Source: Saccharospirillaceae bacterium
Lineage (GTDB): Bacteria; Pseudomonadota; Gammaproteobacteria; Pseudomonadales; Oceanobacteraceae
Assembly: GCA_022448365.1 (NCBI GenBank)
Contig: JAKVCS010000003.1
Span: forward strand, 124,001-188,000
DNA length: 64,000 bases
Direction of reading: 5' to 3'
Within the stretch, counting starts at the first letter, position 1, and each line of letters opens with the position of its first letter. Below the pieces are notes generated by a model. That model worked only from the letters and a program-made list of their open reading frames with translations. It had not been told where the DNA came from and searched no databases. Of the stretch, positions 1 through 64,000 are shown piece after piece. The translations under genes and the position numbers were made by a program.

Positions 1-1
1 G

Positions 2-571
2 GCTGTGCCCGCTGGAGAGGGTGGCATGGCGGCCATTCTCAATCTGGAAGAAGAGAAGATTCGAGAGGTATGCAAGCTGGCTTCGGGCGATGGTGTTGTT
101 GAACCTGCAAACTTTAATGCACCCGGTCAGATTGTCATCGCCGGCTCGATGCCTGCGGTTGAAGCTGCGATTCCAATGGCGAAAGAGGCCGGTGCAAAAC
201 GCGCCATGAAGCTGGTTGTAAGTGGGCCGTTTCATTCCAGTTTGATGAAGGCCGCTGCAGAGGAGTTGGGACTGGCCCTGGAGGCGGTTAATTGGCGTCA
301 GCCGAAATTCCCTGTGTATCACAATGTCGATAATGCACCGGCAGAACAACAGGATATTGCCAGTAAATTACTCGCGCAGTTATACAGCCCGGTTAACTGG
401 ATTGGCGCGGTTGAGGCTTCCAGGCCAAAGGCGAATGCCGCCATTGAAGTTGGTCCGGGCAAAGTGCTTGCGGGCCTTAATAAACGCATCGATAAGTCAC
501 TCGTCACTTATGGCACCAGTGATGTTACGTCACTTCAGGCAGCCATCGAATTTATTCAGGGGAAAGAATAA
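2..571 (+). CDS. fabD: Malonyl-CoA:ACP transacylase, C-terminal part (5' end outside window)
   Basis: This enzyme moves the malonyl group from CoA to acyl carrier protein, supplying the extender unit for fatty-acid synthesis in the cytoplasm. The frame is open from the first bases, so the gene begins to the left; about the last 190 residues are present. Visible family features are the segment AVPAGEGGMAAILN, the V-SGPFHSSLM stretch carrying the second catalytic residue (His of GPFHS), and IEVGPGKVLAGLNKRI near the C-terminus. The active-site GHSLG serine motif would lie outside the window. Its stop codon overlaps the fabG start by one base, and fabG, acpP and fabF follow, the standard fab operon order. 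Confidence is high; only the start is missing. Confidence 0.96.
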   Translation, partial: AVPAGEGGMAAILNLEEEKIREVCKLASGDGVVEPANFNAPGQIVIAGSMPAVEAAIPMAKEAGAKRAMKLVVSGPFHSSLMKAAAEELGLALEAVNWRQPKFPVYHNVDNAPAEQQDIASKLLAQLYSPVNWIGAVEASRPKANAAIEVGPGKVLAGLNKRIDKSLVTYGTSDVTSLQAAIEFIQGKE

Positions 572-1311
572 TGTCAGGCAATCCACTGGCTCTGGTGACC
601 GGAGCAAGTCGCGGCATTGGTCGAGCAATTGCTGAGCGTCTGGCCAATGATGGTTTTACCGTCGTTGGTACCGCAACAAGCGAGTCTGGTGCCGATCTGA
701 TCAGAGAGGCATTGCAGTCAATTTCGTCAGACAATAATTCTATTGTTCTTGATATTGCGGATGCAGCGCAAACTGAGATTGCGTTAAAGGCTTTCCTGGC
801 TGACTTTGGTACGCCAGCCGTTGTCGTCAATAACGCTGGCATTACGCGTGACAATCTATTTCTGAGAATGTCTGATGACGAATGGAATTCGGTGTTGAAC
901 ACCAACTTGGGAGGTGTTTTCCGTGTTTGTAAAGCATTCGCTAAACCTATGATTAAGCAGAGAAACGGCAGCATTATTAATATCAGCTCGATTATTGGTA
1001 CTACAGGCAATGCTGGTCAGGCGAATTATGCGGCGGCAAAAGCCGGGCTTGAGGGCTTTACGCGTTCGCTCGCACAAGAAATTGCCAGTCGCAATATTCG
1101 GGTGAATTGTGTTGCTCCTGGATTTATTCAAACAGATATGACGGACGTCTTGCCTGAAGCGCAAAAAGAGGCCATCCTAGCGTCCATTCCTGGCAAACGC
1201 TTAGGACAAGTGGAAGATATCGCTGGAGCGGTTGCCTTCTTGGCTGGTAAAGATTCTCAATATATTACAGGTCAGACCATTCATGTGAATGGCGGCATGA
1301 ATATGGGATAA
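571..1311 (+). CDS. fabG: 3-oxoacyl-ACP reductase FabG
   Basis: NADPH-dependent reductase that reduces 3-oxoacyl-ACP in the first reductive step of fatty-acid elongation. The 246-residue protein is a classical short-chain dehydrogenase: the cofactor motif TGASRGIGRAIA is near residue 10, NNAG near residue 89, the catalytic serine lies in NISSIIG, and the YxxxK pair is in QANYAAAKAG. The C-terminus VNGGMNMG is typical of FabG. The ATG overlaps the fabD stop codon (TAATG), which suggests translational coupling. It sits between fabD and acpP, which separates it from the similar acetoacetyl-CoA reductase found near 31 kb. Confidence 0.97.
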   Translation: MSGNPLALVTGASRGIGRAIAERLANDGFTVVGTATSESGADLIREALQSISSDNNSIVLDIADAAQTEIALKAFLADFGTPAVVVNNAGITRDNLFLRMSDDEWNSVLNTNLGGVFRVCKAFAKPMIKQRNGSIINISSIIGTTGNAGQANYAAAKAGLEGFTRSLAQEIASRNIRVNCVAPGFIQTDMTDVLPEAQKEAILASIPGKRLGQVEDIAGAVAFLAGKDSQYITGQTIHVNGGMNMG

Positions 1312-1358
1312 GGCCAAATTACTGGCCATTTAGAGTTAATAAACGGTAGGAAAACACC

Positions 1359-1592
1359 ATGAGTAACATTGAAGAACGCGTAAAGAAAATCGTATGTGAA
1401 CAGCTGGGCGTTAAAGAAGAAGATGTGAAGCCATCTTCCTCTTTTGTAGACGACCTGGGTGCCGATTCTCTGGACACCGTTGAACTGGTAATGGCGCTTG
1501 AAGAAGAATTCGAGACCGAGATTCCAGATGAGGATGCAGAGAAGCTGACTAGCGTTCAGGAAGCCATCGACTACATCATTGCCAATCTGTAA
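1359..1592 (+). CDS. acpP: Acyl carrier protein
   Basis: A 77-residue acidic carrier that holds growing acyl chains on a 4'-phosphopantetheine arm. The attachment serine lies in the universal motif [18 protein letters not shown], and the length and the N-terminus [12 protein letters not shown] match the family closely. A good ribosome site (GTAGGA) lies upstream of the ATG. It is 47 bases after fabG and is followed by a hairpin terminator before fabF. Such a terminator after acpP fits the high separate expression usual for this gene, although that expression is inferred rather than seen. Confidence 0.98.
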
Positions 1593-1610
1593 GATTCGCA
1601 ATGTCTGAAA

Positions 1611-1637
1611 GCCGCCTCTTCGGACGCGGCTTTTTTT
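1611..1637 (+). terminator. Rho-independent terminator after acpP
   Basis: The arms GCCGC and GCGGC enclose a loop of about ten bases and are followed directly by seven T residues. It lies about 20 bases after the acpP stop codon and before fabF, so it probably ends part of the acpP transcripts while allowing read-through into fabF. Confidence 0.8.
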
Positions 1638-1694
1638 ATGCCCGTCATTCAACTGAGTGCACGGAGTTGATGCAATCTCAAAGTGAACAGGATT

Positions 1695-2936
1695 ATGAGT
1701 AAGCGACGCGTTGTAATCACAGGCATGGGAACCGTAAATCCACTGGCAAATACAGTAGATGGTACTTGGCAAGCGGTCCAGCAAGGCAAAAGTGGTATCG
1801 GCAAAATCGAGCATTTCGATTGTGATGGTTACGCCACGCAAATCGGTGGTGCCGTTAAAGAATTTGATGTCTCTGGTGTGATGACACCCAAAGAAGCGAG
1901 AAAAATCGATTTATTTCTGCAGTATGCAATGGTGGCGGCGGAAGAGGCGATTCTCGACGCCGGAATTAACGATCAAGTAGACAAAGATCGTGTCGGTGTG
2001 GCCGTGGGATCGGGTATCGGTGGTTTGAATATGATCGAAAACAACCATGCCCAGCTACAGAAGAGCGGTCCGCGACGTGTTTCTCCATTTTTGGTGCCCG
2101 GCTCAGTGATTAATATGGCCGCCGGAAATATCGCTATTCGCCATGGTTTAAAAGGACCCAATTTCGCCATCACTACCGCCTGTACCACCGGCACTCATAA
2201 TATTGGCTATGCAGCACGGACGATTGCCTATGGTGATGCCGACGTCATGATCGCTGGAGGGGCTGAATTCGGCTCTTCTCCGCTGGGCGTTGCAGGTTTT
2301 GCTGCTGCTCGGGCAATGAGTACTCGCAATGACGAACCTGAGAAGGCATCGCGCCCCTGGGACAGAGACCGTGATGGGTTTGTTCTCGGCGATGGCGCGG
2401 CTATTCTGGTGCTCGAATCACTGGATCATGCGCAACAACGCGGTGCGACGATTTACGCCGAAGTTTCGGGCCTAGGAATGAGCGATGACGCTCATCATAT
2501 TACGTCGCCACCTGAGGACGGTGCTGGTGCTCAGGCGGCCATGCGTAATGCCATTAATGATGCCGGTCTGCAGCCCCAGGATATCGACTACATTAATGCC
2601 CATGGCACATCAACATTAGTAGGCGATATTGCTGAAACCAATGCCGTTAAGGCGGTATTCGGGGATCACTCTGCGACACTGGCAGTGTCTTCCACCAAGT
2701 CGATGACCGGGCACCTTCTGGGCGCCGCCGGTGCGCTGGAGGCTTTAATCACTGCACTGGCAATACGCGACGGCGTTGCCCCACCAACCATTAACCTTGA
2801 AAATCCGGATGAGGGATGTGATCTGGATTACGTGCCCAATCAAAGTCGTAAGATGGAAATCAAGGCCGCCATTTCCAATTCATTTGGCTTTGGTGGGACT
2901 AATGGTAGCTTGCTAATGACTCGTTTCGAAGGTTGA
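1695..2936 (+). CDS. fabF: Beta-ketoacyl-ACP synthase II
   Basis: Condensing enzyme that elongates acyl-ACP with malonyl-ACP. The Cys-His-His triad can be read: cysteine in TTACTTGTHNIG, one histidine in NAHGTSTLVGD and the other in SMTGHLLGAAG; the tail motif NSFGFGGTNGSLL is also present. I prefer the ATG giving MSKRRVVITGMG, because this is the canonical family N-terminus; a GTG four codons earlier is in frame, and neither start has an ideal ribosome site. From the ATG the protein has 413 residues, the usual FabF length. The pabC start follows only a few bases after its stop, continuing the operon. Confidence 0.96.
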   Translation: MSKRRVVITGMGTVNPLANTVDGTWQAVQQGKSGIGKIEHFDCDGYATQIGGAVKEFDVSGVMTPKEARKIDLFLQYAMVAAEEAILDAGINDQVDKDRVGVAVGSGIGGLNMIENNHAQLQKSGPRRVSPFLVPGSVINMAAGNIAIRHGLKGPNFAITTACTTGTHNIGYAARTIAYGDADVMIAGGAEFGSSPLGVAGFAAARAMSTRNDEPEKASRPWDRDRDGFVLGDGAAILVLESLDHAQQRGATIYAEVSGLGMSDDAHHITSPPEDGAGAQAAMRNAINDAGLQPQDIDYINAHGTSTLVGDIAETNAVKAVFGDHSATLAVSSTKSMTGHLLGAAGALEALITALAIRDGVAPPTINLENPDEGCDLDYVPNQSRKMEIKAAISNSFGFGGTNGSLLMTRFEG

Positions 2937-2939
2937 TTC

Positions 2940-3869
2940 TTGATCATTACTGCCAGTTACAGTGAAGCCGGTTGGCGTGTTGGCCCACTACTGGCCGATC
3001 GGGGCCAGGAGTTTGGCGATGGTGTGTTTGAAACCCTACGCCTGACTCACGACCTCACATTTCCTCTTGGGGTGTTACACAAGCAGCGCCTCTGTCGTGG
3101 GCTTGTTCGTCTCGATTTTCCCATTGATACACTCAGACTCGTTGACGTCGCGCTCGGCGATATCGGTTCGATAGCCGGGTTGTCAGCGCTGCGCGAAGAA
3201 GCAGAGCGGGCGAGTCGCAATATTCAATTAAAACTGATTGTCAGTCGTCAATTGAATCATTCAGTTTCAGCAGATGCGCATAAATGGCCGAGAGGTTATC
3301 AGATAGGCGCCAATCACTCAGCAAATCTCCAGATTCAGCTGCGGCTTGCGCCTGCCTGGAATCAGTGGGTTTCGGGTTGGTGCGTTGGCGTAAACCCACT
3401 GACTTTGGCCGATCAGCCACTCCTGGCTGGAGTAAAGCACCTGAATCGTCTTGAGCAAGTCATGGCAAGGCATGCCTTTGCAGCGGACTGGCAAGAGTCG
3501 CTCATGCTTAACCGGTCAGGAGATGTTATTGAAGGCTGTATGAGTAATATTTATCTTTTGGAAGGTGACCGTCTGGTGACACCCATCCTCGACAATTCGG
3601 GGGTTGAAGGTGTTGCAAAACAGTGGCTACTTCAGCATGCCGACGATTTGGATGTTGTTTGCCAACAAGGCATATTGGATGTGAGGCGTATTTATGCAGC
3701 CGATGGGCTGCTGTTCAGTAATACGTTAAACGGTTTCAGTTGGGCAAAAAAAATTGATGATTTTGAATATTCCGCAGAAAAGCAGCAGCTAGCTCAACGG
3801 GTGCAGCAAAGAATTCAGTCCATGTTTATTTCCATGTTTAGTTCAGGGAATTCTGACCATGAAAATTAA
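2940..3869 (+). CDS. pabC: Aminodeoxychorismate lyase
   Basis: PLP enzyme that converts 4-amino-4-deoxychorismate to 4-aminobenzoate and pyruvate, for folate synthesis. It belongs to the fold-type IV (branched-chain aminotransferase-like) group: QEFGDGVFETLR near the N-terminus, the probable PLP lysine in LLAGVKHLNRLEQ, and EGCMSNIYLL followed by TPILDNSGVEGV. The start is an unusual TTG, supported by a GAAGG ribosome site seven bases upstream and by the family-like N-terminus MIITAS. At 309 residues it is about 40 longer than the E. coli enzyme. It overlaps mltG by 11 bases. The fabF-pabC-mltG-tmk-holB order is conserved in gammaproteobacteria. Confidence 0.9.
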   Translation: MIITASYSEAGWRVGPLLADRGQEFGDGVFETLRLTHDLTFPLGVLHKQRLCRGLVRLDFPIDTLRLVDVALGDIGSIAGLSALREEAERASRNIQLKLIVSRQLNHSVSADAHKWPRGYQIGANHSANLQIQLRLAPAWNQWVSGWCVGVNPLTLADQPLLAGVKHLNRLEQVMARHAFAADWQESLMLNRSGDVIEGCMSNIYLLEGDRLVTPILDNSGVEGVAKQWLLQHADDLDVVCQQGILDVRRIYAADGLLFSNTLNGFSWAKKIDDFEYSAEKQQLAQRVQQRIQSMFISMFSSGNSDHEN

Positions 3870-4872
3870 AATCACATTGTTGGTGATTTTCTTGAGCACC
3901 ATTGCGGCAGGCGTCACTGGTTGGAATATTCCGACCAGTAATAACGGGCCTGTGCGGGTGGACATTCCGCCCGGAAGCAGCCTTTCGGCTATTGCCCGAA
4001 AATGGCAGAGTGATGGTTGGCTGGTATCCGCAAATTTACTAAAGTTGCAGGCGAAGCTACTCAATAAGGAGCATGTATTGCGCGCTGGTGAATTCGATAT
4101 ACCAGCTTCCCTATCCGGACCTCAGCTTTTGGCTTTTCTCGCCAGTGCAAAACCGGTCAGCTATAAAGTTCAGTTTATAGAAGGGACGACGTTAACCCAG
4201 GCGATTGCCTCGCTTAAACGTGCGAAAAGCCTGCGCCAGGATGTTCGGCCACTGACGCGAAAAACCATTGCAAAATTAATTGGTGTCAAAGGCAATCCTG
4301 AAGGCTGGTTGTATCCGGATACCTATGTTTACCACAGTGGTGAGGCAGTCAGTTCAATTATCCGTCAGTCTTATCAACGTATGAAAAAAGTTCTTATGCA
4401 GGAATGGGATGCAAAAGCCGGCGATCTGCCGTATCGAACACCCTATGATGCACTGATCATGGCGTCTATTGTGGAAAAAGAAACCGGTGCTGCCTATGAG
4501 CGTCCGCACATCGCAGGTGTTTTTGTCAGGCGACTGAAAAAGAATATGCGATTGGAAACGGATCCGACCATTATTTATGGGCTGGGTGATCGCTTTGACG
4601 GTAATTTAAAGAAAAAACATTTGCGTGATCGTTCCAACCAATACAACAGTTACCGGTTTAAGGGATTGCCTCCCAGTCCGATCGCATTTGCCGGTCGTCC
4701 TGCAATACATGCGGCATTGCATCCTCAGAATGGCACAACGCTTTTTTTTGTTGCCAAGGGGGACGGCAGTCATTACTTTTCCGAGACGTTGGCAGAACAT
4801 AATAAAGCCGTCCGAAAATATCAGATATTCCGTCGTAAAAAAGAATATCGCTCAGCTCCACAAACGAATTAA
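3859..4872 (+). CDS. mltG: Endolytic murein transglycosylase MltG (YceG family)
   Basis: Inner-membrane lytic transglycosylase that cuts nascent glycan strands and is thought to end glycan polymerisation. The 337-residue protein begins with a single hydrophobic segment (residues about 4-20), continues with a LysM-like region, and carries the YceG catalytic domain. The probable catalytic glutamate is in IMASIVEKETG, followed by RPHIAGVFVRRL and the ETDPTIIYGL motif; the end of the domain shows SYRFKGLPPSPIAFAGR. The start lies inside the end of pabC, and tmk follows 12 bases later, so it is part of the same transcript. Confidence 0.95.
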   Translation: MKIKITLLVIFLSTIAAGVTGWNIPTSNNGPVRVDIPPGSSLSAIARKWQSDGWLVSANLLKLQAKLLNKEHVLRAGEFDIPASLSGPQLLAFLASAKPVSYKVQFIEGTTLTQAIASLKRAKSLRQDVRPLTRKTIAKLIGVKGNPEGWLYPDTYVYHSGEAVSSIIRQSYQRMKKVLMQEWDAKAGDLPYRTPYDALIMASIVEKETGAAYERPHIAGVFVRRLKKNMRLETDPTIIYGLGDRFDGNLKKKHLRDRSNQYNSYRFKGLPPSPIAFAGRPAIHAALHPQNGTTLFFVAKGDGSHYFSETLAEHNKAVRKYQIFRRKKEYRSAPQTN

Positions 4873-4884
4873 TCCGGATCAAGT

Positions 4885-5544
4885 ATGAACAGAAACACAG
4901 GTCGTTTTATCACCTTCGAAGGTGGTGAAGGTGTTGGCAAATCCACCAATATTCGGTTCGCTTCGGATTGGCTGCAAAAACAGGGGGTTAATACGTTAAT
5001 AACCCGCGAGCCGGGAGGGACTGAAATTGCAGAAAAGATTCGAGATGATTTATTAAAAGCTCATCACAACGAAGTTATGTCGGATATGACTGAGCTTCTC
5101 CTGGTCTTTGCAGCAAGAGCGCAGCACCTGGAAAAAATTATACGCCCGGCACTTGCATCCGGCACCTGGGTGCTTTGTGATCGTTTTACCGACTCGACCA
5201 TTGCGTATCAGGGGTACGGTCGTGGTCTGTCAAAACAGGTGATCGAAAATCTGAAACAACTGGTACAGCAGGGTATGGAGCCGGATTGTACATTCTTGCT
5301 TGAAGCACCTTTGGAACTCGGTATGCGCAGAGCCAGAAATCGTGCCACCCATGCTGGCGAGCAAGTTGATCGGTTTGAAACAGAAAAGATCGAATTTTTC
5401 CAACGCGTACAGCAAGGTTTCATGGAGTTAGCGGAGCAATTTCCACGTTTCAGACGGGTTGATGCAAGCCAGTCATTACCTCAGGTTCAGGAAAACATTG
5501 CTAACCAATTGCAGCAACTGATGGCTACTGGTGATTTGATATGA
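4885..5544 (+). CDS. tmk: Thymidylate kinase
   Basis: Phosphorylates dTMP to dTDP with ATP, an essential step of dTTP supply. The 219-residue protein has the P-loop FEGGEGVGKST at residues about 10-20, the REPGGTEIAEKIRD substrate motif, and the DRFTDSTIAYQGYGRG motif. Length and motif spacing match the E. coli-type enzyme. It shares four bases (ATGA) with the start of holB, which indicates translational coupling. The operon position between mltG and holB is conserved. Confidence 0.97.
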   Translation: MNRNTGRFITFEGGEGVGKSTNIRFASDWLQKQGVNTLITREPGGTEIAEKIRDDLLKAHHNEVMSDMTELLLVFAARAQHLEKIIRPALASGTWVLCDRFTDSTIAYQGYGRGLSKQVIENLKQLVQQGMEPDCTFLLEAPLELGMRRARNRATHAGEQVDRFETEKIEFFQRVQQGFMELAEQFPRFRRVDASQSLPQVQENIANQLQQLMATGDLI

Positions 5545-6542
5545 TCCTGCCGTGGCAGCATTCTGTCTGGGAAGATCTGGTTAAACGTCAACAAACCGCG
5601 GGTTTGCCCCATGCACTGATGTTCACGGGGATCAGTGGTATCGGCAAACATCAGTTGTCGTTGCACACTGCCGAGTGGTTACTTTGCCAGCGCACGGCAA
5701 CAGAAGCTCTGGCCCAGCCTTGTGGTAACTGCCATTCCTGCCAGCTTTGGCGAGCAGGGACGCATCCAGATTTCATGATATGTCAGCCGGAAGATAGCAG
5801 CCGACAGATTCGTATTGATAGCATTCGCAAAGTGAATGAGTTTCTGGCTCAGACACCGCAAATCAGTCATTGCCAGGTGGTGATTCTGAAGCCTGTTGAG
5901 GTCATGAACACCAATGCAGCTAATGCACTTTTGAAAACCCTCGAGGAGCCTGCTGGTGAAAGTTTCCTGCTACTTGAGGCAGAACGTTTTGGTTCGGTAT
6001 TGCCAACCATTCGCAGTCGCTGCCAGCGTTTACAGCTGCAGGCTCCTGTCGATGCAGAAGCCAGTAACTGGTTGCAGCAGCAGGGGGTCAGCCAGGCCGA
6101 TGCACAATCCGCTTTGCGCTACAACCCAGGAGCTCCACTGGCAGCGAAGCGCTGGCTAGAGCACGATGGCGGAAAACAGCAGGAGGTGTGGGTAAGCCAG
6201 TTCAAGCAATGGACTTTGGGCTCTGCACCATTGGAGCAGGTGGTGTCCGTCTGGAATAAGCTCGAAATTGGCGATGTGATTCACTGGTTCAATACGGCGT
6301 TAGCAGATGCTTTAAAAGCACAGCTTGGTGTGACAGCGGAAGCACTGGTATACCAGCAGTTGCTGCCGGAGCTGCTTAGCAGCGCTATGCTGGATTCAGC
6401 AAAGCTGATAACCTTGCAGCGCAAAGTGCAGGAGGTACAGGGCAATTTGATGTCAGGTGTTTCCCATTATAATAAACAGCTTTTGCTGGAATCTTTGCTA
6501 CTGGATTGGCACGCCGCCATTCGTCGCAACCCGGTAAATTAG
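5541..6542 (+). CDS. holB: DNA polymerase III subunit delta prime
   Basis: Clamp-loader subunit that helps load the sliding clamp onto primed DNA. The 333-residue protein has the modified P-loop region FTGISGIGKHQLS, a zinc-binding cluster in CGNCHSCQLWRAGTHPDF, the segment NALLKTLEEPAGESFLLL, and the sensor motif IRSRCQRLQL, all expected for delta prime. Length is near that of E. coli HolB. The ATG overlaps the tmk stop. A PilZ gene follows 23 bases later, as in Pseudomonas. Confidence 0.95.
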   Translation: MILPWQHSVWEDLVKRQQTAGLPHALMFTGISGIGKHQLSLHTAEWLLCQRTATEALAQPCGNCHSCQLWRAGTHPDFMICQPEDSSRQIRIDSIRKVNEFLAQTPQISHCQVVILKPVEVMNTNAANALLKTLEEPAGESFLLLEAERFGSVLPTIRSRCQRLQLQAPVDAEASNWLQQQGVSQADAQSALRYNPGAPLAAKRWLEHDGGKQQEVWVSQFKQWTLGSAPLEQVVSVWNKLEIGDVIHWFNTALADALKAQLGVTAEALVYQQLLPELLSSAMLDSAKLITLQRKVQEVQGNLMSGVSHYNKQLLLESLLLDWHAAIRRNPVN

Positions 6543-6565
6543 TACATCAAAGATCAGGAGATAGC

Positions 6566-6913
6566 ATGAATCCTATGGGCGGTCGCAGTGGTATTTTGTC
6601 ACTGACAATCAAAGATAAGTCGGTGTTATATGCTGCCTATATGCCATTCATCATTGATGGAGGTTTGTTTATTCCAACAAACAAGCAATATCAACTGGGT
6701 GATGAAGTCTTTATGTTGCTGAAGCTAATGGATGAGCCGGAAAAAATCCCGGTAGCCGGCAAGGTAATCTGGGTAACACCCAAAGGTGCCCAAGGTAATA
6801 AGGTTGCAGGAATTGGCGTGCAATTCACGGGTGATGACAATATCGCACGTAATAAGATTGAAACGTTTCTGGCTGGGGCTCTTAAATCAGATCGCCTTAC
6901 TCACACAATGTAG
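6566..6913 (+). CDS. PilZ domain protein (type IV pilus biogenesis PilZ-like)
   Basis: A 115-residue single-domain protein of the PilZ family. It shows GGLFIPTNKQYQLGDEVFMLLKLMDEP and VAGKVIWVTPKGAQG...GIGVQF, characteristic of the pilus-assembly protein that sits next to holB in Pseudomonas. The N-terminal RxxxR c-di-GMP motif of signalling PilZ domains is not visible, as in the pilus PilZ itself, so c-di-GMP binding is doubtful. I chose the ATG at 6566, which has a CAGGAG ribosome site, rather than an in-frame start inside holB. The fimL gene at 26.9 kb is another pilus-linked gene in this window. A role in type IV pilus assembly is inferred. Confidence 0.85.
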   Translation: MNPMGGRSGILSLTIKDKSVLYAAYMPFIIDGGLFIPTNKQYQLGDEVFMLLKLMDEPEKIPVAGKVIWVTPKGAQGNKVAGIGVQFTGDDNIARNKIETFLAGALKSDRLTHTM

Positions 6914-6929
6914 CATGCTGTCGATGTAA

Positions 6930-6956
6930 AGCTTGTTCGTTAAATGCGGACAAGCT
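6930..6956 (+). other. Inverted repeat after the fab operon
   Basis: The 7-base arms AGCTTGT and ACAAGCT flank a 13-base loop just after the PilZ gene. No T-run follows, so it is not a clear intrinsic terminator; it may only stabilise or pause the transcript. The remaining bases up to the convergent aminotransferase end (7098) show nothing further. Confidence 0.3.
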
Positions 6957-7097
6957 CAGTAATAGCATCGGCCATTCAGATTTTCTCGCGGCGACGTAGG
7001 CTAGCCCTCAGTTTTGATGAGCCAGCCCTCGATCTGACACTCATTTATCAACGCTGTAAAAGTACAGAGTCGGGTAATTCTACGCTCAACCGAGCAC

Positions 7098-8261
7098 TTA
7101 CGATTGCATCATTGGTAATAAGCTCTCTAAGCATTCCAGTGCATCATCCAGTGCTTCTTGTGTGGTGTGAAAATGTGGTGAAAAACGAATCCCTCCTCCA
7201 CGATTGGCGCAGATCACCCCGGTTTGCATGAGTGTTTTGTGCAGTCTCGCACTGTCAATATTCCAGAAGTGAAATGTCAGAATGCCAGAGGGTCGCTCAT
7301 CAATTAGTGGGTTGCCAAAAACCGCGTCCATTTCATAAAGGCCTTCTTTTAGATATTGAATCCGTTCTGCAATAGCGTACTCAATTTGCGCCGGGCCGAC
7401 TTTAAGAATCAATTCAATGCTGGCATTTAATGCATAGCCTGCCAGCATATTCGGACTGCCACATTCAAAGCGTTTGGCGGTCGGCGCAAGCGTCCATTCT
7501 TTGGTGTTGTAGTTTCCCGCGTTGGCCACCATATGCCAGCCATATTCCTGTATCCTCAACTGATTCATCACTGCCGGACGTACATAAAAGAAGCCCAGAC
7601 CCTCGGGTCCAAGCATCCATTTATGACCATCAGCCATGGCAAAATCGCACAGGTTTTTTTGTACTGAAAAGGGTTGTGCCGCAACCGCCTGAATGGCGTC
7701 AATGCAGAATAAAACTTCGGCTGCACGGCATGCGGCACCGATACGATCGATATCGAGGCGCAGACCAGATGCGTATTGCACCGCACTTATGGAAACCAGT
7801 TTTGGCTTTTTTGCAATTGCCGCCAGCAATTCAGACTCCGGGTCATCGTAAGGGAGTGCTACCTCAACGACCTTAACGCCCTTATTTGCGAGTGATTCCC
7901 ATACAATGCGGTTGGAGGGGAATTCCTGATCGGAAATGACTACCACATCATCGGGTTGCCAATCTAAACCATATGCAACAAACGACAGTGCCTCAGAGGT
8001 GTTTTTAACCAGAGCAACGCTGCCATGGGGCGCATCGATGAGAGTTTCGAGGTTACGTCGGAGATTTGCTTCTGTCTTCTCCCACTGGTGGTAATGAGTG
8101 GCGCCCAGCGCGACATTTTCAGCAGCAAACTCATTGACGGCTTTTCTTGCTGACTCCGGCCACGGCGCGACAGCTGCATGGTTGAGGTAACTGCATTCAT
8201 CATTCACCGGAAATTCACTGCGCCAATCAAAACCGTGCTGTGGATCATATTGTTCAGTCAT
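7098..8261 (-). CDS. Class V aminotransferase (cysteine desulfurase / isopenicillin epimerase-like)
   Basis: PLP-dependent fold-type I enzyme of the class V family, 387 residues. The motifs are ECSYLNHAAVAPWP near the N-terminus, NTSEALSFVAYGL, the cofactor aspartate region FCIDAIQAV, and the PLP lysine in ADGHKWMLGPEGLGFFYV. The active-site cysteine loop of true Nif/Isc desulfurases is not evident; GVICANRGGGIRFSPHFHTT looks more like the kynureninase or epimerase-like branch. The substrate cannot be told from sequence. The gene is convergent with the fab operon and divergent from the M16 peptidase, so it is probably a single unit. It replaces the tatD gene often found after holB-pilZ. Confidence 0.85.
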   Translation of the reverse strand: MTEQYDPQHGFDWRSEFPVNDECSYLNHAAVAPWPESARKAVNEFAAENVALGATHYHQWEKTEANLRRNLETLIDAPHGSVALVKNTSEALSFVAYGLDWQPDDVVVISDQEFPSNRIVWESLANKGVKVVEVALPYDDPESELLAAIAKKPKLVSISAVQYASGLRLDIDRIGAACRAAEVLFCIDAIQAVAAQPFSVQKNLCDFAMADGHKWMLGPEGLGFFYVRPAVMNQLRIQEYGWHMVANAGNYNTKEWTLAPTAKRFECGSPNMLAGYALNASIELILKVGPAQIEYAIAERIQYLKEGLYEMDAVFGNPLIDERPSGILTFHFWNIDSARLHKTLMQTGVICANRGGGIRFSPHFHTTQEALDDALECLESLLPMMQS

Positions 8262-8341
8262 GCTTAAGCCTTTAATCCTTCGGAGATGGACATAACGCTG
8301 CTAAGATTAACGGATAAATATCCATAATGAATAGAGAAGTT

Positions 8342-11245
8342 ATGTCTGATCACAATCTGGCCCATGCGGCATTTCGTCATATCGATGCTACTCAGGTCGA
8401 ATCGCTAAATCTCACCGTACACCATTATGAACACATCAAAACCGGCGCCGTCCACTATCACCTGGCAAGCGATCACGATGAAAAGGCGTTCCTGGTAGCG
8501 CTGCGAACCATGCCTCATGATTCAACGGGCGTTGCGCACATTCTGGAACATACCGCACTGTGTGGAAGTGAAAAATACCCAGTGCGCGATCCGTTTTTCA
8601 TGATGACACGACGCTCTTTGAATACCTTTATGAATGCCATGACCAGCTCTGACTGGACAGCCTATCCATTCGCATCACAAAACGATAAAGACTTTAATAA
8701 TTTACTGGATGTCTATTTAGACGCCGTATTTTTTTCGCGTCTGGACCCTCTCGACTTTGCTCAGGAGGGCCATCGTGTTGAGTTCAGTGAAGAGGGTAAT
8801 ATGAACTCGCCGCTTGAATTTAAGGGCGTGGTTTTCAATGAAATGAAAGGAGCGATGTCATCCACGGTGAGCCAATTATGGCAAGGGGTATCCAGTTATT
8901 TGTTTCCCACTGCAACGTACCATTATAACAGCGGTGGCGAGCCTTCAGACATTGTTGATTTGAGTTATGAAGAGCTGATCGATTTCTACCAAACCCACTA
9001 TCACCCTTCGAATGCCATATTTATGACCTTCGGAGACATGGACATCGTTGAGCTGCAACATAAGTTGGATGCTCAGGCGTTGAGTCGTTTTGAAAAGCAG
9101 AGTAAGCAATGGCGTGTTCAGCCTGAAAAACGTTATCCTGCTCCCATTTCCGTTGAGCAAGGTTATGGCGTCGACGATGACGATTTAGCGCATAAAACCC
9201 ATCACGTACTCGCCTGGCTTCTCGGTGATTCAACCGATCTCGATGCTCAGCTCGAAGCCAATCTGTTAAGTCAGGTCCTGCTGGATAACAGTGCATCTCC
9301 TTTGAGAAAGGTATTGGAAAAAACCGATTTGGGAGGGTCGCCATCTCCGCTGTGCGGTCTGGAAGACTCCAATCGTGAAATGAGTTTTATGTGTGGTATT
9401 GAGGGCAGTGAGCCTGAACATGCTGCGGCGATTGAAGAACTCATTCTCGAGACGCTGACGCAAATCAGCGAAACCGGCGTAGAGCAAAGCATGGTTGATG
9501 CTGCGCTGCATCAATTGGAATTGCATCAGCGCGAAATTGGCGGTGATCATTACCCGTATGGGTTGCAGCTGATCTTTAACGCTATTCCGGCCGCGACGCA
9601 TTACGGTGATCCGGTCAGCTTGCTCAATCTGGATCCGGCCATTAACCGTCTAAAAGACAAGGTCAGACAAGCCGATTTCATTCAGAACGCCGTTAAGCGT
9701 TTGTTGCTGGAAAATCGCCATCGTGTTCGTTTTACTCTCAAACCGGATGCGCTGCTGAACGATGAGGCGAAGCGCCTGGAGGCGCAGCAGTTGGCAAACA
9801 TCGCAGCAGGGATGGCTGATGAGGATAAGAAGACGGTTATTGCAGAAACCCAGGCATTAAAAGAGCGTCAGAATCAGGAAGACGACCCGAGTATATTGCC
9901 ACAAGTGACGCTTGAGGATGTACGCCCGGAAATTTCCCACACCGCTGCGAGCAACACCCATTCCGAGGGGCTAAATATTGCTGCGTATAACGTCGGAACC
10001 AATGGCATTATCTATCAGCAGCAGATGGTGGATCTGCCGCCACTGAATTACGAGCAATTGACCTGGTTGCCGTTTTTCTCTCATGCATGGACTGAGGTCG
10101 GAGCTGGCAACAACGATTATTTGACTCAACAGCAGAAGCAAACCTCAATTGTTGGTAGCTTGACCGCCTACAGTTCAATTAAGGGCCATGTTAACAACAG
10201 CGAATCTCTGCAGGCCTACCTGGTCATGACCGGAAAGGCGCTGGCTGATAACGCTCAGGAATTCAGTGCGCTGATGCAAGAAACCTGGACAGCACCAGAC
10301 TTTGGTGAATCCCAGCGTTTACTGGATTTATTAACTCAGGTCCGTGCCCGAAAAGAACAAGGGATAACCGGTGCGGGGCATTCATTGGCGATGAGTCTGG
10401 CAGCTGCGCCACTTAATAAAGCGGCGAACATCGCTAATGAATTGGGCGGTTTACCTCAGGCGAAGCGCCTGAAGCATCGTTTGGAAGCCGCGCAGAGTGA
10501 TCCCGCGTTATTAACTGCTGCACTGACTGATCTGTATGAGCACATTCAGAACCCCAGCCAGGCATTGCTGGTTCAGGATGAAGCGCTTGCCGCAGCGCAT
10601 ATTAAGAGTGTTAATGCGCTTTGGCAGGCTGGTGACACTACGTTGACTGGGCTTGATTGGCAAAACACCGAAGGTGGTCAGTATTGGATGGTCGATTCAC
10701 AAGTTAATTTTTGCGCCTGGGCAATACCAACGGTAACGCTGGATCATGTTGATGCCGCGCCCCTTGCGGTATTGGGTGGCGTACTACGTAACGGTTATTT
10801 GCATACCGCGGTCCGTGAAAGAGGCGGTGCTTATGGTGCCGGTGCCGCTCAGGATTCTTCGATTGCATGCTTTAAATTCTACTCCTACCGCGACCCTCGC
10901 GTGGAAGGCACCTTCAATGATTACCAATCTTCTGTCGACTGGGTGCTGAATAAAAAATCCGGTGATGACCTTGTTGAGCAAGCTGTGCTTGGAATCATTG
11001 GTAGTATGGATCGGCCGGGGTCGCCGGCGGGTGAAGCGAAGCAGTCTTTTCATATGGATAAAACCGGACGAAGCCGTGCAATTCGCCAGACATTCCGTGA
11101 ACGCCTGCTGGCGGTGAAGTGGGCAGATGTTCTCAGGGTTGCTGACCACTATTTAAGAGGGCAGGCAGGACATAGAGCAGTGGTTGCACCTCGCGCAAGT
11201 CACGATGTTGCCGCTAAGCTGGGCTTGGGTGTGGTCGAATATTGA
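8342..11245 (+). CDS. M16C family zinc metallopeptidase (presequence protease-like)
   Basis: A large insulinase-family peptidase of about 967 residues, with the usual two homologous halves of the M16C/PreP group. The inverted zinc motif HxxEH is in VAHILEHTALCGSEKYPVRDPFF (residues about 66-70), and the distal glutamate is probably in VVFNEMKGAMSS. The C-terminal half keeps RNGYLHTAVRERGGAYGAGA, the substrate-contacting R/Y region. Such enzymes degrade unstructured peptides inside a closed chamber. No signal peptide is visible, so it is probably cytoplasmic. I prefer the ATG with GAGAAG just upstream (MSDHNLAH) to one five codons earlier. A terminator follows. Confidence 0.92.
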   Translation: MSDHNLAHAAFRHIDATQVESLNLTVHHYEHIKTGAVHYHLASDHDEKAFLVALRTMPHDSTGVAHILEHTALCGSEKYPVRDPFFMMTRRSLNTFMNAMTSSDWTAYPFASQNDKDFNNLLDVYLDAVFFSRLDPLDFAQEGHRVEFSEEGNMNSPLEFKGVVFNEMKGAMSSTVSQLWQGVSSYLFPTATYHYNSGGEPSDIVDLSYEELIDFYQTHYHPSNAIFMTFGDMDIVELQHKLDAQALSRFEKQSKQWRVQPEKRYPAPISVEQGYGVDDDDLAHKTHHVLAWLLGDSTDLDAQLEANLLSQVLLDNSASPLRKVLEKTDLGGSPSPLCGLEDSNREMSFMCGIEGSEPEHAAAIEELILETLTQISETGVEQSMVDAALHQLELHQREIGGDHYPYGLQLIFNAIPAATHYGDPVSLLNLDPAINRLKDKVRQADFIQNAVKRLLLENRHRVRFTLKPDALLNDEAKRLEAQQLANIAAGMADEDKKTVIAETQALKERQNQEDDPSILPQVTLEDVRPEISHTAASNTHSEGLNIAAYNVGTNGIIYQQQMVDLPPLNYEQLTWLPFFSHAWTEVGAGNNDYLTQQQKQTSIVGSLTAYSSIKGHVNNSESLQAYLVMTGKALADNAQEFSALMQETWTAPDFGESQRLLDLLTQVRARKEQGITGAGHSLAMSLAAAPLNKAANIANELGGLPQAKRLKHRLEAAQSDPALLTAALTDLYEHIQNPSQALLVQDEALAAAHIKSVNALWQAGDTTLTGLDWQNTEGGQYWMVDSQVNFCAWAIPTVTLDHVDAAPLAVLGGVLRNGYLHTAVRERGGAYGAGAAQDSSIACFKFYSYRDPRVEGTFNDYQSSVDWVLNKKSGDDLVEQAVLGIIGSMDRPGSPAGEAKQSFHMDKTGRSRAIRQTFRERLLAVKWADVLRVADHYLRGQAGHRAVVAPRASHDVAAKLGLGVVEY

Positions 11246-11279
11246 GCGCAGCAAGCAGTAAATAATCCGTGACGCTGGA

Positions 11280-11320
11280 AGAAACTCAGTTGAGAATCCC
11301 TGTCAATTGAGTTTCTTTTT
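11280..11320 (+). terminator. Rho-independent terminator after the M16C peptidase
   Basis: Fourteen-base arms (AGAAACTCAGTTGA and TCAATTGAGTTTCT, one G-T pair) with a nine-base loop, ending in a T-run. It is 35 bases after the peptidase stop codon and separates it from the TonB cluster. Confidence 0.85.
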
Positions 11321-11440
11321 ATGAGGCGGCATAATGCGCCTCAACTTTTCAGCGGCGGTTAAGCTAACGCAGTGCACACTGCCGGCTTAATTTGCCCGAC
11401 ACGCCAAATGGCGCTTGATCACCATTGGAATTTTCAGACT

Positions 11441-12211
11441 ATGAAACCTGTCATTTCACATGTCAGCAAAGGACTCGCTCTGTTAGCGTTTGCCGGTTCT
11501 GCGCTTTCTCCATCGCTGTCCGTTGCGCAAGGTGTAGCTGACGCTCAAAAAGACATTGCCAGCAGCGAAGAAACTGGCCAAAAAAGCCAGCAGCGTATTA
11601 ATTCGCTCGACGATCAGGCGCAAAAACTGCTGAATGATTATCGTCAGGTAAAAGCGGAAGCCGATCAGCTCAATTTATACAATCGCCAAATGACGCGAAT
11701 TGTTGGTAATCAGGAAGAGGAACTGGCATCTCTCGACCGTCAGATTAATGAAATAGAGCGCACCGAACGCGGTATTCTACCTCTGATGAGTCGTATGCTG
11801 GACAACCTGCAACAATTTGTTGAACTGGACACACCCTTTTTACCGAAGGAGCGTGCAACACGTGTTGCGCTGTTGCGCGACCTGATGACTCGTGCCGATG
11901 TCACTATTTCTGAGAAATTCCGTCGTGTGCTTGAAGCCTATCAGGTAGAGGTAGACTACGGCCGAAATATCGAAGCGTATCGTGGTCAGCTGGATAACAC
12001 CTCGTATGATTTTCTGCGAATTGGGCGGGTTGCGCTGTATCGTTTAACAAATGATGGCCAGCAAGCCTGGGTCTGGTCGCAGAAAAAACAAGACTGGCTG
12101 GCTCTCGATCAGGAGTATATGCGGGACTTGCGTAAAGCACTCAAAGTGGCGCAACAGACCGCCGCACCGGAATTATTAAACCTGCCTCTGCCAACAGCAG
12201 CTAAGTCATAA
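11441..12211 (+). CDS. DUF3450 periplasmic coiled-coil protein of a TonB2-type system
   Basis: A 256-residue secreted protein of the DUF3450 family, whose genes commonly precede ttpC-exbB-exbD-tonB clusters in marine gammaproteobacteria. The signal peptide spans MKPVISHVSKGLALLAFAG to about SVAQG. A long helical, probably coiled-coil stretch follows (residues about 30-110, rich in Gln, Glu and Leu), and then RERATRVALLRDLMTRADVTISEKFRRVLEAYQVE-type helices and a C-terminal beta region. I chose the ATG at 11441 because it starts the signal peptide; a GTG further upstream is in frame. It begins a tight run of six genes. The biochemical role is unknown; support of TonB energy transfer is inferred from context. 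Confidence 0.85.
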   Translation: MKPVISHVSKGLALLAFAGSALSPSLSVAQGVADAQKDIASSEETGQKSQQRINSLDDQAQKLLNDYRQVKAEADQLNLYNRQMTRIVGNQEEELASLDRQINEIERTERGILPLMSRMLDNLQQFVELDTPFLPKERATRVALLRDLMTRADVTISEKFRRVLEAYQVEVDYGRNIEAYRGQLDNTSYDFLRIGRVALYRLTNDGQQAWVWSQKKQDWLALDQEYMRDLRKALKVAQQTAAPELLNLPLPTAAKS

Positions 12212-12222
12212 GGAATAGTGTC

Positions 12223-13584
12223 ATGAAAATGTTGTCTTCTTTATTGCTGTCACTGGCACTATTTTTACCAGCGGCAGTGAATGCTGAATCGGCTGACAGT
12301 GAATTACAACAACTGCTGCAAAAGGCCAGTGCCTACCAATCCAGTGAGGCCGAGATTGATCAGGCACGCCAGGCAGCGTTTCGTAACGATCTTGCAGCGC
12401 AAAAACGATTATTAGCGCAAGCAAAAGAGCAGTTGAAACGCGAGCAGGATCGTGCAGACGATTTAAAGAAGCGTTTTGATTCAAATGAGAAAAAACTGAT
12501 CGATAAAGAAGAGGAACTTCGTCTTCGTGTTGGTAATCTGGGAGAGATGTTTGGTGTTGTTCGCCAGGTTGCGACCGATTTGCAAACGGTACTGTCTGAT
12601 AGTCTGACTCTGGTCGAGCTACCTCAGCGCAAGGCCGATCTGGAGAAATTGTCCGAAGCCAAAGAATTACCCAATATTTCAGAGTTGGAAGATCTCTGGT
12701 TTACGTTACAACAAGAGATGACATTAAACGGTCAAATTAGCAGCTTCGAAACACAGGTAACCGATCAGCAGGGAAAACCTCAGCTGCAAACAGTCACTCG
12801 CATCGGTGTATTTAATGCAGTGAACGAACAGGGTTATTTGTCTTACGACCCACAGCTGAAACAACTTGGAGAACTGGGTCGTCAACCGGCTGTGGCTGCA
12901 TTGCTCCCGGGCTATCTATCCTCGTCGTCTGAAATCGCTGCTTTTGCATTGGACCCGAGTCGCGGTGCACTGATTAACCTGACACTCGAAAACCCGGATT
13001 TATTAGAGCGTGTTCAGCAAGGTGCAGAAGTTGGATACATTATTATCGCACTGGGCATTCTTGGTTTGTTGTTGGCGACATGGCGACTGATTACGCTGGC
13101 CAGCATTGCCTCGAAAGTGAAGCAGCAGCAGAAAAATATCGATCAGCCCAATGACAATAACCCATTAGGTCGTGTGCTGAGAAGTTATCAGGAGTTGCCG
13201 GATCAGATTGAATCTGAAGTTCTGGAGGCAAAAATGGATGAGGCTGTATTGCGCGAATTACCCTCATTAGAGCGCGGCCAATCCATCATTAAACTGTTTG
13301 CCGGCATTGCGCCATTACTGGGGCTGCTGGGTACAGTTACCGGCATGATCGCGACCTTCCAGGCAATCACCAACTTTGGCACTGGTGATCCTAAGTTAAT
13401 GGCTGCGGGCATTTCCCAGGCGTTGATTACTACGGTACTCGGTTTGTTGGCCGCCATACCGTTGTTGCTGGCTCATAACTGGGTCGCATCCCAAAGCAAA
13501 CGCCTGATTCAGTTATTGGACGAACAGTCCGCTGGTCTTATGGCTCAGAGCCTTGAAGCGAATGCTAAAAACGTTAGAGGGTGA
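12223..13584 (+). CDS. ttpC: TtpC-like MotA/TolQ/ExbB family proton channel protein
   Basis: A 453-residue ExbB relative with a long periplasmic extension, as in Vibrio TtpC, which is required for TonB2-dependent uptake. It has a signal peptide (first ~22 residues, ending AVNAES), a coiled-coil region (about 40-110), a membrane segment near residue 270 (VGYIIIALGILGLLLATW), and the MotA/TolQ/ExbB domain with two further membrane segments. The family motif APLLGLLGTVTGMIATFQAI is clear. It lies 11 bases after the DUF3450 gene and nine before exbB. The symbol is given by family and gene order, not by experiment. Confidence 0.87.
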   Translation: MKMLSSLLLSLALFLPAAVNAESADSELQQLLQKASAYQSSEAEIDQARQAAFRNDLAAQKRLLAQAKEQLKREQDRADDLKKRFDSNEKKLIDKEEELRLRVGNLGEMFGVVRQVATDLQTVLSDSLTLVELPQRKADLEKLSEAKELPNISELEDLWFTLQQEMTLNGQISSFETQVTDQQGKPQLQTVTRIGVFNAVNEQGYLSYDPQLKQLGELGRQPAVAALLPGYLSSSSEIAAFALDPSRGALINLTLENPDLLERVQQGAEVGYIIIALGILGLLLATWRLITLASIASKVKQQQKNIDQPNDNNPLGRVLRSYQELPDQIESEVLEAKMDEAVLRELPSLERGQSIIKLFAGIAPLLGLLGTVTGMIATFQAITNFGTGDPKLMAAGISQALITTVLGLLAAIPLLLAHNWVASQSKRLIQLLDEQSAGLMAQSLEANAKNVRG

Positions 13585-13592
13585 GCTGAGCA

Positions 13593-14108
13593 ATGAATTC
13601 CCCATTGCAGTGGTTGTTTGATTTTATCGCCCAAGGCGGGCCGGTGCTTTACGGTATTTTGCTGCTCAGTATTATCCTCTGGGCGCTGATACTGGAGCGC
13701 TTATGGTTTTTCTATATTGAAATGCCACGCTCTAACCGCCAGGTTGCTGAATTCTGGAAGCAGCGCAAAGAACACGATACCTGGTCGTCACGTAAAATTC
13801 GTATCACCTTGATCAGCAAGCAACGACAAGCCGCTGACGCTTTTTTATCGACCGTCGGGATCCTGATTGCAATATGTCCTTTAATGGGACTATTGGGAAC
13901 AGTAACCGGCATGATCAGTGTGTTTGATGTGTTAGCGGTTACCGGTACCGGCAACGCCCGGGCGATGGCGAACGGTATTTCTCAGGCGACTATCCCAACC
14001 ATGGCTGGACTGGTCGTGGCATTGACAGGTTTGTATTTCCGCACGCGCTTTAAGCGCCTCAGCGAACGCGGCGTTCATCAACTCGCAGAAATGCTGCCAA
14101 CGGATTAA
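13593..14108 (+). CDS. exbB: ExbB-type biopolymer transport protein
   Basis: A 171-residue inner-membrane proton-channel subunit that works with ExbD to energise TonB. Three membrane segments are visible (about residues 16-38, 80-105 and 125-147). The motif CPLMGLLGTVTGMISVFDVLAVTGTGNARAM is a strong ExbB signature, followed by GISQATIPTMAGLVVALTGL. The gene lies between the larger TtpC-like protein and exbD, so the operon encodes two channel-family proteins, as in Vibrio TonB2 systems. Confidence 0.93.
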   Translation: MNSPLQWLFDFIAQGGPVLYGILLLSIILWALILERLWFFYIEMPRSNRQVAEFWKQRKEHDTWSSRKIRITLISKQRQAADAFLSTVGILIAICPLMGLLGTVTGMISVFDVLAVTGTGNARAMANGISQATIPTMAGLVVALTGLYFRTRFKRLSERGVHQLAEMLPTD

Positions 14109-14124
14109 ATAACGGATATTTATT

Positions 14125-14532
14125 ATGGCAAGACGTCATACAGATAACGATGGTGATGGAAACGATATTGATATTACTCCTATGCTGGATATCGTTTTTA
14201 TCATGCTGATCTTCTTCATCGTCACCACCTCGTTCGTGAAGGAAAGTGGTGTGACAGTTAATCGCCCGAGCGCTCAAACCGCAGAAGAGAAAAAAGGCAG
14301 TAATATTCTGGTAGCGATTCGCGCTAATGGCGAAATCTGGATTGACCGCCGTGCCATTGATGTACGCGCGGTTCGTCCCAATATTGAGCGCATGAAAGCT
14401 GAAAATCCCGAAGGGGCTGTGATTATTCAGGCCGATGAGTTTTCGCCTACTGGGCTGCTGGTAAAAGTGATGGATCAGATTCGTCTTGCTGGTATTCAGG
14501 ATATCTCGATATCGGCTGAGGCAGCTAACTGA
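14125..14532 (+). CDS. exbD: ExbD-type biopolymer transport protein
   Basis: A 135-residue protein with one N-terminal membrane helix and a periplasmic domain. The proton-linked aspartate is in DITPMLDIVFIMLIFFIVTTSFVKESG, the ExbD/TolR signature. It partners ExbB in the motor that drives TonB. The last base of its stop overlaps the tonB start, so the two are translationally coupled. Confidence 0.94.
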   Translation: MARRHTDNDGDGNDIDITPMLDIVFIMLIFFIVTTSFVKESGVTVNRPSAQTAEEKKGSNILVAIRANGEIWIDRRAIDVRAVRPNIERMKAENPEGAVIIQADEFSPTGLLVKVMDQIRLAGIQDISISAEAAN

Positions 14533-15161
14533 TGGCAGCGCCGATTCGGATTTTATTCGCTCTGATTGCTGCTGGCGGTGTTTCATTGGGTTTATTTTTC
14601 GCCATGCACAGCATGGTGACCGGTCCGGCTGATCTGGTGAAAAACAAGAGCGAATCCACCTACATCGATTTTGTTCGGATTAAACAAGAAAGTCAGACCC
14701 AATTAAAACAACGACGAAAGAAAGAACCGCCAAAACCCAAAAAACCCCAGTTACCGAAGACATCTGTTTCACAGCAAGATGTCCAGACACAGAAAATGCC
14801 CTTCAATATGCCTCAGGTAGAAGCGAATCTTGCACTATCCAATCAGTCCTTTCTTGGTGATGCGGTTGTTGGTATGGGGTTCGGTGATAGTGACGTAATA
14901 CCGCTGGTTCGCCAGAATCCGGTTTATCCGGAAAAAGCTAAACGCCGGAAAATTGAAGGGTATGTAACCGCAAGGTTGGAGATAAACCCTGAAGGCTCGG
15001 TAGAGGATGTCGAAATTATTGACTCTAAACCGCGTGGCGTTTTTGAACGCGAAGCTCGCAGAGCATTGTTCCGCTACAAGTTTAAGCCAAAGATGCAGGA
15101 TGGTAAGCCGGTAGGCCAGATAGCCACCCAGACCATCGAATTCACACTTGGAAAGCGCTGA
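14532..15161 (+). CDS. tonB: TonB family energy transducer (TonB2-type)
   Basis: A 209-residue protein with an N-terminal membrane anchor (IRILFALIAAGGVSLGLFF), a short basic-proline linker (RRKKEPPKPKKPQLPK) and a C-terminal TonB domain with NPVYPEKAKRRKIEGYVTA and AARRALFRYKF-like features. The linker is short compared with E. coli TonB, as in TonB2 proteins. It transmits inner-membrane proton-motive force to outer-membrane receptors. No TonB-dependent receptor gene lies in the window, so the substrates are unknown. Confidence 0.93.
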   Translation: MAAPIRILFALIAAGGVSLGLFFAMHSMVTGPADLVKNKSESTYIDFVRIKQESQTQLKQRRKKEPPKPKKPQLPKTSVSQQDVQTQKMPFNMPQVEANLALSNQSFLGDAVVGMGFGDSDVIPLVRQNPVYPEKAKRRKIEGYVTARLEINPEGSVEDVEIIDSKPRGVFEREARRALFRYKFKPKMQDGKPVGQIATQTIEFTLGKR

Positions 15162-15163
15162 TA

Positions 15164-16411
15164 ATGAAAGCACTATTATTAATGGTTTTGGCTGCCTTTG
15201 TTACGTGCCAACCTGTTAAGGCAGCAGATCAGTCTATCTCACAATCAACTTACGAAACTCTGAATGAGATTCAGGTATTTCTGCAGGAAGAAAAGTGGCC
15301 AGAGGCTGAAGAAGAGCTATCGCGCCTGAGCGAAAAATTAAAACCCAGCTTTGGTCTGGCTCTGACTTATCAACTGTATGGCCAGTTTTATCTCGCCCAG
15401 GAAAAGAACACATTAGCCCTTGAGCAATTTGAAAAAGCTCTAAAGCTTGAAAAGCTGGCACCCTCTCAGGAATCTGCCCTGGCTACTAATGTTGCCCAGC
15501 TGTATCTTGGCGAAGAAAAAAAGGCCGAGGCAGTCGCAAGCCTCAGGTCGCGCTTATTAAAGATCGAAAAAGCCGAAGCCGAAGCGAATAAAAAAACACC
15601 GGAAAAACCTAAGGTTTACATCCAACCAATGGCTTATGCGACTCTGGCGATGGCCTACCATCTGCAGGAAAAATACTCTGAGGTAATTCCGTGGATAAAT
15701 AAAGCGCTTGATCGCAGTAAACAACCTAAGGAAAACTGGCTTCAGGTAATGACGGTTGCTTACTATCAGCAAAAAGAATATCTGAAAGCCGCCCAAGGGT
15801 TCCAACGTTTACTGAATGTGAACCCACAAAAAGAAGATTATTGGATTCAGCAAGCCTCAATGTATCAGCTGCTCGAACAGCCGAAAAACAGCATGAAAAC
15901 GATGGAAACAGCATACGCCGGCGGCTATCTGACGAAAGACAATAATCTGATGCTTCTGGTGCAATTGCTGATTTCAAACGGCTTACCAGAGCGTGGTGGG
16001 CGTATTCTAAGTCAGCAGTTAAACGCCGGTAAAATAGAACTTAATGAGCGTAATTGGCGCTTGCTGGCGTCTGCCTGGCAACAGGGTAGGGAGCGCTCTA
16101 ACGCCATTACTGCTCTTCGCGAGGCTGCAAAATTTACGGATAACGGTAAGTTGCTGGTGCGAGCTGCACAAATGTCTATTCAAAATAACGACTATCATAA
16201 TGTCATCGTCGATATTGAAGCAGCAATCAAGAAAGGACTACCCGATAAGCAAAAGGGAAATGCTCTGATTCTTGCCGGGAACAGTGCGTTTGAGCTTCAG
16301 GATTACCCAACTGCCAAACGTTACTTTCAAAGAGCTCTGAAGGAGCCTGACAGTGCGTCTTCAGCGAGAACCTGGCTAGATTATATAGCCAGTGTCGAAG
16401 AGTATCTTTAA
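15164..16411 (+). CDS. TPR-repeat protein ending the TonB2-type operon
   Basis: A 415-residue secreted protein with a signal peptide (MKALLLMVLAAFVTCQPVKAAD) and several tetratricopeptide repeats along its length; clear ones include ALTYQLYGQFYLAQEKNTLA, AYATLAMAYHLQEKYSEVIP and NALILAGNSAFELQDYPTAK. It starts two bases after tonB. A TPR protein at this place is a regular member of TtpC-type TonB clusters. It probably acts as a periplasmic scaffold for the motor or receptors, which is inference from context. Confidence 0.85.
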   Translation: MKALLLMVLAAFVTCQPVKAADQSISQSTYETLNEIQVFLQEEKWPEAEEELSRLSEKLKPSFGLALTYQLYGQFYLAQEKNTLALEQFEKALKLEKLAPSQESALATNVAQLYLGEEKKAEAVASLRSRLLKIEKAEAEANKKTPEKPKVYIQPMAYATLAMAYHLQEKYSEVIPWINKALDRSKQPKENWLQVMTVAYYQQKEYLKAAQGFQRLLNVNPQKEDYWIQQASMYQLLEQPKNSMKTMETAYAGGYLTKDNNLMLLVQLLISNGLPERGGRILSQQLNAGKIELNERNWRLLASAWQQGRERSNAITALREAAKFTDNGKLLVRAAQMSIQNNDYHNVIVDIEAAIKKGLPDKQKGNALILAGNSAFELQDYPTAKRYFQRALKEPDSASSARTWLDYIASVEEYL

Positions 16412-16526
16412 GCTCACCATCACAATTTACATGCTCCGATGATGAGGCGTATATGCGATACACCTGGTTGACCTCAGAAGCCCTGTGGTCTTAAGTTGTA
16501 GGTATCATTGTTGAAAGGTACTGGGC

Positions 16527-17744
16527 ATGGAGCGGCTTAATTCTCACCTTTTAGTATTGCTTTTACTGTTTGTCGGTCAACTGGTCGAGGCAAATTCCCA
16601 GCCCTATGATGAGTTAGTGATCTTTCTTGACGCTGACCAGACGGGCGCAGTCAACTCTGGACGGTCTATTCATCAGGGTATGACTGTTGCGATTAATCAA
16701 GCCGGTGGTCAGGTCAGTAACATCCCTCTGCGTGTGGTCATAAAAGACCATCGCGGCAACTCACGTAGAAGCCTGAAGCACCTACAGCAGTACCTTAGCA
16801 CTGACAATGCCCTTGCGGTTTTCAGTGGTTTGCATTCACCACCGCTACTGGCCCATCGGGAATTCATTAATGATGAAGGGATTCTTGTCATGGACCCATG
16901 GGCGGCCGCTGGTCCAATCACCAGGACCGAGGGCAAAAACTGGATATTCAGACTGTCGATCGATGACACTAAGGCCGGAAAAGTGATTGTCAGTAACGCG
17001 CTGAAAGAGGGGCTGAATAAGCCATTTTTGCTGTTGGAGGACACCGGCTGGGGACGTTCGAATCTGAAGAATATGTCGGCCGCGTTGAAGCAGCAAAAAA
17101 AGGAGCCGATCGGTATTAAATGGTTTAACTGGGGCTTGAGTGAAAACTCAGCGCGTATCATGCTTCGGGAAATCAAACAATCCGGAGCAGACAGTCTGTA
17201 TTTGGTTGCCAATGCCCCAGAGGGTAAAACCTTCGCCAGGGCAATGCTGTCACTCAAGTCGGAGGAAAGACTGCCCATTCGAAGTCATTGGGGAATCACC
17301 GGTGGCGATTTTGCCGAACAGCTGGGGCAGAATCTTCAGGATCTTGATCTCAAATTCATTCAGACACGATTTTCGTTTCTTGATGCCATGGATACTCAGG
17401 CGCAGCGGGTGTTTGGTGCCGCAAAGAAGGCCTTCACTAGCATCGATAAACCAGAGGATATTAAAGCTGCAACCGGCTTCGTGCACAGTTATGATTTGAT
17501 GCTGATCCTGATCGCGGCCATCGAGCAGGCGGGACTGTCAGGCGATATCGTCAACGACCGAAAGAATGTCAAACTCGCACTGGAAGACTTAACAGCCGCT
17601 ATTAATGGCCTGATTAAAGTGTATCAGAAGCCCTTTGCTGCTGAGGGGTTTGATAGCCACGAAGCACTCAATAGCAACGATTACAGTATGGGTTATTTTG
17701 ACTCAAGCGGTGTTATAAGGCTTGTTCAGCAAGAGACTAAATAG
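16527..17744 (+). CDS. Periplasmic binding protein of the branched-chain amino acid type, paired with a sensor kinase
   Basis: A 405-residue type I periplasmic binding protein (Peripla_BP_6-like). The signal peptide is MERLNSHLLVLLLLFVGQLVEA. Two-lobed fold hints are VIFLDADQTG at the N-terminus, GMTVAINQAGGQV, ALAVFSGLHSPPLLAHREFIN and VHSYDLMLILIAAIEQAG near the C-terminus. No ABC permease or ATPase gene is adjacent. Instead its stop codon overlaps the GTG start of a histidine kinase, so it more likely presents a ligand to that kinase than feeds a transporter; this is an inference from gene order, by analogy with LuxP-LuxQ and TorT-TorS. The ligand is unknown. Confidence 0.82.
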   Translation: MERLNSHLLVLLLLFVGQLVEANSQPYDELVIFLDADQTGAVNSGRSIHQGMTVAINQAGGQVSNIPLRVVIKDHRGNSRRSLKHLQQYLSTDNALAVFSGLHSPPLLAHREFINDEGILVMDPWAAAGPITRTEGKNWIFRLSIDDTKAGKVIVSNALKEGLNKPFLLLEDTGWGRSNLKNMSAALKQQKKEPIGIKWFNWGLSENSARIMLREIKQSGADSLYLVANAPEGKTFARAMLSLKSEERLPIRSHWGITGGDFAEQLGQNLQDLDLKFIQTRFSFLDAMDTQAQRVFGAAKKAFTSIDKPEDIKAATGFVHSYDLMLILIAAIEQAGLSGDIVNDRKNVKLALEDLTAAINGLIKVYQKPFAAEGFDSHEALNSNDYSMGYFDSSGVIRLVQQETK

Positions 17745-19531
17745 TGCAAAAGCTATTCGGCCGACATCTCAAAACCGAAACCAGTTTTAGTCTGTTTACT
17801 GCCGGATGGGTTTTGCTCATCAGTCTGATCATCCTGTTGGTGACATGGTTCAGCCTCAGGAGCATTCTGACCAACCAACAGATTGCCGCACAGCTGAACA
17901 GTATTGACGATATTGTTGATCAGCTTGACCTGTACGTCGAGGTTCGCACTAACGAGTTGATGGGGCAGCGTCAGCTTCCGTTAATCACCCAAACGGTACT
18001 CCAGCCAGAAATATTACTTCCCAGCATCACAGATCTGTTTCGCGATTTATCCATTCAAAATGTAAAAACCCAACAGCTTTTGCTCGATTTTTCAGGCGAT
18101 GTTATTTATGCCAGATTTCCGCCTCGATCACACAATTTTGGGCACTCTCCTTGGTTCAGCGAACTGTCGGAAAATCCGGATGGTCGCTCAATGCGACTGG
18201 TTACCGGTATCGAAGCCCATGTCGAGATCACGCTCCCGGTTGTTTACAACAGTAACACCGAGGGATTTTTCCTGGCTCTGCTCGAATGGCAACGAATGAA
18301 AAACTCTCTTGAACTGGATTCAAAGCTCACTGAGTTTCCATTGAGCATTGGTAATCCTGGTGCAGAAGGCGCCATCATTATTGGTAAAAATAACGACTCT
18401 GAATGGCACAAAGCCCTGCCTGAATTTCTGGGCGTTCCGGTATATTACAAGGTCAATCTGGACAAGATCGATTTATATACCTATCAACACCTGACCACCA
18501 TATTATTGGTGTTCAGCGTTTTTGCTGTACTCGTCACTTACATCACCATTGCCTGGGGAAAGCGCTATTTCGTAACGCCGATTAAACAGCTTGATGCACA
18601 CATTGTTGACCTGAGCGAAGGAAGCATCACAGAAATCAATATTCCTGATAATGCGTCTGTTGAAATGCTCGCCTTAACGAACCAATTTAATGCAATGGCC
18701 TGCGCTGTCCGAAAGCGTGAAAAAGAGCTGAAAGAAACAAACCAGCAGCTGATTACTAATCAGGCGCAACTACTCCATTCTGAGAAGATGGCAAGCATCG
18801 GCACAATGGCAGCGGGTGTAGCTCATGAAATAAATAATCCAATTGCCTTTGTAATAAGTAATAACAATTTTTTAGAAGAAGCAGTCGTTACCATCACTCA
18901 ATTGATTAAGTTGGTAGAAAAGGGTGAGCTAGAGAAAGCGGCCAGACTTATCAAGTCGGAAGATCTCTACAATCTGATGCAGGATTATCGTGATGTCATA
19001 TCTGAGAACGAGACCGGACTGCAGCGTGTTAAAGATATCGTCACCGGGTTAAAGCACTTTACCCAATCAGACAGTGAAAAAACGGAAGCAGTTGATCTCA
19101 AGCACTGTCTGGAGTTCACCCTCAAACTTATTTGGAATGAGCTGAAGTACAAAGCCAAAGTTTCCACTGACTTGGGTGAAAATATCTTTGTCGATGCACA
19201 TGAAGGGCAGTTGTCGCAGGTTTTTACGAACTTATTAATTAATGCATCCCATGCGATAGAGGAGGGGGGTGACATAGAGGTTAAGCTGAGCTCGGACGGT
19301 GAACTGGCAGTGGTTAGTATCAGCGATAATGGAAAAGGTATGTCACCTCAGACTTTGACAAAAATCTTCGAGCCTTTCTATACCGATAAACCTGTCGGCG
19401 TCGGTAGTGGTCTGGGGCTAAGTATTTCCTACGGGATCATTGAAAAGCACAAGGGTGATATCCAGGTAGAGAGCACCCTTGGCGAAGGATCAGTATTTAC
19501 CGTGAGCTTGCCACTCCTGAGTGATCCCTAA
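17744..19531 (+). CDS. Membrane sensor histidine kinase
   Basis: A 595-residue kinase with a GTG start that overlaps the stop of the binding-protein gene (TAGTG). It has a first membrane helix at about 20-42, a periplasmic domain of roughly 205 residues, a second helix at about 250-270, a HAMP linker, a short coiled coil, and the kinase core. The phospho-accepting histidine is H361 in AAGVAHEINNPIAFV. The N-box is VFTNLLINASHAIEEGG, and the G boxes are DNGKGM and GSGLGLSISYGIIEKH. No response regulator is adjacent and no receiver domain is fused, so its partner must be elsewhere. Confidence 0.92.
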   Translation: MQKLFGRHLKTETSFSLFTAGWVLLISLIILLVTWFSLRSILTNQQIAAQLNSIDDIVDQLDLYVEVRTNELMGQRQLPLITQTVLQPEILLPSITDLFRDLSIQNVKTQQLLLDFSGDVIYARFPPRSHNFGHSPWFSELSENPDGRSMRLVTGIEAHVEITLPVVYNSNTEGFFLALLEWQRMKNSLELDSKLTEFPLSIGNPGAEGAIIIGKNNDSEWHKALPEFLGVPVYYKVNLDKIDLYTYQHLTTILLVFSVFAVLVTYITIAWGKRYFVTPIKQLDAHIVDLSEGSITEINIPDNASVEMLALTNQFNAMACAVRKREKELKETNQQLITNQAQLLHSEKMASIGTMAAGVAHEINNPIAFVISNNNFLEEAVVTITQLIKLVEKGELEKAARLIKSEDLYNLMQDYRDVISENETGLQRVKDIVTGLKHFTQSDSEKTEAVDLKHCLEFTLKLIWNELKYKAKVSTDLGENIFVDAHEGQLSQVFTNLLINASHAIEEGGDIEVKLSSDGELAVVSISDNGKGMSPQTLTKIFEPFYTDKPVGVGSGLGLSISYGIIEKHKGDIQVESTLGEGSVFTVSLPLLSDP

Positions 19532-19547
19532 GCGGATAAATACGTAT

Positions 19548-20360
19548 CTAACTGAACTCAGACCATATCGGTGCGTGATCTGATGGTTTTTCCATGCCAC
19601 GTATGTTGTAACTAACACCAGCATCATGACAGGCCTCATAAAGTTTTGGTGTCGCCAGTATGTGGTCAATTCGTAAGCCTCGTTTAGGGTCATCATTAAA
19701 TCCCTTGGAGCGATAATCAAACCAGCTAAAAGTATCGGACGATGTTGGAAAATGCTTACGATACGTATCCTGCAGGCCCCATGCTAACAAGTCCTGATAC
19801 CACTGCCGCTCCTCTGGCAGGAAACTGCATTTGCCGGTTTTCAGCCAGCGCTTACGATTTGGTTCTCCAATACCAATATCAGTGTCTTCGGGTGAAATAT
19901 TCATATCGCCAATCACAACCACATTATCGTCCGGCGTAAAGTTTTCTTTCAGATAACGCATCAAGTCTGCGTAAAATTTTTCTTTAGCAGGAAATTTGAT
20001 TTCATGATCACGACTTTCGCCTTGTGGGAAATAGCCGTTCAACACGTCATAGGTTTTACCATTAATCTCATAGCGGGCGTGGATAATACGTTTTTGCGCT
20101 TCTTCATCGTCCCAGGGCCAGCCTTTTTGTACCAGAACAGGCGCGGTCTTGCTCAGTAGCGCCACGCCGTAATGACTTTTCTGGCCGAAAAATTCAACGT
20201 GATATCCCAGCCCCTCGACATCAGAGAGCGGGAATTGCTCGTCATGTACCTTGGTTTCCTGAAGACCCATGACATCCGGGTCCAGCTGATCACGTATAGC
20301 CTCGAGTTGGTGTTGACGTGCACGGATACCGTTAATGTTAAAGCTGATAATTTTTGCCAT
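19548..20360 (-). CDS. xthA: Exodeoxyribonuclease III
   Basis: A 270-residue AP endonuclease and 3'-5' exonuclease for base-excision repair. Family motifs are [15 protein letters not shown], the metal-binding glutamate in [27 protein letters not shown], the FSWFDYRS segment, and the catalytic end IDHILAT and [11 protein letters not shown]. Length matches E. coli XthA. It is the last gene of a minus-strand run (mltD, solute-binding protein, xthA) and faces the histidine kinase with only 16 bases between the two stops. Confidence 0.96.
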
Positions 20361-20382
20361 ATACGTTCTGCTTCAGATATGC

Positions 20383-21918
20383 CTATTGTTCTTTAAATTT
20401 AAACCGTTCGTCCAAAATCCTAACGGGCCGCTCACCCGAACGACGATCAGGCCTGTTGAGTATATCGGCACGTCGCTCAGGATTAATCCAGAAAACTCCA
20501 CCGCTAACCGGATCAAAAGGATCGAAAAGGTCTGATGAAATACGTGTGCCAATCCGTTCGGGTAATTCTAGCCACTGCCAATATGCGTAACGGCTATAAG
20601 GTTGGCTGGCCCCCGGTACAAACAAAAAATTATCGATGCCGGTTTGCAATTCTTCGACTGATGGTGCGGTATTTAAGATTCCAGAGAAGGGATTGTCCGG
20701 TGTGCCTTTTATGGCAATCCAGGCTAACGGATAATCATCGTTTCTGAGTTTTGTCATCAACGCAGAATGATCAATCTGGCGAGGTATCAGTCGCAAGCCC
20801 GCGCGTATGGCATTATCGATATAATACTTAAGTTCTTTGCTGTTGTTTGTGCTGAATAATAACTCAAAGGCAGGTAGATCTTCTGCATTAACCGATTCGC
20901 CAGACATGGCTCTGACGATTGTTTTTCGGGTTTTTATCGCTTGTAACTCAGGATGTTTTTTATTGAGAATTAGCCCGGAAAAACGCGTTTTCCCTTGATG
21001 ATAAAACTCAATTACTGCGATGCGTTTGCGGTCATTAAGTTGCTTGATTCTTGCACTTTGCCAATTACTATCCTTCTGCAATGGAATACTATCAATCTCG
21101 CCAGATTGGAAATCATCCAGCAGGGTTGTGGCATCTTTATACCGTTGGTAAATGACACGATCAACATTGAAACGTCCGGTAAAAAATTGTCTCTCGGCTG
21201 CCCACCAGTCGAGTGTCTTACGAATAGTCACGCGCCCGGAACTGGAGATTTTATCGATGTAGTAGGCCGATGTGCTTGGCTCAGAGAGGCGATCGAAGGT
21301 ATTCGGCCAGCCATCGCGAGAGGTATAAAAGTGTTTTGCCAGGGGGCGAAGTGCCACCATACGGTTTAACACCTGATTTGAAAGTGGCAACCGGGCTTTT
21401 AACGAAAAGATCTTTTCTGAGAATATTTCAACAGATTCAAGATAGTTGCTTACCGTCTCATTTTGTATCGGGGTCTGGGCATTATCCGATTGTATAAACT
21501 CAAAGGTGAAGGCGATGTCGGCCGTCGTCACAGCGACACCATCGGACCAGCGAGCATCTTTGTCTATTTTGCAATATAGCGTCTGCATTTGAATCTCAAT
21601 ATTCCAGGCCGAGCACAGCATGGAAATGAGTTCGTTGTTATCCGGATGGAACGCCAGCAGTGGCATCTGCATCTGGTTAAGAAGGGCGGCTACTTCATTG
21701 TTTGTATCCGGTCCTATCCGGCGAAGATTGGTAGGCAAGGAGGCGACACCCTGACGGTAAATGCCGCCAGGAATAACCTCATCAATCTCGGTCAGGGGCA
21801 GTCCTTCATTCGCCTGCCAGGCTATGTCAGGTACACCGTTATGGGCGTATTTTACAGGCACTCGTGCTTCAGTCATTGCGTGTAGAGTCAGCAGCAAAAA
21901 CAGAGCAATCCCTTTCAT
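20383..21918 (-). CDS. Family 5 extracellular solute-binding protein without transporter partners
   Basis: A 511-residue SBP_bac_5-type protein (peptide or oligosaccharide binding class). It begins with a signal peptide (MKGIALFLLLTLHAMTEA) and contains DARWSDGVAVTTADIAFTFEFI, the signature region of the family, and later IRKTLDWWAAERQFFTGRFN and FDPVSGGVFWINPERRADIL. No dpp/opp-type permease or ATPase gene lies nearby. It lies 12 bases downstream of mltD and 22 upstream of xthA. Placement after mltD suggests a possible link with muropeptide uptake, a guess from context. It may work with a transporter encoded elsewhere. Confidence 0.85.
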   Translation of the reverse strand: MKGIALFLLLTLHAMTEARVPVKYAHNGVPDIAWQANEGLPLTEIDEVIPGGIYRQGVASLPTNLRRIGPDTNNEVAALLNQMQMPLLAFHPDNNELISMLCSAWNIEIQMQTLYCKIDKDARWSDGVAVTTADIAFTFEFIQSDNAQTPIQNETVSNYLESVEIFSEKIFSLKARLPLSNQVLNRMVALRPLAKHFYTSRDGWPNTFDRLSEPSTSAYYIDKISSSGRVTIRKTLDWWAAERQFFTGRFNVDRVIYQRYKDATTLLDDFQSGEIDSIPLQKDSNWQSARIKQLNDRKRIAVIEFYHQGKTRFSGLILNKKHPELQAIKTRKTIVRAMSGESVNAEDLPAFELLFSTNNSKELKYYIDNAIRAGLRLIPRQIDHSALMTKLRNDDYPLAWIAIKGTPDNPFSGILNTAPSVEELQTGIDNFLFVPGASQPYSRYAYWQWLELPERIGTRISSDLFDPFDPVSGGVFWINPERRADILNRPDRRSGERPVRILDERFKFKEQ

Positions 21919-21930
21919 ATCAGCGCAACC

Positions 21931-23496
21931 TCAGCGTGTTACATCGACATAAAGTGTTAATTTTTGGCCTGGCTGGAGGTATTTGTTGTTGGTTTGTCTT
22001 GAGTTCCAGCGACGAATATCCGACACCCGTACGTTGAACTTTTGCGAAATGCGCGCAAGAGAATCGCCAGAACGTACCCGATAGTTCACTTTTCGGATCA
22101 CTTCACGTTTGTTTGGCTGAGATTTTTTACTCCAGATAACCAGCTTTTGTCCGGTTTTCAGAGGATCGCCGGGTGCCATTCCGTTCCATCGGGCAAGCTG
22201 GCTTACTTTTACGTCATGGTTGCGGGCTATCTGCCAAAAGCTATCACCAGAGCGCACGGAATACTCTTGGCGCTCGGTATTTCCTGGGCGGCGTGCTGTT
22301 TTTAAGCGTGCCATCCGTTGCGATACGCTATGGGAGTAGGCATTCTGTCCTTTGAACGCCCCCGGAATCAGTAGCGGCTCACCCGCTCGAATGACGTTGC
22401 CGCGAAGACCGTTGGCCTGTTTCAGCGCATCCGGGGTGGTGCGGAAACGACGCGCGATGGTCAGCAAGCTGTCACCACTCTTCACTTCATAACGTTGCCA
22501 CTTAACACGAGAGCTGGCGGGCATTGATGCCAGTTGTTGTTGAAACACAGATTGCTTGTCTACTGGTATCAAAAGTTCGTGTGGGCCAGACGGGTGGGTT
22601 GCCCAGCGATTGTATTCAGGATTGAGCCGATAAATCTCTTCCAGGCTGGTATCGGCAAGCTCAGCGGCCTGGGACAGATCAATCTGACCGCCGGTATTGA
22701 CGATGGCAAAATATGGCTTGTTCGCAATCGGTTTCAGTGCTACGCCGTATCTTGCGGGTTCCTTAACCAACTTGGCGAGTGCTATTAACTTGGGCACGTA
22801 TGCACGGGTCTCTTTCGGCAGCGCAAGTGACCAGAAGTCGGTCGCCAAACCCTTGCGCCGGTTTTTACGAATCGCTTTGCGCACAGTCCCTGCCCCTGAA
22901 TTGTACGCGGCCAGTGCCAATAGCCAATCACCGTCAAATTCGCGCTGCAACGCATTCAGGTATTTCAGGGCGCCCTCGGTGGCCGCTCGGATATCGCGTC
23001 GGCCATCGTGCCACCAATCTTGATGCAAGCCAAAATCACGGCCTGTTGCCGGGATAAACTGCCAAACTCCGGACGCCCGGCCGTGAGAATAAGCGAACGG
23101 ATCAAATGCGCTTTCTACAATCGGTAATAATGCCAGCTCACCTGGTAGCTGGCGGGCATCGATTTGTTCAGCGATAAAATGCAGGTAACGAATGCCACGG
23201 TCAGCAACGCGATTCAGATACCCCTGATGGGATTTGTACCAGTTGAGTTGTGACGTAATGCGAGGATTACTGACGTTGATGTTAAGGCGATAGGCGCTGA
23301 TGATACGAGGCCAGATATTATCAAATTCCGGGATATTATCTTCAGCGGCCGGAGTTGTCGTGTATTGATCCATCACAACCAAAGACTGTTCCGATTTTTT
23401 AGACGGCTCAAGTGGTTGTTTAAGGGATTGATTGCTCGCGCAACCGCTGGCAAGCATTGCTAACAAAAGAGGAATTAATGGTGTGATACGTTGCAT
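21931..23496 (-). CDS. mltD: LysM-containing membrane-bound lytic murein transglycosylase D
   Basis: An outer-membrane lipoprotein that cleaves peptidoglycan glycan strands. The lipobox is LASGC at about residue 15-19. The SLT domain (about 110-230) has the catalytic glutamate in LLPIVESAFDPFAYSHGRASGVWQFIP and the motif ALAAYNSGAGTVRKAI. Three LysM repeats follow, starting YEVKSGDSLLTIAR, YSVRSGDSFWQIAR and YRVRSGDSLARISQ, which bind the glycan backbone. At 521 residues it is near the Pseudomonas/E. coli length. It leads a minus-strand run and is divergent from the methyltransferase gene. Confidence 0.95.
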   Translation of the reverse strand: MQRITPLIPLLLAMLASGCASNQSLKQPLEPSKKSEQSLVVMDQYTTTPAAEDNIPEFDNIWPRIISAYRLNINVSNPRITSQLNWYKSHQGYLNRVADRGIRYLHFIAEQIDARQLPGELALLPIVESAFDPFAYSHGRASGVWQFIPATGRDFGLHQDWWHDGRRDIRAATEGALKYLNALQREFDGDWLLALAAYNSGAGTVRKAIRKNRRKGLATDFWSLALPKETRAYVPKLIALAKLVKEPARYGVALKPIANKPYFAIVNTGGQIDLSQAAELADTSLEEIYRLNPEYNRWATHPSGPHELLIPVDKQSVFQQQLASMPASSRVKWQRYEVKSGDSLLTIARRFRTTPDALKQANGLRGNVIRAGEPLLIPGAFKGQNAYSHSVSQRMARLKTARRPGNTERQEYSVRSGDSFWQIARNHDVKVSQLARWNGMAPGDPLKTGQKLVIWSKKSQPNKREVIRKVNYRVRSGDSLARISQKFNVRVSDIRRWNSRQTNNKYLQPGQKLTLYVDVTR

Positions 23497-23510
23497 CTGA
23501 TTACAATGGG

Positions 23511-24329
23511 GTGACGAAAAGGCCTCAGTCTAAATACACAGGGTCTGGCTATCAAGGAATTAAGAACTTAGGCATGAACAGAATCGGCAACCGGATCAAG
23601 CCTGAGGTATATCAGCGATGGCTTGAAAAAGAGTCCGCTCAGCGTCTGCTGTCACTGGAGGCAGGTTGGTTAAAAGACACCGTTCAGCCTTTGCGGGGCT
23701 TGCACCTCGCTTATGCAGGCATCGACCCCGAACCTAAGTTTCTGGCGAATTCTCGCTGCCAGCACCGCTTTCGGATCGGCTTGCCCTGGCAAGATAATAT
23801 TATCTCGGTTGATGTCAAAAGCCATGACTACAGTTGGCCACTATCGGATGAAACGCTCGATGTGGTCGTATTGCAGCACATGCTGGACATGGGGCGGCGG
23901 CCACATCAAAGCATTCGTGAGGCATGTCGCGTTCTTGTCCCGAACGGCTACTTAGTGGTAGTCGGCTTTAATCCCTACAGCATCTGGGGGGTGGGCCGGC
24001 TGTTGCACACATTCTCCGGCGAGTTACCCTGGCTATCAAACCCGGTTGCCCCGGGACGGCTGCAAGACTGGCTGACTTTACTGGATCTGAGGGTTGAGTA
24101 CCTTCAGCACATTGAACACCTATGGCCAATTAAGTTAGTGTCGGAACAACTCAGTCGCCGCTTCGATCGTGTTCTGGCAAATCGAAATCAATTCCCAGGG
24201 AATGGATATCTTCTGGTTGCCAGAAAGACCATTGCAGGCATCACGCCTATTCGCGAACGGCGCTGGCTCAGTTCGGGCAGGGGATTTGCTGTCCCAGCGG
24301 CGGCAACAAGAGACAACGTTAACATCTAG
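23511..24329 (+). CDS. SAM-dependent methyltransferase (type 11-like)
   Basis: A class I methyltransferase-like protein, up to 272 residues. The visible signs are DETLDVVVLQHMLDMGRRPHQSIREACRVLVPNGYLVVVGFNPYS, the strand 4 and 5 region of type 11 methyltransferases; the N-terminal glycine-rich SAM loop is weak (LHLAYAGID). The same protein is found divergent from mltD/gloB beside rnhA-dnaQ in Pseudomonas. The start is uncertain: GTG at 23511 or ATG at 23574, neither with a strong ribosome site. Substrate is unknown. Unlike the common order, gloB and rnhA are not beside it here. Confidence 0.8.
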   Translation: MTKRPQSKYTGSGYQGIKNLGMNRIGNRIKPEVYQRWLEKESAQRLLSLEAGWLKDTVQPLRGLHLAYAGIDPEPKFLANSRCQHRFRIGLPWQDNIISVDVKSHDYSWPLSDETLDVVVLQHMLDMGRRPHQSIREACRVLVPNGYLVVVGFNPYSIWGVGRLLHTFSGELPWLSNPVAPGRLQDWLTLLDLRVEYLQHIEHLWPIKLVSEQLSRRFDRVLANRNQFPGNGYLLVARKTIAGITPIRERRWLSSGRGFAVPAAATRDNVNI

Positions 24330-24361
24330 CAGCGTACCGGCTGCTCCAACAGAGTGAATAC

Positions 24362-25063
24362 ATGAGACAAGTCGTACTCGATACCGAAACGACCGGTATT
24401 GGTGAAGGTCATCGCATTATTGAGATTGGCTGCGTGGAAGTGATCGAAAGAAAACTCACAGGACGCCATTATCATCGCTATATACACCCACAGCGCGACA
24501 TTGATGTCGAGGCACAGGAAGTTCACGGTATATCGATTGATTGGCTCGAAGAAACCAAAGCCCCCGTATTCGCCCAGGTCGCCGATGAATTCCGAGACTT
24601 TATTGCCGGTGCCGAACTGGTAATTCACAATGCGGCGTTCGATATAGGCATGATGGATGCCGAATTTAATCGACTCAATTTGAGTAATACTGCCCAGTTT
24701 TGTGGCGTATTGGATACGCTGAAACTGGCCCGTGATATGTTTCCCGGCTCTCGCGTAAGTCTCGATGCATTGTGCAGACGTTACGATATCGACAACAGCC
24801 ATCGAGAGCTTCATGGCGCATTGCTCGACTCTGAGATTCTTGCTGAAGTGTATCTGGCAATGACTGGGGGTCAAACAGACCTTGCCTTGGCGGTGGAAGA
24901 CGGTCAGTCAGGTGGCGCTGCAGACATAAATTTCGATGATTCGTTATTGCATTCAGCGGAGTTGCTTGTTGTTAGGGCAAGTGCAGATGAGACACAGATT
25001 CACGAGCAGATGCTTGATCTGGTTGATAAGAAAAGTGACGGCGCACTCTGGCGGCGTACCTGA
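24362..25063 (+). CDS. dnaQ: DNA polymerase III epsilon subunit (proofreading exonuclease)
   Basis: A 3'-5' exonuclease that proofreads replication. The DEDD residues are visible: LDTETTG (Exo I, residues 6-11), HNAAFDIGMMDAEF (Exo II) and HRELHGALLDSEILAEVYLAM (Exo III), with H as the fourth catalytic residue. The 233-residue length and the C-terminal tail match the replicative subunit rather than an ExoX-like nuclease. It starts 32 bases after the methyltransferase stop. Confidence 0.95.
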   Translation: MRQVVLDTETTGIGEGHRIIEIGCVEVIERKLTGRHYHRYIHPQRDIDVEAQEVHGISIDWLEETKAPVFAQVADEFRDFIAGAELVIHNAAFDIGMMDAEFNRLNLSNTAQFCGVLDTLKLARDMFPGSRVSLDALCRRYDIDNSHRELHGALLDSEILAEVYLAMTGGQTDLALAVEDGQSGGAADINFDDSLLHSAELLVVRASADETQIHEQMLDLVDKKSDGALWRRT

Positions 25064-25084
25064 TTAATCAATCGTAATGTTACC

Positions 25085-25125
25085 TTTTCAGGAGCGATAG
25101 CCGATCTGCTGTCGCTTCTGAAAAA
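25085..25125. other. Inverted repeat between dnaQ and nhaB
   Basis: Arms of about 13 bases (TTTTCAGGAGCGA and TCGCTTCTGAAAA, one G-T pair) lie between the convergent dnaQ and nhaB genes. On both strands the hairpin has T before and A after the stem, the reverse of an intrinsic terminator, so I call it only an inverted repeat that could mark the 3' ends. Confidence 0.45.
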
Positions 25126-25136
25126 GCGCCAGGGGT

Positions 25137-26648
25137 CTAGAGCAGATATGTCACCGCAGTAAAGCCGACCAGTGTCATTACAATGGTATAAGGCAGCGCC
25201 ATGATAACCATCTTCCCATAAGATAAGCGGATTAATGGCGCCAATGCTGATGTCAGCAAAAACAAAAAGGCCGCCTGGCCATTTGGCGTCGCCACGCTTG
25301 GCAGGTTGGTTCCGGTATTGATTGCTGCCGCCAATAACTCAAATTGGCCTCGACTGATGTCGCCTGCATCAAATGACGCTTTCACCTCAGAAATGTATAC
25401 CGTAGCGACGAACACGTTGTCGCTGATCATTGATAACACACCATTCGCCAGGAAAAACACACCGGGTTGAGCAGCAAGGGAAACGTTATCTGTGCTGAGA
25501 ATCCAGGTAATGATCGGAGTAAACAGGTGTTGGCTGTGGATCACGCCAACAATCGTGAAGAATACAACCAGTAGCGCCGTAAAAGGCAGTGCCTCCTGAA
25601 ATGCCTTGCCAATCTGATGTTCTTCAATAATTCCGTTAAAGGAAGTGATCAAAACTATTACGGTTAATCCGATCAGGCCCACCTCCGCAATATGAAATGC
25701 CAGCGCTGCAATCAAGAACAGAGCAATCGCCGCTTGAACCCATAGCTTGGCAGTATGTTTCTTAGTCATTTGTTGCTTTTGCTCGTCGTCATATTGCTGC
25801 AAAATCTGACGGACTTCCTCGGGGATTAATGAGCCGTAACCGAACCAGCCAGCTTTCTCCAATACAAGGCAAGTGAGCAGACCTGCAACCAGAACCGGCA
25901 TGGTGACCGGCGCCATCACCAAAAAGAAAGTTGCAAAGTCCCAGCCGGCTACCTGGGCGATGAGCAGATTCTGCGGCTCGCCAACATAGGTGCAGACGCC
26001 GCCAAGCGCCGTGCCAACAGCACCGTGCATCAACAGGCTGCGCAGAAACGCACGAAATTGTTCGAGGTTCTCTCTGTGAGATGAGCGTAACTCATCGTCG
26101 TTTGCGTGGTCATGCTTGGTGTTAAACGTCTTGCCGGAGGCCACTTTGTGATAAACGCTGTAGAAACCGACGCCAACACTGATTAGAACGGCAGTGACTG
26201 TCAGCGCATCCAGGAAGGCCGACAGAAATGCAGAGACGATACAGAACAGGAACGAAAGCGCCATTTTGGAGCGAACATTCAGCAGAATCTTAGTGAAGGT
26301 GAAAAGCAGTAAATCCTTCATAAAGTAGATGCCTGCCACCATAAACATGAGTAGCAAGATAACCGGGAAATTGGCAACCACTTCGTCGTAAACAGTCTGC
26401 GGCGACACCATACCGAGTGCGACGGCCTCCAGTGCCAACAGGCCACCCGGCTGCAATGGATAGCACTTTAATGCCATTGCCAGTGTGAAAATAAACTCAA
26501 CTATCAGCACCCACCCCGTTACGTAGGGGCCGGCGATATTCAGCAAAATAATATTCGCAAGCAGGAATCCGACAATGGTCTTTTTATACCAATGCGGTGC
26601 ATTCCCTAAAAAGTTGTTCAGGAAGGCGGAGGTGAGAGAGGATGGCAT
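25137..26648 (-). CDS. nhaB: Sodium/proton antiporter NhaB
   Basis: An inner-membrane Na+/H+ antiporter that exports sodium, useful for a marine cell. From the chosen start the protein has 503 residues with about 10-12 membrane segments. Family sequences are [15 protein letters not shown] near the N-terminus, [18 protein letters not shown], and [21 protein letters not shown] near the C-terminus. I chose the ATG giving [13 protein letters not shown], the family N-terminus, with GGGA about eight bases upstream; an in-frame start 20 codons earlier lacks support. The dnaQ-nhaB-fimL order matches Pseudomonas. Confidence 0.95.
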
Positions 26649-26747
26649 TACATTTCCCAGTGGTCTTGGTGCGGGGTAAGAAATGCGCGCAATGTAATAC
26701 TTTTGCAATAATTTGCAATACGAAGTTTACTGGCCGAGCCACCAGCT

Positions 26748-26856
26748 CAGTCGCGAGGCATGCCTCAAGCGACTGACTAACGTTTACCGATGCTGCTGCA
26801 TCGCCCGTGGTTACAGGGCTTTGACTGTTTTTCGCAAAAGCTTCGCGCTTTTCAGT
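26748..26856 (+). other. Three consecutive hairpins in the nhaB-fimL divergent region
   Basis: The 255-base gap between the nhaB and fimL starts has three stem-loops. The first (26748-26775) pairs CAGTCGC and GCGACTG around a perfect GAGGCATGCCTC palindrome. The second (26788-26803) is CGATGC-TGCT-GCATCG. The third (26823-26856) pairs GACTG with CAGTC around AAAAGC-TTCGC-GCTTTT. No T-run follows. They could be a REP-like element, a structured fimL leader or operators; I cannot decide which. Confidence 0.55.
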
Positions 26857-26903
26857 CTAAGTAGGTAGAATGGCGGAAAATACAACAAAGAACGTCCCTT
26901 GGT

Positions 26904-28547
26904 ATGGCCGAATTAACAACAGGAAGTGAAGTTTCACAATTTGCCGCCTCTCTGAATCTGGTAAAGACAGAAATTGCGAACGCACTGGATCAAGCTGCCG
27001 TTCAGCTCGACGCTTATTCAGAATCCGGCAGCAATGACAGTCTGCGATTATTCCTTGAAGAGGTTCAGCAAATTCGCGGAACCTTCAAGATACTGGACTT
27101 CCGCGCAGGGGAGCGTATCTGCGAAGAATTGGCTGAAACCGGCAGGGCAGTCAAAGCTCAGAAAGTAAACGAGACCACGCTCCAGGCATTCACCCAGGCC
27201 GTTGTCTTTCTGAAGCGTTATGTCGATTTTGTAGCTAACGGCGACCAGGTGGCGCCAAGTCTGCTGGTGCCCACAATCAACCTGATCCGCAAACAACGCC
27301 AGGAAAAGCCGCTCCCTGAAGCTTACTTCTTTCTGGTGAATCTCCGGCCAAAACTTAATATGCCGGAAGCTGTACCCGGGGCCGGAAGTTTCCCATATCG
27401 CAGGGCTCGCCAACTTTATCAACTGGGCCTTATTGGCCTTATGCGCAAGCAGGGTCGTCGTGGTCCGTTGCAAGTTATGCTTCGCGCTGTTAAACGATTT
27501 GAATCGGCAAGTCGTGGTGGTGCCTCCTGGCCGCTGTGGTACGTAACCGTCGCGGCTCTTGAGGCGTTATCTCAGGATGCTTATGAAGTAACACCTCAAC
27601 GACTAGCGCTGCTGGGCGCTCTTGATCGCCAGGTTCGCAAGATCCAGGATACCGAGGGCAAAGCCTTTAACGAAAAAATGCCGGATTGGCTTCTGAAGGA
27701 GCTACTGTATCTGGTGGCATTGGGCGAGGCAGATACAAACGACATTAAGCAGGTCCAGAATGATTTTCACGTTGGTATTGGTGTAAAAGAAACTCAGCTT
27801 GCAGAGGCTCGTAATCGTTTATCCGGCCCGGATCAGTCCGCTCTCGACTCCCTGTCGGAGGCGCTTCAGGAAGAGTTACAATCCGTCAAAGATCTGATTG
27901 ATATGCTGGAGCGCACTGACACTAGCGACTCCAACTTTGAAGAGTTGTTAACCAGCCTGACACGCATTGCCGACACCCTTCAGGTTGCCAACCTCAATGA
28001 AGCCGCAGAGCAAACGCGCCGCCTTTGCACTGCTCTAAAAGCAAATGGCCCTGAAAAGATGCAGAGCCAGATGCCAGCGGTTGCTGATAGCATCATCCGC
28101 ATTGAACAGGAGATGCGTGGCATCACACAAAGCGGTCTTGAGCAAACCACCTTGGTTGATCCGGTAAGCCTCAGCGAAGCGAAAATTGCAGTGCTGTCAG
28201 AATCGATGACGGCGCTAACCATGATCAAGCGCGCCATTGGCTCCTATATTGATTCCAACGGAGACAAGCTGCACGTTAAAAATATCGGTAAGAGCTTACA
28301 CGATGTCGCTGGCTCCCTGATCTTCCTTGAGAAGGAAGATATTGCACACATGCTGCACCAGCTTGAGCACTTTATTGCTAAGCGTATTATTGATAACCCC
28401 GGCACTCCTGCCGAATCGCATCTTGAGTCTTTCGCCGACGCGATTACAGCGGTTGAGTACTACTTGGATTCCATGATTGGCCAGACAACCGGCGCCGAAG
28501 ATGCGCTAAAAATGGCTCGAGAGAGCCTTGCCGCACTAAAGGACTGA
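26904..28547 (+). CDS. fimL: FimL-like pilus/cAMP regulatory protein with degenerate Hpt domains
   Basis: A 547-residue soluble protein resembling FimL of Pseudomonas aeruginosa, which is related to the N-terminal part of ChpA and is needed for twitching and cAMP control. The identification uses overall resemblance, the length (about 550) and the position after dnaQ-nhaB. In the N-terminal Hpt-like helix the phospho-histidine place appears as arginine (EEVQQIRGTFKILDF, about R58). A C-terminal helix does have a histidine (SLHDVAGSLIFLEKEDI, H466), but lacks the usual HxxKG lysine. A scaffold role rather than phosphotransfer is inferred. No ChpA, PilG or Vfr gene is in the window. Confidence 0.85.
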   Translation: MAELTTGSEVSQFAASLNLVKTEIANALDQAAVQLDAYSESGSNDSLRLFLEEVQQIRGTFKILDFRAGERICEELAETGRAVKAQKVNETTLQAFTQAVVFLKRYVDFVANGDQVAPSLLVPTINLIRKQRQEKPLPEAYFFLVNLRPKLNMPEAVPGAGSFPYRRARQLYQLGLIGLMRKQGRRGPLQVMLRAVKRFESASRGGASWPLWYVTVAALEALSQDAYEVTPQRLALLGALDRQVRKIQDTEGKAFNEKMPDWLLKELLYLVALGEADTNDIKQVQNDFHVGIGVKETQLAEARNRLSGPDQSALDSLSEALQEELQSVKDLIDMLERTDTSDSNFEELLTSLTRIADTLQVANLNEAAEQTRRLCTALKANGPEKMQSQMPAVADSIIRIEQEMRGITQSGLEQTTLVDPVSLSEAKIAVLSESMTALTMIKRAIGSYIDSNGDKLHVKNIGKSLHDVAGSLIFLEKEDIAHMLHQLEHFIAKRIIDNPGTPAESHLESFADAITAVEYYLDSMIGQTTGAEDALKMARESLAALKD

Positions 28548-28549
28548 TA

Positions 28550-29191
28550 ATGCTGCAACCAAGCCTGACCGCAATCACTGTCTCAGTGATATTGATTGCC
28601 CTGATTGCCATTGCGTTTGTATGGAAAGGACGAGAATGGTTCACCCACTGGTTGAAAGGCAGTATTGGATTCATCCTACTGGCTGGTTGCATATCGGCCG
28701 CTTTCGCACTCGCAGACCTTTGGAGCTATCGTCAGCTGCTGAAGGAGGAGCCTCTGGCAACGCTGAGTATTTATCAATTGGGAGACCAGGCCTTTGACGT
28801 CACCCTTGCTCAGCCAGATGGTACTGAAGAGCGCTTCAAGATTGCCGGAGATCAATGGCAGCTTGATGCAAGACTGATTACCTGGACAGGTCCTTTCGCT
28901 GCAGCAGGCGCTCAACCCCTGTATCGCCTTGACCGCTTGTCAGGGCGGTATCTGTCACTCGAACAAGAGCGTACCGCAGAACGCAGCGTATACAGTCTTT
29001 CTGAGTCGCGCTGGTTTGACCTGTGGAAATCGGTAAAAGGGATGGCACTTTGGCTGGATGCGCAATTTGGAAGTGCGGTTTATATGCCCTTGGCAAACGG
29101 TGCGGTTTTTTCGATACATCTTGGTGCCAAAGGCCTTATTGCGCGCCCGGTTAACGAGGTTGCCGACAACGCGCTAGACGGTGATTGGTGA
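28550..29191 (+). CDS. Conserved membrane protein downstream of fimL
   Basis: A 213-residue protein of unknown function. Two membrane helices lie at the N-terminus (about 8-26 and 40-60), and a mostly beta-rich domain of about 150 residues follows, probably periplasmic, with EERFKIAGDQWQLDARLITW and LYRLDRLSGRYLSLEQE. Proteins of this shape are often mislabelled as multidrug efflux pumps; nothing here supports transport. It starts two bases after fimL stops, so the two are cotranscribed and perhaps translationally linked. A long terminator follows. Confidence 0.75.
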   Translation: MLQPSLTAITVSVILIALIAIAFVWKGREWFTHWLKGSIGFILLAGCISAAFALADLWSYRQLLKEEPLATLSIYQLGDQAFDVTLAQPDGTEERFKIAGDQWQLDARLITWTGPFAAAGAQPLYRLDRLSGRYLSLEQERTAERSVYSLSESRWFDLWKSVKGMALWLDAQFGSAVYMPLANGAVFSIHLGAKGLIARPVNEVADNALDGDW

Positions 29192-29198
29192 CCTCACT

Positions 29199-29245
29199 CG
29201 GAACAATAAAAAAGTCCGCAAATAGCGGACTTTTTTATTGTTCCG
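29199..29245. terminator. Bidirectional terminator with perfect 21-base arms
   Basis: Two 21-base arms are exact reverse complements (left arm begins CGGAACAATAAAAAAGTCCG) with a five-base loop AAATA. The stem contains an A-run before and a T-run after a GC core (GTCCGC/GCGGAC), so it works on both strands, between the convergent fimL operon and thiI. Confidence 0.93.
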
Positions 29246-29258
29246 AAAACTGCGTTTC

Positions 29259-30719
29259 TCAGCAATCCAATACGGCAAAGTCACCTTTTTCCTGAGCAAT
29301 CAGGTGATGCGCATGAATCTTACTCATCGTCCCTTTTTGACAATACAGCAGGTGGCGCTTGCCTGAATCAAGTTCCGATACTTTGCTATCCAACTCGTAA
29401 AATGGGATTGTCAGCACACGGTTGTTGGTTAAATGCAATGGGGCGTCTTCAACTTCGTTCGGGTGGCGAATATCCACCACGACATCATCAATAGCAGGGG
29501 TTGAAACCAACTGCACACTTTCCAGGCCACTGTCCTCGCCACTTAAGACATCATCAATTCGCTCAATTTTGGCATTATCTAACGCTTCATCCAGAACCGT
29601 AAAATCAAAATCTTGTTCGGTTTTCTCGACCTTCGCCAGACTGCCTACGGTGGTAGGTCGCACAGAAATGACGCCACAATACTCTGGCATAACGGCAGCA
29701 AAGGTTTCAGTGCCAATGCGGCGCGAGATATCGATAATCTCGGGTTTATCCATGGCCGCCAGGGGGCGCAGCACCATATGATCCGAAACCTTATCAATAA
29801 CTGCCAGGTTGGTGAGCGTCTGGCTAGCAACCTGAGCGACCGACTCGCCCGTAACGACTGCCGGAAGATTTAAACGACCGGCAACGCGTGACGCCGCCCT
29901 TAGCATCATGCGCTTGAGCACCACCCCCATCTGGGCAGTATCAATATTCTTCAGAATCTCCTCAACCACCCCCTCAAACGGCACCGTAATAAACTTAACT
30001 CGATGACTCTCGCTGTAGTTTGCCCAAATATAATTCGATACTTGCTTGACGCCGATTTCGTGAGCACTGCCTCCTAGATTAAAAAAACAGTAATGCGTTT
30101 TGATTCCCCTGCGAATCATCAAATAACTGGCAACCGTGGAGTCAAAACCGCCAGATATCAGAGACAATGCCTCACCTTGTGATCCAAGAGGGTAGCCGCC
30201 GATACCCGCTACCTGATGCCGAACAACCTGAACTTTGTTGTTACGGATTTCCGCTTTCACAACAACATCCGGGTTTTTAAGGGAGACTGTGCTGGCCTCG
30301 GTTTCTTTTAACAGCCCGCCACCCATGTAGATTTCTGCCTGATGCGAGGTGAATGTGTGCTGACCAGAGCGCTTGATCCGTACACAAAATGTTTTACCCG
30401 CAAGCTCCTCGGCGTAGGCTGCCTTAACGTGCTGATAGGCTTCATCCAGTGTTGTGAATTCGTACTCGACAATTTCAAGGGCGGCACCAATACCAGGGGT
30501 ATGGGTTAAAATCTGAATTGCATGCCGACGAGCTGCGTCATCATCGTGATTGAGCACCACAACCAGGCTGTCCCAGCGGTTTTGAACGTCCGCCGATAAT
30601 TCATGTTTGCGAAAAAGCGTCTGCAGGTTCTGTCGCAGGATCTTGGTGATCTGCTTACGCACAGGACGCGATTTAATGGTTATTTCCGGAAACAATTTAA
30701 TTACAAAGTTTGTAGACAT
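29259..30719 (-). CDS. thiI: tRNA 4-thiouridine synthase with rhodanese domain
   Basis: Sulfur-transfer enzyme that makes 4-thiouridine at position 8 of tRNA and, in enterobacteria, also helps thiazole synthesis. The order is: N-terminal ferredoxin-like and THUMP domains (about 1-165), PP-loop ATPase with LISGGFDSTVASYLMIRRG, the conserved cysteine in MPEYCGVISVRPT, and a C-terminal rhodanese domain with DIRHPNEVEDAPL and the persulfide cysteine C460 in LLYCQKGTMSKIHA. The 486-residue length is that of the long E. coli-type form. It is a single-gene unit on the minus strand, divergent from phaB. Confidence 0.96.
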   Translation of the reverse strand: MSTNFVIKLFPEITIKSRPVRKQITKILRQNLQTLFRKHELSADVQNRWDSLVVVLNHDDDAARRHAIQILTHTPGIGAALEIVEYEFTTLDEAYQHVKAAYAEELAGKTFCVRIKRSGQHTFTSHQAEIYMGGGLLKETEASTVSLKNPDVVVKAEIRNNKVQVVRHQVAGIGGYPLGSQGEALSLISGGFDSTVASYLMIRRGIKTHYCFFNLGGSAHEIGVKQVSNYIWANYSESHRVKFITVPFEGVVEEILKNIDTAQMGVVLKRMMLRAASRVAGRLNLPAVVTGESVAQVASQTLTNLAVIDKVSDHMVLRPLAAMDKPEIIDISRRIGTETFAAVMPEYCGVISVRPTTVGSLAKVEKTEQDFDFTVLDEALDNAKIERIDDVLSGEDSGLESVQLVSTPAIDDVVVDIRHPNEVEDAPLHLTNNRVLTIPFYELDSKVSELDSGKRHLLYCQKGTMSKIHAHHLIAQEKGDFAVLDC

Positions 30720-30786
30720 AAGTGGTGTATCAGCCCAGCATGCGAAAAAGGGCGAAGTATAGCTCAGCCAGTGCTTTAGTGGCAGC

Positions 30787-30891
30787 TTTGCTAAGCAAAC
30801 GACTAATGGTTAATTATTAGTCGGCACTAATTTTAGATGCATACGTTTTGCGCTTCATATTAATGTCATGTAAGGCAGTAATTCTGCCTTA
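30787..30891. promoter_or_regulatory. Three inverted repeats in the thiI-phaB divergent region
   Basis: The 206-base gap holds TTTGC-TAA-GCAAA (30787-30799), CGACTAAT-N8-ATTAGTCG (30800-30823) and TAAGGCAG-TAATT-CTGCCTTA (30871-30891), all with perfect arms. The third lies about 35 bases before the phaB ATG, a likely place for an operator or leader hairpin. The regulator is unknown. An AAGGAG ribosome site follows at about 30915. Confidence 0.5.
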
Positions 30892-30925
30892 GCAATTAAG
30901 CAAATACGCACTCAAGGAGTAGAGC

Positions 30926-31672
30926 ATGACAAAACGTATCGCGTTAGTAACCGGTGGCACCGGTGGTATCGGTACTTCAATTTGCAAGCAGCTGCATGAT
31001 GACGGCTATCAAGTGATCGCGGGGTATTATTCCGGCGGCAATCATGAGAAGGCGCAGACATGGCAGGATCAGATGAAAGCCGATGGTTACGACATTGCTG
31101 TCGCCTACGGTAACATTCGTGATTTTGAATCGTGCCAGACCTGTATTGAAGGCATTCGCAAGGATTTTGGCAGTGTCGACATCCTTGTTAATAATGGCGG
31201 CATTACTCGGGATACAACTCTGAAGAAAATGTCACCTGAGCACTGGGACGATGTAATCGCCACCAACCTGACCTCAGTTTTCTACATGACCCGGCTGGTC
31301 ATTAACGACATGCTCGAACAAAAGTGGGGGCGTATCGTCAACATCTCTTCCGTTAACGGTGAAAAAGGGCAGTTTGGTCAGGCCAATTACTCCGCTGCGA
31401 AAGCGGGCATGTATGGATTCACTAAGGCGGTGGCACAGGAAGTTGCAAGCAAAGGAATCACTGTTAATACCGTGTCGCCCGGTTACATTGCGACATCCAT
31501 GATCATGGATGTGCCTGAGGAAATTCGCGAGCAGATTCGCAAAGGGATCCCTATCGGGCGCTTTGGTAAACCAGAGGAGATTGCCCGCGTCGTCAGCTTC
31601 CTGGCTGGTGAGGAAAATGGCTTTATCACCGGAGCCAATATTTCGGCCAATGGCGGACAGTATATGAACTAA
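30926..31672 (+). CDS. phaB: Acetoacetyl-CoA reductase
   Basis: NADPH-dependent short-chain dehydrogenase that makes (R)-3-hydroxybutyryl-CoA, the monomer for polyhydroxybutyrate. The 248-residue protein has TGGTGGIGTSICKQL in place of the FabG-like TGASRGIG, NNGGITRD, serine in NISSVNGEKGQFGQ and the YxxxK pair in ANYSAAKAGMYGFTK; GQFGQ and the VSPGYIATSMIM region are typical of PhaB. A strong ribosome site precedes it. No phaA, phaC or phasin gene is adjacent, so the pathway partners must lie elsewhere. A terminator follows. Confidence 0.92.
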   Translation: MTKRIALVTGGTGGIGTSICKQLHDDGYQVIAGYYSGGNHEKAQTWQDQMKADGYDIAVAYGNIRDFESCQTCIEGIRKDFGSVDILVNNGGITRDTTLKKMSPEHWDDVIATNLTSVFYMTRLVINDMLEQKWGRIVNISSVNGEKGQFGQANYSAAKAGMYGFTKAVAQEVASKGITVNTVSPGYIATSMIMDVPEEIREQIRKGIPIGRFGKPEEIARVVSFLAGEENGFITGANISANGGQYMN

Positions 31673-31691
31673 ACCCGAATATCTCCGCAAC

Positions 31692-31719
31692 AAAAAAACC
31701 GGCGACTGCCGGTTTTTTT
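31692..31719. terminator. Bidirectional terminator after phaB
   Basis: Stem AAAAAAACCGGC / GCCGGTTTTTTT with a four-base loop GACT. Symmetric A and T runs let it end both phaB and the convergent PilJ-domain gene. Confidence 0.92.
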
Positions 31720-31730
31720 GCCTTTGCATG

Positions 31731-32528
31731 TCAAACAGATTTGTCATGCAGGCGTTGATACATACCTGTAATGTCGTCCATGCGCTTCAGCATACTCTCC
31801 GTGGTTCGGGAAATGACATGCGGTGTGTATTCACCAGACTCAAGATGTCTGAATCCGGATTTTGAAAAAGCAAGCTGAGCTTCGACACCAGAGAGAGCCG
31901 ACTGAATTTCTGAACTGTTTTGTGGTGCGCTCAAAAGTGTCGCCAAACCGCGCTCAAACTCCCCCAGGGTGTTGTGGAAGCCGACTGTAATAGCCTCCAG
32001 ATTCTCTCCGCTCAGATGGGCAAAGTAATATTTAGCCATTCTCTGACTGAGCATGCGTTGGCGGCCCGAAATATTCACGAGTACGGCACTGTCCGTTCCA
32101 GCATAAGCCTCTATGTCAAGAACAACCTGATGACAGGCCGCCACAAGCTCCTCACCCAACGCAATCATTGGCTGCAGCGCCAATGGTTCATCTGATAATA
32201 ATGCCGCCTGCAACTCGAACCAGCGCTCGTCAACTGTGCGCAGGTTATTTTGGATGCGCAATGTCGGGGCATAGTGACGAAGGTTTTCGAGCTGTTTTGT
32301 AAACAACTTACGCGCTAACCGTAGTTGCTTTTCAGCCTTTAAGGTATCGATGTCGGCGGCAAGCTGAATATAAGCTTTGACCATGCGCTCACTCAGCATC
32401 CGCTGCCGCCCAGCCTGATTGAGCGCGGCACCATCAGTCAATATCGAAATGTTTGTCGGTTCAGCCAGTAGTTGTGGCGGGAACAACAGCAGAACTGCAG
32501 GAATAAGGGAGAGCCAGAAAATACGCAT
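31731..32528 (-). CDS. Secreted protein with two PilJ/NarX-type sensor domains
   Basis: A 265-residue protein with a signal peptide (MRIFWLSLIPAVLLLFPPQLLA) and two copies of the PilJ N-terminal/NarX-like helical domain. Each copy opens with almost the same motif, AALNQAGRQRMLSERM at about residue 34 and VLVNISGRQRMLSQRM at about residue 150. The motif resembles the P-box helix that binds nitrate in NarX-type sensors. There is no transmembrane signalling part after it, so it looks like a free periplasmic sensor or binding module. The ligand and partner are unknown; nitrate is only a family-based possibility. It faces phaB and is followed upstream by a recombinase gene. Confidence 0.82.
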   Translation of the reverse strand: MRIFWLSLIPAVLLLFPPQLLAEPTNISILTDGAALNQAGRQRMLSERMVKAYIQLAADIDTLKAEKQLRLARKLFTKQLENLRHYAPTLRIQNNLRTVDERWFELQAALLSDEPLALQPMIALGEELVAACHQVVLDIEAYAGTDSAVLVNISGRQRMLSQRMAKYYFAHLSGENLEAITVGFHNTLGEFERGLATLLSAPQNSSEIQSALSGVEAQLAFSKSGFRHLESGEYTPHVISRTTESMLKRMDDITGMYQRLHDKSV

Positions 32529-32620
32529 TGCAAGGTAGCCGTAGAAAGAGTTTCCTAGCTGAACAGCAAAAAAGGTTCCTTACCTGAAGCTAATTGTTTG
32601 CATTGCCACTTTGGATATTT

Positions 32621-33856
32621 CTAATAGTCGGGCTTCAGTTTCTTGTGACGGGCGCTTGCATGACGTTCGCGCATCTCGGTGTCAATATAGCGATCGGTTG
32701 TCGCCATGCTGGCATGACCAGCATCTTCTTTTACATGTTCTTTCGGGCGGAACTTAACATCTTCTGAGATGCCTGTATGTCGCAGCCAGTGAACAGTCGC
32801 CACCTGAAGCTCCTCGGCCTCATCTTGTAAGCCTTCTTCGCGCATTCGCTGATAAGCCGCGTCAAAACAGCCCTGAACAAGATAACGAATCTGGCGGGTA
32901 CTGGTGACCGGGCCACGCCCTTTGATTTTGGCAACAATCGGGGTTTGCTCTCCAATACGAGGCAATGGGGACAACCCCAGATGTTCCCGATAACGCCGCA
33001 ATGCACGAAGCATATCATCCGACACGGTAACCATTCTGACCTTGTTGCCTTTACCGACCACGCGCAACCACCAGTGCTGATCCCGATCCTGCTGAAAATC
33101 GCCCATCACCGGAGTCCCTCGCTCATCAGCAACCAGTTCTGAAATCCGCAAATACATGCCAAATAAGCAACGCATGACAAATAACGAACGCTCGTGTTCT
33201 TTCGGGTTATCCTGTGCCGATCGCTCAACCGTTTCAAGGATATAGTCCCACTGTAAATTAGAGATTCGACGGATTGGTTCCTGGTACGCATGACGCTGCA
33301 AATAGCGACTGCGTTGCCGAATCAGTTTGATCGGGTTGATTGCAAGGTAGTCTTCCTGCTGCAGGTAATTGAAGTAAGTCGACAGAATTGAGAAAACCGC
33401 TTGCAGGCTTTTCTGCGATAAGTTGAAGTCATTCGTTTGAGATCGTTTGTTTTGCTGCGCAACAAAAGGCCGCCAGTCAGAATTGATCACTCGCTCACCC
33501 TGAGAGTTTCGGAATCGCGCCACCTGGCGATCCCCAACCCAAGAAGGGGGAGGGGACTGACAAAACGCCAGGTAATCTTCCATATCCTGGCGATTCAACT
33601 CTGCTAATCCGGCCTGACGAATTAGCCAACTCCACTGCAGCAACCTTTCTACCTCTCGCCGGTAGCTGTTAAACGTCGCAGAGGAGCCATTGTAGCTACC
33701 TAAAAAATTGAGACTGTTCACCAGGTCATCGTAGATCTGATCAATAGCGCGCAACTCCGGCTGTCGCTGGAGTATCGATCGCGCGTAGGTAAGTGGATTG
33801 CCAATATGAACTGCCTGATCAAAAAGAGGTGTTGGCGGAAGGTCGTTGATTTTCAT
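32621..33856 (-). CDS. Tyrosine recombinase (site-specific integrase)
   Basis: A 411-residue phage-integrase-family protein. The catalytic residues can be assigned: R237 in MYLRISELV, K269 in VVGKGNKVRMV, H356 and R359 in VHWLRHTG, H381 in DAGHASMATTD, and nucleophile Y390 in DRYID. The N-terminal 200 residues form the SAM-like core-binding part, longer than in XerC/D. All active residues are present, so it is probably functional. No tRNA, excisionase or phage gene is adjacent. Similar stand-alone integrases occur in pseudomonads, so it may be a resident gene. A short sequence shared with the far side of the mod operon lies just before its start. Confidence 0.9.
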   Translation of the reverse strand: MKINDLPPTPLFDQAVHIGNPLTYARSILQRQPELRAIDQIYDDLVNSLNFLGSYNGSSATFNSYRREVERLLQWSWLIRQAGLAELNRQDMEDYLAFCQSPPPSWVGDRQVARFRNSQGERVINSDWRPFVAQQNKRSQTNDFNLSQKSLQAVFSILSTYFNYLQQEDYLAINPIKLIRQRSRYLQRHAYQEPIRRISNLQWDYILETVERSAQDNPKEHERSLFVMRCLFGMYLRISELVADERGTPVMGDFQQDRDQHWWLRVVGKGNKVRMVTVSDDMLRALRRYREHLGLSPLPRIGEQTPIVAKIKGRGPVTSTRQIRYLVQGCFDAAYQRMREEGLQDEAEELQVATVHWLRHTGISEDVKFRPKEHVKEDAGHASMATTDRYIDTEMRERHASARHKKLKPDY

Positions 33857-33866
33857 TGCTGCAAAT

Positions 33867-33883
33867 AATTATCGGAATAATGG
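33867..33883 (+). repeat. Left copy of a short direct repeat flanking modCBA
   Basis: AATTATCGGAA followed at once by TAATGG. The same 11 bases occur at 36905-36915, followed there by ATA and then TAATGG, in the same orientation. This copy lies about 11 bases upstream of the recombinase start codon, in its leader. It contains only one half of the palindrome seen at the right copy. It may be an attachment-like site or a shared operator; chance similarity is possible for so short a match. Confidence 0.45.
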
Positions 33884-33963
33884 GTACGATACGGAATTGG
33901 CCATTCTGAAACAACCGCTGAAATTCGGCTAAATCATTCCATAGCAGGGCTATCAAAGACAGC

Positions 33964-35097
33964 CTAGCGAACGATGGCTGCTGACTTAATCTGAGCCCAG
34001 ACTCGCTTGCCTGGCTGGAGTTGCAACTGATGGACAGAGCGACGTGTTATACGCGCGAGCAACATGGACAATCCATCTTCATTCTCTAAGCTAAGCTGCA
34101 AGATTGCCGTAGCACCATCAATTTCTTTGATGCTTTGAATGGTCGCCGGAATTCGGTTGGCGATGCTGCTCTCTAACTGATCATTCAAGGCAATGCTGAC
34201 ATCTTTGGCAGGAACTCGGATTCTTACCAACTCGCTTGCGGTCGTTTCCGATTGCACCAGGTTATCATCGCTGAGCCACAAGCCTCCTCCAGGGAATCGC
34301 AACCTGGCGAGGTGCCAGTCGGTATCGAAGCGCTCAATGGTTGCCTCCAGTACGGAACCGACATTGTCGGTCTCAAAGCCAATCAATCCGGCTTCGGAAA
34401 ACACCTCATTCACCACTCCCTGAGTTGAAATGACCCCTCCATCAAGCACTACGGCGTAGTCAGCCAACCTGGCGACTTCGTCCATTGAGTGGCTGACATA
34501 AACCATAGGGATATCCACAGTCTGTTTTATGCGCTCAAGGTAGGGGAGAATCTCCTGCTTGCGCTGTCGGTCAAGTGCCGACAACGGCTCATCCATCAAC
34601 AGCAACTGTGGCCCGACCATCAGAGCTCGGGCAATCGCAACGCGCTGTTGCTCTCCACCCGACAATTCATCCGGCTTGTTATCGAGCAGCGCTGACAAAC
34701 CAAGCAGCTCGATAATTTCGTTACATTCCGCTTTATTCAGAGAACTGGCAGAGCGTTTGATTGCGAAATCAAGGTTTCCGGAAGCAGTCAGGTGAGGAAA
34801 CAGACTCGGTTCCTGAAACACATAGCCAATCGGTCTCTTCCAGGCTGGCAGTAGAACGTTATTTTTATCACTGTCGTCTTGCCAGATCGATCCATCAACC
34901 TCAAGAAAACCCGGGAAATCTGGCTCCAATCCAGCCAGCCACCGCAATAAAGTTGTTTTGCCGCAGCCGGAACGGCCACAGATCGCGGTAACACCAGAGG
35001 CTGGAATATCCAGATTCAGGTCCAGATTAAATTGCTTGCCAGTCGGTTTAGGTTGTCGCTGCAATTGCAGACGCATACGAATTCTGCCGGACATCAA
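33964..35097 (-). CDS. modC: Molybdate ABC transporter ATP-binding protein
   Basis: Cytoplasmic ATPase of the high-affinity molybdate importer, 377 residues. It has Walker A (CGRSGCGKTTLLRWLAG), signature LSGGEQQRVAIARAL, Walker B (LLLMDEPLSALD) and the switch histidine in VYVSHSMDEVARLAD. The C-terminal third contains a TOBE/MOP domain region that binds oxyanions (SELVRIRVPAKDVSIALNDQ and VWAQIKSAAIV at the end). It is the last gene of modABC on the minus strand, 52 bases after modB. Confidence 0.94.
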   Translation of the reverse strand: MMSGRIRMRLQLQRQPKPTGKQFNLDLNLDIPASGVTAICGRSGCGKTTLLRWLAGLEPDFPGFLEVDGSIWQDDSDKNNVLLPAWKRPIGYVFQEPSLFPHLTASGNLDFAIKRSASSLNKAECNEIIELLGLSALLDNKPDELSGGEQQRVAIARALMVGPQLLLMDEPLSALDRQRKQEILPYLERIKQTVDIPMVYVSHSMDEVARLADYAVVLDGGVISTQGVVNEVFSEAGLIGFETDNVGSVLEATIERFDTDWHLARLRFPGGGLWLSDDNLVQSETTASELVRIRVPAKDVSIALNDQLESSIANRIPATIQSIKEIDGATAILQLSLENEDGLSMLLARITRRSVHQLQLQPGKRVWAQIKSAAIVR

Positions 35098-35149
35098 GCT
35101 CCAACCTGCTGATTATTTTCATTGGGGTATATCTCGATCGTCAGCCAGT

Positions 35150-35836
35150 TCATCGAACAATAGAAGCCTGTTGCTTCTGACTTAGGTACAAGCCAAGTAA
35201 TACAACAAAAGCAAACACCACCATGAGTCCAGACAATGCATGCGCCTGCGCATATTGAAGGGCTTCGACATGATCATAAATCTGCACCGAAACCATGCGG
35301 GTCTCATCTGGAATATTGCCGCCAATCATCAGCACAATACCAAATTCACCAATGGTATGAGCAAAGCCTAAGATGGCTGCAGTGACGAAGCCCGGCTTTG
35401 CCAATGGCAAAACAACACTGAAAAAACGATCGAGCGGACTGGCCCTGAGAGTGGCAGCAACCTCTAGCGGTCGGGCGCCGATGGCTTGCATGGCGTTCTG
35501 AATCGGCTGAACAACAAACGGTAGCGAATAGAGCAGCGACGCCACAACCAAGCCTGGGAATGTAAACGGCAGAAGTCCAATCCCCAGGCTTTGTGTCAGC
35601 TTACCCACGGGACCCTGAGGACCCATAGCAATCAACAAATAGAAACCCAGCACGGTTGGCGGCAATATCAAGGGCAGGGCAACCACGGCGGAAACAACCG
35701 CCTTCCAGCGAGAGCGCGTATTGACCAGCCACCAGGCGATTGGTGTGCCGATAAACAGCAATAGCAAGGTGACCACGCTGGCAAGCTTTAAGCTTAGCCA
35801 GATGGCACCAATATCTGCATCAGATAACATCATCAT
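35150..35836 (-). CDS. modB: Molybdate ABC transporter permease
   Basis: Inner-membrane permease of 228 residues with about five membrane helices, including [18 protein letters not shown] and [17 protein letters not shown]. The ATPase-contact (EAA) loop is [25 protein letters not shown], and [19 protein letters not shown] is typical of ModB. Four bases overlap the end of modA, so they are translationally coupled. Confidence 0.95.
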
Positions 35837-36654
35837 TTAGCCAGATCATATCCATAAGACCGGATTATGGCACGTCCAGTCTCAGATTGAATAAAGCGAT
35901 GCAATTCAATCGCCGGGCCAAAGCCGGAGCCTCTTCTGGTCAGCACCATGTCTTGGCGAATAGGATGATAATAGGACTTCGGCACCACCCAGGCAGAACC
36001 GGCTATCAGGCGGCCTTCAGCATACGCCTGTGACCGGGCGACAAAACCGATCCGTGCATTACCACTGGCAACAAACTGATAGGTCTGTGCAATGTTTTCA
36101 CCGGTAATCAATCTGGGTTTCGTTTGATGGTGCAAATTCAGGGTTTTAAGTACCTCTGTGGCAGCCATGCCATAAGGGGCTAGTTTTGGATTCGCAATTG
36201 CCAATCGTCGGTAATTATCGGAAATAAGATAGGTGTAATCTAACTGGATATCGTCTTCAGAACTCCACAGTACCAAAGTGCCAAGAGCATAGGTTTTCAG
36301 AGAAACAGGATCCGCAAGGTCAGCCTCAATCAACGCCAGCGGCTTATGATGATCTGCAGATAGAAACAGATGAAAAGGTGCACCATGACTTATCTGAGCA
36401 AACAGCTTTCCGGACGATGCGTAAGAGATTTTCAGGTTGTGGCCAGACGACCGTTCAAACTCCCGAGCAAGATGCTTCATAGGGATAATAAAATTAGATG
36501 CGGCACCGACATAGACTGTATCGCCATAAACGAGCGTCTTAGTGAACAAGGATGTCAGCATCAAAAGCAGCAACCCGTATATTCGCCGGGCAAACCCCGA
36601 GTACCAGGATGAATCTAAGTTGGGCAAATCGTTCGCCTTATGGGCTGTTAACAT
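35833..36654 (-). CDS. modA: Molybdate-binding periplasmic protein
   Basis: Periplasmic receptor for molybdate/tungstate. Family motifs are [45 protein letters not shown], the ALGTLVLWS strand and [10 protein letters not shown] hydrophobic segment ([20 protein letters not shown]) serves as signal peptide. The start is unclear: I give the ATG at 36654, which makes a 273-residue precursor with a longish N-region; an in-frame ATG exists at 36756 and another inside the hydrophobic segment. No good ribosome site marks any of them. It begins modABC. Confidence 0.88.
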
Positions 36655-36889
36655 GTACCGCGCCAGTGTGATGTAATGGTTTGGATGGCTCAAGCCATAA
36701 ATCTCAGAAAGTGGAGTTTGCAGTGGAGCATAAGGATTTTGAAATGTGTTCCACAATATTCAATCAACATTAACTCATCATTCCAAGTGGCTGTTCTAAA
36801 AGCTTTATTTAGAGATTCTGGGTGAGATAACGTGGCAGAGCATCGGTAAAAAAACTGTGGCACCACTGGCCAGAACGGTTCACGCATAA

Positions 36890-36917
36890 TATTCCGATAA
36901 TACCAATTATCGGAAAT
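36890..36917. repeat. Dif-like palindrome upstream of modA (right copy of the flanking repeat)
   Basis: An 11-6-11 layout: TATTCCGATAA, spacer TACCAA, TTATCGGAAAT. The inner ten bases of each arm region (TTCCGATAAT / ATTATCGGAA) are exact reverse complements. Inner ends ATAA and TTAT around a six-base spacer are as in Xer/dif core sites, but the outer arm sequence differs from dif. It could serve the tyrosine recombinase encoded 3 kb away, or be an operator for modA. It lies about 240 bases before the chosen modA start. Confidence 0.5.
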
Positions 36918-37267
36918 ATAATGGACTCTCTGACCAATCCTCGTACTCCGTCAGTTAGCCTCGCCGATTTTAGTATTTCGACTTACAGGCCGATTTTGTT
37001 TCGCTGTACAGCGTTCGGATCATCTTCAGCACTTGATCAGAGTCCGCGAAGATCAGATGACCTCGTGCCCGTGATCATACAGCCCTGTCCGGCTTTGTAG
37101 CAGCTTCCGATCGAAAGAAATGGGCGCTGGATTTCTTCCGATCTCACAGCGTAATGAACAAATCACACTCTAGCGCCTCCATGACAACTGAAACTGGGTT
37201 TTTCTGAGTGATTACGTTAGACTGCGCGCCCTTTCAAAACAGCAGTTACAGCAGGTATCAAGACACT
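36918..37267. other. Rest of the modA-rapA divergent gap, with a 13-base hairpin
   Basis: About 350 bases without a gene. It contains an inverted repeat at 37109-37143 (GATCGAAAGAAAT, nine-base loop, ATTTCTTCCGATC, one imperfect pair), which also repeats CTTCCGATC directly at 37104 and 37135. There is no T-run after it. It could be a leader structure or operator for rapA. I see no convincing sigma-70 promoter or small ORF. Confidence 0.4.
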
Positions 37268-40045
37268 ATGTATTCAGTAGGTCAGCGTTGGATTAGTGAA
37301 GCCGAAACGGACTTAGGCCTTGGTTTAATTCAGGACGTTGATTTCAGAATGGTAACCGTCTATTTCCCGGTTATTGATGACGTCCGCACCTACTCCAAAC
37401 AAAACGCCCCGCTTACGCGCGTTCGTTTCAAAGTTGGCGATATTGTCCCGCTTCAAGACGGTGGCAACATTACGATCACCGAAGTCCAGGAACAAAATGA
37501 CCTCATCTTCTACGGCGATGATGAGCGCTTCGTGCCAGAGACTCACTTGAGTGGCCAGATACAACTCAACCAACCAACAGATCGCCTGTTCTCAGGTCAG
37601 ATTGATAACAACAATCTGTACGAACTGCGTCAGATCGCGCTGCAACAACTGAGCAAATTGCGCAAACGTCCATTCTATGGGCTGCTGGGTGGCCGCACCT
37701 CTTTGCTGCCTCATCAGCTGTACATTGCTGAGCAAGTTACTCAGGATTCAATCCCGCGCGTGTTATTGGCCGATGAAGTTGGCCTGGGTAAAACCATTGA
37801 AGCCGGCCTGATTCTGCATCGCCTGTTACTGCAGCAACGTATTTCGCGCGTCATGATCATGGTACCGGATCACCTGCTGCACCAATGGCTGGTTGAAATG
37901 ATTCGTCGCTTCAATCTGCGCTTTAGCATTGTGGATCGTGCCATGGTGGCAGAAAATCGACTGGCCGCAATGGAAGGTGAAGTCAGCAATATGTTTTCAG
38001 ACAGTCAATTGTTCCTCTGCCCTTTGTCAATTGCTACCCAAACCGAAGTCGCTGCACAAATGACCTCTTCCGATTGGGATATGCTGGTCGTTGATGAAGC
38101 GCACCATTTGGAATGGAACGAAGACGGTCATGACGATGCTTACGGTCTGGTCGATCAGATTTCAACTCAGACCCCTGGCCTGCTGCTGTTAACCGCGACG
38201 CCGGAACAGCTCGGCATCAATGGGCATTATGCACGCTTGCGCCTGCTTGATCCGGAGCGTTACCCAAGTTTGCAACAGTTCCTCAAGGAGCAGCAACAAT
38301 ATCAACCGGTCGCCGTACTTGCATCGGCACTGGCCGGTGATGACGCACTGAATAGCGACCAGAAGATGGCGCTGGCTGAACTGCTACCCGACATGGCCGA
38401 CAGTGAAGATCAAGGCAAGCAACTCGAAACACTGATCGACCGTCGCGGACCCGGCCGCGCCCTTTATCGGAATACCCGCCACGGCGTCAGTGGATTCCCA
38501 AAACGCAGTCCGAATATTGGCTATCTGCCAGTGCCCGAGTACACAGAAGCAGCGGGTAAGGATCTGGAAAGTGGCTTATTCCCGGAGCTGGGCGTCAACA
38601 ACTGGAGTGACAGTGATCCACGCTGCGATTGGCTGCTCGATGTTCTGGCGGCTCAAAAAAAAGAGAAAGTGGTGCTCATCTGCCATTCTGCTCAGACTGT
38701 GCTCGATCTTGAAAAATTCCTGTGGGAAAAACACGCGACGCCGGCAGCGGTTTTCCACGAAAACATGGACCTGGTTGAGCGCGACCGTGCCGCTGCCTAT
38801 TTTGCTGATCATGAACAAGGCGCACGCATCCTACTGTGTTCCGAGATCGGTAGCGAAGGTCGTAACTTCCAGTTTGCCCATCACCTGGTGCTGTTTGATT
38901 TGCCGTTTAACTGCGATTTGCTTGAGCAGCGCATCGGTCGTCTTGATCGTATTGGTCAGAAGCATGATATCCAGATTCATATCCCGGTGTTCGAAGGCCA
39001 TCTCAATGGCCGGTGGGCAAGCATCCTGAACGAAGGTCTGGATGTGTTCACCCGACCCAACCCGGCGGCGCAGCCGTTACTGGAGAAGTACCGGGCTGAC
39101 ATCCAACAAGCCTTGCAAAGCGACACAGACCTGGGAGCATTAATCACTACCCTGGCTGTCGAGCGTGACGAGTTACTGCAAGCACTTGAAGCGGGTCGCG
39201 ACCGTTTGTTAGAACTGCATTCTTGCCACCCGACGAAAGCCCGTGAACTCGGCCAGGAAATGACGATCACCCACATTGAGGACGAAGCCGAACTGAACGA
39301 CTTTATCGAGCTGTTTGCTGACGCGTTCGGACTCGACCTGGTGGATTTAGGGGGTGAATGCATCACCATCGCGCCGGGTGATCACATGTTGGTTCCGGAC
39401 ATGCCACATCTCCCTGAAGATGGTTTTATGGCAACTACAAACCGTGACATCGCACTTTCTCGGGATGATGTGCAATTCCTCAGTTGGGAGCATCCGTTTA
39501 TCGATCAGGCTCTGGAGTTAATTGTCAGCAGCCCATCCGGGAATGCGGCGGTTGGCTACATTGAAGATCATGGCCATAACACCGGTGATTGCTTTATTCA
39601 GCTGCAGTTTGTTGCTCAATGTGCCGCTCCCAAAGCGCTACAAGTCGAACGCTATCTGCCACCTAACGCCATGCACCTGATGATGACACCAAAAGGTGAT
39701 TTGGTAGTGAATGAACCAGAGAGCCTGCCGGGTTTTGCCCTGCCATTGAAGAGAGGCACCGCACGCGGCCTGGTTGATCAAAAAACCGCTGAAACGCAGC
39801 CGCTGATCCACAAGTTGGAAAAGCTTGGCGCAGGACAGCTGAGTAAAATGGTGAAGCGCGCAGAAGCCAAAGCAGAGGAAGCTTTCGATGCTCGTCTGGA
39901 ACGCTTACAAGCGTTATCCGTGCAGAACCCGAACATCCCTACCCAACTGGTCGATGCTGTCAAACAAGAGCGCGAACAGGTACTGACCGCGATTCGCGAT
40001 TCCCAACTGATTCTCGATAGCGTACGCCTGGTATTCTGTGGCTGA
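37268..40045 (+). CDS. rapA: RNA polymerase-associated ATPase RapA
   Basis: SWI/SNF-family ATPase that binds RNA polymerase and promotes its recycling. From the chosen start the protein has 925 residues. The N-terminus MYSVGQRWISEAETDLGLG matches the family start, and is why I prefer this ATG over one 20 codons earlier. The Tudor-like N-terminal domains are followed by helicase motif I (LLADEVGLGKTIEAGLIL), the DEAH motif II (LVVDEAHHLEW), LTATPEQLG, and motif VI (LEQRIGRLDRIGQKHDI). The C-terminal RapA-specific region is complete. A bidirectional terminator separates it from gor. Confidence 0.96.
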   Translation: MYSVGQRWISEAETDLGLGLIQDVDFRMVTVYFPVIDDVRTYSKQNAPLTRVRFKVGDIVPLQDGGNITITEVQEQNDLIFYGDDERFVPETHLSGQIQLNQPTDRLFSGQIDNNNLYELRQIALQQLSKLRKRPFYGLLGGRTSLLPHQLYIAEQVTQDSIPRVLLADEVGLGKTIEAGLILHRLLLQQRISRVMIMVPDHLLHQWLVEMIRRFNLRFSIVDRAMVAENRLAAMEGEVSNMFSDSQLFLCPLSIATQTEVAAQMTSSDWDMLVVDEAHHLEWNEDGHDDAYGLVDQISTQTPGLLLLTATPEQLGINGHYARLRLLDPERYPSLQQFLKEQQQYQPVAVLASALAGDDALNSDQKMALAELLPDMADSEDQGKQLETLIDRRGPGRALYRNTRHGVSGFPKRSPNIGYLPVPEYTEAAGKDLESGLFPELGVNNWSDSDPRCDWLLDVLAAQKKEKVVLICHSAQTVLDLEKFLWEKHATPAAVFHENMDLVERDRAAAYFADHEQGARILLCSEIGSEGRNFQFAHHLVLFDLPFNCDLLEQRIGRLDRIGQKHDIQIHIPVFEGHLNGRWASILNEGLDVFTRPNPAAQPLLEKYRADIQQALQSDTDLGALITTLAVERDELLQALEAGRDRLLELHSCHPTKARELGQEMTITHIEDEAELNDFIELFADAFGLDLVDLGGECITIAPGDHMLVPDMPHLPEDGFMATTNRDIALSRDDVQFLSWEHPFIDQALELIVSSPSGNAAVGYIEDHGHNTGDCFIQLQFVAQCAAPKALQVERYLPPNAMHLMMTPKGDLVVNEPESLPGFALPLKRGTARGLVDQKTAETQPLIHKLEKLGAGQLSKMVKRAEAKAEEAFDARLERLQALSVQNPNIPTQLVDAVKQEREQVLTAIRDSQLILDSVRLVFCG

Positions 40046-40073
40046 TCGCTGCTGAGACGAGTATGCCACGCAC

Positions 40074-40112
40074 AAAAAAACCGGTATTCGAAATCTAAAT
40101 ACCGGTTTTTTT
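40074..40112. terminator. Bidirectional terminator between rapA and gor
   Basis: Stem AAAAAAACCGGTA / TACCGGTTTTTTT with a 13-base loop, between the convergent rapA and gor genes; A and T runs on both sides make it work for both strands. Confidence 0.9.
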
Positions 40113-40136
40113 ATCTGCCGCCAAGCGATATAGAAA

Positions 40137-41495
40137 TCAGTTACGTGGCGAACGCATGGTAACAAACTCTTCTGCAGCAGTTGGATGGATACCAATCGTA
40201 GAATCAAATATCGCTTTGGTGGCCCCCGCCTTGATCGCCACCGCCAGGCCCTGCACGATCTCGCCGGCATCCGGTCCAACCATGTGGGCACCAATGATCT
40301 TATCCGTACTGGTATGAACCAGTAGCTTCATCATACTCCGTTCAGCCAACCCGCTGATGGTATGTTTCATTGGCTTGAAACTGGATTCGAACACGGTCAG
40401 ATCATCGCCGTATTCAGCAACCGCTTCTTCTTCGGTTAAGCCTACCGTTGCGATATTCGGCTGACAGAACACCGCCGTTGGAATATTGCTGTAATCCATC
40501 GGTGTGTTATCACCAGAATAGAAGTTGGCAACCAGCTTCATCCCCTGCGCCAGAGCAACAGGAGTTAACGCGGGTGTTCCAATCACATCACCCAGCGCAT
40601 AAATACTGGGGACGGATGTCTGGAAAAAATCATCGGTGATGATGGTGCCATTCTTTCGGGTATTGACGCCCACCTGCTCGAGATTTAAGCCGTCAGTCAT
40701 CGGACGCCGACCGGTGGCATACATCACGGCATCGGTGAGCATACTGCCACCTGATTTGAGATCAACCTGAAGTTCGCCGCTATCAAGCTTCTCTATGCGT
40801 TCTATATCGGTATTGGTGAGAATATTGATGTCTTTTGCTGCAATCTGTTCTGCAGCAAAATTACGAATGCCTTCATCGAAGCCGCGCAGAACCTGATCGC
40901 CGCGGTACATTAGTGTGGTTTCTGAACCTAACCCGTTAAAGATACCAGCGAACTCAACCGCAATATAACCACCGCCGACAACCACGACCCGTTGAGGGAA
41001 CTCTTCAAGATAAAACGCTTCATTCGAGGTGATCGCATGTTCGGCACCAGGAACATCTGGTTTGAATGGCCAGCCGCCGGTCGCAATCAGAATTTTATCG
41101 GCGGTGTACTCCTCCTTGCCATCAACTTCCACCGTATGGCCATCTTTCAGACTGGCAGTACCATGGATCAGAGTAACGCCGGAGTTATCCAGCAGGTTGT
41201 TATAAATACCGTTTAAACGACTGATTTCATTCGACTTATTATCTCGGAGTGTCGGCCAATCAAACGACTTCAACTCACCGTCAACACCGAAGCCTTTGGC
41301 TTCCCGGAACTTTTCAGAGTACTCAGAGGCATAAACAAACAGCTTCTTAGGTACGCAGCCGACGTTAACGCAGGTACCGCCAAGATAACGGTTTTCGACC
41401 ACTGCGACCTTAACCCCTTTAGCTGCGGCCATGCGTGAGGCGCGTACTCCACCAGAACCCGCGCCAATCACCAACAATTCGAAATCGTGACTCAT
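40137..41495 (-). CDS. gor: Glutathione-disulfide reductase
   Basis: FAD enzyme that reduces glutathione disulfide with NADPH. The 452-residue protein has the FAD-binding start LLVIGAGSGGVRASRMAA, the redox disulfide motif GGTCVNVGCVPKKLFVYAS, the pyridine-nucleotide fold VVVGGGYIAVEFAGIF, YATGRRPMTDGL, and the C-terminal catalytic histidine in IGIHPTAAEEFVTM. The length and CVNVGC spacing fit Gor. It is a single gene, 60 bases after the last gene of the type II secretion operon on the same strand. Confidence 0.95.
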   Translation of the reverse strand: MSHDFELLVIGAGSGGVRASRMAAAKGVKVAVVENRYLGGTCVNVGCVPKKLFVYASEYSEKFREAKGFGVDGELKSFDWPTLRDNKSNEISRLNGIYNNLLDNSGVTLIHGTASLKDGHTVEVDGKEEYTADKILIATGGWPFKPDVPGAEHAITSNEAFYLEEFPQRVVVVGGGYIAVEFAGIFNGLGSETTLMYRGDQVLRGFDEGIRNFAAEQIAAKDINILTNTDIERIEKLDSGELQVDLKSGGSMLTDAVMYATGRRPMTDGLNLEQVGVNTRKNGTIITDDFFQTSVPSIYALGDVIGTPALTPVALAQGMKLVANFYSGDNTPMDYSNIPTAVFCQPNIATVGLTEEEAVAEYGDDLTVFESSFKPMKHTISGLAERSMMKLLVHTSTDKIIGAHMVGPDAGEIVQGLAVAIKAGATKAIFDSTIGIHPTAAEEFVTMRSPRN

Positions 41496-41555
41496 TATTC
41501 TATTTCCCGACAGAGTATGTACACGCCCGCCACTGCTTAGTGAGTGAGCGGGTCG

Positions 41556-42059
41556 TTATGGGCTAAGTGTAGCTCTCAGATCTACCCAGCCCGGATTGTC
41601 TTTTCTTTCAATGTTAATTTGACTAACAGCAATACCATTCTTTGCCTGCAGTTCTTCGAGCCAGGCAATGGCGTCATCAAAGGCGACCTTGTCTACCCAG
41701 ATGCGCAGACCTTTACCATCCTGCTCATAGCGACTGAGGGTAATTCCACTGCGTCGCGCTTGCTGTGTAACCACAGACAATATCGGACCGGAAGAAGTTC
41801 CAGCACCACCGAATTTATGTGCGTTTTGAGCGATTTTATTGTAACTGGCGACCGCCCGATCCAGGCGCCCTTCCAGCGACCGCTGATCCTTAATCAACGG
41901 CGCATAAATAATTAAAAACACCAAGGCGATGGCCACAAACCAACCGACACCGCGAACGATCAACTGGTCACGGGCTGGTAATGCCTGATACCACTGAACA
42001 CCTGCCTGCACCTGAGGATGACTGGACACTTGACGGGCTATTTCCTGAACCTTACTCAC
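41556..42059 (-). CDS. gspM: Type II secretion system protein M
   Basis: Bitopic inner-membrane protein of the secretion platform that pairs with GspL. It has 167 residues: a short cytoplasmic segment, one membrane helix (LIVRGVGWFVAIALVFLIIYAPLI), and a periplasmic ferredoxin-like domain. The hint RSGITLSRYEQDGKGLRIWVDKVAFDDAIAWLEEL is typical. Its ATG overlaps the end of gspL. It is the last gene of the operon; gspN does not follow. Confidence 0.9.
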   Translation of the reverse strand: MSKVQEIARQVSSHPQVQAGVQWYQALPARDQLIVRGVGWFVAIALVFLIIYAPLIKDQRSLEGRLDRAVASYNKIAQNAHKFGGAGTSSGPILSVVTQQARRSGITLSRYEQDGKGLRIWVDKVAFDDAIAWLEELQAKNGIAVSQINIERKDNPGWVDLRATLSP

Positions 42060-43261
42060 GCAGCACCTCCAATCTTCAACCGCCCTTTCACGCCGTCTTT
42101 ATCGTTAGTGGCCGACGCCACCTCAGCAACCAACCCCTCTTGCTCAAGCGCCTGCTTCAGCATCTGAAGTTCACTAAGGCTGGACGCTTTAACCTCCACA
42201 ACCAGTTCATTCAGGCGATCGTTAAAACGGATAGACTGCAAATGAACCGACTTCTGTAGGCCTTTTGCGGCATAGACTCGAGAGGTGGTGTGAATTAAGG
42301 AAATAAAGCCGGCGCCGGAATCGCTGCTACCGCCGGACAAGTGCTCGCGGAACTGACGATCAAGATTACGAATCCGCTCTCCTGGAAACAATTGCTTATA
42401 AAGCGCCACGCTCGCTTGGCGAACCTGCTTTTCTTTTTCCGCCAGCATTTTGTTATCGATATACAAATATACAGTGGAAACAACCAGCCATACCGCAGCG
42501 ATTGCGCCCAGAGGACGCCACCAGGCCGCAGGCTTATCTTCCTTAACTTCGCGTACTACAAACTCACCCACTAACAGATTAACCAGCTTACTTTCCAGTG
42601 CTGAGACAATTTGACCCTTGCCGTCAGTGGCTGTCACGTCAATGGTTTCAAAACTGTCGCCGTACCCGGTTTCCAGTGAGGTTTTTAGCAGCTGCGCCTG
42701 GTCAAGTGCCGACGCCCATACTGACATTTGTTCTGTCTGAAATTCATCCAGGATATGCTCAAGTACCGGAGTCAGTGCCACATCATGCACCCAGCCTTCG
42801 AAATGCCCGGGCAACATAACTTGCCAGCCTTCGCCACTGCGGCGCATCAGATTCTGAGCGGGCAATAACTGAGTCTCGGGAATTAACTCGCGCACCTGGA
42901 CGTGGTGAAGCTCACACTCCTGAATCAGACGCTCGATTAACTCTCTAGCCACAACGTAGGCGCGCACTTTTTTGTTGTGCTTGCCCGCTGGGACGATCAG
43001 GTAGTTTTCGACATCGTCAATCAAAGACTCTTCCAGCGCAAATGGCAACGCTTTCGCCAGATTACGATTGTTAACGCCGGGCATGGATAACCAGTGCGTC
43101 GAATAATTCTCAGCACTCAACACCAGACGAACCTGAGTAAGATCCGGCAGCTCGTCAGCCCATTTATCAAGGGCGACTCCCTGCTCAGTGAGATTGTCGT
43201 TTATGTCACCGATCAGCCATTGTCCGCTATGGGACTGCCAGTGAACTTTTTTTGTTTCCAT
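42056..43261 (-). CDS. gspL: Type II secretion system protein L
   Basis: Platform protein that joins the GspE ATPase to the inner membrane. The 401-residue protein has an actin-like cytoplasmic domain (about 1-240; WLSMPGVNNRNLAKALPFALEESLIDDVENY is the typical region), a membrane helix near 248-268 (LGAIAAVWLVVSTVYLYI), and a periplasmic domain with SIRFNDRLNELVVEVKASSLSELQMLKQAL. It overlaps gspM by four bases. Confidence 0.92.
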   Translation of the reverse strand: METKKVHWQSHSGQWLIGDINDNLTEQGVALDKWADELPDLTQVRLVLSAENYSTHWLSMPGVNNRNLAKALPFALEESLIDDVENYLIVPAGKHNKKVRAYVVARELIERLIQECELHHVQVRELIPETQLLPAQNLMRRSGEGWQVMLPGHFEGWVHDVALTPVLEHILDEFQTEQMSVWASALDQAQLLKTSLETGYGDSFETIDVTATDGKGQIVSALESKLVNLLVGEFVVREVKEDKPAAWWRPLGAIAAVWLVVSTVYLYIDNKMLAEKEKQVRQASVALYKQLFPGERIRNLDRQFREHLSGGSSDSGAGFISLIHTTSRVYAAKGLQKSVHLQSIRFNDRLNELVVEVKASSLSELQMLKQALEQEGLVAEVASATNDKDGVKGRLKIGGAA

Positions 43262-43275
43262 GATGTTGTCTCTGG

Positions 43276-44328
43276 TTAGCTTGAGCCAGTCTGATACTGG
43301 CTAGTATTGCTATTTTGTTGCCCAGGAACTTGCGCCTTGGGTTTTTGTTCGCGTCGTGAATAGTCCCGGTAAACGATACTCGTACGACCATCACCTTTAT
43401 CGCGCTTAATTAAAATTTCGCTGGTTGCGTAACGCTCAGCCAGATCCGCCCTGGCAAATAATTCAAAATATTCAGTTAGAATGGCAAAGTCACCCTTCTG
43501 CCACTTGGCTTCAGCCTGGTTGTTATCATTGCCGGTATTTTGTGGCTCAGTATATCGCTTGAGAATATCCTGATTCCAGAAATCATCGAGGCTGGCAAAA
43601 CCGTCTTTGCCGCGGCTGCTAACCAGCGATTCGCCGTCCTGAAGTGTCAACTCATTACCAAGAGAAGCAAGCACTGCCGCACTGGCTGTATTAACGTTAA
43701 GTTGAACCTCAATCGGCAAACAGGTGATGTATGGGAGTAGTTTCTGGTAGGCCTCTGCTGAAAACTCTTCAACCAACAACAGCTCTGATGTGTGGCTACA
43801 ACCCTGATACGCAGCACGATACGCCGGTTCGAGCGCCTCATAAACATTATCAACCTGCGACTCTTTGTCCATCCAGCGGCTGACACTGCTGGCTAATTGA
43901 GCATCCAGCCCTATCAACTTAAGCAGGTTACTGAAACGTTGCTGCTGGACCGCCTTATTCGCAGAATCAGGCGACAAGCTGTTCAAATTAAATCGACCCT
44001 GAGCATCGATTATGTATCCTGTTATCTTACCGTCACCTATTGGATATGGGCCATGGATACCGGTTTTGTTTTGCCCTAAGCCATTCCATTGATCATTTAG
44101 CGTGTCTTTCGTTTTGTCGTCTTTCCAGTCTTCGTATAAAACCACACGAATTGCTTCTTCAGCGGCGTATGTCAGTGCACGTGACTGTTGAAAGGTAAAC
44201 ATATTAGCGCTTCGCTGAACATCGGTAGCCTGACGATCAATGATATTGGTTGCCAGCAAGGTTACGATGGCAAACACCAATAACACCGTAATTAACGCCA
44301 ACCCTTGTTGCTTACGATAACCAGGCAT
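43276..44328 (-). CDS. gspK: Type II secretion system minor pseudopilin K
   Basis: Large minor pseudopilin at the tip of the pseudopilus, 350 residues. The prepilin site is KQQG/LALITVLLVFAIV; the usual Glu at +5 is replaced by Thr, as is normal for GspK. The rest includes YIIDAQGRFNLNSL and the SAM-like INVNTASAAVLASLG segment used to assign the family. It adjoins gspJ with a one-base overlap. Confidence 0.94.
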   Translation of the reverse strand: MPGYRKQQGLALITVLLVFAIVTLLATNIIDRQATDVQRSANMFTFQQSRALTYAAEEAIRVVLYEDWKDDKTKDTLNDQWNGLGQNKTGIHGPYPIGDGKITGYIIDAQGRFNLNSLSPDSANKAVQQQRFSNLLKLIGLDAQLASSVSRWMDKESQVDNVYEALEPAYRAAYQGCSHTSELLLVEEFSAEAYQKLLPYITCLPIEVQLNVNTASAAVLASLGNELTLQDGESLVSSRGKDGFASLDDFWNQDILKRYTEPQNTGNDNNQAEAKWQKGDFAILTEYFELFARADLAERYATSEILIKRDKGDGRTSIVYRDYSRREQKPKAQVPGQQNSNTSQYQTGSS

Positions 44329-45053
44329 TAGATTCCCCCGCCATGTGCGATTAGCCAGGTACGTTCAATATCCCCCAGTCGGGGCAATTCAAAACGCCAG
44401 CGTACAGCCCTCGGCACTTCTTGCCCTTGACCTGCGGTTTGCAGTGCAGGCCAGGCTGAGTACCAGTCTCTGCCATCCACTTTCACTGACTGATCCTGTT
44501 GCTGGCTTAATTTTTCAACCAGCAGATCGATTTCTAAAGACTCAATTTGCTCCAACACAACCTGTGATACTGGCTCGGAATCGGTCGAACGGTCCAGCAC
44601 TCTCCAGAAATAGCGCACCAGACAATCACCTTCTGGCTCTGCAACTCCCCACTTCAGCAACCGTTCCCGAGCTGGCTTACAGACATCATTATCCATCGAC
44701 TCCATACGGTATGCGACGCGTTGCAACGTAGAGCGTGGATCTTTTGCTATGGGAGAATTACGCCATCCAGCTCGGGTAAATTCTATAGGATAGTCACCAT
44801 TTTCTAGTATCAGGGCGGATTGGGAATCGCCGTACTGATCCCTGATGGAACGATTAATAAACTGCTCGATATCACGACTCAGCACTTGATTAAACCGTTG
44901 CAGACTTGTGAGCTGCTCAGAAGTTATTTCTGTGGAGCTTTTCGTATCGATGACGCTGCGTAGCAATTGACTGGCACCAACACCCAGCATTGCAGTAATT
45001 GCAACAGCAACCAACACCTCCAGTAGCGTAAAACCGCGGGAATGATGCATCAA
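44328..45053 (-). CDS. gspJ: Type II secretion system minor pseudopilin J
   Basis: Minor pseudopilin of 241 residues with the prepilin peptidase site SRG/FTLLEVLVAVAITAML. Downstream features include LQRFNQVLSRDIEQFINR, EFTRAGWRNS and LQRVAYRME, typical of GspJ. It binds GspI and GspK at the pseudopilus tip. Its start overlaps the end of gspI. Confidence 0.94.
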   Translation of the reverse strand: MMHHSRGFTLLEVLVAVAITAMLGVGASQLLRSVIDTKSSTEITSEQLTSLQRFNQVLSRDIEQFINRSIRDQYGDSQSALILENGDYPIEFTRAGWRNSPIAKDPRSTLQRVAYRMESMDNDVCKPARERLLKWGVAEPEGDCLVRYFWRVLDRSTDSEPVSQVVLEQIESLEIDLLVEKLSQQQDQSVKVDGRDWYSAWPALQTAGQGQEVPRAVRWRFELPRLGDIERTWLIAHGGGI

Positions 45054-45421
45054 TACTTCCCCCGATAAGCTTCAAGAGTAATCAGATTGGCATCCTTCTC
45101 CTGAGCATTGGCTACTGAAATGGTGATTTTTCTCAGACTGGCCTGTTCCATATTCTCGATCTTGGTGTTCACTCGCCATTCGCGATTGGCCATATCAATA
45201 ACATCGTTGGAATTTGTAACATTAGGAAATGGACCCAGGCGAATTTCAGCCAGCTTATTTTCTGCAACGAAGGCGGCCAGCGTTTTCTCCTGCAGATACA
45301 ACAGATTGTTGACACTTTGACTGGTGGTTTGACTGATGGTGGTAGCAATGACGGCAAATACCGTAACAGCGATCATCACTTCCAGTAGCGTAAAACCTTT
45401 CGATCGCTGATTAACCTTCAT
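45050..45421 (-). CDS. gspI: Type II secretion system minor pseudopilin I
   Basis: Small minor pseudopilin, 123 residues from the chosen ATG (MKVNQRSKG/FTLLEVMIAV). That start has GGAG a few bases upstream; an in-frame ATG nine codons earlier is less likely. VAENKLAEIRLGPF and the NREWRVNTKIE segment are typical for GspI. Its beginning overlaps gspH by 11 bases, and its end overlaps gspJ. Confidence 0.93.
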   Translation of the reverse strand: MKVNQRSKGFTLLEVMIAVTVFAVIATTISQTTSQSVNNLLYLQEKTLAAFVAENKLAEIRLGPFPNVTNSNDVIDMANREWRVNTKIENMEQASLRKITISVANAQEKDANLITLEAYRGKY

Positions 45422-45998
45422 AACGCTCCACTTCAGTAAATAATGCACTGAAACCGTCGCCTTTTAATCGCACGACAAAGTTGTTGTCACTCTTGTGGCT
45501 GAGCTCAAGGCGGAAAGGCGTGTATTCGTCTGAGGAGAGAAATAGGAGTGCGGGTTTTGGCCCAACTTTATCATCGACCAGCTCGTCGAAATCAATCTTT
45601 TCGTCTTCAACGTACAGCACCATCTCAACTTCTTTCGGTGCTTCGAGGCTGGTTTTTAGCGTACCCTCACCATGTGATTGCCAGGGGTTTTTTTCGACTT
45701 TTGCACGCTCTTTAGCGTCTAGGTTTATGACTCTTTCGCTGTGAATATCGTTATAAGACAGCAACAACAACTCCTGGGATGTCATTGCTAATCCTAAGTC
45801 TACATTCTGAAAAACCGCATCTTCACGATACGCTTCCAGCAATACAGTAAGTTGACGGGCAAACTGCTTGGTTTCGTCCTCAGCCGGATTGCTACTGGCA
45901 GTGAGCGTTGCCATCGACATTAACCCGCCAATGATCGCCAACACAACCAACACTTCCAGCAGGGTAAACCCCTGCTGCTTGCGATTAACCGTCATCAT
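45411..45998 (-). CDS. gspH: Type II secretion system minor pseudopilin H
   Basis: Pseudopilin of 195 residues with the cleavage site KQQG/FTLLEVLVVLAIIGGLMSMATL. After it come FARQLTVLLEAYREDAVFQNVDLGLAM and LLLLSYNDI, as in GspH. The start has two adjacent ATG codons and cannot be resolved; the leader differs by one residue only. It is 14 bases after gspG. Confidence 0.92.
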   Translation of the reverse strand: MMTVNRKQQGFTLLEVLVVLAIIGGLMSMATLTASSNPAEDETKQFARQLTVLLEAYREDAVFQNVDLGLAMTSQELLLLSYNDIHSERVINLDAKERAKVEKNPWQSHGEGTLKTSLEAPKEVEMVLYVEDEKIDFDELVDDKVGPKPALLFLSSDEYTPFRLELSHKSDNNFVVRLKGDGFSALFTEVERYEG

Positions 45999-46012
45999 GA
46001 AAATATCAGCGA

Positions 46013-46447
46013 CTACTCGTTGCTACTGATATCCGCACCATCTTCTTCGCCACCTTCCACGCCGTCAGCACCCATGGATACGATTTCGTATTTGTTGGCT
46101 TTTTCACGGTAGTAGATGAACTCATTACCCCAGGCATCCGTTGGCACGCTGCTGCCCTTCATATAACCGCCGGACTTGTAGTTCTTTGGCTCGGGCGAGC
46201 TGCTTGGCTTAGTAATCAGCGCTTCCAGGCCTTGCTCCGTCGTCGGATATTGGTAGTTGTCCAGCTTGTACAGGTCAAGCGCGCTTTCAATCAGCTTCAT
46301 CTGGCTCTTGGTGGTTTTGATGTTGGCTTCACTGGCAGAGCCGAGAATATTAGCACCCACCAGGGCCATAATACCGCCAATAATTGCCAGTACGACCATC
46401 ACCTCTAACAGGGTAAAACCTTTAACTTTTTGTGCATTAACTTGCAT
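46013..46447 (-). CDS. gspG: Type II secretion system major pseudopilin G
   Basis: Main pseudopilus subunit, 144 residues, with the cleavage site KVKG/FTLLEVMVVLAIIGGIMALVGANI. The body shows ALDLYKLDNYQYPTTEQGLEALI, a calcium-loop region around DAWGNEFIYY and GADGVEGGEEDGADISS at the C-terminus, all as expected. The AGGAG ribosome site is good, which suits a highly made subunit. Confidence 0.96.
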   Translation of the reverse strand: MQVNAQKVKGFTLLEVMVVLAIIGGIMALVGANILGSASEANIKTTKSQMKLIESALDLYKLDNYQYPTTEQGLEALITKPSSSPEPKNYKSGGYMKGSSVPTDAWGNEFIYYREKANKYEIVSMGADGVEGGEEDGADISSNE

Positions 46448-46459
46448 TGTTGTTTGCTC

Positions 46460-47680
46460 CTACTGAACCATTTGTTGCAATTCGAGAATGGGTAACATGA
46501 TTGCGGCAACGATTAAGGCCACAATCGCGCCCATGGATAACAGCATCATGGGCTCAAAAATTTTAACCAACGCGGATACGGTATTTTCCAGCGTGGTTTC
46601 CTGCTGCTGTGCAGTGCGTGCCAGCATTGAGTCGAGCTCGCCACTGTTCTCACCACTGGCAATCATATGCAGCATGATGGGGGAAAAATGACCGGTATCC
46701 CCCAGAGCCTGATGCAAACTGCCCCCTTCGCTGACCGCCACGGTTGCTTCCATTAAACCCGCCTGTATCGGTAAGTTAGTCACCACCTGACTGGCAATAC
46801 GCATCGCCTCGACCAAGGGAACACCACTGGATGTAAGAATCGCCAGTGTACTGCCAAATCGCGCAGTATTGGCGTCACGTACGAAACCACCCAAACCGGG
46901 GATTGTCAGCACAAAACGATGAAATTTCCGCCGAAAACCTTCTTTCTTCAACGCCCGATTAAACAGGATTAACCCCGCAATCGTGGCGCCAAGAATATAA
47001 AGGCCGAAGTTGCTGATCAGGTGACTGATATTCAGCATGAACTGGGTTAAACCAGGCAGCTCCTGACCGTTTTTAATAAATACTTCAACGATATCCGGCA
47101 CAACATAGGTCAGCAGGCCAACCACGATACCTATTGCGACAATAGTGAGGATGATCGGATACATGGCGGCCAGCTTAATCTTTTGATCAGACTCCTGACG
47201 AGACTCCGTATAATCCGCCAGGCGATTTAAAACGCCATCCAGGTGACCGGCATGCTCACCGGCAGCGACGGTTGAGCGATATAAATGGGGAAATGCCCGA
47301 GGATACTCTTCAAGCGCTTTTGCCAGCGTGTAACCCTCCAGCACTTTGGAGCGAATCGCCAAAATCATCGCTTTGATTTTTTGTTTGCCGGTCTGTTCAG
47401 ATAACGCCCGCAGCGATTCATCGATTGGTAGCCCTGCAGCAATCAGGGTCGCAAGCTGGCGAGTGATCAGTGCCAGCTCTGGTACAGACAGAGAGGGTCC
47501 ACGATTAAAGAAACCGACACCATCGTCGCCTTTTTGTTTGTTGGTTGTCGCTTCCACAGACAGCGGCATCCAGCCTTTATCGCGCAATTGCTGACGAATC
47601 TGGCGTGCACTGTCAGCTTCGAGCACCCCTTTTTGCTGTTTGCCTTTGGCATCCAGCGCCTGATATTCAAAAGCAGCCAT
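46460..47680 (-). CDS. gspF: Type II secretion system inner-membrane protein F
   Basis: Polytopic platform protein, 406 residues, with two T2SSF domains. The N-terminus AAFEYQALDAKGKQQKGVLE is diagnostic, followed by LALITRQLATLIAAGLPIDESL and the repeated ASGENSGELDSMLARTAQQQE region. Three membrane segments are visible, near 170, 220 and 375. It lies between gspE and gspG with short gaps on each side. Confidence 0.96.
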   Translation of the reverse strand: MAAFEYQALDAKGKQQKGVLEADSARQIRQQLRDKGWMPLSVEATTNKQKGDDGVGFFNRGPSLSVPELALITRQLATLIAAGLPIDESLRALSEQTGKQKIKAMILAIRSKVLEGYTLAKALEEYPRAFPHLYRSTVAAGEHAGHLDGVLNRLADYTESRQESDQKIKLAAMYPIILTIVAIGIVVGLLTYVVPDIVEVFIKNGQELPGLTQFMLNISHLISNFGLYILGATIAGLILFNRALKKEGFRRKFHRFVLTIPGLGGFVRDANTARFGSTLAILTSSGVPLVEAMRIASQVVTNLPIQAGLMEATVAVSEGGSLHQALGDTGHFSPIMLHMIASGENSGELDSMLARTAQQQETTLENTVSALVKIFEPMMLLSMGAIVALIVAAIMLPILELQQMVQ

Positions 47681-47695
47681 GTTCTAATCCTTGTA

Positions 47696-49267
47696 TCAGC
47701 CCTTGGCTACCCGTAAGAGTTCTTCAATGGTGGTACTGCCTGCCAGGACTTTTCGAATACCATCCTGGCGAATACTCGGACCAGAGGCACGCGCATGCTC
47801 TTCAAGCTCTTGCTCCCCGGCCTTATCATGAACCAGAGTTTTCATTTGCTCATCGACTTCGATGATTTCATAAATACCCTGGCGTCCGCGATAACCCAAC
47901 TGGTTACATTTATCACACCCTTTCGCATGGTAAATGACTGGCGGGTTATTCGGGTCTGCACCCAATACTTCACATTCAGAAGCATCAGCCGGTGCCGCTG
48001 TTTTACAATCGTCGCACAACACACGCACCAAGCGCTGAGCAATCACACCCACCATCGAAGATGACAGCAGAAACGGCTCGACCCCCATATCCTGTAATCG
48101 AGTAATTGCACCCACGGCGGTATTGGTGTGCAACGTTGATAACACTAAGTGACCGGTTAGCGATGCCTGAATCGCAATCTCTACGGTTTCAAGGTCACGA
48201 ATCTCACCAATCATCACGACATCCGGGTCCTGACGCAGAATAGCACGCAGTCCTTTGGCAAAGGTCATATCAACTTTGGTGTTCACCTGGGTCTGACCAA
48301 TTCCAGGCAAGCTGTATTCCACCGGGTCTTCTACCGTAAGAATATTTCGACTGGTTTCATTAAGGTCTGACAGGGCGCCGTAGAGCGTTGTGGTTTTACC
48401 GGAGCCGGTTGGGCCTGTGACAAGAATAATGCCGTGAGGTTTCGATATTATGTTGCGTAATGTGCGCAAATCACGGTCAGCCAGACCCAGCTGAGCCAGG
48501 CCTAATCGACCAGCCTGCTTATCCAGTAAGCGCATTACGATACGCTCACCGTGCTGTGATGGCATAGTGGACACCCGAACATCCACCTCACGCCCGCCGA
48601 TACGCAAAGCGATTCGACCATCCTGAGGGACACGCTTTTCGGCGATATCCAGTTTCGCCATAACCTTAATACGTGACACCAGCAAAGCCGCCAGCGCACG
48701 TTTCGGCTGCACGACTTCACGCAGCACACCATCGACCCGAAACCGCACTACAAGGCGTTTCTCGTAGGTTTCGACATGAATATCCGAGGCACTCTCCTTT
48801 ACCGCCTCTGTCAACAGGGCATTAATCAAACGAATGATCGGAGCATCGCCTTCCTGCTCAAGCAGGTCTTCGGTCTCCGGAACAGAATTGGCCAAGCTGG
48901 CCAGATCCATTTCATCGCCCAGACCTTCGACCATTTCCATCGCCTCAGAACTGTCACTCTGGTATGCAAGGCCAAGGCGGCGATCAAACTCATCATCACT
49001 GACGACTTCAAGACGAAATGGTGCAGCCAGAAAACGCTGAACTTCCATGATCACGTCTGCACGAATGCCTTCTTTATGAAACACAATCAACTGATCGGTG
49101 GAGCCTTCGACAAGCACACCAAAACGCTTGGCAAAGCCAAACGGAATGCGTGTACTGATGTGTGTACTCTGGGAAGATATTGGCTCATTTGACAAACCTT
49201 CCGTTTCAGAAGGTTCCGGAGTCATAACTTGTGGATGATCCAGCTCACTGGTTACTGCGCCTGTCAT
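47696..49267 (-). CDS. gspE: Type II secretion system ATPase E
   Basis: Hexameric ATPase that drives pseudopilus assembly, 523 residues. It has the N-terminal T2SSE domain, then Walker A (LVTGPTGSGKTTTLYGAL), the Asp box (NILTVEDPVEY), Walker B (DPDVVMIGEIRDLETVEIA), the His box and a four-cysteine zinc motif made by CDDC and CDKC. An extra 40 or so residues precede the domain. The start codon lies only three bases after the ugd stop, so transcription of the secretion operon probably comes at least partly from ugd. Confidence 0.96.
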   Translation of the reverse strand: MTGAVTSELDHPQVMTPEPSETEGLSNEPISSQSTHISTRIPFGFAKRFGVLVEGSTDQLIVFHKEGIRADVIMEVQRFLAAPFRLEVVSDDEFDRRLGLAYQSDSSEAMEMVEGLGDEMDLASLANSVPETEDLLEQEGDAPIIRLINALLTEAVKESASDIHVETYEKRLVVRFRVDGVLREVVQPKRALAALLVSRIKVMAKLDIAEKRVPQDGRIALRIGGREVDVRVSTMPSQHGERIVMRLLDKQAGRLGLAQLGLADRDLRTLRNIISKPHGIILVTGPTGSGKTTTLYGALSDLNETSRNILTVEDPVEYSLPGIGQTQVNTKVDMTFAKGLRAILRQDPDVVMIGEIRDLETVEIAIQASLTGHLVLSTLHTNTAVGAITRLQDMGVEPFLLSSSMVGVIAQRLVRVLCDDCKTAAPADASECEVLGADPNNPPVIYHAKGCDKCNQLGYRGRQGIYEIIEVDEQMKTLVHDKAGEQELEEHARASGPSIRQDGIRKVLAGSTTIEELLRVAKG

Positions 49268-49270
49268 GTT

Positions 49271-50596
49271 CTACCCTAACTGGTCGCGGCCAATGCCGCT
49301 GTAGTCGAAGCCCTGAGCTTTGAGGCTGTATGGATCGTACTGATTACGCCCATCAATGATTACAGGGTGCTTCAAAAGTTTCTTGATTGCATTGAAGTCC
49401 GGCTGACGGAAGGGTTTCCACTCAGTCACCAATACCATGGCGTCAGCATCGGCCAACGCGTCATACTGATGCTCGCACAAAACAAGGCGCTGTTCACTGA
49501 AAACTGTGTCAGGAAAGTGCAGTTTTGCTGCACTCATTGCCACTGGATCATAGGCACGTATCTTAGCGCCGACAGCCAGTAAACTGTTGATCAGTTCGAT
49601 CGAGCTTGCACCGCGCATGTCGTCGGTACCAGGCTTGAACGCAAGCCCCCAAATGCCGATTGTTCGCCCTGTCATATCAGCACCAAACCGCTGCCTGAGC
49701 TTCTCGAAAAGGCGTTGTTTTTGCTGAGCATTGCGGAGTTCAATGCTGTTCAGAATGCCCGTATCACAGCCATTCTCCGATCCCATATTCACCAGGGTTT
49801 GTACATCCTGCGGGACAAATGAACCACCGTAGCCACAACCAGGGTAAATATAGGAATAACCGATGCGACTGTCGGAGCCGATACCTTTACGAACCTGTTC
49901 GACATCAACGCCAACGCTCTCAGCAAGATTGGCAATTTCATTCATGAAGGATATCTTAGTAGCCAGCATGGCACTGGCAGCAAACTTGGTCATTTCAGCA
50001 TCACGCACGCCCATGAACATGAGCTTGTCATGATTACGTGAAAAACTCTGATAAAGTTCAGCGACCGCATTTCGGGCGCGCTGGTTATTCACCCCTACGA
50101 TAATGCGATCAGGTCGCATAAAGTCGTCAATAGCAACGCCTTCCTTCAGAAATTCAGGATTAGACACCACATCAAAATCAACTTCCAGGCCTTTGTCTGC
50201 CAATACTGTCTCGATTACCCGATGGATCTCGTCAGTCGTACCAATGGCTGAAGTTGATTTATTAACAATCAGGGAGTAGCGGCCAAGCACATCAGCAACA
50301 GACGCAGCACAGCGAAGCAAGTCATCCAGATGATTTTCATTGGTTGAGGCATCAAGCGCGATAATATAAACATCGGAGTTTTCAGCCAGAGAGCTGGCGA
50401 AGGATAAGCGCCCTGCTTTGCTGTTGTTCTGAAGCATCGCATCCAGACCTGGTTCGAATACCGGTAGCTGGCCAGAGCGAAGACCAGAGATAATTTTTTC
50501 ATCAGCATCGACACAAGTTACGGCGTTTCCCATTTCCGCAAAACAGGCACTTGTGACCAAACCAACATAGCCGGTTCCTACGACTGTGATATTCAA
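49271..50596 (-). CDS. ugd: UDP-glucose 6-dehydrogenase
   Basis: Oxidises UDP-glucose twice to UDP-glucuronate using NAD+, giving a precursor for polysaccharides. The 441-residue protein starts with the NAD motif VVGTGYVGLVTSACFAEMG; NPEFLKEGVAIDDFM and the catalytic cysteine in YPGCGYGGSFVPQDVQTL follow; IWGLAFKPGTDDMRGASSI marks the C-terminal domain. No polysaccharide gene cluster is beside it. It is directly followed by gspE, so it appears to head the gsp operon. Confidence 0.94.
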   Translation of the reverse strand: MNITVVGTGYVGLVTSACFAEMGNAVTCVDADEKIISGLRSGQLPVFEPGLDAMLQNNSKAGRLSFASSLAENSDVYIIALDASTNENHLDDLLRCAASVADVLGRYSLIVNKSTSAIGTTDEIHRVIETVLADKGLEVDFDVVSNPEFLKEGVAIDDFMRPDRIIVGVNNQRARNAVAELYQSFSRNHDKLMFMGVRDAEMTKFAASAMLATKISFMNEIANLAESVGVDVEQVRKGIGSDSRIGYSYIYPGCGYGGSFVPQDVQTLVNMGSENGCDTGILNSIELRNAQQKQRLFEKLRQRFGADMTGRTIGIWGLAFKPGTDDMRGASSIELINSLLAVGAKIRAYDPVAMSAAKLHFPDTVFSEQRLVLCEHQYDALADADAMVLVTEWKPFRQPDFNAIKKLLKHPVIIDGRNQYDPYSLKAQGFDYSGIGRDQLG

Positions 50597-50672
50597 GAAA
50601 TTTTCCTTCGGTCAGAGCAATTAAACGAGTACGTTACCCTATTACCAAAAAATGACAACTCGATGACATAAA

Positions 50673-50696
50673 AAAACCCGGCTGCTGCCGGGTTTT
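50673..50696 (-). terminator. Terminator after etfA
   Basis: Stem AAAACCCGGC / GCCGGGTTTT with a four-base loop; on the minus strand the T-run extends to seven. It lies 17 bases after the etfA stop, isolating etfBA from ugd-gsp. Confidence 0.9.
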
Positions 50697-50712
50697 CTAT
50701 AAGCTACTGATA

Positions 50713-51642
50713 TTACAGAGCATTTTCCAGTTCTGGAACTGCTTCGAACAAGTCAGCAACAAGACCGTAATCAGCTACCTGGAAGATAGGAGCTTCTTCA
50801 TCTTTGTTAACCGCAACAATGACTTTAGAGTCCTTCATACCTGCCAAATGCTGAATGGCACCTGAAATACCAACAGCAACATACAGCCCTGGCGCGACGA
50901 TTTTACCGGTTTGACCAACCTGCATATCATTAGGAACGAAGCCAGCATCAACTGCTGCACGAGAAGCACCAACAGCTGCACCCAGCTTGTCTGCAACTTT
51001 GTACAGCATTTCGAAGTTGTCGCCGTTTTGCATGCCACGACCACCAGAGATAACAACATCAGCAGCCGTCAGGTCTGGACGATCAGACTTAGCCAGCTCT
51101 TCACCAGCGAAAGCAGAAATGCCAGCATCTTTTGCAACATCTACCGCTTCAACAGCAGCAGAACCGCCTTCGGCAGCTGCTGCATCAAAAGCAGTGCCAC
51201 GAACGGTCATCACTTTGATGCCGTCAGAAGACTTAACAGTGGCAATTGCGTTACCTGCATAAATTGGACGAGAGAAAGTATCTGCAGACTCAACACCAAT
51301 CACTTCAGACAGCATATTTACGTCCAGTAAAGCTGCAACGCGTGGAAGGAAATCCTTACCGGTCGTTGTTGCTGCAGCCAGAATATGGCTATAGCCTTTA
51401 CCCAGCTCAGCAACAAGCTCACCCATGTTCTCAGCCAGCTGGTACTCGTAAGCTGCATTGTCAGCAACCAGTACTTTAGCTACGCCATCAACTTTTGCAG
51501 CGGCTTCAGCGGCAGCGCCACAGCCAGAACCTGCAACCAATACCTCAACGTCGCCACCGATTGCCTTAGCAGCAGTGATGGTATTCAGGGTTGCAGCACC
51601 CAAAGCAGCGTTGTTGTGCTCAGCGATTACTAAGATAGTCAT
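50713..51642 (-). CDS. etfA: Electron transfer flavoprotein alpha subunit
   Basis: Alpha subunit of the FAD- and AMP-containing carrier that takes electrons from acyl-CoA dehydrogenases. The 309-residue protein shows [11 protein letters not shown] and the FAD-binding C-terminal region [46 protein letters not shown] and [17 protein letters not shown]. It is 12 bases after etfB, and a terminator follows. Confidence 0.97.
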
Positions 51643-51654
51643 TACATAGCCTCC

Positions 51655-52404
51655 TTAAAGCACTTTTGCATCGTTTTTCAATTTGTCGACCAATTCGGCA
51701 ACGTCAGCAACCTTGATGCCAGCAGAACGCTCAGCGGGAGGTGCAACTTTAACCAAGGCCAGGGTAGAGGCGACTTCAACACCCAGATCTGCCGGAGAAG
51801 TCATGTCCAGAGGCTTGCGCTTGGCTTTCATGATGTTAGGCAGCGAAGCATAACGAGGTTCATTCAAACGCAGATCGGTAGTAACAATTGCTGGCAAGTT
51901 CAAAGCAACGGTACGCAGACCGCCGTCGATCTCACGAGTAACGTTTACTTTGTCGCCGTCAACAGCAACTTCTGAAGCGAAAGTCCCCTGTGGCATGCCT
52001 GTCAGCGCACCCAGCATCTGACCAGTCTGGTTATTATCGCTATCGATGGTTTGCTTACCCATCAGAACGATTTGTGGCTGTTCTTTTTCCACAACCGCTT
52101 TCAGCAGTTTGGCGACAGACAGAGATTCCAGCTTTTCTTCAGTTTCAACCAGAATACCGCGATCAGCACCCAGAGCCAGAGCAGTACGAATTTGCTCCTG
52201 AGCGACTTTAGGACCGATAGAAACAACCACAACTTCGGAAGCAACACCCTTCTCTTTCAGGCGAACAGCTTCTTCAACTGCGATCTCACAGAATGGGTTC
52301 ATAGCCATTTTGACGTTGGTCAGGTCAACATCAGAATTATCAGGCTTTACGCGTACTTTTACGTTGTAATCGATTACGCGTTTAACAGCGACAAGAACCT
52401 TCAT
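51655..52404 (-). CDS. etfB: Electron transfer flavoprotein beta subunit
   Basis: Beta subunit of ETF, binding AMP. From the ATG at 52404 it has 249 residues and starts [20 protein letters not shown], the canonical N-terminus; GAGGAA is just upstream. The frame is open 54 codons further, but that extension has no family resemblance. Markers are [26 protein letters not shown] and [21 protein letters not shown], the recognition-loop region. It leads etfBA and is divergent from the ETF-ubiquinone oxidoreductase. Confidence 0.96.
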
Positions 52405-52630
52405 AGATTCCTCGTAATTATCTTGGTGGATGAATAAAGAGGCCGATGCCACACCATAAGATGAAACCGGAATTGCCCCTTTCCAGCGCTCCACATTATT
52501 GGGATGTTTGACGTAAGCGTCAATAGCATGTCCGATTTCCACGCTTTTCTCGCCTGAAACAGGCAACTTTGGGACAATTCCCCCGTTAAATCAGTTGCTT
52601 GGTAAAAACACCAACGTATAATGTAAAAAT

Positions 52631-52646
52631 TCAAACGCCCGTTTGA
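52631..52646. promoter_or_regulatory. PsrA-like operator between etfB and the ETF-QO gene
   Basis: A 16-base palindrome TCAAACGCCCGTTTGA (arms TCAAACG / CGTTTGA, two-base centre). It agrees with the CAAAC-N4-GTTTG form described for PsrA, the fatty-acid-responsive TetR regulator of gammaproteobacteria. It lies within the 341-base divergent gap, near the middle, so it could act on both sides. A TATACT-like box is close by at 52661. PsrA itself is not in the window. Confidence 0.65.
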
Positions 52647-52745
52647 TGTTTACAGTCAAGTATACTAATGGGCTAATATAAAAGTGTTACACCGAACACA
52701 TGAACAGCACCGTGAGCTGTTCCGTTTGAGCTTGAGGAGAAGACC

Positions 52746-54389
52746 ATGCAACGTGAAGTTATGGAATACGACGTAGTTATCGTCGGCGGCGGTCCTGCCG
52801 GCCTGTCTACTGCAATCCGAATCAAGCAGCTGGCCGAAGAAGCCGGAGAAGAAATTGCAGTTTGTCTGGTAGAGAAAGGTTCTGAGGTTGGCGCACACAT
52901 CCTGTCTGGCGCAGTAATCGAAGATCGTGCTCTGGCCGAGTTATTCCCTGATTGGAAAGAGCTGGGTGCGCCGCTGAACACACCTGTTAAAGGTGATGAA
53001 GTTTACTTCCTGACCAGTGAAGAGAAAGCTACAAAAGCTCCACACTGGGCAATCCCAAAACCAATGCACAACGATGGCAACTACATCGTATCACTGGGTA
53101 ATGTTGCCCGCTGGCTGGGTGAACAAGCAGAAAACCTGGGAGTGGAGATCTATCCGGGCTTCCCTGCAGCCGAATACATTGTTGAAGACGGCGTTGTTAA
53201 AGGCATCGTGACCGGCGACATGGGCATCAGCGAAGAAGGCGAGCAAAAAGACAGTTACATGCCAGGTATGGAGCTGCGAGCCAAGTACACTATTTTTGCA
53301 GAAGGCTGTCGAGGCCACTTGGGTAAGCAACTGATCTCTGAGTTCAAGCTGGATGAAGGCAAAGATCCGCAGCATTACGGCATCGGAATCAAGGAGCTTT
53401 GGGACATCAACCCAGAGCTGCATGAAGAAGGCCTGGTATTGCACGGTGCTGGCTGGCCTCTGAGCGAATCAGGGTCTTCTGGCGGCTTCTTCCTGTATCA
53501 CGCTGAAAATAATCAGGTGGTTGTTGGTCTTATTACCGATTTGTCTTACGACAACCCGCACCTAAGCCCGTTTGATGAATTCCAGCGGATGAAACACCAT
53601 CCAGTAATCAAGAAATACCTCGAAGGTGGCAAGCGCGTATCCTACGGCGCACGTGCAATCACTAAAGGTGGCTTAAACTGCTTGCCTAAGATGACCTTCC
53701 CGGGTGGTCTTGTTGTCGGTTGTGATGCTGGCACGCTGAATTTCGCTAAAATCAAGGGAACTCACACAGCCATGAAGAGCGGCATTGTTGCCGCAGAGCA
53801 GGTTGTTGCGGCAATGAAAGCGGGCCGCGCTAACGATGAAATTGTTGAATTTACCCAAGCGTTTGAAGACAGCTGGGCATGGCAAGAGCTGCATCGTAGT
53901 CGTAATTTCGGCCCGGCAATGCACAAATTCGGCACCTTCTTAGGTGGTGCTTTTAATTTCGTTGATCAAAACCTCTTCCCTCTTCCGGTTACCCTGCATG
54001 ACACTACGCCAGATCATGCAACGCTCAAGCCAGCGTCGGAGTGCAAAACGATCGACTATCCTAAGCCGGATGGCGTCATCAGCTTCGCCAAACTGGATTC
54101 GGTCTTCATTGGCAATGTGAACCATGCTGAGGATCAGTTATGCCATCTTCGTTTAAAAGACAGCAGCATTCCGCTAGGTATAAACCTTGAGAAATGGCAT
54201 GAGCCGGCCCAGCGTTACTGCCCTGCCGGTGTATATGAAATCGTTGAAGATGAAGACAAAGGTCAGCGCTTCCAGATCAACTCGCAGAACTGCGTACACT
54301 GCAAGACGTGCGACATTAAAGATCCATCTCAAAATATAACCTGGGTAACTCCAGAGGGCGGCGGTGGTCCAAACTACCCGAATATGTAA
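52746..54389 (+). CDS. Electron transfer flavoprotein-ubiquinone oxidoreductase
   Basis: Membrane-bound flavoprotein that passes electrons from reduced ETF to ubiquinone. The 547-residue protein starts with the FAD motif YDVVIVGGGPAGLSTAIRI and ends with a [4Fe-4S] domain whose cysteines appear to be C492 (RYCPAGVYEI), C516, C519 and C522 (NCVHCKTCDIKDP), followed by ITWVTPEGGGGPNYPNM, the usual C-terminus. It reads away from etfBA, and all three serve beta-oxidation. A good GAGGAGA ribosome site precedes the ATG, and a terminator follows. Confidence 0.97.
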   Translation: MQREVMEYDVVIVGGGPAGLSTAIRIKQLAEEAGEEIAVCLVEKGSEVGAHILSGAVIEDRALAELFPDWKELGAPLNTPVKGDEVYFLTSEEKATKAPHWAIPKPMHNDGNYIVSLGNVARWLGEQAENLGVEIYPGFPAAEYIVEDGVVKGIVTGDMGISEEGEQKDSYMPGMELRAKYTIFAEGCRGHLGKQLISEFKLDEGKDPQHYGIGIKELWDINPELHEEGLVLHGAGWPLSESGSSGGFFLYHAENNQVVVGLITDLSYDNPHLSPFDEFQRMKHHPVIKKYLEGGKRVSYGARAITKGGLNCLPKMTFPGGLVVGCDAGTLNFAKIKGTHTAMKSGIVAAEQVVAAMKAGRANDEIVEFTQAFEDSWAWQELHRSRNFGPAMHKFGTFLGGAFNFVDQNLFPLPVTLHDTTPDHATLKPASECKTIDYPKPDGVISFAKLDSVFIGNVNHAEDQLCHLRLKDSSIPLGINLEKWHEPAQRYCPAGVYEIVEDEDKGQRFQINSQNCVHCKTCDIKDPSQNITWVTPEGGGGPNYPNM

Positions 54390-54410
54390 ACCGCTCGAGT
54401 CATGACAATG

Positions 54411-54445
54411 GCGGCGTTTCTGAAAAGAAGCGCCGCTTTTTTTTT
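54411..54445 (+). terminator. Terminator after the ETF-QO gene
   Basis: Stem GCGGCGTTTC / GAAGCGCCGC (one G-T pair) with a six-base loop, followed by nine T residues. Confidence 0.93.
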
Positions 54446-54616
54446 GCAAATTTTTAGGCGGTATAGGCTTACCACTTCAATAACAGTGCCTTAAAAAGCC
54501 GATCTGAACCATCAGATTTATCAGAAAGAATCGTTCTATTTTTGGCAATTGAGCATCCAGTCCAAAAAACTCACTATAAGCCCTGTTAAACAATTATCAT
54601 TTAACTGGAATCTTTT

Positions 54617-55333
54617 ATGAGTATTCAGCAAGACTATTTATCCGTATGCGACTACCCAATCAGTCGGCGCTGGCCAGCCAAAAACCCAGATATCATCCAG
54701 CTGTATTCTTATCCCACTCCGAACGGAGTGAAAATATCGATTGCATTGGAAGAAATGGGCCTTGATTACGAACCACACAGGGTCGGACTTAACGACGCAG
54801 ATGTGAAAAGTCCGGAATTTTTATCACTCAACCCAAACAATAAAATCCCAGCCATCATCGACCCAGCCGGCCCAAATGGTAAGCCCATAGGCCTGTTCGA
54901 GTCAGGCGCAATCCTGCTCTACCTGGCAGAAAAAACTGGAAAGCTACTGGGTGACAGTCTCGCCGAGAGAGCAAAGATAACCCAGTGGCTGATGTTTCAG
55001 ATGGGAGGCCTAGGACCGATGACTGGTCAGCTGGGCTACTTTCATGCATTTGCCGGCAAGGGCATTGAGGACCCCCGCCCACGCGAGCGGTATTACAACG
55101 AAGTGAAGCGCTTGCTAAACGTGGTCGATCAACAAGTCGCCGATCAGGATTGGATTTCGGGCAACTTTTCTATATCTGACATCGCAATCGGACCCTGGTT
55201 ACAAACCATTCCAAAATTTTATAAAGCAGAAAAGGAGGTTGAACTGGCAACATTTAAGAACGTTCAAGCTTACATTGAGCGCTTTGCGGCGCGACCTGCT
55301 GTTATTAAAGGGTGGAATATTCCTGGGGCATAA
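54617..55333 (+). CDS. Glutathione S-transferase family protein (YfcG/YghU type)
   Basis: A 238-residue thioredoxin-fold plus helical-domain protein. The N-terminal motif IQLYSYPTPNGVKISIALEEMGLDYE with Thr-Pro-Asn near the active site is typical of Nu-class enzymes (YfcG, YghU), which act as glutathione-dependent disulfide-bond reductases instead of ordinary conjugating transferases. FLSLNPNNKIPAIIDP and GLFESGAILLYLAEKTG form the glutathione-binding part, and FSISDIAIGPWL is the helical-domain N-cap. It is a single gene. Exact substrate is unknown. Confidence 0.9.
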   Translation: MSIQQDYLSVCDYPISRRWPAKNPDIIQLYSYPTPNGVKISIALEEMGLDYEPHRVGLNDADVKSPEFLSLNPNNKIPAIIDPAGPNGKPIGLFESGAILLYLAEKTGKLLGDSLAERAKITQWLMFQMGGLGPMTGQLGYFHAFAGKGIEDPRPRERYYNEVKRLLNVVDQQVADQDWISGNFSISDIAIGPWLQTIPKFYKAEKEVELATFKNVQAYIERFAARPAVIKGWNIPGA

Positions 55334-55451
55334 AAACAATAGCGACATAAGACACTGCAACAGAAGCTTTTACTAAAACTGAGGCGGTGCTAGACAACGC
55401 TTTAACTGCAGCAGACTACCCAGTCAGTCACGCTGGATTACTGCTGCAGAA

Positions 55452-55982
55452 TCAGCCCACCTTAAACTCAACTCCCGCCGAGCGAATAACAAATTCTGAA
55501 GCTGCATCTTCTGATGGCTTCTCTTCGGCCAATCCTGCTAAATCATAAAAGGCATTTCTGGAAAATCGCGCCTTTAAGCCGTTACGGACATCAATTTCGG
55601 GAAGCAACTCTCCGTCTAATTCAGATAATTTTAGCGGGTGTTGACTGCTGATTATTAATAAATCACCGGTATTTGTAATCGCGTCAATATGATCAGGCTT
55701 CGGATCAATCATTGTGATCATAAACGGGTGGTCCTCAACCTGTATCCGCCATTTCTCTACCGGCGTCAGAATAAAAAAATCCTCTCCTTCTTTACGCAAA
55801 ATACTGGCAAATAAGCGCACCAGCCTTTCACGCTGAATTTTGACACCTTCATGCCACCATGAGCCGTCTTTGCGAATAACCATATCCATATCACCGCTTA
55901 ATGCCGGCTGCCACTTTTCCATTGGCGGCAACTGGTTACTGTCCTTAAGACCAATTTGCTGTTCAAGATTAGATAGTTTCAT
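55452..55982 (-). CDS. DUF1285 domain protein
   Basis: A 176-residue soluble protein that fits the DUF1285 family. Typical segments are KWQPALSGDMDMVIRKDGSWWHEG, RERLVRLFASILRKEGEDFFILTPVEKWRIQVEDHPF and LPEIDVRNGLKARFSRNAFYDL. The function of the family is not established. It lies 50 bases after the radical SAM gene on the same strand, so they may share a transcript. Confidence 0.85.
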   Translation of the reverse strand: MKLSNLEQQIGLKDSNQLPPMEKWQPALSGDMDMVIRKDGSWWHEGVKIQRERLVRLFASILRKEGEDFFILTPVEKWRIQVEDHPFMITMIDPKPDHIDAITNTGDLLIISSQHPLKLSELDGELLPEIDVRNGLKARFSRNAFYDLAGLAEEKPSEDAASEFVIRSAGVEFKVG

Positions 55983-56032
55983 AACAACCCTCTTCTTTAA
56001 TAAAAGTCGATAGTTTTATGCCAGCCAAAATA

Positions 56033-56917
56033 TTAAAGTCCGCGCTGCCACTCCTGACGAAGTGCGATCCGCCCAGCCATGGCATCATCAAGCTGCGCTA
56101 ACATTGCAGCTTTATCCTCACCTAGGTTTCCTTTTAACGGTAAATAATTCGACGCATGATCACTGCGAAATACAGTATTTTTCAGCTCCAGCGTATTAAT
56201 TAACAAACGCAGCTCTTTAAACAATTGCAGTTGATTCGGCAACTGGTACTCGCCATTAAAACCTTGCTTAACACGCTCATCACCCATTGGATAGCTGACT
56301 ACTAAGGTCGACAGATAATCCGGCTGAGCATCATTCATTAATAAGGCTGAGTTACGCGCATGCTGCTCACTGTATTTAACGCCACCCATACCATTTAGAA
56401 TCATGACTGAGGATTTAATACCCGCCTGCTTGATTTTAACCAGTGCATCGAGAGTAGACTGATACGTCTCGCCCTTATTAATAAATTGCAGCACCTCATC
56501 ATCGCCACTTTCCGCCCCGACATACAGAATGCCTAAGCCCAAATCACGCATTTGTTGCAATTCATCTACAGATTTTTTGCGGACGTTTCTTGGCAAACAA
56601 TACGCCCCCACTCGCTTAACCCAGGGCGTGTAGTGCTTAATCGCCTCCAGAATGGTGATTAACTTGCGTGACGACAGAACCATCGCATCACCATCAGCAA
56701 GAAAAATCTTTTCGAAACGTGGACCTAAAGCCGCAGCCTCCTGTAGCTCCTCAATAACCTCTTCCTCCTTCTTCGCTCGGAATTTTTTCTGCGGCTGTGT
56801 GTACATATCGCAAAAGGTACAGTTATTCCAGGAGCAGCCATTGGTGACCTGCAGGATCAAAGATCGCCCTTCAGAGGGTGGGCGGAAAACGGGTTCTATA
56901 TAATCGAAAAGACTCAT
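56033..56917 (-). CDS. Radical SAM protein with a CX4CX2C cluster motif
   Basis: An enzyme of about 294 residues with a [4Fe-4S] SAM-cleaving domain. The cluster cysteines are in TNGCSWNNCTFCDMY, that is CX4CX2C rather than the usual CX3CX2C. Further features of the barrel are KIFLADGDAMVLSS, LGILYVGAESGDDEVLQFINKG (SAM-binding glycine and glutamate region) and SVMILNGMGG. I chose the ATG giving MSLFDYIEPVFRPPSEG, not one 27 codons earlier. No second cluster or cobalamin domain is visible. The substrate is unknown. A DUF1285 gene follows. Confidence 0.88.
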   Translation of the reverse strand: MSLFDYIEPVFRPPSEGRSLILQVTNGCSWNNCTFCDMYTQPQKKFRAKKEEEVIEELQEAAALGPRFEKIFLADGDAMVLSSRKLITILEAIKHYTPWVKRVGAYCLPRNVRKKSVDELQQMRDLGLGILYVGAESGDDEVLQFINKGETYQSTLDALVKIKQAGIKSSVMILNGMGGVKYSEQHARNSALLMNDAQPDYLSTLVVSYPMGDERVKQGFNGEYQLPNQLQLFKELRLLINTLELKNTVFRSDHASNYLPLKGNLGEDKAAMLAQLDDAMAGRIALRQEWQRGL

Positions 56918-57255
56918 CACGGGTGCTTTTGTAGTAGTTTTCCTAATTTTACCGCCAGTAAACAATAAGCTGAAGCACCAGGTAGGATGCATCCGCATAA
57001 TCAGACCGCCAGTCCCCCTCTAGCAATAACGAGCCTTACTAATTCATGACGATACCAATCATTTTGAATCGTCTGCGCTTCGTCACTCCCAAAAGACATG
57101 CAAGCCTCTGTAAGATAAATTTCCATCCACAAGACGTTTAAGTCGATCACAATAATGGATTATGCAAGGCGCTTGATTCAAATAAGGAAAATGCCGGTAT
57201 CACAACAAAAAAAGTGGCGAACCGATTAGAAAGTATCTGGAAAATGAAATATAAA
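56918..57255. other. Non-coding gap between the radical SAM gene and the tRNA genes
   Basis: About 340 bases, rich in A and T, with no reading frame that I can support. It should hold the 3' end of the tRNA transcript and the promoter of the radical SAM gene. I see no clear terminator stem; an A-run at about 57212-57219 would be a T-run for the minus strand, but the stem before it is weak. Confidence 0.5.
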
Positions 57256-57342
57256 TGGTGCCCGGGGCCGGACTTGAACCGGCACGTCCGTTAGGACGGG
57301 AGATTTTAAGTCTCCTGTGTCTACCAATTCCACCACCCGGGC
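57256..57342 (-). tRNA. leuZ: tRNA-Leu (anticodon TAA)
   Basis: 87 bases including an encoded CCA. The acceptor stem GCCCGGG pairs with CCCGGGC; the anticodon loop has ACTTAAAAT with TAA; a long variable arm (CCCGTCCTAACGGAC) and the TTCAAGTCC T-loop are typical of class II tRNA. It is the third tRNA after pgsA, as leuZ is in E. coli. Confidence 0.97.
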
Positions 57343-57417
57343 ATCGGGGTCAACATAACGTTGATGCAGTGTGGCACTGCCAGGAATTTATCGCTTTGAT
57401 CGACCACACTGATAAAG

Positions 57418-57491
57418 TGGAGGCGCGAGCCGGATTCGAACCGGCGTCAGCGGATTTGCAATCCGCGGCATGGCCTCTTTGCTATCGCGCC
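57418..57491 (-). tRNA. cysT: tRNA-Cys (anticodon GCA)
   Basis: 74 bases including CCA. It starts GGCGCGATAGCAAAG, the anticodon loop is ATTGCAAAT with GCA, and the T-loop is GTTCGAATCC. It lies between tRNA-Leu and tRNA-Gly, the same order as glyW-cysT-leuZ. Confidence 0.97.
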
Positions 57492-57519
57492 AATATCGAT
57501 ATCAACCCCTGCGAGGAGT

Positions 57520-57595
<76 letters not shown>

Positions 57596-57713
57596 TAAAC
57601 GATGCAGCGCATTTTAGAGAATGCGCTAATGAAGTCAACTGTTTTTTCTTACTTTTTAAGCACTTAGCCTGCTTTTATAAATTTTTATCAGAATTCAGCT
57701 ATCGCCGACAGCG

Positions 57714-58262
57714 TCATTTACTTGCAACTAAATCGGGCCAAGCAGCTTTGAGATAGACAAACATAGACCAAATAGTAAGGATTGACGCACCAAACAGGCA
57801 GATCCAGCCAACCGTTTCGACGTAGTGATGAAAGCCGCCCGCCATCAGGAAAAAGATAGCTGACATCTGCAGGAAGGTTTTCACCTTACCCACATAACTG
57901 ACTGCAACGCTGGCACGCTTGCCAAGCTCGGCCATCCACTCACGCAGTGCTGATATCACAATTTCGCGACCAACAATAATCATTGCCGGTATCGTCAACC
58001 ATATCGTCGCAAACTCCTCAACCAGCAATATAAAAGCGACTGCAACAATCAGCTTATCCGCAACAGGGTCGAGGAACGCACCGAGTGGCGTACTTTGATT
58101 CAGCTTACGAGCAAGGTAACCATCAAACCAATCGGTTACTGCAGCAAGCCAAAATAGTAATGCGGCCCATAACTTTCCACCCTCACCCAACCAATAGAAA
58201 CAAATCACCATCATTGGAATCATGATGATCCGACCCAATGTGAGGATGTTTGGCAAATTCAT
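57714..58262 (-). CDS. pgsA: CDP-diacylglycerol-glycerol-3-phosphate 3-phosphatidyltransferase
   Basis: Integral membrane enzyme that makes phosphatidylglycerol phosphate, the committed step to acidic phospholipids. The 182-residue protein has the CDP-alcohol phosphotransferase motif DG-x2-AR-x8-G-x3-D-x3-D in two pieces: DWFDGYLARKLN and LGAFLDPVADK. About five to six membrane helices are visible. It is 33 bases after uvrC, with the three tRNA genes downstream, as in E. coli. Confidence 0.96.
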   Translation of the reverse strand: MNLPNILTLGRIIMIPMMVICFYWLGEGGKLWAALLFWLAAVTDWFDGYLARKLNQSTPLGAFLDPVADKLIVAVAFILLVEEFATIWLTIPAMIIVGREIVISALREWMAELGKRASVAVSYVGKVKTFLQMSAIFFLMAGGFHHYVETVGWICLFGASILTIWSMFVYLKAAWPDLVASK

Positions 58263-58295
58263 GTGTTTTTACTCCTAACGCTAACCGCGCAAAAA

Positions 58296-60122
58296 TTATT
58301 CACCGTGCAGATGAGCAAATATTTGCCCAGCAAGCTTTCTGCTGATTCCGGGAACCTTCTCCAGTTCCTCGCGACGCGCACCGCGCATGTTCTTTAGACT
58401 ACCAAAGTGCAGTAGTAGCTCCCGACGACGTTTGGGGCCGATGCCTGGCAGCGTCTCCAGGAGAGATTCGCCTCGACTTTTAGCCCTAGCTTTACGATGG
58501 CCAGTTATCGCAAAGCGGTGTGCTTCATCGCGAACCATTTGCAAAAGACGAAAACCTTCATCGTGAGCGTCGGGCATTATAGGGTGAGTTGCATTGGCTT
58601 CCCATAGGAATTCCCAGCCGGACTTACGAGTCTCCCCTTTAGAAATACCAAACGCAGCGACATCACCCGCCAATTCGAGGCCATTAAGCACATCGCTAAT
58701 CCGGTTAATCTGCCCCCTACCACCATCAATCAATAATAAATCAGGCAAATCCTGCTGTTCTTTAAGCCGAGTAAGATGCCTCGTTACTGCCTGATCGAGC
58801 GCGGCATAATCGTCACCCGCCGCAACGCCTTTGATTGAAAAACGACGATAGCGAGATTTAGTTAATCCTTCCTCATCCCCATAAACAACACAAGAGGCAT
58901 ACGTTGCCTCACCCTGAGAGTGACTGATATCGAAGCACTCAATGCGCTTGGGCACACTGGGTAAGGTCAGTAAATCAGCTACTTTTTCCAGTTTATTGAG
59001 CGCAGCCTGGCGTCCGGAAATTTTCGTTTGAGCACCCGTGCGTGCATTTTCCTGAGCCATATGCAACCACTGCCTATTGGATCCCCGTAAGCCCAGAGAG
59101 TGCAGGACTCTCTTTTGGAAATGCAGTTGAATAGCATCAAGCAGGGGTTCGACTTGTTCTTTGTCTACATCAAGAATCAGATCTTTAGGAAGACCATCGA
59201 CAGCGTGGTCAGCCAGGTAGAACTGACTGACAAATTCAGTCAGTAATTCAGGCAATTCTTCGCCAGCCTTATTGTCAGGGTAGAAATTCTGGCTCGAGGT
59301 AAGACGGCCGTTGCGAAATGTCAGGCGGTGAATACAAATAATCTCCTGCCAGTCGACAATACCCCAAGCATCGGCATTACCAGAACCGCCATCGACGAAT
59401 TGCTTTTCCTGAATACGGCGCATCATCTCAATCTGATCACGCAATTCACCGGCACGCTCAAAATTCAGTGTTTCTGCCTCCTGCTGCATTTCCTCCTGCA
59501 GCAGTTGAATTAACTCACGACTCTTGCCTTGTAGAAACAACCGTGCGTGCTCTATATCCCTCTGATAATCCTCTTTCGAAATTTTACCAACACACGGCGC
59601 AGAGCATCGTTTAATTTCATACTGCAAACATGGGCGGCTACGATGATTAAAGTAGGAGTCTTCGCAGGAACGCAGCAAAAATATTCGCTGCAAATGATTA
59701 AGCGCTTCGCGCACGGCGCCACTGTTTGGGTATGGTCCGAAATAGCGACCATCTTTCTTTCGCTTACCACGGCGATAGGCGAGTAATGGGTAATCGTGAT
59801 CGGAAAGGTGCAGGAACGGGTAGGATTTACCGTCCTTCAGTAGAATATTGTATTGCGGTCGATGTTGCTTGATCAGCGTTTGCTCAAGTAGCAATGCCTC
59901 CGCTTCGTTAGCTGTCACGGTCACTTCAATGTGGTGAATATGACTAACCAACGCCACCGTTTTGGTGTTTAAGCCACGGGCGCGAAAATAGCTAGAAACC
60001 CGATTTTTTAGATTTTTTGCTTTACCGACATAAAGCAGCTCGCCATCTTCCGCGAACATACGATAAACCCCTGAGCGCTGACTCAGGGTTTGAAGAAATG
60101 CCGCAATATCAAACTCCGCCAT
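58296..60122 (-). CDS. uvrC: Excinuclease ABC subunit C
   Basis: Nuclease of nucleotide-excision repair that makes both cuts beside the lesion. The 608-residue protein has the GIY-YIG domain at the N-terminus (GVYRMFAEDGELLYVGKAKNLKNRV), a UVR domain (ETLNFERAGELRDQIEMM), the RNase H-like nuclease half (ECFDISHSQGEATYASCVVY, LLLIDGGRGQINR), and C-terminal helix-hairpin-helix motifs (LETLPGIGPKRRRELLLHFG). It overlaps gacA (ATGA), so both are translated from one transcript. Confidence 0.97.
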   Translation of the reverse strand: MAEFDIAAFLQTLSQRSGVYRMFAEDGELLYVGKAKNLKNRVSSYFRARGLNTKTVALVSHIHHIEVTVTANEAEALLLEQTLIKQHRPQYNILLKDGKSYPFLHLSDHDYPLLAYRRGKRKKDGRYFGPYPNSGAVREALNHLQRIFLLRSCEDSYFNHRSRPCLQYEIKRCSAPCVGKISKEDYQRDIEHARLFLQGKSRELIQLLQEEMQQEAETLNFERAGELRDQIEMMRRIQEKQFVDGGSGNADAWGIVDWQEIICIHRLTFRNGRLTSSQNFYPDNKAGEELPELLTEFVSQFYLADHAVDGLPKDLILDVDKEQVEPLLDAIQLHFQKRVLHSLGLRGSNRQWLHMAQENARTGAQTKISGRQAALNKLEKVADLLTLPSVPKRIECFDISHSQGEATYASCVVYGDEEGLTKSRYRRFSIKGVAAGDDYAALDQAVTRHLTRLKEQQDLPDLLLIDGGRGQINRISDVLNGLELAGDVAAFGISKGETRKSGWEFLWEANATHPIMPDAHDEGFRLLQMVRDEAHRFAITGHRKARAKSRGESLLETLPGIGPKRRRELLLHFGSLKNMRGARREELEKVPGISRKLAGQIFAHLHGE

Positions 60123-60784
60123 CAGGCGGAGGCACCAGAGCTAACCGTTCCCGGATCTACCAAGCCGTGACGCATAGCAAGCAGTGTTAGCTCGACATCG
60201 CTGTCAATGTCGAGCTTATCAAAGATGCGATAGCGATAACTATTGACTGTCTTCGGACTCAGAAACAGCTTTTCACTGATTGCCTGAACTTTCTGACAGC
60301 CAACAATCATCAGCGCAATTTGCATTTCACGTTCGGATAATTCATCAAACGGTGACGTCTGATCCTGTTGAAATGGCTTTAACGCCATTCGCTGAGCAAT
60401 TTCCGGACTGATGTATTTTTGTCCCGTTTTTACCTTGAGAATCGCATTGTACATTTCGGCGGCATCCGCGCCCTTAGTGATGTATCCACTGGCACCAGCC
60501 TGCAACAGTCTGGATGCAAACGGATTGTCATCACAAGCAGTCACCGCGATCACATGCACATCAGGGTTTTGGCGCAGGATTTTTCGGGTTGCTTCCAGCC
60601 CACCAATACCCGGCATGCGAATATCCATGAGAATAATATCTGGCGGCGTTTCCTTGGCGAACTGCACCGCATCTTCACCACTTGCGGCCTCTCCTATCAC
60701 CTCAATGCCATTCTGATCAGCTAAGATTCGCGATATCCCTGAGCGAACCAATTCGTGATCATCAACGACCAAAACCTTAATCAA
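60122..60784 (-). CDS. gacA: Response regulator GacA/UvrY
   Basis: LuxR-type response regulator of the BarA/GacS system that controls CsrA-binding small RNAs. The 220-residue protein has a receiver domain with the phosphoryl aspartate in ILMDIRMPGIGG, followed by a LuxR helix-turn-helix (DELSEREMQIALMIV, ISEKLFLSPKTVNSYRYRIFDKL). Assignment to GacA/UvrY rests on sequence and on the conserved neighbour uvrC, whose start it overlaps. The sensor kinase is not in the window. Confidence 0.95.
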   Translation of the reverse strand: MIKVLVVDDHELVRSGISRILADQNGIEVIGEAASGEDAVQFAKETPPDIILMDIRMPGIGGLEATRKILRQNPDVHVIAVTACDDNPFASRLLQAGASGYITKGADAAEMYNAILKVKTGQKYISPEIAQRMALKPFQQDQTSPFDELSEREMQIALMIVGCQKVQAISEKLFLSPKTVNSYRYRIFDKLDIDSDVELTLLAMRHGLVDPGTVSSGASA

Positions 60785-60876
60785 AGGTAACTACCTCGCT
60801 TTTGCTATCTGTCCGCTATCACACTAGAACGGTTTGCTTGTAATTATTATCAAATTAATCAACGCGTGTTGTTGCA

Positions 60877-63594
60877 TCATGACAAAGGCAACATTTTCTT
60901 ACGCTGCCATCCGTATTTCAACGGATTCAAATTTTTACCAACTTCGACAACGCCCTCTTCCATATTGTTATGCAAGCTGAAACCAAGACGTTCACACAGC
61001 TTGAGCATACCATTGTTATGCGGCAAGACTGTACCAATTATCTGCAATACTCCACGATTTTTAAGGTATTCGATTATTTCGACCATCAGCCGATGACCAA
61101 GGCCTTCGCCGCGACAATCATCATCAATAATCACTGCATACTCGGCGGTAACATCATCCGGATCTATCCAGACCCTTACTACGCCGTACAGTTTACCACC
61201 GCGCATAGCAACAAATGCCATCTCCCGGTCGTAATCAATCTGGGTGAATCGTGCCAGCTCTTTATGGTCGAATTGTCGTCGCGCGGTAAAAAAGCGTAAT
61301 CGTAACGATTCGGGACTCAGGCGCTGATAGAAGGCCAGAAGCGGTGGCTCGTCTTCGCCACGAATAGGGCGAATACGGTATCCGTTACCCTGCTTACTTT
61401 CGTAGGCAGTTTCCAGCTCTACCGGGTATGGCAATATAGCGCTTTTCAATGGGTGCCCGATCTCTCCAGCAACACCGATCACCCTGTATCTGCCTACCTG
61501 GCGACGAATTGCATTAGCTTCGAATCCAGCCAACCAGGGGTGATTCAGCGCCATGTGAGACAGCGCCACCAACCAGCGCTCCAGCGTTACCAACTCACGC
61601 TCAATGTTATCTGATCGCTCATTAAGAACACGGTAGAAGTGACTGCGCTTAATCAATTTCTCAGCAAGGTTGGCATTCAACGGTGGCAGTGCAACCTGGC
61701 GATCCACCAGGATATCGGCAGTTGAGCCGCCACCACCAAAAAACAGATAGGGTCCTAGCTCGCGATCACGACCGATACCAAATGAAAACTGCAGATTATC
61801 CAATGCTCGATATTGCTTCTGGACGGTGTAGCCCAGCACTGGGCTATCCGGAAACGCAGCCCCAATGGCCGATTCCAGCTTCTCGGCCGCCGGCAGAAGC
61901 TCCTGCTTGCTGTAGAGTTCACGAGTAACCGCACGCAAACGTTCACGCGGGTTATTGCCGTAAGCAAATGGATACAAATAGTTTCGATGATGAACACGCA
62001 ACACCCATGGCTTTTCAATATCCTCCGACGTTTCCAGCATTGTCGCCATGTCCGGACTGTAATGATTTTCCGAAATTGCGAAGCCATACGCCTCAAGCAA
62101 ATCCCAGGCATGACTGGGCAATAAATAGTCCCCCGGTCGATGTTCTTGACGAATCTGGGCGTCTACTTCCTCGTAGGCTGAAGAAATCGGAATCTCTAGA
62201 CTCTCTGGAGTCTCGCGCAGCAGATCCTGCGTTCTCTGATGCTGCACCATATACATGTATGACTTAATGGCATTGTCTGGCGTATCAAACGTAGGGACAC
62301 CGTGCTTATCGAAAAACTCACGCACAGGCTCAGCGGTGTACTCTCCCATCCAGCTGGTCAAAATGGTTTTTGGTGTTTTCTTCGACACATCAACCAGGGC
62401 TTTGGCATTTTCCATTGGATCAGAACCAAGACTCGGAATATGCACAACCAACACTGCGTCAACACCTCGATCCAGCACGATGGCGCCAACCACCGCGGAC
62501 AATTGCTGCGCTTTTAATTCTGGATTGAGCAGCACCGGATTGTCGGTTTTGACATATTCCGGAAGTAATCGACGCAAATGCGTGCGGGTATCAGAAGATA
62601 ATTCCGCTAACTGACCATCATCATGAATCAAACGGTCCATAGCCAGGATTGCCGGGCCACGACCGTTGGCAATAATTGCCAATCTTGGACCAAAATTCTC
62701 GCGACGCGGACTCAATGCATCGACGCAATCAAATAATTCATCGGTCGCCGATACGCGCAGCACACCGGCACGGGCAAGCGTTTCATCAATAAGAGTATCC
62801 CGACTGCGAAGACCTTTTGGCGTCTCAATACGATTGAGAGGACTTTCCTGAAAACGATTACTTTTAACGGCAAGCACCAACTTATGACGTGATGCCGCCC
62901 TTAAGGAACGAACCAGCGCCTTGCCCGAACCAATTTCATCCAACTGAATCAGGATTGTGCGTACATGAGGCTCCTGTACGATGTAGTCAATCAGATCGGG
63001 CAGAATGACATCCTGGCTTTTCCCGAGCGTAAGTACATGAGAAAAACCAATATTACGACTGAATGCCCAATCCATAACACCCGATGCTAATGTTCCGGAC
63101 TGGCCGATATAGGCAATATTGCCCTTCTTAACCGGCACATGGAGAAAGCTGGCATTGAGATTACGCCACGGCACCACCATACCCAGGCAATCAGGGCCAA
63201 GAATCCTCATGCGAGTTTGTTCAATCACCTGATCAAGGCGATCAGAAGATGGACGAAATTGCCACGAGCGTGCCCGCGCGATCCCCCCGGTCAGCAACAT
63301 GGCCGCACCAACGCCCTTCTTATGCAGCTGCTTAATCACTTTGGCCACGGTTTCAGCCGGCGTACAAATAATCGCAAGGTCCGGAACAGAATCCAGCTCA
63401 CTGATGCGAGACAACGCGGGCAGGCCATAAATGGTCTTGTAACCACGACTGTTAATCGGGATTATTTGCCCACTGTATTGACCACTCCGCAGATTCCGAA
63501 CAATGGCTCCACCGAGACTCCCTTGTCGTTCTGATGCACCTATAACAGCAATGCTGGTAGGCTGAAAAAAGAGTTCTAACGAACGTGTGCCCAT
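60877..63594 (-). CDS. PatZ-like protein lysine acetyltransferase (acyl-CoA synthetase plus GNAT fusion)
   Basis: A 905-residue fusion. The N-terminal part is an NDP-forming acyl-CoA synthetase-like module (CoA-binding domain with IAVIGASERQGSLGGAIVRNL; succinyl-CoA ligase-like and ATP-grasp-like parts), and the C-terminus is a GNAT acetyltransferase (VWIDPDDVTAEYAVIIDDDCRGEGLGHRLMVEIIEYLKNRG, with R/Q-x2-GxG/A as RGEGLGHRL). The order and length match E. coli PatZ/YfiQ, which acetylates acetyl-CoA synthetase and other proteins. The synthetase half is catalytically silent in PatZ; whether that holds here is not settled. It is divergent from a deacetylase-family gene. Confidence 0.92.
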   Translation of the reverse strand: MGTRSLELFFQPTSIAVIGASERQGSLGGAIVRNLRSGQYSGQIIPINSRGYKTIYGLPALSRISELDSVPDLAIICTPAETVAKVIKQLHKKGVGAAMLLTGGIARARSWQFRPSSDRLDQVIEQTRMRILGPDCLGMVVPWRNLNASFLHVPVKKGNIAYIGQSGTLASGVMDWAFSRNIGFSHVLTLGKSQDVILPDLIDYIVQEPHVRTILIQLDEIGSGKALVRSLRAASRHKLVLAVKSNRFQESPLNRIETPKGLRSRDTLIDETLARAGVLRVSATDELFDCVDALSPRRENFGPRLAIIANGRGPAILAMDRLIHDDGQLAELSSDTRTHLRRLLPEYVKTDNPVLLNPELKAQQLSAVVGAIVLDRGVDAVLVVHIPSLGSDPMENAKALVDVSKKTPKTILTSWMGEYTAEPVREFFDKHGVPTFDTPDNAIKSYMYMVQHQRTQDLLRETPESLEIPISSAYEEVDAQIRQEHRPGDYLLPSHAWDLLEAYGFAISENHYSPDMATMLETSEDIEKPWVLRVHHRNYLYPFAYGNNPRERLRAVTRELYSKQELLPAAEKLESAIGAAFPDSPVLGYTVQKQYRALDNLQFSFGIGRDRELGPYLFFGGGGSTADILVDRQVALPPLNANLAEKLIKRSHFYRVLNERSDNIERELVTLERWLVALSHMALNHPWLAGFEANAIRRQVGRYRVIGVAGEIGHPLKSAILPYPVELETAYESKQGNGYRIRPIRGEDEPPLLAFYQRLSPESLRLRFFTARRQFDHKELARFTQIDYDREMAFVAMRGGKLYGVVRVWIDPDDVTAEYAVIIDDDCRGEGLGHRLMVEIIEYLKNRGVLQIIGTVLPHNNGMLKLCERLGFSLHNNMEEGVVEVGKNLNPLKYGWQRKKMLPLS

Positions 63595-63671
63595 ACAAAG
63601 TGATCCATAAGTTTAGTTGCGTACATTAGGAACGCGGTTACACTGACGAAAATTATTGAAGCAAGCGCATT

Positions 63672-64000
63672 ATGACGACTGCCTACTATACATTCGAACA
63701 ACATTTTTCTCATAACACCGGTGACGATCATCCCGAACATGCCATGCGCCTTCTCGCCATTGAGCAAGGCCTGAAGCAGTCAGGCATTTGGCAAAGCCTG
63801 GATGTTATCCAGGGAAGTATGGCTCGTGTACCGGATATTTTACGAGCTCACAGCCACGGCTACTATGATCAATTACAACTGATACAACCCGAGCAAGGCC
63901 ACATATTTGTTGATGAAGACACACCAATGTCGTCCGGCTCACTGGAGGCCGCGCTATATTCTGTTGGCACCTGCACTCAAGCCCTTGATGATGTGTTGAA
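63672..64000 (+). CDS. Histone deacetylase family protein, N-terminal part (runs off the window end)
   Basis: About 110 residues of a class II-like, zinc-dependent deacetylase (AcuC/HdaH family) are present. The start MTTAYYTFEQHFSHNTGDDHPEHAMRLLAIE has the family H-x2-G...HPE..R pattern, followed by ILRAHSHGYYDQL and VDEDTPMSSGSLEAAL (D-DT and A-aG equivalents). The catalytic His-His and zinc residues would lie beyond the window. It is divergent from the PatZ-like acetyltransferase, 77 bases apart. The ribosome site is weak, so the start is tentative. Confidence 0.85.
   Translation, partial: MTTAYYTFEQHFSHNTGDDHPEHAMRLLAIEQGLKQSGIWQSLDVIQGSMARVPDILRAHSHGYYDQLQLIQPEQGHIFVDEDTPMSSGSLEAALYSVGTCTQALDDVL

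Follow-up and report, generated by a model that had tools for sequence, protein, structure and literature searches.

What does a molybdate transport operon do between two copies of a short repeat, next to a tyrosine recombinase? The window, the 64,000-nt stretch of Saccharospirillaceae DNA analysed here, holds such an arrangement, and a preliminary description took it for a site-specifically inserted, possibly excisable modCBA cassette. Both repeat copies are real (33867-33883 and 36905-36924; mean of 0.00 in 100 shuffles), and a search of the whole genome for more repeat pairs found this pair to be unique. The count of two was incomplete, as a third exact copy of the first part of the repeat, AATTATCGGAA, lies inside modA; with one mismatch allowed, AATTATCGGAA has seven matches vs 1.41 expected. 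TAATGG, the proposed second part, is not common to relatives. The features discussed below are these:

29259-30719, minus strand: thiI, neighbour on the xerL side, in 31/32 family loci
30926-31672, plus strand: acetoacetyl-CoA-reductase-like gene, neighbour on the xerL side, in 21/32 family loci
32621..33856, minus strand: xerL, a 411-aa tyrosine recombinase belonging to the XerL clade, with its catalytic residues preserved
33867..33877, plus strand: half-site AATTATCGGAA (the left copy of the repeat), made up of the right arm of dif and the final two bases of its centre, without a left arm
33964..35097, minus strand: modC, molybdate ABC transporter ATPase (TIGR02142, 376 bits, cut-off 285), occupant of the xerL-dif gap, outside the system
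35150..35836, minus strand: modB, permease (TIGR02141, 243 bits, cut-off 183), gap occupant
35833..36756, minus strand: modA, substrate-binding protein (TIGR01256, 198 bits, cut-off 62.5), gap occupant, start codon uncertain
36213..36223, plus strand: the third AATTATCGGAA, within modA; the matching dif arm is 692 bp away
36892..36915, no strand assigned: dif, two 9-bp arms around a 6-bp centre, with a perfect dyad of 10 nt
37268..40045, plus strand: rapA (NF003426, 1067 bits, cut-off 576), the neighbour beyond dif

The curated models thus confirm the identities given earlier to modA, modB, modC and RapA. The recombinase is intact, as had been claimed, with catalytic residues that are invariant in a 13-sequence alignment and that we take to be R237, K269 or K272, H356, R359, H381 and Y390. 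We consider it highly probable (roughly 0.9) that the locus is a system of the XerL/dif type, in which a single recombinase resolves chromosome dimers. In Legionella pneumophila, XerL (lpg1867) was shown experimentally to resolve chromosome dimers as the sole recombinase, at a dif with perfect 10-bp dyad arms (PMC9765430). A tree places the window recombinase in a 27-row clade with Legionellales XerL (support 99/97), represented by three rows, Legionella adelaidensis, Rickettsiella and Coxiella sp., the L. pneumophila protein not being among them; two XerD rows fall outside the clade, and the tree holds no XerC row. The three homologues are 49-57% identical to the window protein, and the same palindrome as in the window is present in Rickettsiella and in the Coxiella sp. 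MAG. Within the window's family, 31 of 33 other genomes carry one XerL homologue each, at 56-80% identity. The predicted structure (mean pLDDT 72.6, pTM 0.48, residues 359-411 below 50) had XerD, XerH and XerA as top matches in a fold search, with TM-scores of 0.21-0.36, and given this modest model and these scores the comparison supports the broad fold only. Searching solved structures by sequence yielded two marginal matches.

The right copy of the repeat (36905-36915) is one arm of a 24-bp palindrome, TTCCGATAA-TACCAA-TTATCGGAA, which can also be written as the inverted repeat TTCCGATAAT-ACCA-ATTATCGGAA, with 10-nt arms that are 100% complementary and 4 nt between them. The perfect palindrome occurs once per genome in 40/44 genomes of the window's family, across 8/8 genera; no array was found in the family genomes, and the window's own genome has no further match at fewer than two mismatches. 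The distance from dnaA to the palindrome is 0.469-0.498 of the circle in 13/13 genomes measured, opposite dnaA. KOPS motifs (GGGNAGGG) are oriented toward the palindrome in 43/45 cases, vs 934/1188 for 41 permuted control motifs (Fisher p 0.004), and the best switch of the pooled orientation lies within 1 kb of the palindrome. The local GC-skew maximum lies within 4 kb of the palindrome in 6/9 stretches; the maxima of the window itself (7.7 kb away) and of two other stretches (17.6 and 25.8 kb) count against the XerL/dif reading. The full palindrome is a single-copy terminus site and no attachment site of modABC, and an integron-like cassette reading was dropped because of this single copy and terminus position.

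Other observations on the distribution of the palindrome also count against the XerL/dif reading. It is missing from 4/44 family genomes (G028, 99% complete; G032, 96% complete; G058; G062); G032 has no recombinase homologue, and G028 has a 39% homologue only. An identical palindrome is found in unrelated bacteria, several of which have two copies 150-200 bp apart, and in the order the genomes G106 and G177 have it in more than one copy, with XerD present and XerL absent. Could a common regulator, acting on molybdate genes or others, instead use the repeat as its operator, with no tie to recombination? Palindromic operators are common, and one copy does lie in the xerL promoter and another upstream of modA, but such a regulator would hardly explain a single perfect palindrome fixed at the terminus, conserved where modABC is absent and present in Marinomonas at 6.6-210 kb from xerL (14 genomes measured). 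We regard this explanation as very improbable.

The XerL/dif reading gains from what is missing elsewhere in these genomes. Neither XerC nor XerD scored over its cut-off in any of 44 family genomes. Among 14 control genomes the XerC model reached its cut-off in only 2 and the XerD model in 4, so these absences lean on the 265/391 genomes of the order in which XerD is over the cut-off. The canonical gammaproteobacterial dif (22-bp core, up to three mismatches) was not found in the window's genome and was found in 1/44 family genomes, G062, which has two matches, one on a 5.9-kb and one on a 12.8-kb contig. Among the 391 genomes of the order, 87 have a close XerL homologue, of which 79 lack XerD, and 243/256 genomes with no XerL homologue have XerD. 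The exceptions, which count against the reading, are XerD alongside close XerL (8/87) and genomes with neither a homologue nor XerD (13/256). Judged by homology, close XerL appears nearly to exclude XerD order-wide. One genus (f16/g23) includes XerD-only, close-XerL-only and distant-homologue-only genomes, and the XerL-type system also occurs in the Thalassolituus group, Marinomonas, and named members of Colwelliaceae and Alteromonadaceae.

Palindrome and recombinase might alternatively form an additional system, such as integron-like cassette capture or a plasmid resolvase domesticated for some other task, with dimers resolved by something else. Plasmids are indeed rich in distant homologues (1681 records, all below 60% identity), and some Neisseriaceae-type genomes have a 31-36% homologue, which in L163, L183 and L189 lies beside the same palindrome. 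Against this stand the single-copy terminus site with no array, the lack of XerC or XerD over the cut-off, and the clade shared with a recombinase proven by experiment in L. pneumophila; there is very little to be said for a further, unrelated function. A search of phages for XerL returned three weak records, and among loci with distant homologues (36-44%) the site pattern gave a full site in 2/14.

Compared with the Legionellales system, the window's locus has the same layout of one tyrosine recombinase, a terminus dif with 10-bp symmetric arms and no XerC/XerD found, and its protein belongs to the same supported clade. It differs in its host, which lies outside Legionellales, in the lone half-site kept in the family's xerL promoter, in the 0.1-53 kb that separate xerL and dif in 27 family genomes, and in that its activity is predicted. 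With the XerCD/dif system of Escherichia coli and most Proteobacteria it shares the ATAA-N6-TTAT core layout (gammaproteobacterial dif sequences in PMC2731167), the terminus position and the KOPS polarity, but it has one recombinase rather than two and symmetric arms, and XerC and XerD were not found in the family. One recombinase and one dif are likewise the components of XerH/difH and XerS/difSL; XerH was compared with the window protein through the fold search, and the window recombinase is not XerS by sequence (22.3 bits on the XerS model, cut-off 267). SloxP, the site of the plasmid Cre-like system SCre/SloxP, presumably shares the core TCCGATAA-N6-TTATCGGA with the window dif. SCre/SloxP is in use as a genome-engineering tool.

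The left copy of the repeat has no inverted-repeat partner, and where a left arm and central hexamer would stand the bases do not match dif. A half-site lies at most 150 bp upstream of xerL in 22/32 family loci, regardless of gap content, and is kept even with dif at a distance of 24.6 or 52.6 kb. In all 22 of these promoters the base before TTATCGGAA is A, in 20 of them the two bases before it are AA, and on its other side come N and then T (21) and A (21), a 3′ flank from which the window's own left copy deviates. The left copy is a lone half-dif in the xerL promoter, probably an operator through which XerL would regulate its own expression. The earlier suspicion that repeat and recombinase belong together is borne out, the repeat being half of the recombinase's likely site.

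The interpretation of modABC as a cassette fared less well. The family keeps the recombinase whether modABC is there or not, and the operon lies in the xerL-dif gap only in the two genomes of the window's genus. Relatives do have loci in which the recombinase lies near rapA and modABC is missing, as had been anticipated for a cassette: in Bacterioplanes sp. Kmv21, for instance, xerL is followed after about 112 bp by the full site and then rapA, with no modABC. Such loci, however, look like a dif locus that stays in place while the genes around it vary. The gene rapA lies beyond dif in 18/32 family loci, and many of the remaining stretches end before its position. An excisable cassette or island would have arisen if XerL or a mobile element's att site had put genes in place with a dif copy on one side and dif on the other, one of the two sites being intact and the other modified, as in LME-1 of Legionella, an IMEX-like precedent with one intact and one modified dif at its ends (PMC9765430). 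The two sites have the same orientation around the gap; the gap ranges from 112 bp to 52.6 kb with contents that vary between genera; one locus (L044) has no gene in it; and one genome (G030) has two recombinase-like frames inside it, 0.7-2.3 kb from dif. These points fit an insertion, but complete recombination sites at both ends of modABC were not found, since the left arm and the centre are missing from the left copy, and simple integration would presumably leave the chromosomal left arm on that side. The half-site is moreover a fixture of xerL promoters whatever the gap contains, and modABC of the two genomes occupies the same place at just 37-67% identity, which suggests long residence. 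A scan of 57 gap ORFs, with the longest gaps (G004, G019, G023, G030) left out, matched 10 to ordinary cellular families and none to a transposase, phage or conjugation family. A modABC cassette is thus improbable, if somewhat less so than the two alternatives above. Some gaps, such as that of G030, could conceivably have originated from an old insertion at dif.

Under the XerL/dif reading, a XerL homodimer would occupy both palindrome arms at 36892-36915 and, where sister chromosomes are fused as a dimer, would recombine their two dif sites and so separate them ahead of cell division, probably under the control of FtsK reaching dif along the KOPS-like polar motifs. XerL/dif would do the job of XerC, XerD and the canonical dif in a family where, the G062 matches aside, none of these was found, and modABC would be a mere occupant between xerL and dif in the window's genus. 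From the gene distribution, XerL/dif seems to have replaced the standard XerC/XerD in the window's marine group and in a number of others. It is an even bet whether XerL and a palindrome lying directly before its gene make up an independent resolution module, which may derive from a plasmid or chromid and has repeatedly taken the place of XerC/XerD on gammaproteobacterial chromosomes, even within one genus, the full site having moved away in the window's family while a half-dif stayed in the promoter as an autoregulatory operator.

A 2009 survey did not settle by what means several Proteobacteria with large genomes and no XerCD/dif resolve their chromosome dimers (PMC2731167), and XerL was given as the answer for Legionellales in 2022, with an ortholog search confined to that order (PMC9765430). 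The kind of system is therefore already known; judged by title and abstract, the open-licence papers listed in the searches include no report of XerL/dif outside Legionellales, and nothing on chromosome dimer resolution in Marinomonas. The same kind of system can now be placed in the Thalassolituus group and Marinomonas and, by close homology, in 87/391 genomes of the order. If it is active there, chromosome dimer resolution would be a replaceable module and dif positions would be predictable in many genomes. The locus also cautions against taking every repeat next to a terminus recombinase for the mark of a mobile cassette.

An accessory half-site near dif was considered as a general feature and rejected because surveyed loci have few: the 9-bp half-site was found at 2/22 Marinomonas dif loci, at 0/22 further dif loci (mostly of the window's family, some from one genome, with flanks often of 1.5 kb or less) and at 2/13 other dif loci, both more than 3 kb away. 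Three genomes, those of the window, G001 and G017, do have extra AATTATCGGAANTA copies at 663-781 bp from dif.

The repeat that the preliminary description placed on either side of modCBA proved, at its right copy, to be one arm of a palindrome. Both copies were found, and no second such pair exists either within the window or elsewhere in the genome; the gene identities of modC, modB, modA and rapA likewise agree. The TAATGG tail that had been counted as part of the repeat is not shared by relatives. The elements concerned are the following (strand given for the gene).

32621-33856, minus strand: xerL, the recombinase gene
From 33867: left repeat copy, a half-site that starts 11 bases ahead of the recombinase gene, left arm absent
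36213-36223: third copy of AATTATCGGAA, within modA
36892-36915: proposed dif, the palindrome TTCCGATAA-TACCAA-TTATCGGAA, with 10-nt arms of perfect complementarity
37109-37143: 13-nt inverted repeat (92%) upstream of rapA

The best reading of the recombinase and palindrome is an XerL/dif chromosome dimer resolution system outside the Legionellales, to which we assign a probability of about 0.9. In Legionella pneumophila, XerL alone was shown to be both necessary and sufficient for recombination at a dif in the terminus region whose 10-bp dyad arms are perfect, and deletion causes filamentation (PMC9765430). The ortholog search of that study was made in Legionellales, to which xerL was there called restricted (PMC9765430). 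The kind of system is already known, and by a search of open-licence papers it is apparently undescribed in the window's group. Phylogenetic analysis of 42 proteins put the recombinase of the window in a 27-row clade (support 99/97), with two XerD rows outside; Legionella adelaidensis, Rickettsiella and a Coxiella sp. MAG, the Legionellales compared, were nested in this clade among sequences of the window's order. Rickettsiella and Coxiella sp. carry the same palindrome as the window's family.

The recombinase gene is conserved in the family, with homologues at 56-100% identity in 32 of 34 family genomes, the window's own counted in. It matched the Phage_integrase model under the cut-off, and scored 68.5 bits against the XerC model (cut-off 335) and 49.9 bits against that of XerD (cut-off 330). 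On the xerL side, thiI is present in 31 of 32 family loci and the acetoacetyl-CoA-reductase-like gene in 21/32, while rapA lies beyond dif in 18/32, many other stretches stopping short of its expected place. In six Oleispira-type loci (genus g6; L052, L053, L055-L058), xerL is followed, some 1.5-3 kb further downstream, by another recombinase at about 31-36% identity.

The palindrome is present as one perfect copy each in 40 of 44 family genomes, representing 8/8 genera, and is the sole match with <2 mismatches in the window's own genome; in two carriers (G001, G004) a further place matches it with one mismatch. It is absent in perfect form from G028, G032, G058 (72% complete) and G062 (86% complete), of which G032 also has no recombinase homologue and G028 has one at 39% only. 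The palindrome is located at the replication terminus. In all 13 genomes searched (12 single-contig; G004 in two contigs) dnaA was located, and its distance to the palindrome was 0.469-0.498 of the circle (genome lengths rounded for five). The local cumulative GC-skew maximum was ≤4 kb from the palindrome in six of nine stretches (eight of 100 kb plus the window), and 7.7 kb (window), 17.6 kb and 25.8 kb away in the remaining three. KOPS, in its E. coli form, was oriented toward the palindrome in 43/45 cases, with the best pooled orientation switch ≤1 kb from it. Since G-rich motifs are generally polar (41 KOPS permutations pointed toward the palindrome in 934/1188 cases), the excess specific to KOPS is moderate (Fisher p 0.004).

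None of the 44 family genomes passed the profile cut-off for XerC or that for XerD, which 2 and 4 of 14 control genomes passed, respectively, and the canonical gamma dif core (≤3 mismatches) was found in one, G062. Among 391 genomes of the order (completeness ≥90%), XerD was over the cut-off in 265 and a homologue of the window recombinase (E up to 1e-60) was found in 135. XerD was absent in 79 and present in 8 of the 87 genomes with a close XerL homologue (E up to 1e-115), the eight belonging to f28 (five), f14 (two) and f4 (one). It was absent in 34 and present in 14 of the 48 with a more distant homologue, and present in 243 and absent in 13 of the 256 with none (Fisher p about 1e-39, shared descent ignored). 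Within one f16 genus (g23), different species have XerD only (G190, G245, G327), close XerL without XerD (G209, G371) or a distant homologue without XerD (G048, G170, G280, G356, G401).

The earlier suggestion that modABC forms an excisable cassette is not supported. In 27 genomes with both elements on one contig, the xerL-dif gap ranges from 112 bp to 52.6 kb, and its contents are mostly unrelated from genus to genus; modABC was seen there in just two genomes, the window's own and its congener G001 (37-67% identity). In Bacterioplanes sp. Kmv21 (L044), xerL is followed by the full site and then rapA, the gap being gene-free. The 10 of 57 gap ORFs scanned, taken from the shorter gaps, match ordinary cellular families: DUF4382 protein, TPR protein, Na/Pi cotransporter, beta-CASP hydrolase, phosphoketolase, P-type ATPase, Na/H exchanger, flavin oxidoreductase, GntR/aminotransferase and sulfate permease. 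The gap of G030 (G030:C2:488607-490231) holds two frames matching the XerC model (83 and 71 bits), at a distance of 0.7-2.3 kb from dif (490913), so some gaps have probably taken up mobile DNA.

The left repeat copy has counterparts in the family. In 22/32 family loci a half-site TTATCGGAA, in the orientation of the dif right arm, stands 12-128 bp ahead of the xerL frame as matched; the full site takes this place in 1/32, and 9/32 have neither. The half-site is kept despite a dif as distant as 24.6 kb (G019) or 52.6 kb (G023). Upstream of xerL, at about 50-200 bp, several other lineages have the palindrome complete or nearly so, in some cases with altered arms such as ATCCGATAT or TTCCGGTAA; none was found there in Marinomonas or in several f6 and f43 genomes. 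The ancestral site may thus have lain in the xerL promoter, the working dif of the window's family now standing farther away and one arm having been retained; judged from sequence, this arm is probably an operator for XerL. Extra half-sites within the gap occur in the window (36213-36223), G001, G017 and G012 (whose copy has the surroundings of that in G017), 663-781 bp from dif where measurable (window, G001, G017), against 0.009 expected copies per strand in 577 kb; a check of other dif loci indicated that they are not general.

Across the order, the palindrome (≤1 mismatch) was found in 44 of the 391 genomes. These comprise 17/17 of the window's family, 20/20 of f26, five further genomes that have close XerL, and two of f34 (G106, G177), which have it in more than one copy, with XerD and without XerL. 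Family f26 includes Marinomonas, with XerL in 7/7 named genomes searched. Some families with close XerL (f6, f43 and others) lack the palindrome and must rely on a different site, and some have a variant site upstream of xerL. XerL also lies near the same palindrome in Thalassomonas sp. RHCl1 (Colwelliaceae) and Aestuariibacter sp. AA17 (Alteromonadaceae). These finds in other species bear on Colwellia psychrerythraea, which PMC2731167 places among species without dif/Xer.

Unrelated bacteria, among them Prevotellaceae and Lachnospiraceae, have the palindrome as two copies 150-200 bp apart (L111, L116, L131, L147, L156, L177, L206, L215; four of the loci come from a single MAG), which may be a different recombination element that shares the core. 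Rickettsiella massiliensis has it twice, on two contigs (L125, L152). It is also found in Neisseriaceae-type and other betaproteobacterial genomes (L163, L183, L189; also L127, L139), in L163 50 bp upstream of a 32% recombinase homologue. On a 0.8-Mb Pseudoalteromonas replicon, a site GTCCAATAC-N6-GTATCGGAC (L323 2929-2952) lies immediately upstream of a 40% homologue, and the two possibly serve dimer resolution of this second replicon.
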